The position numbers and the translations under genes were made by a program. Positions 1 to 36,836 of a stretch of DNA of 36,836 nt are shown here, in pieces. Origin of the DNA: Lentimicrobium sp. L6 (GTDB lineage Bacteria; Bacteroidota; Bacteroidia; Bacteroidales; UBA12170); assembly GCF_013166655.1 (NCBI RefSeq), contig NZ_JABKCA010000058.1, positions 1-36,836 of the forward strand, in the 5' to 3' direction. The notes beneath the pieces were generated by a model. The model was given only the letters and a program-made list of their open reading frames with translations. It was not told the DNA's origin and searched no databases. Position 1 is the stretch's first letter. Each line of letters starts with the position of its first letter.

Positions 1-3000
1 TAGTTCGTGACGCAAATAATTGCGAGACAAGCGAAACTATCAGCATTAGTCAACCAGATGCAGAACTAAGTTTCACAACAACTCTAACAGATGTACTTTG
101 CTATGGAAACGCAACAGGAGCCATAGAAATCACTGCAACAGGCGGAACAGCAAACTATGAATTCAGTATCGATAATGGAGGAAGTTTCCAAGCGGAAAAT
201 AGCTTTGATAACTTGTTAGCTGGTGAGTATGAAATTATAGTTCGAGATGCCAATAATTGCGAAACAAGTGAAACCATCAGCATCAATCAACCCGATGCAG
301 AATTAAGTTTCACAACAACCCTAAGCGATGTGCTTTGTTACGGCAACGCCACAGGAGCCATAGAAATCACAGCTACAGGCGGAACAGCAAACTATGAATA
401 CAGCATCGATAATGGAGGAAGTTTCCAAACGGAAAATACTTTCGAAAACCTATTAGCTGGAGATTATCAAATTGTAGTTCGTGACGCAAATAATTGCGAG
501 ACAAGCGAAACTATCAGCATTAGTCAACCTGATGCAGAACTAAGTTTCACAACAACCCTAACAGATGTGCTTTGCTATGGCAACGCCACAGGAGCCATAG
601 AAATTACAGCCACAGGCGGAACTACAGACTACGAATACAGCATTGATAATGGAGGAAGTTTCCAAGCGGGAAATAGCTTCGAAAACCTATTAGCTGGTGA
701 GTATGAAATTATAGTTCGAGATGCCAATAATTGCGAGACAAGTGAAACGGTAAACATCAGTCAACCAGATGCAGAATTAAGTTTCACCACCACCCTAAGC
801 GATGTGCTTTGTTATGGCAACGCCACAGGAGCCATAGAAATCACAGCCACAGGCGGAACAGCAAACTATGAATACAGCATCGATAATGGAGGAAGTTTCC
901 AAACGGAAAATAGCTTTGATAACTTGTTAGCTGGTGAGTATGAAATTATAGTTCGAGATGCCAATAATTGCGAGACAAGTGAAATGGTAAACATCAGTCA
1001 ACCAGATGCAGAATTAAGTTTCACCACCACCCTAACTGATGTGCTTTGCTACGGCAACGCAACAGGAGCCATAGAAATCGAAGCAATTGGAGGAACAGCA
1101 AACTACGAATACAGCATCGATAATGGAGGAAGTTTCCAAGCGGAAAATAGCTTCGAAAATCTGATGGCTGGAGATTATGAAATTATAGTTCGAGATGCCA
1201 ATAATTGTGAAACAAGTGAAACTATCAACATCAGTCAACCAGAAGCAGAACTCAGTTTCACCACAATGCTAACCGATGTCCTTTGCTACGGAAACGCAAC
1301 CGGAGCCATAGAAATCACCGCAACAGGCGGAACAACAAACTATGAATACAGCATCGATAATGGAGGAAGTTTCCAAACGGAAAACAGCTTCGAAAATCTA
1401 ATGGCTGGTGATTATGATATAGTTGTTCGAGACGCTAATAATTGCGAAACAAGTGAAACAGTAAACATCAGTCAACCAGATGCAGAATTAAGTTTCACCA
1501 CCACCCTAACTGATGTGCTTTGCTACGACAACGCAACAGGAGCCATAGAAATCACCCCAACAGGAGGAACAGCAAACTATGAATACAGCATCGATAATGG
1601 AGGAAGTTTTCAAGCGGATAATACTTTCGAAAACCTATTAGCTGGTGATTATGAAATAATAGTTCGTGACGCCAATAATTGCGAAACAAGTGAAACCATC
1701 AGCATCAATCAACCAGATGCAGAACTCAGTTTCACAACAACCCTAACAGTTGTCCTTTGCCACGGTAATGCCACAGGAGCCATAGAAATTACGGCAATAG
1801 GCGGAACAACAAACTATGAATACAGCATCGATAATGGAGGAAGTTTCCAAACAGAAAATAGCTTCGAAAATCTAATAGCTGGGGAATATGAAATTATAGT
1901 TCGTGACGCCAATAATTGTGAAACAAGTGAAACAGTAAACATCAGCCAACCTGATGCAGAATTGAGTTTCACAACAACAATAACAGATGTGCTTTGTTAT
2001 GGAGAAGCCACAGGAGGAATTGAAATCACAGCCACCGGAGGAGTCACAGATTATGAATATTCCATCGACAATGGAATCACTTTCCAAGCTTCAAATATTT
2101 TCACAGGATTATTAGCTGGCGATTATGAAGTCATGGTAAAAGATGCCAACCAATGTGAGTCAATGAGTATGGTGAGCATTTCAGAGCCATCCTCAGCTTT
2201 AAGTTTTACAACAACAATAACAGATGTCCTTTGTTTTGGAGAAGCCACCGGAGGAATTGAAATCACAGCTTCTGGAGGAGTCCCAACTTATGAATACTCC
2301 ATCGACAATGGAATCACTTTCCAAGCTTCAAATATCTTTACTGACTTAATCGCAGGAGATTATGAGGTGATGGTAAAAGATGCTAATACTTGTGAATCTA
2401 CGAGCATAGTGAGTATATCTCAGCCAGATGAATTAGCTATTTCTGCTGATTTAGTTCATATTGCTTGCTTTGGTGGGAACGATGGGGAAATACTGATTTC
2501 TGCAAACGGTGGAGCAGAGGAATATCTATACTCCATAAATAATGGACTGGATTATCAAAGCTCAGCTGTTTTTACAAACTTAATAGCTGGTGAATATTAT
2601 ATTCGAGTTCAAGATGCCAATGCATGTGAGGCTAGCTCTATTGAAGTACTCACAGAACCTGCTTCCTTGCCAAATGTTTCTTTTTCAGGTTTGGATAGTC
2701 ATTATTGCTCCTATGATGAGCCCATCGTCCTGATCGGTAATCAGGCTCCAATGGGAAGCTTCGAAGGTGAAGGTATAACAGATAATGGTGATGGAACGGC
2801 AGTGTTTAGTCCAGAATTGGCTGGCACAGGAAATCATGAAATTATATATTATTATACAAGTCCCGAGTCTTGTTATAATTTTGAGATGCAAAATACTAAT
2901 GTTTCTTCTCCAACGGTAGTTTCTATAGAAGGTCTTAGTGAACAATATTGTTTGAGCACAAATGATATTCTAATTACCGGAAGTGAAGCTCCTTTAGGTG

Positions 3001-5090
3001 AATTTAGTGGTGTTGGTGTTTTGGATAATGGAGATGGAACGGCATGGTTTAGTCCTTCCACTGTTGGTGTTGGAGCAGAACATATCATCATTTATCAATT
3101 TACGAATGCAGATGGATGTTTTTCAGAGGTCGAAGTTCAAACACAGGTTCTTGAGGATCCTATTGCCATACAGTCGGGTTTGTTAGCTCAGTATTGTATT
3201 GATTCCGATGATGTGATCATAACATCGAATGATCCTCAAGGAAATTTCTCGGGCCCTGGTATTATTGACCATAATAATGGAACAGCTACTTTCAGCCCTG
3301 CATTAGCAGGTGTAGGAGGTCCTTTCGAGATTGAATATGTATTGACCAATGATATTGGTTGTCAGGCAGAGGATATACAAGAAGTCACCATTTATGATTA
3401 TGTAGAGATTAGTTTTGCAGGTCTAGATGACTTTTATTGTTCAAATGCTAATAGTGCTATCATAACGGGTAGTGAGGCTCCATTTGGTTATTTTATGGGT
3501 TCTGGTGTGCTTGACCATGGAGATGGAACGGCAGAGCTTAATCTTTCTAGTCTGCCAGTTGGTGGCCCCTACGATTTGGCATATTATTATGCAGAAGCAG
3601 GGGGGTGTTTGAGTGAATATCATCAGGAGTTTACGGTTGTTGAGGCAGAGAGTATTGATTTTTCTGGTCTTGAGATGTCGTATTGTTTTGCAGATGAAAG
3701 CCATCAATTAATAGGCAGCCATGCTCCTGAATGCTATTTTGAAGGGAATGGAATAGAGCAGCAATCTGATGGCCATGCTTGGTATAATCCTAGCTTAGTG
3801 GTAGCTGGACAAGAGGATACCATCACTTACTTTTACGAAAATGAGAACCTATGTTTGAGTAATACTTCACATATTACTTTAGTGAAAGAAAATCCAGTTG
3901 CTGATTTTGAGTTTGCTTTATATCAGTGTAATGATGAAGCAGTATTTATGGATCAGTCTTATTCTGCCAATGGTGAAATTGTTTCCTGGAACTGGAACTT
4001 TGGGGATATCTACAGTGGGGCATTTAATAGCTCCAATTTGCAAAACCCAGTGCATGAGTTTGTGACGAATTATTCCACATTTAATGTTCATTTAGAAGTG
4101 GAGGATGAAACAGGATGTTATGGCGATATTATAAAGCCATTAATTCCATACTCTGGCGTTACCATTAAAGGAAATGTATCTAAAACCAATGGTGAGCCTA
4201 TTGAAAATGGTTATGTAGCCGCTTTCTATTTGTCAGATGGAGTTTTATCTGTTTTTGCTGACTTGACCCCAATACAAGAAAATGGAGATTATGAGTTTGT
4301 AGGAATGTCTTCTTGTGTGGAATATTTGATACATGCCATACCTAATAAATTCGATTATCCATTTGTATTTCCTCGTTGGTATGATGATGCTTTTTATTGG
4401 ACGGATGCAACAGTTGTTTCGGCTTCTTTAGGAAATGAAGTTATAGAGCATGTTGATTTTAGTTTAGTAGATCATAATCCAATACCCAATGGTCCTTCAA
4501 GTTTAAGTGGAGGCGTATATTACCTCAATTCTAAAGGAGAGCCGGTGAAGAATGTAGATGTCATACTTGAATTTGATGCTGCTGATGATAAAATAAGTGA
4601 TGTGAGCAGCTTTGAAATATCTGATGAGGAAGGGCAGTGGAAGTTTGATAATCTACCTAATGGTAATTTTAAGGTAAAAGTGGATATGCCTGGTTTAAGA
4701 ATGGATTCTGTATATCAGGTAAGTATCAGTACTTCGGAAACTCATATTACTGACCTGAACTATTATGTGGATACCTTAAGTGGGATTTATATAATCTTCA
4801 CAGGCATAGAGGAGCTTAATCAACAAGCTTTTGGTCAAATAGATATTTACCCCAACCCAAATGAAGGTCATTTTAGTTTAGCCGTGAGTAAGACAGCTGG
4901 ACAAGTGGAGATAGAAGAGATTGAAATTTGGGATTTAGAAGGTCGATTTATAAGAAGGATTTCTGCAAATTATAAAGGTCTTCAATATGAAGCTGAACTT
5001 GATTTCACCGAACTGCAATCCGGAGTGTATCTGTTAAAGCTAAAGAATGGAGAGGAGATAGGCTTGAGGAAGTTTGTCATACAGAAATAG
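1..5090 (+). CDS. Giant secreted SprB-repeat adhesin with type IX sorting domain (5' end outside window)
   Basis: The frame is open from the left edge (first full codon at position 3), so this is the C-terminal 1695 residues of a longer protein. Domains in order: SprB repeats of exactly 237 bp starting at 57, 294, 531 and so on to 2427, each with two Cys (in DVLCYG and NNCET contexts); five 81-82-residue modules, each with a G-L-x3-Y-C motif and most with G-D-G-T-A (about 2680-3890); a PKD-like domain with WNWNFGD (about 3897-4140); two carboxypeptidase-regulatory-like domains (about 4156-4460 and 4496-4760); and a type-A T9SS C-terminal domain beginning IDIYPNPNEG (about 4839) and ending LRKFVIQK. 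Family knowledge: such proteins cross the outer membrane by T9SS and act in adhesion or gliding. The ligand is unknown. Secretion by T9SS is a strong inference from the terminal domain; the adhesin role is less certain. Confidence 0.9.
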   Translation, partial: VRDANNCETSETISISQPDAELSFTTTLTDVLCYGNATGAIEITATGGTANYEFSIDNGGSFQAENSFDNLLAGEYEIIVRDANNCETSETISINQPDAELSFTTTLSDVLCYGNATGAIEITATGGTANYEYSIDNGGSFQTENTFENLLAGDYQIVVRDANNCETSETISISQPDAELSFTTTLTDVLCYGNATGAIEITATGGTTDYEYSIDNGGSFQAGNSFENLLAGEYEIIVRDANNCETSETVNISQPDAELSFTTTLSDVLCYGNATGAIEITATGGTANYEYSIDNGGSFQTENSFDNLLAGEYEIIVRDANNCETSEMVNISQPDAELSFTTTLTDVLCYGNATGAIEIEAIGGTANYEYSIDNGGSFQAENSFENLMAGDYEIIVRDANNCETSETINISQPEAELSFTTMLTDVLCYGNATGAIEITATGGTTNYEYSIDNGGSFQTENSFENLMAGDYDIVVRDANNCETSETVNISQPDAELSFTTTLTDVLCYDNATGAIEITPTGGTANYEYSIDNGGSFQADNTFENLLAGDYEIIVRDANNCETSETISINQPDAELSFTTTLTVVLCHGNATGAIEITAIGGTTNYEYSIDNGGSFQTENSFENLIAGEYEIIVRDANNCETSETVNISQPDAELSFTTTITDVLCYGEATGGIEITATGGVTDYEYSIDNGITFQASNIFTGLLAGDYEVMVKDANQCESMSMVSISEPSSALSFTTTITDVLCFGEATGGIEITASGGVPTYEYSIDNGITFQASNIFTDLIAGDYEVMVKDANTCESTSIVSISQPDELAISADLVHIACFGGNDGEILISANGGAEEYLYSINNGLDYQSSAVFTNLIAGEYYIRVQDANACEASSIEVLTEPASLPNVSFSGLDSHYCSYDEPIVLIGNQAPMGSFEGEGITDNGDGTAVFSPELAGTGNHEIIYYYTSPESCYNFEMQNTNVSSPTVVSIEGLSEQYCLSTNDILITGSEAPLGEFSGVGVLDNGDGTAWFSPSTVGVGAEHIIIYQFTNADGCFSEVEVQTQVLEDPIAIQSGLLAQYCIDSDDVIITSNDPQGNFSGPGIIDHNNGTATFSPALAGVGGPFEIEYVLTNDIGCQAEDIQEVTIYDYVEISFAGLDDFYCSNANSAIITGSEAPFGYFMGSGVLDHGDGTAELNLSSLPVGGPYDLAYYYAEAGGCLSEYHQEFTVVEAESIDFSGLEMSYCFADESHQLIGSHAPECYFEGNGIEQQSDGHAWYNPSLVVAGQEDTITYFYENENLCLSNTSHITLVKENPVADFEFALYQCNDEAVFMDQSYSANGEIVSWNWNFGDIYSGAFNSSNLQNPVHEFVTNYSTFNVHLEVEDETGCYGDIIKPLIPYSGVTIKGNVSKTNGEPIENGYVAAFYLSDGVLSVFADLTPIQENGDYEFVGMSSCVEYLIHAIPNKFDYPFVFPRWYDDAFYWTDATVVSASLGNEVIEHVDFSLVDHNPIPNGPSSLSGGVYYLNSKGEPVKNVDVILEFDAADDKISDVSSFEISDEEGQWKFDNLPNGNFKVKVDMPGLRMDSVYQVSISTSETHITDLNYYVDTLSGIYIIFTGIEELNQQAFGQIDIYPNPNEGHFSLAVSKTAGQVEIEEIEIWDLEGRFIRRISANYKGLQYEAELDFTELQSGVYLLKLKNGEEIGLRKFVIQK
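57..2663 (+). repeat. Eleven tandem 237-bp SprB-repeat units
   Basis: Units start at 57, 294, 531, 768, 1005, 1242, 1479, 1716, 1953, 2190 and 2427, every step exactly 237 bp (79 codons) with no indel. Units one to eight are nearly identical in DNA; the last three, especially the eleventh, are progressively diverged. A part-unit precedes position 57, so the array continues out of the window. Each encodes the SprB-like pattern: Cys-x-Gly, an ATGG turn, YEYSIDNG, an LLAGDYE strand and a second Cys. Confidence 0.9.
2679..3896 (+). repeat. Five diverged 81-82-codon modules inside the adhesin
   Basis: The G-L codons of successive modules begin at 2688, 2931, 3177, 3420 and 3666, spaced 243, 246, 243 and 246 bp. 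Shared features are G-L-x3-Y-C, a short strand ending in an I-T-G-S-E-A-P-like turn, F-x-G-x-G, D-N-G-D-G-T-A, F-S-P and a closing Cys. The fifth copy is the most degraded (DGHAWYNP). The DNA is much more diverged than in the SprB array, so this expansion is older. I do not recognise a named domain; an Ig-like beta-sandwich is a guess from the strand pattern. Confidence 0.7.
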
Positions 5091-5160
5091 TGTTATGGTC
5101 GAATTTAATTTTTTAAAGATTTCTAAAGTCTATTATAAGGTTTCTTTAGTGAATTGAAAT

Positions 5161-5178
5161 ATCATGGTAAACCGTGAT
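5161..5178. promoter_or_regulatory. Operator-like inverted repeat, site 1
   Basis: ATCATGGT-AA-ACCGTGAT is an 18-bp inverted repeat with one T/C deviation. It begins 39 bp upstream of the TAACTTTG box at 5200. The same core recurs at 5379 and 5405. The position (centre near -43 from the likely transcription start) is typical of an activator overlapping the -33 region. The binding protein is unknown. Confidence 0.6.
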
Positions 5179-5199
5179 GAATTATTCGGCTGAAATATT

Positions 5200-5207
5200 T
5201 AACTTTG
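5200..5207 (+). promoter_or_regulatory. Bacteroidota-type -7 box TAACTTTG
   Basis: TAACTTTG fits the TAnnTTTG consensus. No clear TTTG -33 element lies 19-21 bp upstream; operator site 1 lies close to where it would be, which suggests activator dependence. It would start the short transcript that ends at the terminator near 5347. Confidence 0.55.
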
Positions 5208-5212
5208 TAATC

Positions 5213-5347
5213 CTTTAATTAATGTGCAATTATAATGTTGCTAAGGGAAAAGATGAGTGTGGACTGAGGAAGTTCATTGTATCATATAAACTTGCAAAGG
5301 TTTATACATGCGACAGTAAAAAGCTTGGGTGAGATCCAAGCTTTTTT
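5213..5347 (+). ncRNA. Candidate small terminated transcript (sRNA or tiny mRNA)
   Basis: Between the TAACTTTG box and a strong intrinsic terminator lie about 135 nt. Visible pairing: TATAATG (5231-5237) with CATTGTA, one GU pair; alternatively TGGACT (5259-5264) with AGTTCA; then ATAAAC with GTTTAT around an 8-nt loop; then the terminator. A 36-codon frame, ATG 5222 to TGA 5330, fills the transcript and ends in the terminator loop; its product contains GLRKF, recalling the end of the adhesin upstream, but nothing else supports translation. I match it to no known RNA family: the conserved cores of RNase P RNA, SRP RNA and tmRNA are absent. The boundaries are inferred from the promoter and terminator only. 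Confidence 0.45.
5318..5347 (+). terminator. Intrinsic terminator of the small transcript
   Basis: An 8-bp perfect stem AAGCTTGG/CCAAGCTT (5321-5328 with 5336-5343) with a 7-nt loop is followed by a run of T. It separates the short transcript from the downstream kinase operon. Confidence 0.8.
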
Positions 5348-5378
5348 GTTATCTCAATAATGTATCTAAGACTGAAAA

Positions 5379-5396
5379 CTCACGGTAAACCCTGAG
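5379..5396. promoter_or_regulatory. Operator-like inverted repeat, site 2
   Basis: CTCACGGT-AA-ACCCTGAG is the second copy of the 18-bp inverted repeat, with one mismatch between arms. It starts exactly 26 bp before site 3, so both would face nearly the same side of the helix. It is the distal site for the promoter at 5444. Confidence 0.55.
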
Positions 5397-5404
5397 AGAA
5401 GGAA

Positions 5405-5422
5405 ATCACGGTAAAGGGGGAG
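5405..5422. promoter_or_regulatory. Operator-like repeat, site 3 (one good half-site)
   Basis: ATCACGGT-AA-AGGGGGAG keeps the left half-site and central AA, but the right half is degenerate. It starts 39 bp before TACATTTG at 5444, the same spacing as site 1 to its own box. Confidence 0.5.
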
Positions 5423-5443
5423 TGCCATTATTTTTATTGGGTT

Positions 5444-5451
5444 TACATTTG
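5444..5451 (+). promoter_or_regulatory. -7 box TACATTTG of the small-protein/sensor-kinase operon
   Basis: TACATTTG matches TAnnTTTG and lies 21 bp before the ATG at 5473, giving a leader of about 15 nt. No convincing -33 element is present, and sites 2 and 3 lie directly upstream, consistent with an activated promoter. Confidence 0.55.
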
Positions 5452-5472
5452 TTATTGAACTATTAAAATATA

Positions 5473-5721
5473 ATGATTATGGCGCTCACTATTATATATT
5501 TGTTAAATAGAACTTTAGGAAGGGCCATGGAAGGGTACAATGTTCAGCTTCTATGGCTTTGTGAAGGCGATAAGCCTATTGTATTTGAGTCCTACTCTAA
5601 TCATTTAGGGCAAGCTATCGTTTCGCATCCATTCCATGGAAAGGTTAAGATTCTAGTCGATGGTGAAGATTATGGATTTATGGAAACCCCAGGAGTGCAT
5701 ACTGTTATTATGGAAGAATAA
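5473..5721 (+). CDS. Hypothetical 82-residue protein leading the sensor-kinase operon
   Basis: I do not recognise this protein. It has no convincing signal peptide; the N-terminal hydrophobic stretch (ALTIIYLL) is short and followed by Arg. Alternating strands, a Gly-Gln-Ala turn near the middle and VKILVDGEDYG near the end suggest a small beta-sandwich, perhaps related to carboxypeptidase-regulatory-like domains, but that is only a topology guess. The start could be the ATG at 5473 or 5479. It sits just downstream of an operator-controlled promoter and 63 bp before the sensor kinase, with no terminator between, so co-transcription is likely. A regulatory partner or substrate of the kinase pathway is possible but unproven. 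Confidence 0.55.
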   Translation: MIMALTIIYLLNRTLGRAMEGYNVQLLWLCEGDKPIVFESYSNHLGQAIVSHPFHGKVKILVDGEDYGFMETPGVHTVIMEE

Positions 5722-5784
5722 TTGTTTGAATTGTTTTATGCAAATGAAAAAATAGTAAATTGTATTCCCTAAATAAAACGAATC

Positions 5785-8700
5785 ATGCATCCTCTGATTA
5801 AGTATATTCTTCTGGTTTGTATTGGCTTACAAAGTATATTTTTATATGCTCAGGAGGCACAGTATTTCCGTGAAGGTTATACCGTTAAAAAAGATTTGTA
5901 CTCAAAGTTTGATAATTATACTACGGAGGATGGTTTGATTAGTGAAGATGTAAAATTAATACTGCAAGATAAACAGGGTTATATGTGGTTTGGCACATCT
6001 GAAGGACTTAGTAAATACGATGGTTATGATTTCACCAATTATCAAAATAATCCTAATGACAGCTCTTCTATATCTGACAATTTTATCACAGCTATTGAAG
6101 AAGATATTTATGGTGATTTATGGATAGGAACTAAAAATGGACTGAATAAACTCAACCGATCTGAAGGGTCTTTTTATAGATTTTATGCAGAGACTGGAGA
6201 GAAAAATGCTTTGCAAAATAACTATATCAGTGATTTGTTATCAGACTCCTCAGGAGTTTTGTGGATAGATACTTATGAGGGCTATCTTCACAAATTTAAT
6301 ATAGAGGATTCTACTCTTAAGTTTTACAAGCATCCTCCATCTCAAAATGACATTTATTTTATACATAGGTTATTCAGAGATGGAAATAAGATTTGGGTTT
6401 GTTATAAAAATAAAACCCAGATTTTTTATATTAAAGAAGAGAAGTTTGAATTATTTGAAGATCGGGATATTAAGTTGGTTAATATGGGGAATAATAGTTG
6501 GTTTCATTCTTATTCATCTGTTTTAAAGGATAATAACGGGACTTATTATATCGGAAATGTCCATAGTAAAACGCTTATTTATGAACCCCAAAAACAAATA
6601 TTAAGAAATTTGCCGTTTGCATCTATATATTATATGCTAAAGGGTACGAATAATCAAATATGGTTGGGAGGCTATACTCTTGGCCTAGTTCAGTATGATA
6701 TTAGTAAAAACAAATTCACCCAATATAAGCATACTGATGATAATCCATATTCAATCGCGGATAAAAGAGTATGGGATATCCTAGAAGACAAAAGAGGAAA
6801 TATTTGGATAGCGACTCCCTCAGGGGTCTCTAAATTAAGCCCACAAAAACAGGCCTTTCAACACATTAGGCATATTAGTAATGTTGAGGCATCCATCATT
6901 GATAATGATGTAAAAGATGTGATTCAAACTAATGACAGTAATATTTGGGTTGCTACTTCTAATGGTATTAGTGTTTTGAATAAGAACAAGAATAGTGTTA
7001 AAACATATCGACATGATCCCCAAAACAAAGAAGGTTTACTAAATGATAAAATTAAATGTCTGTATCAGGATAAGGAGGAGACGATCTGGATAGGTGGTTG
7101 GACAGGTCAGGGGATGGATTTTTTAAGGAACGGTGAAGAAGAATTCAAGCACTACTCCATCTCGGAAAAAAAATTCAATGGATATGATTGGTATGTCGAT
7201 TTTGCAGAAGCAAATGATGAGCTCTTTGTAGGCTTTTTTGGAGCAACATCACTTGCGAAATTTGACAGGAATAGTTTAGAGTTATATGATTCCTTTAATA
7301 AAATTGGAATTAACACTAAAACGGATGTGCCAATTATTCAATCGTATAAAAATTATCTTTTTTCTCTAAATTTCGCCTTTCTCAATTTTGACAAAAATAA
7401 GCATGGGGCATATAGAGACCTTAATGTTAATAAGAATATGTTAAATGCAAATTCGGTGCATTTTAAGACAATTAATCTAGATAAAACGGAAAGACCAAAT
7501 GGATATGAGATTATCAATGGAAATTTATTTGCATATACTAATTTCAACCTTTGGACCTTTGATGACATTAATGAGACCTTTACTAAAAACTTAAGAATAA
7601 ATCAGGAAGTTAACAGCATTGAAAAAGCAAAAGAGGAGGACTGTATTTGGTTAGCCAATGAAAACAGACTGAAAAAGGTTAAGTTAGGACTTCAAGATCG
7701 TGAACTTAAAAGTATCAACCTTCCTTCAGAGATTACCGATTTATATTCATCTGATGATACTATTTATATTGGAACACAAAAGGGTCTGTATTTTGTAGCA
7801 GAATCAAAACTACAGAATTACAATGATCTTGTTCAGATAAAGGGGTTTGAGTCCACGAAAATTAATGAGATTATTATCAATAAAAATCGCTTAATCCATG
7901 TCTCCTCAGATAATGGTTTGTATATTTTGAATCAAAACAAAACCATAAAGAATTACCTAACAGCTGAGAATTCTGAACTCTCAAATGTAATTATTCACGA
8001 TATTTTCATAGATAAGCAGCAAAATTTTTGGATTGGAACACAAGAGGGGCTTAATTTGTATGATGAGGAAGGTGGTAATTTTCAATCATGGTTTCATGAT
8101 GAAATGGATCCCCATTCAATTTCAGGTAATACCATCTATTCCATAACGGAAAGAGATGATGGCTTATATCTGGGAACAAACTGCGGTTATAGTATATTCA
8201 ATCTAAAATCAAATTCCTTTATCAGAAAATTTTCTGCCGATGAGAATAGTGTCCAGACTAGCTTAACCACTTGCTTGTTATCAGATTCCAAAGACAATAT
8301 TTGGATTGGAAATGGGTCAAATGGGTATAGCGTTGACTATCTAAATACCGCAACAAATACGATTAAACACTATCATGATTTACCCTACGATTCTGCTTCC
8401 TACAAAGGGAAGGAAGCCAATTTTGTTTTTGAAGATAGCCAAAATAATATATGGATAGGTACAGATAAAGGTTTGAATAAATTCGATAGAAAAACAGAGA
8501 CATTTAAATTGTTTTCTAAAGAAAATGGTATGCCTACTTCAGAAGTACTGGCGATGGAAGAAGATGATAAAGGGGTTTATTGGTTAGGCTCGAATGAGGG
8601 TCTTATAAAATTTAATGAGGAAGCTAATTCATTCAAACAATTCAGAACAAGGGATGGTATATCATCCAATACTTATAGCCAAAAGGCATCGGCTAAATTA

Positions 8701-9981
8701 TATTCAGGGGAGTTGGTCTTTGGTTCCAGAAAAGGACTCACTGTCTTCCACCCCGATAGCATATATCCAAGCCCAATCTTGCCCAATCCTGTATTATCAA
8801 AGATGTATGTTTTCGATAGCTTAGCATTCGATGATTTATCAAATATCTCTGATGTGAAGCTTAGTGATGAACAAAATAACTTCACCATAGAGTTTTCAGT
8901 TTTAGATTATATCAATCCAGCAAAAAATGAATACTCCTATCGGTTGAAGGGGTATGATAAAGATTGGATAACTACCTCTTATACCAATAGAAAAGCAAAA
9001 TATACTGACTTGCCCTATGGTAAGTATACTTTTCAATTATTGGCTAGCAATCAGGATGGTTTATGGACAGAGAAGCCTATTGAACTCGAAATAAGAATTA
9101 TCCCTCCATTGTATAAAACCACAATAGCCTATGTTTTTTATATTTTAGTATTTATATTGAGTTCCTTCCTCTATGGAAACTTTAGGATAAGAAGAATAAA
9201 GAAGCATAATAAACAATTGGAGGAAACTATTCAATTAAGAACGGAAGAAATTGTCTCTCAAAGTGAGGCTTTAGGTGAGCAAAAAATAAGTGAATTCATT
9301 AAAGAAAGTAAACTAGAAATTGCTCAGCAAAGAATGATTGTGCAAGAAGAGGAGAGAAGACGGATTTCTCGTGAACTACATGATGGCGTTGGTGGCCATC
9401 TTACGGGGATTAAATTGTTTTTAGAGAATATTCAAGAAGAGGAGGAGTCTCACGATTTAAACCTTCTTTTGGAGGATGTAAAACGACTTTATCAGGAAGT
9501 CAGGAATCTTTCCCACGATTTATTGCCGCCTGAGTTTGAAGAAACATCTGTAAAGGAAGTACTCAAGGTTTATGTGGAGCAATATATGTTGCGTACAAAT
9601 GTAGATATCGTTTTGTCTTTCCATCCCAAAAACCAGTGGGATAAAGTAGAACAGGTAGCTCAAGTCGATATTTATAGAACAATACAAGAACTATTGCAAA
9701 ATGCCATAAAACATGCCGATGCTAGCGAAATTGAAATTGAAGTCACACGTCATGAAGATTATATTGGAATAATGGTAGAGGATAATGGTTCGGGAATGGA
9801 TGTAAAGGCAGAGCATAATGGTAGTGGTTTGAGAAACCTGAGAAAAAGATTAGAATTACTCGGAGGGAAGGTTTTTATCGATAGCAAATTAAAAAGAGGT
9901 ACTATTGTGAATATTGAAATTCCTAATGTGTTTCATGAGGATGAAATTGAGAATTCATACCCGCTTTTGTCTAAATCATAA
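5785..9981 (+). CDS. Two-component sensor histidine kinase with Reg_prop propellers and Y_Y_Y domain
   Basis: Residues 1-22 form a signal peptide ending LYAQ. About 900 residues of Reg_prop blades follow (repeated W-I/F-G-T-x-x-G-L motifs, enough for two propellers), then a Y_Y_Y domain (about 1000-1108, with YRLKGYDKDW at 1052), one membrane helix (1112-1131), a coiled coil, a HisKA_3 domain with the phospho-acceptor His1199 in RELHDGVG, and a HATPase_c domain (N box around Asn1306, DNGSG at 1333-1337, GSGL at 1346-1349). Family knowledge: the periplasmic propeller senses a ligand, often a glycan, and the cytoplasmic kinase signals to a NarL/LuxR-type regulator. There is no receiver or AraC domain in the chain and no response regulator gene in the window, so the partner is elsewhere. 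The ligand is not predictable here. Confidence 0.93.
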   Translation: MHPLIKYILLVCIGLQSIFLYAQEAQYFREGYTVKKDLYSKFDNYTTEDGLISEDVKLILQDKQGYMWFGTSEGLSKYDGYDFTNYQNNPNDSSSISDNFITAIEEDIYGDLWIGTKNGLNKLNRSEGSFYRFYAETGEKNALQNNYISDLLSDSSGVLWIDTYEGYLHKFNIEDSTLKFYKHPPSQNDIYFIHRLFRDGNKIWVCYKNKTQIFYIKEEKFELFEDRDIKLVNMGNNSWFHSYSSVLKDNNGTYYIGNVHSKTLIYEPQKQILRNLPFASIYYMLKGTNNQIWLGGYTLGLVQYDISKNKFTQYKHTDDNPYSIADKRVWDILEDKRGNIWIATPSGVSKLSPQKQAFQHIRHISNVEASIIDNDVKDVIQTNDSNIWVATSNGISVLNKNKNSVKTYRHDPQNKEGLLNDKIKCLYQDKEETIWIGGWTGQGMDFLRNGEEEFKHYSISEKKFNGYDWYVDFAEANDELFVGFFGATSLAKFDRNSLELYDSFNKIGINTKTDVPIIQSYKNYLFSLNFAFLNFDKNKHGAYRDLNVNKNMLNANSVHFKTINLDKTERPNGYEIINGNLFAYTNFNLWTFDDINETFTKNLRINQEVNSIEKAKEEDCIWLANENRLKKVKLGLQDRELKSINLPSEITDLYSSDDTIYIGTQKGLYFVAESKLQNYNDLVQIKGFESTKINEIIINKNRLIHVSSDNGLYILNQNKTIKNYLTAENSELSNVIIHDIFIDKQQNFWIGTQEGLNLYDEEGGNFQSWFHDEMDPHSISGNTIYSITERDDGLYLGTNCGYSIFNLKSNSFIRKFSADENSVQTSLTTCLLSDSKDNIWIGNGSNGYSVDYLNTATNTIKHYHDLPYDSASYKGKEANFVFEDSQNNIWIGTDKGLNKFDRKTETFKLFSKENGMPTSEVLAMEEDDKGVYWLGSNEGLIKFNEEANSFKQFRTRDGISSNTYSQKASAKLYSGELVFGSRKGLTVFHPDSIYPSPILPNPVLSKMYVFDSLAFDDLSNISDVKLSDEQNNFTIEFSVLDYINPAKNEYSYRLKGYDKDWITTSYTNRKAKYTDLPYGKYTFQLLASNQDGLWTEKPIELEIRIIPPLYKTTIAYVFYILVFILSSFLYGNFRIRRIKKHNKQLEETIQLRTEEIVSQSEALGEQKISEFIKESKLEIAQQRMIVQEEERRRISRELHDGVGGHLTGIKLFLENIQEEEESHDLNLLLEDVKRLYQEVRNLSHDLLPPEFEETSVKEVLKVYVEQYMLRTNVDIVLSFHPKNQWDKVEQVAQVDIYRTIQELLQNAIKHADASEIEIEVTRHEDYIGIMVEDNGSGMDVKAEHNGSGLRNLRKRLELLGGKVFIDSKLKRGTIVNIEIPNVFHEDEIENSYPLLSKS

Positions 9982-10190
9982 ATTCTAAAAAATGTTTTAT
10001 CTACGATATCAAAACTTGCATTAGAATAAGTAAATAATCACTACTATTAAGTTTCCTTTGTACTATGAGGTAGGCTCTAGTTTTTTATAAAATGAGTCTA
10101 AGTTGTAGATTTAACCATTTAATAAGCTATTGAAATAAACTCTGTTTATCCTAGCTTTTTCCTAATTTAGCCGTTTCAAATACGAACAAT

Positions 10191-11411
10191 ATGGAATCCA
10201 TCAGAGAAATATATAAAGTAGGAAAAGGACCATCGAGTAGCCATACTATGGGGCCTCGAAAAGCAGCTATTGCATTTTTATCAAAAAACGAAAAGTATTC
10301 AAGTTTTAAGGTGACTCTTTTTGGAAGTTTGGCATTAACTGGTAAAGGCCATTTAACTGATCAAGCCATTGAGGAGGTTTTTGAAGATAAAAAACTAGAA
10401 ATTATTTGGAAACCTGAAGAAAGAAAAGAGTTTCATTCCAATGCCTTATTATTTCAAGCCTTTGACGAGAAAGATAGTCTACAAGCTGAGAATTTAGTTT
10501 ATAGTGTTGGTGGAGGTAGAATAGTAAATGATGCCGATAAAGACGAAATGCAAATGGCTGCAAACCTTTATCCTTATCGCACCATGGCTGGGATATTAGA
10601 TTGGTCGCAGCAAACCGGTAAATCCTATTGGGAGTATGTATTTGAGGTGGAGGATGACGATTTTAAAACATTCTTAGCTGATATTTGGACCCAGATGAAA
10701 GCCACCATCCGAAATGGTCTAGAAAATGAAGGGGTTCTACCTGGCCCTTTAGGTATTAGAAGAAAAGCCAGCTCTTATTATGTTCGTTCCAAGACCATGG
10801 GGCGTCATTTACAAAATACATCTAAATTATTCGCATTTGCTTTAGCAGTAAGTGAGGAGAATGCCAGCGGTGGAACTGTTGTAACTGCTCCTACTTGTGG
10901 TTCCTGTGGGATTTTACCTTCTGTTCTTTTGTTTCTTCAGGAATCTTACCAATTTACCGATCAAAAAATAATAAGGGCCTTAGCAACAGCAGGTCTTGTT
11001 GGGAATTTAATTAAAGAAAATGCTTCCATTTCTGGCGCTGAAGTAGGTTGTCAAGGAGAGGTTGGAGCGGCTTGTTCTATGGCTTCTGCCGCTGCCGCAC
11101 AATTAGTAGGTGGAAGTACTGGGCAAATTGAGTATGCTGCAGAAATAGGTTTGGAGCACCACCTAGGCCTGACTTGTGATCCGATAGCGGGCTTAGTTCA
11201 GGCTCCATGTATTGAAAGAAATGCACACGGTGCTGTCAGAGCCATAGATGCCGCCAGCTTCGCTATTTTGGGTGATGGCACGCACTTGGTCAGTTTTGAT
11301 GAAACCGTAGAGGCTATGAAACAAACAGGACATGATTTGCCTAGTTTGTATAAGGAGACTTCTCTTGGAGGTTTGGCCAAGTTTTCAAAGAGGAGAGAAG
11401 GTTATATGTAA
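10191..11411 (+). CDS. sdaA: L-serine ammonia-lyase, iron-sulfur type, single chain
   Basis: The enzyme deaminates L-serine to pyruvate and ammonia using a [4Fe-4S] cluster. The N-terminal SDH_beta part carries GPSSSHTMGPRKAA; the C-terminal SDH_alpha part carries APTCGSCGILPSVL, GAEVGCQGEVGAACSMAS and LTCDPIAGLVQAPCIE. The three likely cluster cysteines are Cys287, Cys329 and Cys340, with spacing (42 and 11) close to that of the E. coli enzyme. At 406 residues it is shorter than E. coli SdaA (about 454). It is monocistronic by context: 209 bp follow the kinase gene, and the next gene has its own promoter. A weak -7-like TAATTTAG lies at 10163-10170. Confidence 0.95.
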   Translation: MESIREIYKVGKGPSSSHTMGPRKAAIAFLSKNEKYSSFKVTLFGSLALTGKGHLTDQAIEEVFEDKKLEIIWKPEERKEFHSNALLFQAFDEKDSLQAENLVYSVGGGRIVNDADKDEMQMAANLYPYRTMAGILDWSQQTGKSYWEYVFEVEDDDFKTFLADIWTQMKATIRNGLENEGVLPGPLGIRRKASSYYVRSKTMGRHLQNTSKLFAFALAVSEENASGGTVVTAPTCGSCGILPSVLLFLQESYQFTDQKIIRALATAGLVGNLIKENASISGAEVGCQGEVGAACSMASAAAAQLVGGSTGQIEYAAEIGLEHHLGLTCDPIAGLVQAPCIERNAHGAVRAIDAASFAILGDGTHLVSFDETVEAMKQTGHDLPSLYKETSLGGLAKFSKRREGYM

Positions 11412-11470
11412 GCCTTTTAATGTTCTATGCGGAATATTCATAAGGTTGTTTTTTGAATCTTGAAAATGAA

Positions 11471-11501
11471 TTTTGAGCATTTTATAAAAATATTATTTTT
11501 G
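11471..11501 (+). promoter_or_regulatory. Promoter of the WG-repeat gene
   Basis: TTTTG at 11471-11475 and TATTTTTG at 11494-11501 with an 18-bp spacer fit the Bacteroidota -33/-7 pattern. The predicted start falls about 10 nt before the ATG at 11518. Confidence 0.55.
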
Positions 11502-11517
11502 CAAGCCAAATTATATA

Positions 11518-11973
11518 ATGAAATCTATTATGAAGAAATCACTTTTGTTCAGCTTAATATTTAGTCTTTTTGCTCTTGTTTCCTTTGGTCAAGATGTTTT
11601 TACCTCAGAAAATGATGAGGGTAAATGGGGCTTCGTAGATAATGATGGAAAAGAAGTCATTCCTCATGTTTACGAGAAAGCAGATTGTTTTTATATGGGC
11701 TATGCTTCGGTAGTTTTAAACGGAAAAATGGGTCTAATAGATCTGAAAGGAAACGAGGTGGTGCCATTTGAATATGATAATGACTTGATGTATTTTGAGG
11801 GTGGTTTAGCCGTGGTAAAGAAGGGAGAGAAATTTGGATATGTGGATTTAACTGGAAAAGTTGTTATTGAAATAAAATTCGACGAAGCCGAGGATGTTAA
11901 CGATGGGAAATTGAAGGTAAGAATGGGTGAAAAATGGCTTTTCTTAGATAAAGAAGGAAATAAAATACAGTAA
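11518..11973 (+). CDS. Secreted WG-repeat protein
   Basis: A signal peptide (about residues 1-25, ending VSFGQD) is followed by WG-type repeats: GKWGFVDNDGKEVIP, GKMGLIDLKGNEVVP, EKFGYVDLTGKVVI and EKWLFLDKEGNKI, each a beta-hairpin of about 24-29 residues with an intervening FDEAE-like or YEKAD-like turn. Family knowledge: WG repeats are common in Bacteroidota exported proteins, with no settled function. The start could equally be the ATG at 11530, which keeps the signal peptide. At 151 residues it contains little beyond the repeats. Confidence 0.85.
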   Translation: MKSIMKKSLLFSLIFSLFALVSFGQDVFTSENDEGKWGFVDNDGKEVIPHVYEKADCFYMGYASVVLNGKMGLIDLKGNEVVPFEYDNDLMYFEGGLAVVKKGEKFGYVDLTGKVVIEIKFDEAEDVNDGKLKVRMGEKWLFLDKEGNKIQ

Positions 11974-11978
11974 TTATA

Positions 11979-13007
11979 TTATTTCATTGATTTTAAAATC
12001 GCTTTATTAATTCTTTTGGCAATTCCTGGGCCTTCATAAATAAATCCTGTATAGACTTGAATTAAATCAGCCCCAGCCTCTATTTTTTCAAGTGCGTCTT
12101 TTGCAGTATGAATTCCTCCAACCCCAATAATAGGGAATGCTTTTTTACTCTTGGTAGCGAGGTATCTAATCACTTCGGTAGACTTGTTTTTTAGAGGAGC
12201 TCCACTGAGTCCACCGTTTCCTATCGATTCAAATTCGCATTCTAAGTTTTCGCGTGTAACGGTGGTGTTCGTAGCAATTACGCCGTCAATCTGGGTTTTC
12301 TTAATGATATCGATTACTTCATCAAGCTGTTTCTCGTTTAAGTCTGGAGCTACCTTAAGTAAAACAGGTTTACGTTTGGCTTTCTTATTATTGGCTTTCT
12401 GTACTGTAAAAAGAATTTCCTCTAAAAAGTCTTGATCTTGTAATTCACAAAGATTAGTCACATTGGGGCAACTTACATTCACCACAAAATAATCCACATA
12501 GGGAAATAACCCTTCGAATACAGCTAAATAATCTTGTACAGCTATATCATTTGGTGTTGCGGTGTTCTTGCCTAAATTACCTCCTATGATAGCCTTGGTT
12601 TTTCTCTTTTTTAAATTCTTAACAGCGAAATCGATACCGCCATTATTAAAGCCCATTCTATTGATAATCGCATGATCTTTAATCAAGCGGAATACTCTTG
12701 GTTTGGGATTTCCGGGCTGGGCTTTTGGAGTTACGCTACCAATCTCTATATGACCAAATCCAAATTCTGCCAACTCGTTAAACATTTGTGCATCCTTGTC
12801 AAACCCTGCAGCAATTCCAACAGGGTTTTTAAACTTGATGCCAAAGACTTCTCGTTCTAAGCGACTATCTTTAACTGCATAACATCCTCTCACTATGTTT
12901 TTAATGCATGGAATAGCAAATCCAATTTTCAAGGTCTTTTTGATCAAATGATGAACATTCTCAGCATACATTTGGAAAAGAACTGGACGAATAATGAGTT
13001 TATACAT
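11979..13007 (-). CDS. pyrD: Dihydroorotate dehydrogenase, class 2 (quinone)
   Basis: The enzyme oxidises dihydroorotate to orotate in pyrimidine synthesis, passing electrons through FMN to membrane quinone. The N-terminal helical extension ([19 protein letters not shown]) is diagnostic of class 2 and aligns with E. coli PyrD from its start, so I chose the ATG at 13007 over an in-frame GTG at 13028 that lies in a terminator tail. [19 protein letters not shown] forms the substrate/FMN region, and NVSCPN contains the catalytic base Ser179 (E. coli Ser175). GVIATNTT and the C-terminal GVGGI phosphate-binding motif are present. The length (342) is normal. It converges with the WG-repeat gene, with 5 bp between them. 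Confidence 0.95.
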
Positions 13008-13022
13008 TTTTTGCAGTTTAAA

Positions 13023-13064
13023 AAACACAAGATTTTAATAGCTAAAATCTTGTGTTTATTTTTT
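13023..13064 (-). terminator. Strong hairpin between the DUF5606 gene and pyrD
   Basis: A perfect 15-bp inverted repeat (AAACACAAGATTTTA and its complement) with a 5-nt loop has T-runs on both sides. On the minus strand it ends the upstream gene just after its stop codon; the T-run runs into the pyrD leader. It may act in both directions or reduce read-through into pyrD. Coordinates could be off by one. Confidence 0.75.
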
Positions 13065-13508
13065 TTATTTTTCTGTTGAAGTCTCTTCTTCAGAATTTGC
13101 TTCTTCTTCTTCTTTGGTCGCTTCTTCTAAATCAATCAGTTCATTTTCGATTAAAAGATTGTACCAGCTAATTAATTTCTTGATATCAGAAACGTATACT
13201 CTTTCTTGATCATAGTCAGGAAGTATTTCAAGCATCAATCCTTTTAACTCGTTTGCAGAACTTTTATGACTGATGGTTTTCTTTCCGTCTTCTTTCTTAT
13301 AAATACTCTTAAGAACTTCTTTCAAAGGAACATCATCTAATTCAGTGAATATGCTAATCTCTTCTAAAGAGCTAATTCTTTCGTGTGAAAATGCAGGGAT
13401 TCTTCTTCCGTCTAATAAAGATTCTACTATCAATCCTGATTTAGATTGAGAAATCATTTTGTGTAATCCGGGTTTACCGGCTATCGATAAAATTTTGCTT
13501 AAATCCAT
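13065..13508 (-). CDS. DUF5606 domain protein
   Basis: A protein of 147 residues from MDLSKILSIAGKPGLHKM. The N-terminal part (about 1-50, with SGLIVESLLDGRR) and the helical part that follows match the small cytosolic DUF5606 family conserved in Bacteroidota; its function is unknown. The last 20 residues are a Glu-rich tail (EEATKEEEEANSEEE). The frame extends upstream to 13568, but a TACTTTTG promoter box lies inside that extension at 13532-13539, so the ATG at 13508 is preferred. It ends at the hairpin before pyrD and is divergent from the polysaccharide operon. Confidence 0.8.
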   Translation of the reverse strand: MDLSKILSIAGKPGLHKMISQSKSGLIVESLLDGRRIPAFSHERISSLEEISIFTELDDVPLKEVLKSIYKKEDGKKTISHKSSANELKGLMLEILPDYDQERVYVSDIKKLISWYNLLIENELIDLEEATKEEEEANSEEETSTEK

Positions 13509-13531
13509 ATGCTTTTTTTGATTTGTGCCTG

Positions 13532-13539
13532 CAAAAGTA
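13532..13539 (-). promoter_or_regulatory. -7 box TACTTTTG of the DUF5606 gene
   Basis: Read on the minus strand, TACTTTTG matches TAnnTTTG and lies 23 bp before the ATG at 13508. It decides the start of the gene. The divergent promoter at 13590-13618 lies about 50 bp away. Confidence 0.6.
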
Positions 13540-13589
13540 GTAAAATTCGATAATTTCGAAATAGCCACTAATTATTTAACGTATAATAA

Positions 13590-13618
13590 TTGATTTTTTT
13601 TCTAATTCACTACATTTG
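13590..13618 (+). promoter_or_regulatory. Promoter of the polysaccharide operon
   Basis: TTG at 13590-13592 and TACATTTG at 13611-13618 with an 18-bp spacer. The TTG is better explained as the -33 element than as a start codon; the first good ATG is 13638. Confidence 0.6.
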
Positions 13619-13637
13619 CAAGCAAATCAAAATCTCA

Positions 13638-15158
13638 ATGAAGAAACGCACACTGATTTTTGTACTTTTTGATATACTCTTTGTATTTATTGCCTTTATG
13701 TTGGCTGCTTATTTTAAGACAGGCAAGGAAAAGGCGGTATTTAATTATTATTGGGTGCCTTTTTTAATATTTGAAGCGGTATGGATAGGTTCGTCTGTTA
13801 TTTTTGGGAAATATCATCCTAATAAGGCTAAGAATAGCAAAGCTTATGTGTTGTCTATTATAAAAAGCAATCTCTTTATCCTATTTTCTATCACTTTTGT
13901 TATCTTTTTTGCTTCTTTGAGCTATAGTAGGTTAATGATTGTTTTAACAGTTGTCTTTGCAACAATTTTAGAGGGCGTAGCGAGTTCTTTCTTTGTTCAC
14001 AACCGAGAATTGAATAAGGAAATGGATGACTTGGAGCGCTTTCAAAAGATTCCAAAATTCAAAAAAGAATATGAATATCCAACTTTTGATGAGCAAGCCA
14101 AGTCAAGCGAGGGATTGGAGCAAAAACATCAATTGATACAAAGTGAAGTGGGTAATGAGGTGCTTAAGTTTATTGATGAGCATATTCCTTTGGTAGACCC
14201 AAGTCTTATGTTGGTTTCCACTTCAACTAAATTCAATATTTATAATCAACCTAAGGCAGAGTATAACTCAGTAGTAAATTTAAAGAGAATCAATGATATT
14301 CTTCGAATCAATAAGTTTTTTGAAGCGGTGAACGCCAAGCTACCCATGGGAGGTTTGTATCTTAATTATGTGGAAACCTATACGCTCCGCAAACAAAGAA
14401 TATTGAAAAAATTCCCACCGGGGATTAACTGGGTTGTATATAGTATCGATTTTGGTTTTAAACGTATTATGCCAAAATTATGGACTACAAAAAAAATATA
14501 TTTTATTTTAACGAAAGGAAGGAATAGGGTGATGTCAAAAGCCGAAACTTTCGGTAGACTTTATAGTTGTGGATTCGAAATAGTAGAAGAAAAGTTGATA
14601 GGCTCTGATTTATACTTTGTGACGCGTAAGATTGCTGAGCCGGTATTTGATTCCAACCCAACCTATGGTCCTTTAATTAAACTTCGTCGCTTTGGTAAAG
14701 GAGGAAATAAAATTGGAGTTTATAAGATGAGGACCATGCATCCTTATTCTGAATATTTACAAGGCTATATTTACGATAGGAATAAATTACAAGATGGAGG
14801 GAAGTTTGCCGATGATTTTCGTGTGACATCTATTGGTAAATTTATGAGGAAATTTTGGTTAGATGAGCTTCCGATGTTCCTCAATGTGTTTAAAGGAGAG
14901 ATGAAAATTGTTGGTGTAAGGCCATTAAGTTCCCATTATTTTAATCTTTATTCCGATGAATTAAAAGAACGTAGGTTAAAATATAAACCAGGCTTAGTTC
15001 CTCCTTTCTACGTAGATATGCCTGTGACTTTAGAAGAAATTATGGCGTCTGAAATGAAATACCTAGAAGCATACGAAAAACATCCTTTTAGAACCGATGT
15101 GAGTTATTTCTTTAAAGCATTTTATAATATTCTCATTAAAAAGGCTAGGAGTAATTAA
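13638..15158 (+). CDS. Polyprenyl-phosphate sugar-1-phosphate transferase (WcaJ/bacterial sugar transferase family)
   Basis: Family role: transfers a sugar-1-phosphate from a nucleotide sugar to a membrane polyprenyl phosphate, the first step of exopolysaccharide or O-unit assembly. The N-terminus has about four membrane segments (within residues 1-125). A divergent middle region follows, then the catalytic sugar-transferase domain: YKMRTM (362-367), DDFRVTSIGKFMRKFWLDELP with Asp409-Glu410 in the DELP motif that holds the family's catalytic pair, and FKGEMKIVGVRPL. The length (507) fits the long WcaJ-like type. Oddly, the usual GRPI/F-x-Y segment before YKMRTM is replaced by PLIKLRRFGKGG. 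The sugar specificity is unknown. It leads an operon with the next gene 3 bp away. Confidence 0.88.
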   Translation: MKKRTLIFVLFDILFVFIAFMLAAYFKTGKEKAVFNYYWVPFLIFEAVWIGSSVIFGKYHPNKAKNSKAYVLSIIKSNLFILFSITFVIFFASLSYSRLMIVLTVVFATILEGVASSFFVHNRELNKEMDDLERFQKIPKFKKEYEYPTFDEQAKSSEGLEQKHQLIQSEVGNEVLKFIDEHIPLVDPSLMLVSTSTKFNIYNQPKAEYNSVVNLKRINDILRINKFFEAVNAKLPMGGLYLNYVETYTLRKQRILKKFPPGINWVVYSIDFGFKRIMPKLWTTKKIYFILTKGRNRVMSKAETFGRLYSCGFEIVEEKLIGSDLYFVTRKIAEPVFDSNPTYGPLIKLRRFGKGGNKIGVYKMRTMHPYSEYLQGYIYDRNKLQDGGKFADDFRVTSIGKFMRKFWLDELPMFLNVFKGEMKIVGVRPLSSHYFNLYSDELKERRLKYKPGLVPPFYVDMPVTLEEIMASEMKYLEAYEKHPFRTDVSYFFKAFYNILIKKARSN

Positions 15159-15161
15159 TTT

Positions 15162-15560
15162 ATGAAGCAACTACTTCAACAAAAGAAACTATTTAAAATA
15201 CTATTCTGGCTTTGGGGATTAACTATTTTTATATTGTCTTCTTTACCCAATATTCCAACACAAAAGATAAATATATGGAATGAACCTTTCCGTTTGGATT
15301 ATCTGGAACACTTTGGAGTTTTTGCCATTTGGGGGACTTTCTTTATCGTATGGAAATCTAGTATCGATGGCGTTTTTCCATTTAGAAAATACTTTTGGGC
15401 AATAATTGGTTTAGTTATTTTTGCATGTGCCGATGAAATACATCAAATTTGGATTCCTGATAGGACATTTAATCCTTTAGATTTGATTTATAATGTGGCA
15501 GGTTTATTGACCACTTATTTGCTAGTTCCTGCTTTTTTGAAACAGATTTATAAAAAATAG
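15162..15560 (+). CDS. VanZ-family membrane protein
   Basis: A 132-residue protein with four hydrophobic segments (about 12-30, 47-65, 76-93 and 106-124). It carries the VanZ pattern: SSLPNIP after the first helix, a His in YLEHFGVF, ADEIHQIWIPDR, then D-x-x-Y-N-x-x-G. Family knowledge: named after the teicoplanin-resistance VanZ, the molecular role is poorly defined, and Bacteroidota copies often sit in envelope or polysaccharide loci as here. It is tightly packed between the sugar transferase and the FemAB-like gene. Drug resistance should not be inferred. Confidence 0.85.
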   Translation: MKQLLQQKKLFKILFWLWGLTIFILSSLPNIPTQKINIWNEPFRLDYLEHFGVFAIWGTFFIVWKSSIDGVFPFRKYFWAIIGLVIFACADEIHQIWIPDRTFNPLDLIYNVAGLLTTYLLVPAFLKQIYKK

Positions 15561-15576
15561 CTATCTTCAAACCCTC

Positions 15577-16590
15577 ATGATAGAATATTTCATTCATAAA
15601 AACAATATTGGAGATTCTTGGGATGATTTTGTAAAATCTCATCCCAGAGGTAATTCTTTTCAAATGAGTTTGTTTTATGAATTTTACATACACACTAGTG
15701 AGTTTCGTCCTTTTTATTGTGTGGCAAAAGATAGCAATAGTAAAAAGTTACTGGGAGGATTCCTATTTGTGATTCAACGAAAAAGTAAGCGAATCCCAGA
15801 TAGGTTTTTTAGGCGATCATTAATTGTTGGAGGACCTTTGATTCCTACCAATGGGGAGAAAATACTCGATGGATTACTGAAAGTCTATGCTGATTTTACT
15901 AAACACAAAGCTATTTATTCTGAAATTAGAAATTTACACAGTTGGAGCCATCAAATAGATGTTTTCTTGAGGAACGGCTTTAAATATGAGGCGCATTTGA
16001 ATTATCAGATTCCTCTGACTAATCGTGATGTGGAAGCTTCATTTAGTAAAAGTAAACGTCGTCAGATTAAAAAAGCCATAGCCAATGGAGCTAAAATCAT
16101 TAAAAAACCAGATATTGGCCAAGTCAATCAGTTTTATGAGATTCTAGCCGATTTGTACCGCACAAAAATTAATAAACCACTTCCTGATTGGCATTTCTTT
16201 GAGAGTTTTTATAATCATGTGGTTCAAAAAGGTCATGGGAAATACCTTTTGGTGCATTATGATGGGAGGATAGTAGGAGGGATTATGTTGCCTATTTATC
16301 AGCATAAAATGGTATATGAGTGGTATGTGGCTGGATTAGATCAAGAGTGTAAACCCGCTTATCCTTCAGTAATGGCTACATGGGCAGGTATAAAATATGC
16401 CATGGATAATGACTTCACAGGTTTCGATTTTATGGGTGCCGGAGTACCATCACATTCTTATGGCGTTCGTGAGTTTAAAAGTAAATTTGGAGGAAGAATC
16501 CTCAATTATGGCCGTTTTACCAATAGCCATTACAAAGTTTTTCATTGGTTCATTAAAATGTTCCTAAAACTATTTTCTAAAAATGCATAA
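15577..16590 (+). CDS. FemAB-like (GNAT fold) aminoacyl/acyl transferase
   Basis: A 337-residue protein resembling the FemAB-related acetyltransferase group (Acetyltransf_6). Visible features: an N-terminal NSFQMSLFYEFY motif, SKSKRRQIKKAIANG (about 153-167) where family members hold the R-R-x-I/V-x-K substrate-binding segment, and the C-terminal GNAT half with YLLVHYDGRIVGGIML, YEWYVAG and FDFMGAGVP followed by GVREFKSKFGG. No signal peptide is seen, so it acts in the cytosol on a membrane-linked or nucleotide-linked acceptor. In this operon it more likely modifies a polysaccharide precursor than builds peptidoglycan bridges, but this is inferred from context. Confidence 0.8.
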   Translation: MIEYFIHKNNIGDSWDDFVKSHPRGNSFQMSLFYEFYIHTSEFRPFYCVAKDSNSKKLLGGFLFVIQRKSKRIPDRFFRRSLIVGGPLIPTNGEKILDGLLKVYADFTKHKAIYSEIRNLHSWSHQIDVFLRNGFKYEAHLNYQIPLTNRDVEASFSKSKRRQIKKAIANGAKIIKKPDIGQVNQFYEILADLYRTKINKPLPDWHFFESFYNHVVQKGHGKYLLVHYDGRIVGGIMLPIYQHKMVYEWYVAGLDQECKPAYPSVMATWAGIKYAMDNDFTGFDFMGAGVPSHSYGVREFKSKFGGRILNYGRFTNSHYKVFHWFIKMFLKLFSKNA

Positions 16591-16591
16591 T

Positions 16592-18256
16592 ATGAAGAAA
16601 TATATAATAGGATTGATATTGATGTTTTCGGCTTTGATTAATATACATTCTCAAGTGGTGTATGAACATATTAGCAATGAAAATATCTATGATTATTTAG
16701 ATGAATTGGCAACTGAGGGTTGGATAGAAATCAATAGTGTAATAAAACCCTATAGCAGAAATTTTATCGCAGAGAAACTGGAAGAGGCGGAAGGATATCG
16801 TAACGAAATGTCTCAAAGACAATCTAAAGAACTTGATTTCTATTTGACAGGTTTTACCTTGGAATTACATGATAGGTTGAGTTTAAATCCTAAGGTTAAC
16901 TTTCTTAAGAAAACTGACGGGTTTGGAATAGATATCAATCCCTTAGGAGGATTCTATCAAGATAAATTATTTAGCTTTCAAATACAGCCAGTCTACGGTT
17001 ATAATATGTTTAATAACGATAATGGAACAGAGTCTTTTAGTTATGGTGGGCTGCAAGGTTATGGATATATAGGCGAGCATGTTGGCGTTTATGCCAGTCT
17101 CCGAGATCATCATAGTACAACTATTTTTAATAAGACGGATTATTTGACTCCCATGTCTGGAGGGAATTTTAAGTATAGAGACGGAGGAGTGGATTGGAGT
17201 GAGATGAGAGGAGGAGTTACTTTTAGTTGGAATTGGGGAGAAATAGGCGTGATAAAAGACCATTTTGAATGGGGAACCAATACCCACGGCGCCAATATCT
17301 TCTCAGGTAAGCAGCCATCGTTTGCTCAAATAGCTATTAAGTTAAAACCTGCTTATTGGCTCGAGTTTAATTATGTTCATGGCTGGTTGGTGAGTGAAGT
17401 AGTGGATAGTGCGCGTAGTTATTGGGATGGTACAAGCAATGATCCTCGGTATCGCTCCGTATTTCGCAAAAAGTGGATGACAGCTAATATGTTCACTGTT
17501 CGTCCCATAAAAGGATTAAATGTTTCCATAGGAAATAGTATTGTTTATAGTGATGTGGATCATCCAGCCTTCTGGATGCCCATATTTGTTTACAAACCTA
17601 TAGACCATACATATAATGCTACAGATAGTTATGGGCAAGCAGGACAAAATTCTCAGCTCTTTGCTGATGTTTCTGTGAGGTTGATCAGGCATTTGCATTT
17701 ATACGGCGCTTTATATTCCGACGAGATAAAATTCGATAGGATGAAAACCGATTCGCTTCATAATTTTTGGAGTTGGAAAGGTGGTTTTCAATTAAGTAAT
17801 TTCTTGGTGAACAATTATGAAATAGGTTTCGAATACTCTAAAACATTACCAGGTACTTATCAGCACCCAATATCAACGACAACCTTCGAGTCTAATAAAT
17901 ATAATATGGGGCATTATTTACGAGATAATAGCGATGAAATATATTTCTACCTCAAGTTTAAACCCATTAGAGGCTTGCATATAAAAGGGGAAGCTTTTAT
18001 CGCACGCCATGGTCCGGATGCCAAGTATGAAACGGGTAGTGATATTGTAGCTACGCCGTTTATGGAAGAGGTAAGTTGGAAGAATACCACCTATGCTTTG
18101 AATATTAAATATGAAGTCGTGAATAATGTATATGTTTGGGCCAATGCCACCATTAGCAATATTGAAGGAGATGAGGAATTGGTAAAAAAATGGACGCCAG
18201 AATTTTATATTGGAAACCAGACTACATTGTCAGGTGGGTTTAATATTGGTTTCTAA
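16592..18256 (+). CDS. Outer-membrane barrel of the capsule-assembly Wzi type
   Basis: A signal peptide MKKYIIGLILMFSALINIHSQ is followed by an N-terminal helical region (NIYDYLDELATEGWIEIN, IKPYSR, IAEKLEEA), then a long series of amphipathic strands ending in an aromatic residue (final FNIGF), as in barrels. Family knowledge: Wzi anchors or organises capsular polysaccharide at the cell surface; the sequence pattern fits the Caps_assemb_Wzi group of Bacteroidota. The earlier in-frame ATG at 16583 overlaps the previous stop and adds only MHN, so the ATG at 16592 is preferred. It is the fourth gene of the operon and overlaps the next start by one base. Confidence 0.8.
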   Translation: MKKYIIGLILMFSALINIHSQVVYEHISNENIYDYLDELATEGWIEINSVIKPYSRNFIAEKLEEAEGYRNEMSQRQSKELDFYLTGFTLELHDRLSLNPKVNFLKKTDGFGIDINPLGGFYQDKLFSFQIQPVYGYNMFNNDNGTESFSYGGLQGYGYIGEHVGVYASLRDHHSTTIFNKTDYLTPMSGGNFKYRDGGVDWSEMRGGVTFSWNWGEIGVIKDHFEWGTNTHGANIFSGKQPSFAQIAIKLKPAYWLEFNYVHGWLVSEVVDSARSYWDGTSNDPRYRSVFRKKWMTANMFTVRPIKGLNVSIGNSIVYSDVDHPAFWMPIFVYKPIDHTYNATDSYGQAGQNSQLFADVSVRLIRHLHLYGALYSDEIKFDRMKTDSLHNFWSWKGGFQLSNFLVNNYEIGFEYSKTLPGTYQHPISTTTFESNKYNMGHYLRDNSDEIYFYLKFKPIRGLHIKGEAFIARHGPDAKYETGSDIVATPFMEEVSWKNTTYALNIKYEVVNNVYVWANATISNIEGDEELVKKWTPEFYIGNQTTLSGGFNIGF

Positions 18257-18963
18257 TGCACGAAATAAATGTGATATTTCGGCATCAGGATGTGGCTCCT
18301 AAGGAATTAGTTGGACAAGTAGCTGTTGTGATAGATGTGCTTCGTGCAACTTCTGTCATGGCCACAGCTTTGGCAAATGGTGCCACAAAAGTAAAGACGG
18401 TTCAAACTTCTCAACAGGCTCTAACTCTAAAAACTCAAAATACTAATCTACTTTTGGCTGGCGAGAGAAATGCCATAAAGTTAGCGAAATTTGATTTTGG
18501 TAACTCTCCTCTTGAAATGCGTAGCGAGCTTATTGATGGAAAAGAAATAGTTCTCTGTACATCCAATGGGACTCAAGCGGTAGCAATAGCCCATCGTGCT
18601 ATAAAAGTTGTTACAGCTGCTTTTGTAAATATGAAAGCAGTAGTTAAACGATTAGATTTATTAGAAGAGGATATCACCATCATTTGTTCTGGAACTAATG
18701 GGCAATTTAGTCTAGATGATTCATTAGCAGCAGGTATTTTAGTTAACAGGTTGACAAGAACTAAGGGCTATAAACTGAGTGACAGTGCACAATCCATGGC
18801 ATTAGCTATTAAAGATGAAAATAAGCTTCAAGAGAGTTTGAAAGACTGTTACCATTTAAATTTATTAAGGGCTAAAGGATTTAAGAATGATGTGGATTAT
18901 TGTCTGACTTTGGATAGCCTTAATGTGGTTCCACAATTGAAGAATGGTTATTTCGTGGTTTAA
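18256..18963 (+). CDS. comB: 2-phosphosulfolactate phosphatase (ComB) family protein
   Basis: A 235-residue cytosolic protein with ComB family motifs: VIDVLRATSVMATALANGA near the N-terminus, LLLAGERNA, FDFGNSPLE, VLCTSNGTQA and CSGTNGQFSLDDSLAAG. Family knowledge: ComB hydrolyses 2-phosphosulfolactate to sulfolactate, a step in coenzyme M synthesis in methanogens and in sulfolactate formation in some bacteria. No other gene of that pathway is in the window, so the real substrate here is uncertain. The start overlaps the preceding stop (TAATG), suggesting translational coupling to the Wzi-like gene. Confidence 0.85.
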   Translation: MHEINVIFRHQDVAPKELVGQVAVVIDVLRATSVMATALANGATKVKTVQTSQQALTLKTQNTNLLLAGERNAIKLAKFDFGNSPLEMRSELIDGKEIVLCTSNGTQAVAIAHRAIKVVTAAFVNMKAVVKRLDLLEEDITIICSGTNGQFSLDDSLAAGILVNRLTRTKGYKLSDSAQSMALAIKDENKLQESLKDCYHLNLLRAKGFKNDVDYCLTLDSLNVVPQLKNGYFVV

Positions 18964-18965
18964 AT

Positions 18966-18973
18966 TACCTTTG
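18966..18973 (+). promoter_or_regulatory. -7 box TACCTTTG of the S1-domain gene
   Basis: TACCTTTG matches TAnnTTTG and lies 16 bp before the ATG at 18990, just after the comB stop. The -33 region is not clear. Confidence 0.5.
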
Positions 18974-18989
18974 CAAAAAAAATATTGAA

Positions 18990-19826
18990 ATGATACAATT
19001 AGGAGAATATAACGAGCTAGCGGCAAAAAGACAAACAGATAATGGATGGTATTTGGTTGATGATGAGGATTATGAGGTTCTGATGCCCAATAAATATGTG
19101 CCTGAAAATTGTGAGGAGGGTACACAAGTTAAAGTGTTCGTTTATAAAGATTCTGAAGATAGAATTGTAGCTACTACAGATACGCCTTTGATTCGTGTCA
19201 ATGAGTTTGCTTTTTTACTAGTAAAAGATGTCAATTCATTTGGTGCTTTCTTAGAGTGGGGTATGGAAAAGGACTTATTGGTTCCATTTAGCGAGCAACA
19301 ACATAGAATGTCAGCAGGTGATACCGTGGTGGTGCGTTTAGTTTTAGATGAGAAAACTGAACGACTATTCGGTACTACCAAGCTCAATAAATATCTGGTT
19401 ACAGAACATATCGTAGTTAAGGAAGGTGAAGAAGTAGATGCCATTATTATTGATGAATCAGACTTGGGTTTTAAAGCTATTATTGAGGATGCGCATCAAG
19501 GATTACTATATAAAAGTGAAACTTTCAGGACATTGGAAATAGGAGATAAACTAAAGGTTTGGGTGAAGAAAATCCGTCCAGATGGTAAAATTGATTTGAG
19601 TCTACAGCAACAGGGCTATGAAAGTATTGAGCCAGCGGCTCAGAAAATTCTAGATAAATTAGAGAAAAATGATGGTTATTTAGCACTTCACGACAAAAGT
19701 CATCCCATGGAAGTAGCAGAATTTCTTCATATGAGTAAAAAAGTATTTAAAAAAGCTTTAGGGACTCTTTATAGTAAAAGGCTTATTGTATTGGAAGATA
19801 AAGGGATACGATTGGTGAAAAAATAA
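18990..19826 (+). CDS. CvfB-like S1-domain RNA-binding protein
   Basis: A 278-residue cytosolic protein. Family layout: tandem S1-like OB folds followed by a C-terminal winged helix. Here the first OB fold covers about 1-65 (GWYLVDDEDYEVLMPNKYVP), the second about 70-135 (VKDVNSFGAFLEWG, then DLLVPFSEQ), the third about 145-215 (DLGFKAIIEDAHQGLLYKSE, VKKIRPDGKIDLSLQ), and the winged helix about 225-278 (HPMEVAEFLHMSKKVFKKALGTLYSK). CvfB of Staphylococcus binds RNA and affects virulence gene expression; in Bacteroidota the role is unknown. It has its own promoter and sits just before the tRNA-Val genes. Confidence 0.88.
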   Translation: MIQLGEYNELAAKRQTDNGWYLVDDEDYEVLMPNKYVPENCEEGTQVKVFVYKDSEDRIVATTDTPLIRVNEFAFLLVKDVNSFGAFLEWGMEKDLLVPFSEQQHRMSAGDTVVVRLVLDEKTERLFGTTKLNKYLVTEHIVVKEGEEVDAIIIDESDLGFKAIIEDAHQGLLYKSETFRTLEIGDKLKVWVKKIRPDGKIDLSLQQQGYESIEPAAQKILDKLEKNDGYLALHDKSHPMEVAEFLHMSKKVFKKALGTLYSKRLIVLEDKGIRLVKK

Positions 19827-19852
19827 ATTTGAAATAATAGTTCTAAAATGGC

Positions 19853-19880
19853 TTGTATTTTCAAAATATCTCTATATTTG
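19853..19880 (+). promoter_or_regulatory. Promoter of the first tRNA-Val gene
   Basis: TTG at 19853-19855 and TATATTTG at 19873-19880, 17 bp apart. The predicted start is about 40 nt before the tRNA. Confidence 0.55.
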
Positions 19881-19925
19881 CAACCGCTAAGGACGAAAAG
19901 GAATTAGCAAAGTGCAAAATTTAAT

Positions 19926-20000
19926 GGGGGCTTAGCTCAGTTGGTTCAGAGCATCTGCCTTACAAGCAGAGGGTCGCTGGTTCGAATCCAGCAGTCCCCA
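19926..20000 (+). tRNA. tRNA-Val (anticodon UAC), copy 1
   Basis: A 75-nt cloverleaf: acceptor arm GGGGGCT/AGTCCCC (one GU pair), D arm GCTCAG...GAGC, anticodon stem TCTGC/GCAGA with loop CTTACAA (anticodon TAC), T arm CTGGTTCGAATCCAG, discriminator A. CCA is not encoded. It reads Val GUA codons. A leader hairpin GCTAA/TTAGC at 19886-19908 precedes it. Confidence 0.97.
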
Positions 20001-20004
20001 CTAA

Positions 20005-20043
20005 AAAAGCATTTAAAACTTAGGTTTTGAATGCTTTTTTTTT
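20005..20043 (+). terminator. Terminator after tRNA-Val copy 1
   Basis: The stem AAGCATTTAAAAC/GTTTTGAATGCTT has one T-G pair and is followed by nine or more T. It ends just 5 bp after the tRNA. Confidence 0.85.
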
Positions 20044-20123
20044 GTCTAAAACCTTGGATAAATGCAAATATCATAATTCAGAAAAATATTTTAAAAATCT
20101 GATTCGTATATTTAAAAATATTC

Positions 20124-20131
20124 TATATTTG
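20124..20131 (+). promoter_or_regulatory. -7 box TATATTTG of the second tRNA-Val gene
   Basis: Same box as the first copy, at the same distance (53 bp) from the tRNA. TTCG near 20103 may be a weak -33 element. Confidence 0.5.
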
Positions 20132-20176
20132 CACTCGCTAAGGACAAAAAGGAATTAGCAAAGTACAAAATGTAAT

Positions 20177-20251
20177 GGGGGCTTAGCTCAGTTGGTTCAG
20201 AGCATCTGCCTTACAAGCAGAGGGTCGCTGGTTCGAATCCAGCAGTCCCCA
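20177..20251 (+). tRNA. tRNA-Val (anticodon UAC), copy 2
   Basis: Identical over 75 nt to the copy at 19926, offset by 251 bp. The 40-nt leader is also conserved apart from a few substitutions and keeps the GCTAA/TTAGC hairpin. Confidence 0.97.
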
Positions 20252-20255
20252 CATC

Positions 20256-20290
20256 AAGCACTTATAACATTGTTATAGGTGCTTTTTTTT
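20256..20290 (+). terminator. Terminator after tRNA-Val copy 2
   Basis: The stem AAGCACTTATAAC/GTTATAGGTGCTT with a 3-nt loop is followed by a T-run. Its sequence differs from the terminator of copy 1, so the duplication did not include the terminator or it has since been replaced. Confidence 0.85.
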
Positions 20291-20344
20291 ATTTGCTCAC
20301 ACAGAATTAAAAGTTAAATTTAAGCAAGTTCGATATTCTTATAC

Positions 20345-20370
20345 CAACCTAAGTGAAATCCCTTAGGTTG
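20345..20370. repeat. Perfect inverted repeat, 9-bp arms
   Basis: CAACCTAAG and CTTAGGTTG are separated by the 8-nt loop TGAAATCC. There is no T-run after it in either direction, so it is not a normal terminator. Role unknown. Confidence 0.6.
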
Positions 20371-20422
20371 AAACACTCAAGTTAATAGGTTTTTCCCCCA
20401 TTAGAATGCTGTTATGATAAGG

Positions 20423-20430
20423 TATATTTG
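20423..20430 (+). promoter_or_regulatory. TATATTTG -7-like box before an ORF-free segment
   Basis: Matches TAnnTTTG, with TTAG 18 bp upstream as a possible -33 element. It could drive the ORF-free segment that ends at the terminator near 20619. Confidence 0.4.
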
Positions 20431-20435
20431 TTCCA

Positions 20436-20619
20436 TCAGATTTTTGAAAATCTAAGTTCTTTTTGTTTTGACACAAACCCGAATATATATACGATTATTT
20501 TGGATTTATTGATATCATAATATATTATTAGTTAATAATCGGATTGCAATCATTTGTAACATATAGATTGTACTTTTGTTTTTGATAAGGGCTGGTTTTT
20601 TGAAACCTGCCCTTTTTTT
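20436..20619 (+). ncRNA. Candidate small RNA of about 185 nt
   Basis: There is no credible ORF here, yet the segment lies between a TATATTTG box and a strong terminator that serves no visible gene. It contains an inverted repeat CGATTATT (20492-20499)/AATAATCG (20534-20541) and a second box, TACTTTTG, at 20571-20578 close to the terminator, which would give only a tiny RNA. Extent and existence are inferred; I do not recognise an RNA family. Confidence 0.3.
20587..20619 (+). terminator. Strong terminator not assigned to any gene
   Basis: The stem AAGGGC-T-GGTTT/AAACC-T-GCCCTT, with one T-T mismatch, is followed by seven T. It is about 300 bp past the terminator of the second tRNA, which points to another transcript. 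Confidence 0.75.
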
Positions 20620-20625
20620 ATGATC

Positions 20626-20655
20626 AAAAAAAACCGATACATTTCTGCATCGGTT
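20626..20655 (-). terminator. Terminator of the PQQ-like propeller gene
   Basis: On the minus strand AACCGAT/ATCGGTT with a 10-nt loop is followed by a run of T, about 20 bp after the stop at 20676. Confidence 0.75.
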
Positions 20656-20675
20656 CGTGAGTTATGCATATTTGA

Positions 20676-22775
20676 TTAGAGTGTATTTAAATCAAAAGAA
20701 AGAATAGTCCCGCTTTTTTCCATCTTTTTAATGTCATTATATTTTCCAAAAGTATTGGTTCCATTATCTAGATTTGGCATCCAGAAGAGGATGTTTGAAA
20801 ATGGATCTACTGTGTAAGAAGGGTTTTCTTTACTGAACTTCATGGGGATAAAGCCTTTGATATCTCCATCTAATTTAGAAACTATTGCTAAGCCTATCCC
20901 TCCTCTTTCTTTATCCTTTGTCATTAAAAGGACATATTTTTTAGTGGCTTTAGAATTTTTAAAACGCTCAGAAATGGCTTTGATATTATCTCCTAAATCC
21001 ACAGCGTTTAAAACACCCATTGCAGCCATTTCTTGCATGTCTGAGTTTAGCTCTTGTTTGGCTTCATCCATTCCTTCTTTGTATTCTGTGACATCTTTTC
21101 GGTATTCTGCGAGATCTGCGTCATATCCTTTAGTTTCTACATAAGCTTTGTCAAGAGCATCCATTCCTTCACGCATATTTTGATCGTAAGATTCTACTGA
21201 TGCAACTATCGCTTGTGATGCCGCTACTTGTGCCAAGCCACCCATAACCTTTAATGTGGCACCAAGTACATTTCCGGCTACATTTAGAAAGCCAGCTCCA
21301 GGAGCAGGGTAGTATTTTTTGTATATTGTTTTACCATCCCAGTCTAATTTTAATAAGTTTTGATCAGAATATAAAGCCAAACCATCCTCAAAAGAATCTA
21401 ATCCTTTTGCTTCGTCACCGCCATCAAATTTAATTTTGTCTATATTGAATTGCTTGGCTTCTAACGTGTTCGTGTTGAATTGTATAATGTATCTTTTTGC
21501 GGATGAGTAGAAGTAAACTTGGTCTTTGTGTTTGGTTTTTAAAAGGAAATCATCTCCACCCGTTTTTAGTTCATTGTTAATGACTAATTCTTTTGTCTCA
21601 TAATTATAGATGTTGGCTCCATGGGGAGATGAGATAAGTAGTCCACCTTTAACTTCTTCGAATTCGTATGGCCCAGGGAATATTTTGATTGATTTTTTCA
21701 GTTCTAAGCTCCCTTCTTCTTGATTGATGATGTTTAAGAAAAAAGTCTCAGCCATATAGGATTTCGTAATGAATGCGATTCCATTTTTACAGAATCGAGA
21801 TTGTATGTAACCTCCTTTAAATTCTATTCCTTTTTCGCCCCATTTTGTAGCTCCGGTATTATAATCAACAAATTGTAGCTTGTGTTTTTTCATGGCATTA
21901 TTGTCACTGGCAGGAATTAATATCATACCTTCTTTTTCAAAAATCAGGTTTTTTACTGGGCCAGTAACTTTTACTGGTTTATCCCAGCTTAATTCGCCAG
22001 TTGAGACTTTAAAAGAAGACATATATCCACCGCTAAAAACGTATAGATTTTCACCCTTAATATCTGGGAAAATATTTGAATACAATACTGAGGCTGCTTT
22101 AAAGAATCCTTCTTGATCGCCAAACATGCTTGGGTATTGTATGTTCCAAACAATTTCCCCACTTTTATTAAAGTATATTAACCTGTCATGAACAGCGGTA
22201 AAAACACCACCTTTACTATCTCCAACAGGATTACACATTAAGCCTTTAGCTTCCTCATCTTCTTCAATACTGATAAATCCACCTGCAATCTCTTTATCAT
22301 GGTCAAGGTCTAAATCTTGCTTCCAGAGGAGTTTTCCACTCGTTAAACTCACCATCCAAAATTGCTCCTTATCGTTCATTTGAGTATAAACTAAAAAATT
22401 ATTACCAGCTCTTACCGGGTAATAGGCATCAATATTTTCCATCCCCAAAAGCTCTGAATTGCAAATTTCTTTTCCATTTATGGCGTCAATTACTAATAAC
22501 CCAGTTTTTTCACTGTCAAAATAAATGTATGGGGTGTTAGGTAGTATTTCAAAGGATCCATAATCAAAACTTTTCTTCCAGATTTGTTCTCCAGTTTTTG
22601 GGTTAAAAGCAATGGTTTCTTCATTTTCTGTTCCGCAAATTAGATTTCCATTTGGCGTGAATTTATTCCAACGAATACTGGAGTTGGCTTTTGCTTCCCA
22701 AGTGGCATCCATTTGGGCGAAAATAGTTGTGCTGAGCATGATGAATGCCACAATAATTAAGGTTGTTTTTTTCAT
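20676..22775 (-). CDS. Exported PQQ-like beta-propeller protein with Gly/Ala-rich and helical C-terminal part
   Basis: A 699-residue protein. The signal peptide (about 1-20, ending TTIFAQ) is followed by propeller blades of the PQQ-like/WD-like kind: AFNPKTGEQIWKKSF, VSLTSGKLLWKQDL, KVSTGELSWDKP and VDYNTGATKWGEK. Residues about 496-527 form a Gly/Ala-rich hydrophobic stretch (GFLNVAGNVLGATLKVMGGLA), then a charged helical region (about 530-600) and another short propeller-like part (VSKLDGDIKGFIP) near the end. Bona fide PQQ dehydrogenase residues are not evident, so a structural or assembly role is more likely than catalysis. The function is unknown. Monocistronic, with its own terminator. 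Confidence 0.75.
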   Translation of the reverse strand: MKKTTLIIVAFIMLSTTIFAQMDATWEAKANSSIRWNKFTPNGNLICGTENEETIAFNPKTGEQIWKKSFDYGSFEILPNTPYIYFDSEKTGLLVIDAINGKEICNSELLGMENIDAYYPVRAGNNFLVYTQMNDKEQFWMVSLTSGKLLWKQDLDLDHDKEIAGGFISIEEDEEAKGLMCNPVGDSKGGVFTAVHDRLIYFNKSGEIVWNIQYPSMFGDQEGFFKAASVLYSNIFPDIKGENLYVFSGGYMSSFKVSTGELSWDKPVKVTGPVKNLIFEKEGMILIPASDNNAMKKHKLQFVDYNTGATKWGEKGIEFKGGYIQSRFCKNGIAFITKSYMAETFFLNIINQEEGSLELKKSIKIFPGPYEFEEVKGGLLISSPHGANIYNYETKELVINNELKTGGDDFLLKTKHKDQVYFYSSAKRYIIQFNTNTLEAKQFNIDKIKFDGGDEAKGLDSFEDGLALYSDQNLLKLDWDGKTIYKKYYPAPGAGFLNVAGNVLGATLKVMGGLAQVAASQAIVASVESYDQNMREGMDALDKAYVETKGYDADLAEYRKDVTEYKEGMDEAKQELNSDMQEMAAMGVLNAVDLGDNIKAISERFKNSKATKKYVLLMTKDKERGGIGLAIVSKLDGDIKGFIPMKFSKENPSYTVDPFSNILFWMPNLDNGTNTFGKYNDIKKMEKSGTILSFDLNTL

Positions 22776-22910
22776 TTAATTTTTTGTTTATATGTTTACT
22801 TGTTTGCAAGGGCGCAAGTTAGTTTATAGATAAAAAATAGAAAAGAAATCAGTTAGATTTTTGTTAACAAAGAAGGGAAGTTGGTTGAAAAACGACAAAA
22901 AGTGTATTGC

Positions 22911-24374
22911 TTAATTTGGGGGGGCGATACTGTCTTTTATTAAATTGGTATAATGTTGGTAACGCTCATAAATTTCATTGACATATTTATACGGCTCAGA
23001 GCCTCTGCAGTACCCATAATAAACTACCGTATCTTGATAGTATTTGGGATTTGATTTATTGAGTAAATAATAGTCAACATTATTGTTCCATTTTTCGGGG
23101 TCTTTATTGTATTTTTTAGCCAATCGTTGTGCATCTAACACATGTGCCAAACCAGCATTATAGGAAGCCATAACGAACTTCTTCCTTTCATTACTGTCGG
23201 GTACTAAAGGCTCTAGTTGACGATCAATTAGTTTGATGTATTTTGCCCCAGCTTCAATTTGAGTAGAGGGTGCCGAGGAATCTGAAACACCATATTGTTC
23301 AGCTGTTTGTGGCATCATTTGCATGAGGCCAAAAGCACCACTCCATGATTCTGCATTTGGGTCGAATTTTGATTCTTGATATATTAAACTGGCTAATAGT
23401 CTCCAATCCCAATTGATATCTTCACTATACTTTTTGATGAGCTCATCATAGGGTGAAATCTTTCCTCCTTGGTTGCTGTTATACTCACTTTTTGCCATCA
23501 TTGTGGTACGAGAATTCTTAAAGTATTTATTGTAGACGTAATAGAATTCTTTAGACTTTTTATATTCCTTTAGCCATTGATTTATTTCAAGCAGTAATGA
23601 ATCGGAACCAAGAGGAAGGGCCCATGCTAAATTTTGGCTATATGCTCCTAGCATTGTTTCAATATCAATATTTTTATGGTACTTTTTGTTAATAGCGCCC
23701 ACATGACTGTCACAAACTGTATATTTTATTTCACCATTCTCTACTTTCTCGATTAACTCATCCACTGAAAGGTCATCTTCAATGATAAGGATATCTCCTC
23801 CGGTTTCTATGTTGATGTGGTTGAGCCTATTGTAAAATACGGATCCCTTTTGAATATGTACTGTTTTTCCTTGTAAATCAATGGCATCTCTTAGGAGGTG
23901 AGATTCAATTTCATCCCAAGTTTGCATCTTTCGCCAATTATCAGGCATTTTTTGAACCAATACCTGCCTAGATTGATAAATGGGTTCGGTAAAGAGCATG
24001 CTTTTTCTGCGTTTGGCTGTTATAGCTAAATCCATGGCTAATAAATCACATTTCTTTAGCTTAATATCTAATAATGCTTCGTTGAGATCATTTCTAACCG
24101 AGATTTCTAATTTCACCCCTAAATAATCAGCAAAAGAGTTTAGTAATTCAAATTGAAAACCCATTGGTGTTCCCTTATAAATAAAGTAACCATGGCTGTT
24201 ATAATCAGTGCTAACAACGATTTTTCCTTTCTCTTGTATTTTCTTTAAATGGTTTTTCTTAACATGAGAACTAGGTGTTTTGGGCTCCTTTTTTGCTACA
24301 ATCGGGGATTCACAAGCCGTAAACTGACTTAGTAGAAGCGTGAATATGAAAAATTTAAATAGTCCCCTGAGCAT
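22911..24374 (-). CDS. mltF: MltF-like lytic transglycosylase with solute-binding domain
   Basis: A 487-residue envelope protein. The N-terminal hydrophobic segment ends FTAC, a relaxed lipobox with Cys21, suggesting a lipoprotein. Residues about 48-290 are an SBP_bac_3-type domain (GKIVVSTDYNSHGYFIYKGTPMGFQFEL, LDLAITAKRRKSMLFTEPIY), and about 310-450 are an SLT domain with the catalytic Glu334 in YQESKFDP, then SGAFGLMQMMPQTA and MASYNAGLAHV. Family knowledge: MltF cleaves peptidoglycan between MurNAc and GlcNAc, forming 1,6-anhydroMurNAc, and the solute-binding-like domain regulates it. It lies 135 bp after the propeller gene on the same strand; coupling is not shown. Confidence 0.92.
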   Translation of the reverse strand: MLRGLFKFFIFTLLLSQFTACESPIVAKKEPKTPSSHVKKNHLKKIQEKGKIVVSTDYNSHGYFIYKGTPMGFQFELLNSFADYLGVKLEISVRNDLNEALLDIKLKKCDLLAMDLAITAKRRKSMLFTEPIYQSRQVLVQKMPDNWRKMQTWDEIESHLLRDAIDLQGKTVHIQKGSVFYNRLNHINIETGGDILIIEDDLSVDELIEKVENGEIKYTVCDSHVGAINKKYHKNIDIETMLGAYSQNLAWALPLGSDSLLLEINQWLKEYKKSKEFYYVYNKYFKNSRTTMMAKSEYNSNQGGKISPYDELIKKYSEDINWDWRLLASLIYQESKFDPNAESWSGAFGLMQMMPQTAEQYGVSDSSAPSTQIEAGAKYIKLIDRQLEPLVPDSNERKKFVMASYNAGLAHVLDAQRLAKKYNKDPEKWNNNVDYYLLNKSNPKYYQDTVVYYGYCRGSEPYKYVNEIYERYQHYTNLIKDSIAPPN

Positions 24375-24418
24375 TGAATAATGAAATTGTTTGAGTTGAC
24401 TAAAATAGGTATTTTTAT

Positions 24419-25792
24419 TTACTTTTCATTCTTTATTCCTAGAGATAGGAGGGTGTTTAATATACTTATGCCGAAAGCAACAGTAAATACTAGTTGAATC
24501 GCTTCAGATTTTATAAGAAAGTAGCTTAGGTTTTGATGGGAGAAAAACTCAAAGGAAACTTGAAAAAATAAGCCAAATAATAAAACACCCATCAGTTTAC
24601 CTATACTTTTACTAATAGAAATGCTTGCAGACCCCATTCCATGTTTCCCCTGTGGAAGACTTTTCATGCCTATTTGTGTAGTAGCAGGATAATAGAAACC
24701 CATAGCTAAACCTAGTATAACCATTGAAACAATAATGAATATCATACTAGAATCGGTATTCCAAAAACTGAACATCAGCATGGATATGCTTAATAGAATA
24801 TTCCCAAGAATGACCATGTTTCTGGTGCTGAAATAGTTCCTAAAAAGATGACTGAAGTATGATAATACCAGCATTACACTCGGGGAAACCATCATTAAAA
24901 TTCCTGAAGTGCTAGGATTCAAAAATCTAGTTTCTTCAAAATAGAAAGGCCTGAGAAATCGACTTCCTATATTCACTAAAAAGAAGAGGAGGAAACCTAA
25001 ATTGGCTTGTCGAAAGTTGATGGTTTTAAATAGTTTTAAATCCAGAACTGGCGTGCTGCTTGTTTTTTCTTGTTTGATAAATAGAATCAGGAATAAAAGA
25101 CTAGCAGAAGCGGAACCCAATTTACTTAGTACATTGACACTGGAAGATGTAACAAGGTTAAAGAATAAGATAAAGAAACCTAAAAATAAAAAACTATAAA
25201 TACCACCGAGTATATCAACTTTGTTTGGGTCTATCTTTGGATTTTCGATTTTGATTTGATATGCAAAGAGGATTCCGATTATTGACAAAGGGAGGTTAAT
25301 TAGAAAAACTGTCTGCCAACCAAAAGAGTGGATAAGTAGACCTCCTATTAATGGCCCTAAACTAATTCCTAATCCACAACTCATCATCCATCTTCCATAT
25401 TCTTTTTGCTGTTTTGATGCTGCTACAAGTTGTTTGATTAATGCAGGACCACTCACATATAAAGCAGCCTCCGCTATCCCTTGAATAAAGCGAATGGGAA
25501 TGAGCCAGTAAAAGTTTGAAATTTGAGAGGTGATTGTGGTGGTGATGCCGAATAATAAAAAAGCAGTCGTTAGAATCGTTTTCGAATTTTGGGATTCAAT
25601 AAACTTTCCCATGATTAAAGCAGTTCCAGTAGCAGTTAACATGCTCGACATTAGAATTAATGAAACTGTGGTGACTGAAATATCGAAGTATTCTTTAATG
25701 GTAGGCAAGGCAATATTAATAGCAGAAAGGTCCATTAATACCATTAATGCTGCAATGTTGATTGAAATAATCAGAAAAGTCTGATTTTTCAT
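24419..25792 (-). CDS. MFS drug/metabolite exporter, DHA2 (14-helix) type
   Basis: A 457-residue integral membrane protein with many hydrophobic helices. The first helix holds MDLSAINIALPTI, matching the DHA2 motif (L-D-x-T-x-x-N-x-A-L-P), and the fifth helix holds GLGISLGPLIGGLL, the antiporter motif C. A motif-A-like loop follows helix two (GKFIESQNSKTIL) but lacks the usual Asp-Arg. Family knowledge: these proteins exchange drugs or metabolites for protons. The substrate is unknown. It lies 44 bp upstream of mltF on the same strand and probably has its own promoter at 25837-25844. Confidence 0.85.
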   Translation of the reverse strand: MKNQTFLIISINIAALMVLMDLSAINIALPTIKEYFDISVTTVSLILMSSMLTATGTALIMGKFIESQNSKTILTTAFLLFGITTTITSQISNFYWLIPIRFIQGIAEAALYVSGPALIKQLVAASKQQKEYGRWMMSCGLGISLGPLIGGLLIHSFGWQTVFLINLPLSIIGILFAYQIKIENPKIDPNKVDILGGIYSFLFLGFFILFFNLVTSSSVNVLSKLGSASASLLFLILFIKQEKTSSTPVLDLKLFKTINFRQANLGFLLFFLVNIGSRFLRPFYFEETRFLNPSTSGILMMVSPSVMLVLSYFSHLFRNYFSTRNMVILGNILLSISMLMFSFWNTDSSMIFIIVSMVILGLAMGFYYPATTQIGMKSLPQGKHGMGSASISISKSIGKLMGVLLFGLFFQVSFEFFSHQNLSYFLIKSEAIQLVFTVAFGISILNTLLSLGIKNEK

Positions 25793-25836
25793 ACCTTAGG
25801 TTTTGCGTTCGTATAAATTAATTTTATTTCAGTTTT

Positions 25837-25844
25837 CAAAGTTA
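25837..25844 (-). promoter_or_regulatory. -7 box TAACTTTG of the MFS gene
   Basis: On the minus strand TAACTTTG matches TAnnTTTG about 45 bp before the ATG at 25792. No clear -33 element. Confidence 0.45.
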
Positions 25845-25990
25845 TCAGCTTCGTTTAAATCTAATATAGGCATAATACTGATTTCATTTATTTTCTCAGT
25901 GGATTCTTTAAAATTTGGTAGTTTTGAAAAAAATACTTAAATTTATAGAGCAGAATTAGTTCTCACTTTTATGATTTTAAAAAACAAAAA

Positions 25991-27082
25991 ATGAATAAAA
26001 ATAACTTTTGTGTAATCATGGCAGGTGGTATTGGAAGCCGCTTCTGGCCAATGAGTCGCACTACTACCCCCAAGCAATTTATTGATGTATTAGGAACTGG
26101 AGAAACATTAATTCAACAAACTGTTAATCGTTTCAGGAAAGTTTGTCCTATCGAAAATATATATGTAGTCACCAATGATTTGTACAGGGAAATGGTAAAA
26201 GAACAAATTCCAGATATGGAATATGACCAAATTCTTTGTGAGCCTGCTAGAAGAAATACAGCGCCTTGCATTGCTTATGCAAATTATAAGATACAATCTA
26301 TAAATCCTAATGCAAATATTGTTGTAGCGCCATCTGATCATATTATTTTAAAAGAGGATGTTTTTGTTGAAGTCATTAAGTCTGCATTAGAGGCTACAGC
26401 CAATAATGATTGGTTGATTACATTAGGAATTGAACCAAGCAGACCTGATACCGGCTATGGTTATATTCAGTTCGACAAGAACTTAAAAGACGATCGTGAT
26501 GGGCGTATCCATAAGGTTAAAACCTTTACAGAAAAGCCAAAGTTAGAATTAGCTAAGGAGTTTTTGAAAAGTGGAGATTTCCTATGGAATGCAGGAATAT
26601 TTGTTTGGTCATTAAAGAGTATCCAAAAGGCTTTTGATACCCATTTAGCCGATGTGAGTAATATCTTTAAAGAAGGTATGGGAATGTATAATACAGAACG
26701 TGAAGAGTTGTTTATTGAAAACGCCTATTCTATTTGTAAAAACATTTCTATTGACTACGGAGTAATGGAAAGTGCCGAAAATGTATATGTTCTGAGTTCT
26801 GATTTTGGATGGTCCGATTTAGGCACATGGGGTTCTTTGTATGCCATCAGAGATAAGGATGAGAATGAAAACACCATACTCGGTAAGAATGTGATGACCT
26901 ATGATACTAAAAATAGCATTGTAAATGTAAAAGGAAATAGGTTGGTCGTTTTGCAAGGTCTCGATGATTACATTGTGGTTGATGAAGATAATATCCTGTT
27001 AGTTTGCAAGAAAACAGATGAACAAAGCATCAAAACCATTGTGAATGATGTGAAGGCTACTAAGGGCGATAAATTTGTTTAA
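25991..27082 (+). CDS. manC: Mannose-1-phosphate guanylyltransferase
   Basis: Makes GDP-mannose from GTP and mannose-1-phosphate, a precursor for mannose-, fucose- or rhamnose-containing glycans. The nucleotidyltransferase signature is GGIGSRFWPMSR (12-23) followed by TPKQF; EPARRNTAPCIA, APSDHII, FTEKP, FLWNAGIFVW and SSDFGWSDLGTWGSLY are all typical. The length (363) is that of the single-domain enzyme without the C-terminal isomerase cupin of bifunctional ManC. It stands alone, followed by a terminator; a TAGTTTTG box at 25919-25926 may be its promoter. Supports the polysaccharide genes elsewhere in the window. Confidence 0.95.
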   Translation: MNKNNFCVIMAGGIGSRFWPMSRTTTPKQFIDVLGTGETLIQQTVNRFRKVCPIENIYVVTNDLYREMVKEQIPDMEYDQILCEPARRNTAPCIAYANYKIQSINPNANIVVAPSDHIILKEDVFVEVIKSALEATANNDWLITLGIEPSRPDTGYGYIQFDKNLKDDRDGRIHKVKTFTEKPKLELAKEFLKSGDFLWNAGIFVWSLKSIQKAFDTHLADVSNIFKEGMGMYNTEREELFIENAYSICKNISIDYGVMESAENVYVLSSDFGWSDLGTWGSLYAIRDKDENENTILGKNVMTYDTKNSIVNVKGNRLVVLQGLDDYIVVDEDNILLVCKKTDEQSIKTIVNDVKATKGDKFV

Positions 27083-27102
27083 ACATAAAATAGTTGTATT
27101 AA

Positions 27103-27137
27103 AAGGCTCTGATCTCGAAAAAATCAGAGCTTTTTTT
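27103..27137 (+). terminator. Terminator after manC
   Basis: The stem GCTCTGAT/ATCAGAGC (27106-27113 with 27123-27130) has a 9-nt loop and is followed by seven T, 20 bp after the manC stop. Confidence 0.85.
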
Positions 27138-27167
27138 GTGCTATTAAAAAGGTTGGAAAATATAGGT

Positions 27168-27698
27168 TTATCTCACATATTTCAGTTGCAAAACCCCATT
27201 AGTATAATGTTTGCTTTCCACCAAATTCAGTTTTTTTTCTTTGATAACTCCATGGAAGAGTTTGACCCCATGCCCTAACATAATGGGGATTATATTTAAT
27301 ATAATTTCATCAATAAGGTTATAATTGATAAGGATTTGATTCACCTGTCCTCCTCCAACAAGAAAGATATCTTTGCCATTTTGTCTTTTCAACCTGTTTA
27401 CAAAAGAGGCAATGTCTTCTTCGATAAATTCTATATCGTTATTCCCCTTTAAACCTTGCTGACGAGTAAAAACATAATTCTTTTTGTCTGGGTAGGGGAA
27501 TGGTTTATTGAAGCCTTTAATGATTTTATAGGTAGTATGACCCATGATAGTGGTGTCTATAGAATTATAAAAATCTTGACGGCCATAGTCTTCTCCTTCA
27601 ATTATATATTCTGGTAAATCTAACCAGCTTACATCGCCATTGGCTCGAGCGATATAATGGTCGAAGCTAGTAGTGATATATAGTTTAAGTTTTCTCAA
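27168..27698 (-). CDS. Dihydrofolate-reductase-like (RibD C-terminal domain) protein
   Basis: A 176-residue protein with the DHFR/RibD-C fold: MRKLKLYITTSFDHYIA at the start, an MGHTTYKII motif near residue 52, LVGGGQVNQILI as the NADPH-binding loop, and DEIILNIIPIMLGHGVKLF near the end. Family knowledge: the group resembles Bacillus YwjB/YyaP; most members lack demonstrated DHFR activity. Substrate unknown. It lies 6 bp after the ChaN-like gene on the same strand, so the two are probably co-transcribed, though their functions are not obviously linked. Confidence 0.85.
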   Translation of the reverse strand: MRKLKLYITTSFDHYIARANGDVSWLDLPEYIIEGEDYGRQDFYNSIDTTIMGHTTYKIIKGFNKPFPYPDKKNYVFTRQQGLKGNNDIEFIEEDIASFVNRLKRQNGKDIFLVGGGQVNQILINYNLIDEIILNIIPIMLGHGVKLFHGVIKEKKLNLVESKHYTNGVLQLKYVR

Positions 27699-27704
27699 AA
27701 TATC

Positions 27705-28571
27705 CTAATGAGTTTTTGTCATGTCTTCGTCTACAGCAAGAATGAAATCAGCAAGATTTAAATTTCCCTCTTCTAGTTTTTCAATTTCAGACTGTTCTAC
27801 ACTTGCAATAGTCACAATTTTTAAATTAGGATTGGCTTGCTTGAGATACCATACTATTCCTTCAAAATTATTACTATGAAAGGTCCCATGATAATGAAGG
27901 AATTGCTGACCTTCTTTTAGGTTTTTTAAGATAAAATGAGCCATAGTAGCGTCTTTAATGGCTTGTGCTTTAGGGAGGTTTTCATTGGCGTGACCCATAT
28001 CTTTCATCATTTCCATCATTTCTTTGTAAGCAGGTAATTCAGCATCATAAACAATAGGGATTTCTGCTAGAAATACTTTTGAAGCTTCTGGTAATTCCTC
28101 CAAAGCTTCAAATCCTTTTTTATGAACGATACTGGCATATCTTCTAGGGACATTTGTAGCTATAAAGTCTAAATTATTTGTTTTGGCAAATTCTAATAAT
28201 GGTTTGTAATCAGTTTTGTAATTTGGCCATAATCTAGCATCTGCTTCAAACTTTTTTGCTGCAAAAAAGTCTGCAAAATATTCGTCAATAATAATTTGGT
28301 TATCCGATTCGAACATCTCTGCTCCAAGAACTAAGCTTTCTCCATTTACATCAAAAAGATCTTTTGTTAATTCAAGTTGCAGCCAATGGCATATCGGGTT
28401 GTTGTGTAATTCTCCAAACATTACAATGTCAGCATCCTCTATGGATTTTATCATCTTTTGATATTTGATGGTTTTACCGTCTTTTTTGAAAATTTGATAG
28501 GAGGGTTTATCCGTTTTGAATGCAATAGATAGTATTACTAGTGGGATAATAAATAATAGAAATCGTTTCAT
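27705..28571 (-). CDS. ChaN-like haem-binding/iron-regulated family protein
   Basis: A 288-residue protein. It begins with a hydrophobic segment (FLLFIIPLVILSIAF) that serves as a signal or anchor and has no lipobox Cys. The Cofac_haem_bdg (ChaN) pattern is present: DADIVMFGELHNNPICHW with Glu54 and His56, LGAEMFESDNQ, ARLWPNYKTDYKPLLEFA, ATNVPRRYA and FLHYHGTFHSN. Family knowledge: ChaN of Campylobacter binds haem at the outer membrane. Haem contact residues cannot be confirmed by eye. It is the first gene of a two-gene unit and has a TACATTTG promoter box at 28589-28596. Confidence 0.85.
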   Translation of the reverse strand: MKRFLLFIIPLVILSIAFKTDKPSYQIFKKDGKTIKYQKMIKSIEDADIVMFGELHNNPICHWLQLELTKDLFDVNGESLVLGAEMFESDNQIIIDEYFADFFAAKKFEADARLWPNYKTDYKPLLEFAKTNNLDFIATNVPRRYASIVHKKGFEALEELPEASKVFLAEIPIVYDAELPAYKEMMEMMKDMGHANENLPKAQAIKDATMAHFILKNLKEGQQFLHYHGTFHSNNFEGIVWYLKQANPNLKIVTIASVEQSEIEKLEEGNLNLADFILAVDEDMTKTH

Positions 28572-28588
28572 ATAGGTTTTGTTTTTAG

Positions 28589-28596
28589 CAAATGTA
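28589..28596 (-). promoter_or_regulatory. -7 box TACATTTG of the chaN-like gene
   Basis: On the minus strand TACATTTG matches TAnnTTTG 17 bp before the ATG at 28571. The -33 element is weak. Confidence 0.55.
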
Positions 28597-28748
28597 AGGT
28601 ATTTTTTTATTTTAAATTTCTAGTTTCAATCCAATGCTTTGCCGAAAAAATTAAAAAATAATCCTGCATATATTTCATTAATAATTAAAGTACTATTTTT
28701 CACATATTGACGTTATATTTTATATGGTGTAATATCTTCAATATATCT

Positions 28749-28780
28749 TTTGATTTATTGTTTAAAAAAACCGAGTTTTG
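28749..28780 (+). promoter_or_regulatory. Probable promoter of the S41 peptidase operon
   Basis: TTTG at 28749-28752 and GAGTTTTG at 28773-28780 (one mismatch to TAnnTTTG), with a 20-bp spacer. The predicted start is about 10 nt before the ATG at 28796. Confidence 0.45.
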
Positions 28781-28795
28781 TACAAAATTAAATCT

Positions 28796-30451
28796 ATGCG
28801 CAGTACTTTTACATTATTCCTAAGTAGTTTACTCTTGCTATCACAAATTGCTGTAGCACAAAATAAATCACATGCATTTGAGATATCAAAGAATTTAGAT
28901 ATTTATGCTACACTTATAAAGGAGCTTAACAATAATTATGTTGAAGAAATAAATCCCGGAGAGCTGAATACCATTGCATTGGATGCTATGTTGTCATCTC
29001 TAGATCCTTATACTATTTATATTCCGGAAAGTAAAATTGAGGATATGAAATTCTTAACCACCGGAGAATATGGTGGAATAGGAGTCAGTGTAATTAAACG
29101 AGATGATAAAGTTATAATAGCATCATTAGAAGGTAATTCTCCAGCTGTAGAATCTGGTTTGTTGGCTGGTGATGAGGTTATAAGTATCGATGGTCAAGAT
29201 CTATCCGAATTAACAGATGAAGAAATTAGCCTATTATTAAAGGGGCAGCCTGGAACACCAACTCAAATTGTTCTTAAACGATGGGGAATTACAGAATTTA
29301 TTATAAAAGAAGTGCTCAGAAGGAATTTAAATGTAGATAATATCCCTTTTTATGGAATGTTGGATTCAGCTTATGCGTATATTAATTTAACCTCTTTTAC
29401 TAAAGATGCGGCATCAAAATCGGCCAAAGCATTTTTGGAATTAAAAAAGAATAATCCGCAGGGATTAATTTTCGATTTAAGAGGAAATGGAGGAGGCTTG
29501 ATAGGAGAGGCTGTTGATATTTTGAATATTTTCATCGATAATGGTCAAGAAGTGGTTAGAACAAAAGGTAGATTAAGAGAGAAAAACTATATCTACAAAA
29601 CACGTAAATCAGCCATTGATTTGGAAATGCCAGTCGTATTCTTAGTGGATAGAAACTCAGCCTCAGCTTCAGAGATTGTAAGTGGAGCCATTCAAGATTT
29701 AGATAGAGGGGTTATTCTTGGGGAAAGAACCTATGGAAAAGGCTTGGTTCAGAGTGTATTGCCCTTAAGCTTTAATTCTCAATTTAAAGTTACTATTGCT
29801 AAGTACTATATTCCTAGTGGTAGATGTATTCAGGCCATTGATTACTCTCATAAGGATAAAAATGGAGATGCAATCCTTGTAAATGATTCTTTGTTGGAAG
29901 CCTTCAAAACAAAAAATGGGCGCACTGTTTATGATGGTCGCGGCATTAAGCCTGATGTTATCTTGTCACCTAAAGACTTTAGTGATATCTCTGAGGCTTT
30001 AATTGATAAATTTCTAATATTTGACTTTTGCACCGAATATAGACTAAGCCATGATAGTATTGCAGCAGCTGATGAATTTGAGATTTCTGAGGTGATTTGG
30101 AATGATTTCTTGACTTTTCTTAAAGGTAAGGATATATCATATAAGTCAGCGTTGGAATTGCAGTTGGACAAGATAAAAAAGCAAATTGTTGCTGATAGTT
30201 TGTATGATGGCTTGGAGGAGATTTGTGAACAGATTCAACAAAAAATAGATGCTAAAAAGGAAAACGAGATAGAAGAGCATAAAGATGAAATAATCAGAAT
30301 TCTTAAAACAGATTTAGTGAGTCGCTATTATTATACAAAAGGTGTTATTGTAGCCAACCTCTATGAGGATAGAGCAATCGCAAAAGCTATATCGCTAATT
30401 TCAAACATCGAAGAATATAATAAGATTCTAAAAATAGACGCCAACAAATAA
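28796..30451 (+). CDS. S41-family C-terminal processing peptidase
   Basis: A 551-residue exported serine protease of the CtpA type. A signal peptide (about 1-21, ending AVAQ) is followed by an N-terminal helical part, a PDZ domain (about 85-170, GEYGGIGVSVIKRDD, SGLLAGDEVISIDGQDL) and an S41 core with IFDLRGNGGG. The catalytic dyad is Ser290 in NSASASE and Lys315 in TYGKGLVQ, 25 residues apart as in Prc/CtpA. A C-terminal helical domain of about 150 residues follows. The earlier TTG at 28778 overlaps the promoter, so the ATG at 28796 is preferred. It leads an operon with a ligase-like and a cupin gene; the downstream start is one base after its stop codon. Confidence 0.92.
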   Translation: MRSTFTLFLSSLLLLSQIAVAQNKSHAFEISKNLDIYATLIKELNNNYVEEINPGELNTIALDAMLSSLDPYTIYIPESKIEDMKFLTTGEYGGIGVSVIKRDDKVIIASLEGNSPAVESGLLAGDEVISIDGQDLSELTDEEISLLLKGQPGTPTQIVLKRWGITEFIIKEVLRRNLNVDNIPFYGMLDSAYAYINLTSFTKDAASKSAKAFLELKKNNPQGLIFDLRGNGGGLIGEAVDILNIFIDNGQEVVRTKGRLREKNYIYKTRKSAIDLEMPVVFLVDRNSASASEIVSGAIQDLDRGVILGERTYGKGLVQSVLPLSFNSQFKVTIAKYYIPSGRCIQAIDYSHKDKNGDAILVNDSLLEAFKTKNGRTVYDGRGIKPDVILSPKDFSDISEALIDKFLIFDFCTEYRLSHDSIAAADEFEISEVIWNDFLTFLKGKDISYKSALELQLDKIKKQIVADSLYDGLEEICEQIQQKIDAKKENEIEEHKDEIIRILKTDLVSRYYYTKGVIVANLYEDRAIAKAISLISNIEEYNKILKIDANK

Positions 30452-30452
30452 T

Positions 30453-32057
30453 ATGGGTTTTCAAAAGGGTTTAATTAGTGATACGTTATATGAGAAGCTA
30501 TTGTTCTGGGCTTTAGCATTAATGGTAGTTAGTATCCCTTCGTCTCGTGTATTGATGAGTATGTCGCAAATGGCTTTCGGAGTTCTATGGTTAGCTCATG
30601 GTCAATACAGAAAGAAATGGAGCGCCTTTATAAATAATAGAGTCGCTGTATTAATGGTTTCTCTTTTTGTTATCCACTTCATTGGGGTATTCTACTCTAC
30701 GGATATAGATTACGCTCTGAAAGACCTACGGACCAAAGTTCCTATCCTTATTATTCCATTTATGTTTAGTGCTTTCCCGAAAATCAATTCTGAAAAACTT
30801 TATACGCTTTTAAAGCTATTTATAGGCTCTGTGATTATGATATCACTTTATGTGTTTGTAGAACATTATAATTCTCAGGAAGTGATAAGAGACTTGATAA
30901 GTAGAGAAGTTTTTTCCCATATTCGTTTTAGTCTTAATTTGAATTTGGCCTTATTTTTTATTGTCATTCTGCTTTGGAAGCAAAAATTGGGTTTTATGGG
31001 TAAGATATCTGCTATAGTTGTATTTGGATGGTTGTTTTTTTTCCTATTAAAACTAGAAGCATTTACTGGTATCGTTGTATTTGCTGTATTATTGCTTGGA
31101 ATGTTCATGTTTGTTGCAATTAAGGTAAAAAAAATCATTATTAAAATTTTATTGTGGTCAATTGTATTTTTCTTACCTCTGTTTATTGGATTTTATTTAC
31201 TTGACTTTTATGAAAAGAATACAAAGCTTGAGGAACTAGATATTGAGAATTTGGATAAGTGGAGTCCATCGGGTCATTATTATTATCATAGGCTAGATTT
31301 GGGTACAGAAAACGGTAAATATGTTTATGCATATATTCAAGAAAAAGAACTAAGAGAAGAATGGAATTCAAGAAGTGAGATAAAATATGATAGCTTAGAT
31401 AGTCGGGGGCAAATGATTAAGTATACGCTAATACGATATTTAACCTCAATAGATCAACGAAAAGATAAGGAAGGCGTTATGTCCTTGACTAAAGAGGATG
31501 TAGCTAATGTTGAAAATGGTATAGCAAATGTAAATTACACTAAGGGTTTTGGTATAGACGCACGTTTAATGAAGATTCTATTGGAATATAATAATTATAT
31601 TCGTACTGGCGATCCTAGCGGTCATAGTGTGATGCAGAGAATAGAATATTGGAAGACAGCTAGCTATATTATTAGAAATAATTTCTGGATTGGTGTAGGT
31701 ACTGGAGATATGAATATTGCTTTTCAAGATAAATACGATTCTGTTGATTCAAAATTAGATTTAAAATGGCGCTTAAGAACGCACAATCAATATTTGAGTA
31801 TATGGGTGGGTCTTGGAGTTTTAGGCTTTTTGTGGTTTATTTTCGTTCTTATTTATCCGGTCTTGTATTTAAAAGCATATAAAGATCTGTTTTTTATGGT
31901 ATTTTTTATAACACTATTGGTTTCTATGTTAACGGAAGATACAATTGAGACACAAGCAGGACTTAGCTTCTATGTGTTTTTTTATTGTTTGTTTTTGATA
32001 ATAGTGCCTCATGAAAATATCCAAAATAAAATTGTTTCAAATGATCAAAATCGATAG
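30453..32057 (+). CDS. O-antigen ligase/polymerase-like membrane protein (Wzy_C)
   Basis: A 534-residue protein with about ten or more hydrophobic helices and a large polar loop (about 250-410) between the last helices. Before the C-terminal helices it carries the Wzy_C pattern: RIEYWKTASYIIRNNFWIGVGTGDM, then LRTHNQYLSIWVGLGVLG with the conserved His. Family knowledge: such proteins ligate or polymerise lipid-linked glycans at the periplasmic face. Sequence alone does not separate ligase (WaaL) from polymerase (Wzy). It begins one base after the protease stop and overlaps the WbuC gene by 17 bp, so it is translated in a tight operon. Confidence 0.85.
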   Translation: MGFQKGLISDTLYEKLLFWALALMVVSIPSSRVLMSMSQMAFGVLWLAHGQYRKKWSAFINNRVAVLMVSLFVIHFIGVFYSTDIDYALKDLRTKVPILIIPFMFSAFPKINSEKLYTLLKLFIGSVIMISLYVFVEHYNSQEVIRDLISREVFSHIRFSLNLNLALFFIVILLWKQKLGFMGKISAIVVFGWLFFFLLKLEAFTGIVVFAVLLLGMFMFVAIKVKKIIIKILLWSIVFFLPLFIGFYLLDFYEKNTKLEELDIENLDKWSPSGHYYYHRLDLGTENGKYVYAYIQEKELREEWNSRSEIKYDSLDSRGQMIKYTLIRYLTSIDQRKDKEGVMSLTKEDVANVENGIANVNYTKGFGIDARLMKILLEYNNYIRTGDPSGHSVMQRIEYWKTASYIIRNNFWIGVGTGDMNIAFQDKYDSVDSKLDLKWRLRTHNQYLSIWVGLGVLGFLWFIFVLIYPVLYLKAYKDLFFMVFFITLLVSMLTEDTIETQAGLSFYVFFYCLFLIIVPHENIQNKIVSNDQNR

Positions 32058-32517
32058 AAAGCTTCTTGATAGATTAACAGAAAGTGCAAAGAATAGTGAA
32101 CGGAAGCGCATGAATTATAATTTCCACCCTCAACTAGATGATCCTATCCAACGACTCTTAAATGCATTAGAACCTGAAACATATTTACCACCACACCGTC
32201 ATCAGGATCCTGATAAGGAAGAAGTGTTTTTGGTGTTACGAGGGAAGCTAGTACTTATAGAATTTGATGATGATGGTTCTGTTTTATCCCATATGATAAT
32301 AGAACCTCAAAACGGAACCTATGGAGGAGAAGTGGCATGTGGGGTTTGGCATACTTTGATTTCATTAGAATCAGGAACTGTGATTTATGAAGTTAAGAAA
32401 GGACCATTTGCTCCAATATCACGAGATAATTTTGCTTCTTGGGCTCCTCTGGATAGCTCTTTGAAAGCAAAACAATATCAGGAGGAATTGTTAAAAAGCA
32501 TTGGAATCCTCAGGTAA
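32041..32517 (+). CDS. wbuC: WbuC-family cupin metalloprotein
   Basis: A 158-residue cytosolic protein, single cupin fold. The family start MIKIDRKLLDRL at 32041 is preferred over the in-frame ATG at 32011. Early residues SERKRMNYNFHP are typical; the metal site is likely His52 and His54 in LPPHRHQDPDKEEV, Glu60 or Glu61, and His104 in GVWHTL. The family's usual C-terminal WAP motif is present (ASWAP). Family knowledge: WbuC sits in O-antigen or LPS loci and its activity is unproven. Its overlap with the Wzy-like gene fits this. Confidence 0.9.
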   Translation: MIKIDRKLLDRLTESAKNSERKRMNYNFHPQLDDPIQRLLNALEPETYLPPHRHQDPDKEEVFLVLRGKLVLIEFDDDGSVLSHMIIEPQNGTYGGEVACGVWHTLISLESGTVIYEVKKGPFAPISRDNFASWAPLDSSLKAKQYQEELLKSIGILR

Positions 32518-32770
32518 ATACCTCCGGTTTAAACTAATATTTCATTTATATCCTGTTTATTTTGTGCCCATAAAGATTGCGAAAAAATTGTCTTTTCTGT
32601 GCCTTTTTCTATTTGTTTCGAGATTTTATTAGAGGGTAAAATTGTTGAAAACTACATAGTATACTCGATATAGGTTGTTCATGATTGATTCCCAAATAAT
32701 AAAAAATCAAGAGATGTAATTTTTTATTTCAATTATTCAAAAATGTTTAATTTCTTTGGTGTACATCTTC

Positions 32771-32783
32771 TGGACATTGTCCA
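32771..32783. promoter_or_regulatory. Palindrome TGGACATTGTCCA
   Basis: Six-base arms around a single T, about 140 bp upstream of the TATATTTG box and 324 bp upstream of the adhesin ATG. Possible operator; no known consensus assigned. Confidence 0.35.
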
Positions 32784-32912
32784 AAAGTAAGCATAACTCT
32801 CTATACATTAGTTAGATGTATTCTTAATTGTGTTGATCCTTTATTTCCCTTTGTCAACATTAGACTGTTCATTTTCTGTGACTTAATTTCATATACGTGC
32901 GCAACTTAAAAT

Positions 32913-32920
32913 TATATTTG
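32913..32920 (+). promoter_or_regulatory. TATATTTG box, possible adhesin promoter
   Basis: Matches TAnnTTTG. It lies 186 bp before the ATG at 33107 with no clear -33 element, so either an activator is needed or the real promoter is elsewhere. Confidence 0.35.
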
Positions 32921-33106
32921 AGTAGATGATTATTAGGTCTTTAGCAGCTTGTCAACAATTTGTTAATAACTGCTTGAGAATTATTATATACGGAAGAACT
33001 CAAGATTATAACCACAGAGAGTAATGAATTTAGATTATTGATCATTTGTATGGTGGAGAATCGAAATTCAATATTGTATTTTAAACCTATTGAAATTAAT
33101 TCGCAT

Positions 33107-36100
33107 ATGAAAGCACGGGTACTAATTGCAATCGTATTTTTAAGTTTATTTATTCATCAGGCCATTAGTCAGACACAAACTTATATCGATAATTTTGGGT
33201 CCCAAAATTATGGCAATAATGATGGAACCAACAATTTTCTAAATAATTGGTCAGAGACTGTTGATACAGATCTTGGTCCTACTGGCACATATATTTATAT
33301 AAATAATGGTCGCCTTTACTTTAGCTATATCTGGACTGAAACAATACAACGTTCTCTATCTATTCCAGCAGGTTCAGAAGCTACCTTATCGCTTTCGTAT
33401 AATAGTTCGAGTATAGGTTTAGGAATTTTGGCAGTTCAATTATATAATAATACCTCTAGTAGTTGGGAAACTATTGGGACTATTGATAGTTCTCCATCTA
33501 GCGGAACAATTAACTATACCTTGACTGGGGATCAAAAGTCTGCTAATGCGGCTATTAGATTTCTGAAGGATGGAAATGATTGGGCTTCTTCTGATTTAGC
33601 TTGGATTGATGATGTAAAATTTGAAGTTACATTGTCACCTGCAAGTATAACAGCTACTGGCGATCAAGATTTTTGTTTATCCTCTGGGAACTCTGTTGCT
33701 ATTGCTGAATCTGTTAGTATCACAGGATCAGGTACAGGAACATCAACTGTTTATGTTCAAGTTTCTTCTGGTTATGTTAGTGGCGAAGATGTATTAACCT
33801 TATCTGGGTCACATCCTAATATAACACCTTCGTGGAATGCTGTAGAAGGTAAAATGACATTAAATGGAAACCCTACTGCTTTATATTCAGAATTTGAAAA
33901 TGCAATAGAGGCAATAGATTATTCAAATTCTAATCTAGCTGCAAGTGGAACTAGAGAGTTCTCAATAACTGTAGGAAATGCAAATTTTTTACCAAGCAGT
34001 GGCCATTATTATGAATATGTACCAGCTCCGCTAATTACATGGACACAAGCTAGAGATGCTGCCGCAGCTCGAACTTATTTTGGTTTAGAAGGATATTTGG
34101 CAACCTTAACATCAGCTGATGAAGGTGTTTTTGCGGGGACTCAGTCTATTGGTGTGGGTTGGATTGGGGGGTCCGATGCTCATACTGAAGGTGTTTGGCG
34201 TTGGGTTACTGGTCCTGAGGGTATAGAGGATGGAGGATTAGGAAGACAATTTTGGCAAGGAAGGGGTACGTCAAGTGGAGGTCAAACAACGGGACCTGAT
34301 AATTATGCTTTTTGGAATCCGCCTAATGAACCAAATCAATCTGGGAATGAAGATTATGCACACGTAACACATATTAATGTTGGACCATTAGGTTCCTGGA
34401 ATGACTTAGCTAACACTACTAGTAGTTCAGGATATTATGCTTCACAAGGTTATGTAGTAGAATATGGAGGTATGCCTGGAGATCCTAGTTTGAGTATTTC
34501 TGATGCTACACAAATTAATATTGTAAATATTCCTCATGCAGGTACAAATGGAACTTTAGACAATTGCTCTGGCAATGTTTTAACTGAAACTGATTTATTT
34601 GGTGCATTGGGAGGAACAAAGAATGCTGGAGGAGTTTGGTCACCAGCCATTTCTTCAGGAAGTAGGGTTTACACATATACTGTAAGTGCTAGCTCTCCAT
34701 GTGTGGGTGTAGCAACAGCTAATGTGTCAGTATCCGAATATGAAATGCCAAATATTACTGGAACGAATCCAGGTTCTTCATGTGGAACTGGCGACGTTAC
34801 AATTAGTGCAACAGCAAATGTAGGAACAATTAATTGGTTTGTAAGCTCAAGTGGTGGATCTTCTGTACATACGGGAACATCATATATTATAAATGGGTTA
34901 GCTTCAACTACAACTTATTACGTGGAGGCTCAAAATGGGCCTTGTATTTCTGCAAGGATTCCTGTTATCGCAACTATACATCCTGTCCTTACTGTGAATG
35001 CAGGAAATGATGAAACTATTTGTCAAAATGAAACTATTGTTTTAACTGGTGTTCCAAGTAATGGGAGTGGTATGTATTCTTATGAGTGGACAATACAAGG
35101 ATCTGCTACTGTGCTCGGAACTAATCAGGATATTTCAGTTTCTCCTATAGGAGATCCAAATGTGAACACTTCTATAGATTATCAAGTAAAGGTAACTGAT
35201 ATAAATACAGGTTGTGTTAGCACAGATCTAGTAAGGGTTTATATTCGTTCTAACCCTTCTGCAAGTATTATAAATGTTAATCCTGTGTGTCCTGCTTCGA
35301 ATAGTGGAAGTATTACTTTTGACTTCTCAGATCATCCAAATCGAACCAATATAAAATTTAGTATAAATGGTTCTGTTGGTTCATATATGAATTCTTCAGA
35401 TAATGCAGGCTCGTATACATTTTCTGGTTTGTCAGCAGGTAGCTATGATGTTTGGACAAAATGGGGCGATAATAGTTGTCCAGTAGATCTAGGAATGGTT
35501 AATTTGTCTTTGGATAATATTCCCAATACTAATTTTAATTATAATCAAACTTCTTATTGTCAAAATGAAGGAGATCCTTCACCTAATATTACTACAGCTG
35601 GGGGAACTTTTTCTTCGACAGCTGGTTTATCTATTAATAGTACTTCTGGAGAAATAGATTTAAGTGCATCCACCAGTGGCTCTTATGTTGTTACTTATAG
35701 TATTTCTGGTATTTGTGGGAATAGCTCCATTCAGAATGTGACGATTAATGAGATACCTATTGCTACAGTTGATGGTCCGCATTCTATTGATTGTAATAAC
35801 CCATTGGCTACTATTAGTGGATTAGGTTCCTCTAGCGGAGCAGGGTATTCCTATAATTGGATGGTCACAAATGGAGGAGTAATTTCAGGAGCAACAAATG
35901 GAATTAGTGTTTCTGCATCTTCAGCTGGTGATTATACATTATTAGTAGCTAATAATGTTAACTCATGCTCTAGTTCTGTTTCCACTAGTGTAAGTAGAAT
36001 ACCAGATAATACCAATCCTGTTTTTGCAGCCACACCAGCAGGTATCACTGTAAGTTGTATCGACGATGTGCCTGCTATGACGAATTTATCATGGACAGAT

Positions 36101-36836
36101 AATTGTGACGGTAGTGGAACCGTTATTGGAGTAGATGGAGCCATAAATGGGTCCAATTGCAATGGAACGATTACAAGAACTTGGTCTTATACAGATGTAG
36201 TTGGTAATTCTGCTTCAACATCACAATTAATAACAATACTTGATAATATAGCTCCTATAGCTTCAAATCCAGCCAATATTTCCGTACAGTGTGCAAGTGA
36301 TATTCCTGCAGTCGATATTTCCGTAGTTATAGATGAAACTGATAATTGCGACTTAAGTCCTTCAGTATCATATGTGTCGGATGTTTCTGATGGGGGTTCT
36401 AATCCTGAGGTGATTACTAGAACATACACGGTTACAGATGATTGCGGAAACTCCATAAGTGTCTCACATTTGATCACAATTAATGATGTATCAGCACCAG
36501 TTGCCAATGTAGGAAGTTTGCCAAATATTACAGCGCAATGTGAAGTGACTAATTTAACAGCACCAACAGCCACTGATAATTGTGATGGGCAAATAACCGG
36601 AACTCATAATGCCAGTTTGCCAATCATGGCTCAAGGAACAACAACAGTCACATGGACTTATGAAGATGCAGCAGGAAATACAAGTAGCCAAATTCAAAGT
36701 GTAGTTATTACAGATAATACAGCTCCAGTTGCCAATGTTGGAAGTTTGCCAAATATCACAGCACAATGCGAAGTGACTAACTTAACAGCACCAACAGCCA
36801 CTGATAATTGTGATGGGCAAATAACCGGAACTCATA
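33107..36836 (+). CDS. Giant secreted protein with C-type lectin domain and HYR repeats (3' end outside window)
   Basis: I translated the frame codon by codon from ATG 33107 to the right edge: 1243 residues with no stop. A signal peptide (about 1-22, ending AISQ) is followed by a beta-sandwich-like domain to about 180, a beta-rich module (VSSGYVSGEDVLTLSG), and a C-type lectin-like domain at 299-455 with GWIGGSDA, WNPPNEPNQ (Glu408-Pro-Asn410) and GSWNDL (Trp431-Asn-Asp433) as the calcium/sugar-site motifs. Several Cys-containing Ig-like or PKD-like modules follow, then HYR-type domains from about 967, each with a DNC motif; the last two units, starting near 36491 and 36719, are almost identical 228-bp repeats. 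A type-B T9SS signal beyond the window is likely but unseen. Function: probably surface glycan binding or adhesion, inferred. Confidence 0.85.
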   Translation, partial: MKARVLIAIVFLSLFIHQAISQTQTYIDNFGSQNYGNNDGTNNFLNNWSETVDTDLGPTGTYIYINNGRLYFSYIWTETIQRSLSIPAGSEATLSLSYNSSSIGLGILAVQLYNNTSSSWETIGTIDSSPSSGTINYTLTGDQKSANAAIRFLKDGNDWASSDLAWIDDVKFEVTLSPASITATGDQDFCLSSGNSVAIAESVSITGSGTGTSTVYVQVSSGYVSGEDVLTLSGSHPNITPSWNAVEGKMTLNGNPTALYSEFENAIEAIDYSNSNLAASGTREFSITVGNANFLPSSGHYYEYVPAPLITWTQARDAAAARTYFGLEGYLATLTSADEGVFAGTQSIGVGWIGGSDAHTEGVWRWVTGPEGIEDGGLGRQFWQGRGTSSGGQTTGPDNYAFWNPPNEPNQSGNEDYAHVTHINVGPLGSWNDLANTTSSSGYYASQGYVVEYGGMPGDPSLSISDATQINIVNIPHAGTNGTLDNCSGNVLTETDLFGALGGTKNAGGVWSPAISSGSRVYTYTVSASSPCVGVATANVSVSEYEMPNITGTNPGSSCGTGDVTISATANVGTINWFVSSSGGSSVHTGTSYIINGLASTTTYYVEAQNGPCISARIPVIATIHPVLTVNAGNDETICQNETIVLTGVPSNGSGMYSYEWTIQGSATVLGTNQDISVSPIGDPNVNTSIDYQVKVTDINTGCVSTDLVRVYIRSNPSASIINVNPVCPASNSGSITFDFSDHPNRTNIKFSINGSVGSYMNSSDNAGSYTFSGLSAGSYDVWTKWGDNSCPVDLGMVNLSLDNIPNTNFNYNQTSYCQNEGDPSPNITTAGGTFSSTAGLSINSTSGEIDLSASTSGSYVVTYSISGICGNSSIQNVTINEIPIATVDGPHSIDCNNPLATISGLGSSSGAGYSYNWMVTNGGVISGATNGISVSASSAGDYTLLVANNVNSCSSSVSTSVSRIPDNTNPVFAATPAGITVSCIDDVPAMTNLSWTDNCDGSGTVIGVDGAINGSNCNGTITRTWSYTDVVGNSASTSQLITILDNIAPIASNPANISVQCASDIPAVDISVVIDETDNCDLSPSVSYVSDVSDGGSNPEVITRTYTVTDDCGNSISVSHLITINDVSAPVANVGSLPNITAQCEVTNLTAPTATDNCDGQITGTHNASLPIMAQGTTTVTWTYEDAAGNTSSQIQSVVITDNTAPVANVGSLPNITAQCEVTNLTAPTATDNCDGQITGTH
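36491..36836 (+). repeat. Near-identical 228-bp HYR repeat units
   Basis: The unit beginning GCACCAGTTGCCAATGT at 36494 recurs at 36722, offset 228 bp (76 codons), with a handful of silent-looking changes. The second unit is cut by the window edge, so the array probably continues. Confidence 0.8.

Follow-up and report, generated by a model that had tools for sequence, protein, structure and literature searches.

The window, a stretch of 36,836 nucleotides from the genome of Lentimicrobium sp. L6 (G000), opens on its forward strand with the 3′ part (positions 1 to 5090) of a surface adhesin gene of 5,974 codons, the product of which carries DUF285 domains, SprB repeats, and a T9SS sorting tail. 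The end of this giant gene at 5090 is separated by 382 bp from the start, at 5473, of a gene for an 82-aa protein, and this interval holds three sites that are the subject of this study. It also holds a small transcript (5212 to 5347, +; predicted start) with an intrinsic terminator at about 5318 to 5347, for which the fold z score was −4.2. The 82-aa protein (5473 to 5721, +), for which no match was found in Pfam or NCBIfam, is encoded by the first gene of the transcript from promoter P2, and a sensor kinase gene follows (5785 to 9981, +), encoding a Reg_prop propeller together with Y_Y_Y, HisKA_3, and HATPase_c domains.

Site 1 (ATCATGGTAAACCGTGAT; 5161 to 5178, +) is a strong inverted repeat and the sole site of promoter P1, whose box, TAACTTTG (5200 to 5207, +), starts 39 bp after the start of the site. 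Promoter P2 has two sites. The distal one, site 2 or site A of P2 (CTCACGGTAAACCCTGAG; 5379 to 5396, +), is again a strong inverted repeat, and the proximal one, site 3 or site B (ATCACGGTAAAGGGGGAG; 5405 to 5422, +), has kept the left half TCACGG next to a degenerate right half; from the start of site 3 to that of the P2 box, TACATTTG (5444 to 5451, +), the distance is again 39 bp. The initial annotation of this DNA had described three copies of one inverted repeat. This is true of sites 1 and 2, in each of which TCAYGG recurs in inverted orientation after a 4-bp spacer, but site 3 preserves only the left half of the motif (TCACGGTAAAGG). Its sequence departs from TCAYGGTAAACC at 2 of 12 bases, and its two halves do not pair. 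The reported geometry proved exact when the coordinates were rechecked, both for the 39 bp from site start to box start at sites 1 and 3 and for the 26 bp between sites 2 and 3. Likewise, when the sequence was read by eye, no TTG was seen about 21 bp before either the P1 or the P2 box, in agreement with the claim that both promoters lack a good −33 element; P2 has one TTG, 5 to 7 bp before its box. In F. psychrophilum, TAnnTTTG occupies positions −12 to −5 (PMC9723704), and site B is therefore predicted to span −51 to −34. Its centre would lie at −42.5, as would that of site 1, and the centre of site A would lie at −68.5.

The window is identical to contig C58 over the 18 kb compared, and to the reverse of contig C5 over 16.8 kb except for 9 bases in the first 50; these mismatches, located at the end of C58 inside the repeat-rich adhesin gene, are likely an assembly effect. 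Matches on C58 were counted as duplicates of those on C5. On the latter, the adhesin gene starts 12.8 kb before the window, behind a promoter, P0, that carries the same element and had escaped the initial annotation. Further upstream of the adhesin gene lie three NarL-type regulator genes (RR-a, RR-c, and RR-b) and a TPR kinase gene. Two of these regulators (C5:49940-50590 and C5:53538-54182) are 85% identical to each other, with the TPR kinase and the third regulator between them, and their genes precede the window start by about 13 to 17 kb (−17345 to −13103 in window coordinates), across the adhesin gene. The kinase of the window had been proposed to work with an unlinked partner. This was not borne out, as the NarL-type regulator genes sit just upstream of the adhesin gene that ends in the window.

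When the G000 genome was searched with the site only, two further places were found, C5:49787 and C29:51372; the matches retained were those within 1 mismatch plus a perfect degenerate palindrome at C29. At P0 (C5:49787, before the giant adhesin gene), a palindrome is followed 26 bp on by ATCACGGAAAAGGGGGAG and 39 bp further by the box TATTTTTG. This ATCACGGAAAAGGGGGAG, which is site B of P0, equals site 3 with one mismatch and is the best other match to site 3 in the genome. P3 (C29) has a kinase-regulator pair on one side and, on the other, a frame of 1,061 codons with homology to surface proteins elsewhere; here a perfect palindrome precedes a weaker site by 26 bp, and the box TACATTTG comes 39 bp after the latter. 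Both promoters have the same plan, a strong palindrome A, a weaker site B 26 bp on, and a box 39 bp after B.

We then compared these counts with chance. The 12-mer yielded 4 non-redundant matches in G000 (three promoter sites and one in coding sequence) versus about 1.0 expected, which by itself is weak evidence. The extended motif TCACGGTAAACCGTGA gave three non-redundant matches within 1 mismatch versus 0.06 expected, so that the genome-wide motif search suggested in the initial annotation placed it above chance. With up to 3 mismatches the 16-mer fell to background, there being 26 matches genome-wide and 26 in the reversed-pattern control, and 9 of 10 other match loci inspected in G000 and G010 were inside an open frame of at least 90 codons, the tenth (C102) being outside. 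A site-plus-box pattern matched 131 times within 3 mismatches versus 91 in the control, with three matches at 0 mismatches and one at 1 after removal of the duplicate contig; this pattern was written from those same four promoters and hence is no independent test. TAnnTTTG occurs at a frequency of 6.5e-4 to 1.0e-3 per position, and the chance that one offset among 41 is common to the four G000 promoters is about 1e-11, a value that includes P1 and P2, which were noticed because of their common offset. For P0 and P3 alone, found afterwards, the chance is about 1e-6 (the square of the box frequency). An accidental association with promoters would be expected if the palindromes were a dispersed repeat element, and several tandem CTCACGG(A/T)4CCGTGAG copies do exist in another genome, G529. 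In G000, however, the strong matches (16-mer with at most 1 mismatch, two-site pattern, and promoter model) are these four promoters, each of which keeps the fixed distance to its box and has a counterpart in a second species, and we consider a dispersed repeat most improbable.

That second species, G002, belongs to the same genus and encodes a regulator 83% identical to RR-b as well as a kinase 54% identical to that of the window and found in the same context. All four promoters, P0 to P3, are present there in matching gene contexts: P0 precedes the adhesin gene; P1, the small RNA, P2, a homolog of the 82-aa protein (51% identical, in the same place), and the kinase follow the adhesin 3′ end in the order seen in the window; and P3 is beside a C29-type regulator (85% identical). 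The two ends of the G002 adhesin gene lie on two contigs, and their joining is inferred. The box starts 39 bp after the proximal site at 4 of 4 promoters, and the A-to-B distances are 25 bp (P0), 23 bp (P2), and 26 bp (P3). The P1 site, TTCATGGTATACCATGAA, has the same place and spacing as site 1, with the box TAGTTTTG at 39, and P2 carries CTCAGGGTAAACCGTGAG as the counterpart of site 2 and the box TACCTTTG at 39. Conservation in relatives had been named as a check on the element, and G002, which keeps the regulator, keeps the sites too. In the other nine genomes of the genus (74 to 99% complete), a search for the regulator at E 1e-40 found nothing, and one for the kinase at E 1e-120 yielded a single match, 32% identical, in G007; the regulator together with a close kinase ortholog is confined to 2 of the 11 genus genomes. 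G002 has a single regulator at the adhesin locus, and a regulator flanks the adhesin gene in both species; the two regulators of G000 versus the one of G002 suggest a duplication around an insertion.

The small transcript is conserved in G002 as well, between P1 and P2 (L140), where none of 1,000 shuffles aligned as well locally. The conserved core reads GCTAAGG..GATGAGT......TGAGGA, and the putative RNA has its own terminator. A 36-codon ORF in the transcript was discarded as a candidate gene, for it is not kept in G002 as judged by eye, and the transcript is probably a non-coding small RNA. Three Rfam matches (E 0.15 to 0.51) were all far below the gathering scores and were treated as chance. 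Pairing of the small RNA with the leaders of the adhesin, 82-aa protein, kinase, C29, and regulator genes in both species was no better than that of shuffles in 10 of 10 cases.

To what extent the 39-bp spacing depends on how promoters were found can be judged from seven promoters discovered without using the box, namely, P0 and P3 of G000, P0 to P3 of G002, and one in G272, a member of another family of the order. P0 and P3 of G000 came from the site search, those of G002 via regulator orthologs, P1 and P2 of G002 via the kinase ortholog with the sites picked by eye, and the G272 promoter from the two-site pattern. TAnnTTTG is at exactly 39 in six of the seven, and GAnnTTTG is at 39 in the seventh. 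Over the three genomes, the distance from proximal site start to box is 39 bp at 9 of 9 promoters, the box being exact at 8 and GAnnTTTG at 1. Clear inverted symmetry of the proximal site is limited to P1, and two-site promoters show it at the distal site instead. The two-site pattern, searched without a box in 295 genomes of the order, had three non-redundant matches outside open frames in G000; elsewhere, 24 of 25 matches were dropped as lying inside open frames of at least 100 codons, and G272 was left. Its sites, 26 bp apart and with GAATTTTG at 39, are located between a kinase-regulator pair and a gene for a protein with a T9SS tail.

These data indicated that the sites constitute a genuine conserved regulatory element, and its principle, NarL-type two-site activation, is known. 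Judging from the sequences compared, they probably serve as operators at which a NarL/FixJ-type response regulator activates transcription. A regulator dimer occupying the 18-bp palindrome TCAYGG-N4-CCRTGA, or a weaker version of it, would have a fixed place centred at −42.5 (about −51 to −34), compensating there for the missing −33 element and helping RNA polymerase at the TAnnTTTG box. P1, which has one strong palindrome at the B place and no A, suggests that no second site is needed when B is strong. Where two sites are present, the weak proximal site B would be aided by the strong palindrome A at about −68.5. Against this reading, P1 is without site A and the A-to-B distance varies (26, 25, or 23 bp). 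The right half of site B differs between promoters, and B may therefore not be an inverted repeat. In G000 the predicted regulon would comprise the giant SprB-repeat adhesin (P0), the small RNA (P1), the 82-aa protein plus propeller kinase (P2), and, from P3, the C29 surface protein, encoded next to a kinase-regulator pair of its own. With P2 driving it, the sensor kinase would come under its own regulator, giving positive feedback on sensing. The idea that one regulator serves both the small transcript and the 82-aa protein/kinase operon gained support, since the same distance recurs at P0, at C29, and in G002. The sequences, their geometry, their conservation, and the gene contexts are observations, whereas the identity of the bound regulator, its activating role, its phosphorylation by the propeller kinase, and the transcription start points are inferred.

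The layout resembles that of characterized activator promoters. The ComA box of Bacillus subtilis is likewise a hexamer-N4-hexamer inverted repeat ending in GG-N4-CC, and at ComA promoters this repeat is described (PMC4797271) as lying upstream of a second, more degenerate site adjoining the core promoter. Sites A and the P1 sites have the same 6-bp-N4-6-bp inverted repeat. The half-site, however, is TCAYGG here rather than TTGCGG of ComA, and we rejected the identification of the element as a ComA box on this ground. At ComA promoters, the second site repeats directly with a 5-nt spacer; the right half of B, degenerate and different between promoter types when compared by eye, agrees poorly with either kind of repeat. 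Also unlike ComA, the promoters here are of the Bacteroidota type and the main targets are surface proteins. The likeness to E. coli ogt is looser: two NarL-family sites are upstream of one start there, with the proximal one at −44.5 (PMC7419079), but they are 7-2-7 sites with the distal one at −77.5, in contrast to the 6-4-6 sites at about −42.5 and −68.5 here. Relative to Bacteroides-type TAnnTTTG promoters, the box sequence and the inferred start position are alike (PMC9723704), and the difference is that an activator site at a fixed distance stands in for the −33 element.

NarL-family regulators are able to repress as well as to activate. A protein bound at these sites could block the polymerase, so that the sites would be repressor operators or act both ways, and site B does adjoin the −33 region. 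Nevertheless, the invariant 39 bp, the missing −33 element, and the strong-distal/weak-proximal layout agree with those described for ComA and NarL activator promoters (PMC4797271 and PMC7419079), and we regard a repressor or dual role as quite improbable. Activation by a NarL-type regulator was retained as the preferred reading.

A second comparison concerned FimS/FimR of Porphyromonas gingivalis, in which a TPR sensor kinase and a response regulator activate surface-structure genes; no motif for FimR is stated in the parts of PMC11053733 and PMC1974823 consulted. Four TPR kinases, those encoded at C5, C29, G002 contig C270, and G272, match the NCBIfam FimS model with scores of 96.4, 84.6, 65.3, and 109 bits versus a cut-off of 600, and the identification of the element with the FimS/FimR system was rejected because these scores fall far below that cut-off. 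Unlike FimS, the window's own kinase is a propeller rather than a TPR protein, and it is absent from the list of FimS matches. It is presumed to be the partner of the NarL-type regulators. None of six exact spellings of the palindrome was matched in 5.39 million PMC papers, and in the published literature searched we found no account of the motif, of a regulator clade reading it, or of its invariant place in Bacteroidota promoters, nor a printed cis-code for Bacteroidota NarL-type regulators.

Candidate readers were compared next. Response_reg and GerE domains are present in RR-a, RR-b, RR-c, and the regulators of C29, G272, G002 contig C270, G046, G647, and G529, and the solved-structure relatives of RR-b are VraR, RcsB, and NarL. 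Between C5-type and C29-type regulators, the DNA-binding domains are 50 to 61% identical (6 comparisons) and the receivers 24 to 29%, which is the background level; the DNA-binding identities of controls are 26 to 47% (12 rows), and the site-linked pairs are only just higher. In a 20-row tree, 12 aligned controls split off with 100/99 support and RR-c is on a long branch, and the site-linked regulators do not form one resolved clade. A recognition signature, T[IV]E[ST][HY]R.[NI]L[FL].K[FL].VKN..GL, occurs in nine regulators tied to the sites (RR-a, RR-b, C29, two of G002, G272, G046, G647, and G529) and was written from the first seven; the G647 and G529 regulators were found from DNA alone and fit it. 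The signature is not in RR-c of the C5 cluster, nor in any of 15 control relatives, which were matches of the C29 regulator and not a random sample; no site better than 12 of 16 bases was found at the 15 control loci. The complete element is absent upstream of both regulator genes: at the RR-a locus no site match above 12/16 was found, and at the RR-b locus there is a 13/16 site without a box at 39 or 65. These absences weigh against the preferred reading, as do the RR-c sequence, the narrow margin in DNA-binding identity, the unresolved tree, and the confinement of regulator and kinase to 2 of 11 genus genomes.

By association, the domain comparisons and the signature back the NarL/LuxR-type reader proposed in the initial annotation. 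The sites could instead be read by another transcription factor, the NarL-type regulators being merely neighbours. Binding of the regulators to the sites is predicted from sequence, RR-c has no signature, and the two promoters of G046, the three of G438, and that of G681 have no signature regulator in the stretch examined, all of which would fit such a factor. It would leave unexplained why the signature accompanies the motif in the nine regulators and in 0 of the 15 controls, why the DNA-binding domains are conserved beyond the receivers, and why the regulator expected in G046 is present elsewhere in that genome. The last was predicted beforehand and then found by homology (43% identity, E 1.4e-55; the next best there, 1.9e-29). 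Weighing both sides, we judge another factor to be unlikely, and a NarL-type reader remains our preferred reading.

Wider searches produced further candidates. A promoter model (R1), applied to sequence only in 393 genomes of the order, identified two promoters in G046 (28.1 and 26.4 bits), each ahead of a start codon; behind one of the two lie homologs of the C29 target. Two further matches above 24 bits in other genomes were coding, and matches in G325 and G249 were dropped, being in coding frames. In all, 102 of the 393 genomes matched at E 0.05, with about 20 matches expected, and most of the model matches below 24 bits look like chance. The model contains the spacing, so its matches are no independent evidence on spacing. 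A second model (R2), run on 395 genomes of the class, gave 23 matches outside G000, of which 10 were in an open frame, 12 outside, and 1 (L202) at a contig end. The G647 match had been scored as in an open frame; on inspection it is before a start codon, in the order TPR/HisKA_3 kinase, regulator, sites, and secreted protein, with its box one base off, at 38. Three promoters in G438 have TAnnTTTG at 39. In G529, one palindrome group is before a NarL-type regulator carrying the signature. In G681 (L235, 2059 to 4047), a two-site match is directly behind a TPR/HisKA_3 kinase gene, with no box at 39 or 65 and no signature regulator within the 8 kb examined, and, among the ten stretches examined, those of G586 and G662 had no kinase or regulator recognized by name in the frames listed. 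The class and order model matches, partly selected for spacing, are taken as leads. The order TPR kinase, regulator, sites, and surface or secreted protein is shared by C29, G002 contig C270, G272, and G647.

A broader reading may be put forward tentatively, as one we find possible and yet somewhat doubtful: that a NarL-type clade across Bacteroidota, marked by the signature, reads TCAYGG-N4-CCRTGA, takes over the role of the −33 element at an invariant position, and acts as a switch devoted to exported surface proteins of very large size, with the adhesin, the small RNA, and the sensor kinase coupled in a feedback loop at this locus. If true, it would reveal an unannotated regulon readable from DNA across the phylum. 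A set of motif, promoter position, and recognition-helix signature in which each predicts the others would allow orphan kinases, regulators, and surface proteins to be assigned to one another by sequence; the same set would permit a direct test of how an activator replaces the −33 element in Bacteroidota, and the element offers a candidate on-switch for a giant SprB-repeat adhesin plus a co-regulated small RNA.

Some features of the other genomes were seen in passing. In G438, L227, L228, and L229 each have a near-identical CNGGAAANCACTATTGTTTTT-type site with a box exactly 39 bp after the site start, and the three promoters are perhaps a separate multi-copy regulon. The tandem palindromes of G529 occur at several intergenic places (L230, L231, and L232). 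Behind one of the G046 promoters (L184, 1782 to 5231, reverse strand), three reading frames together hold the homolog of the C29 surface protein, and its pieces were compared separately.
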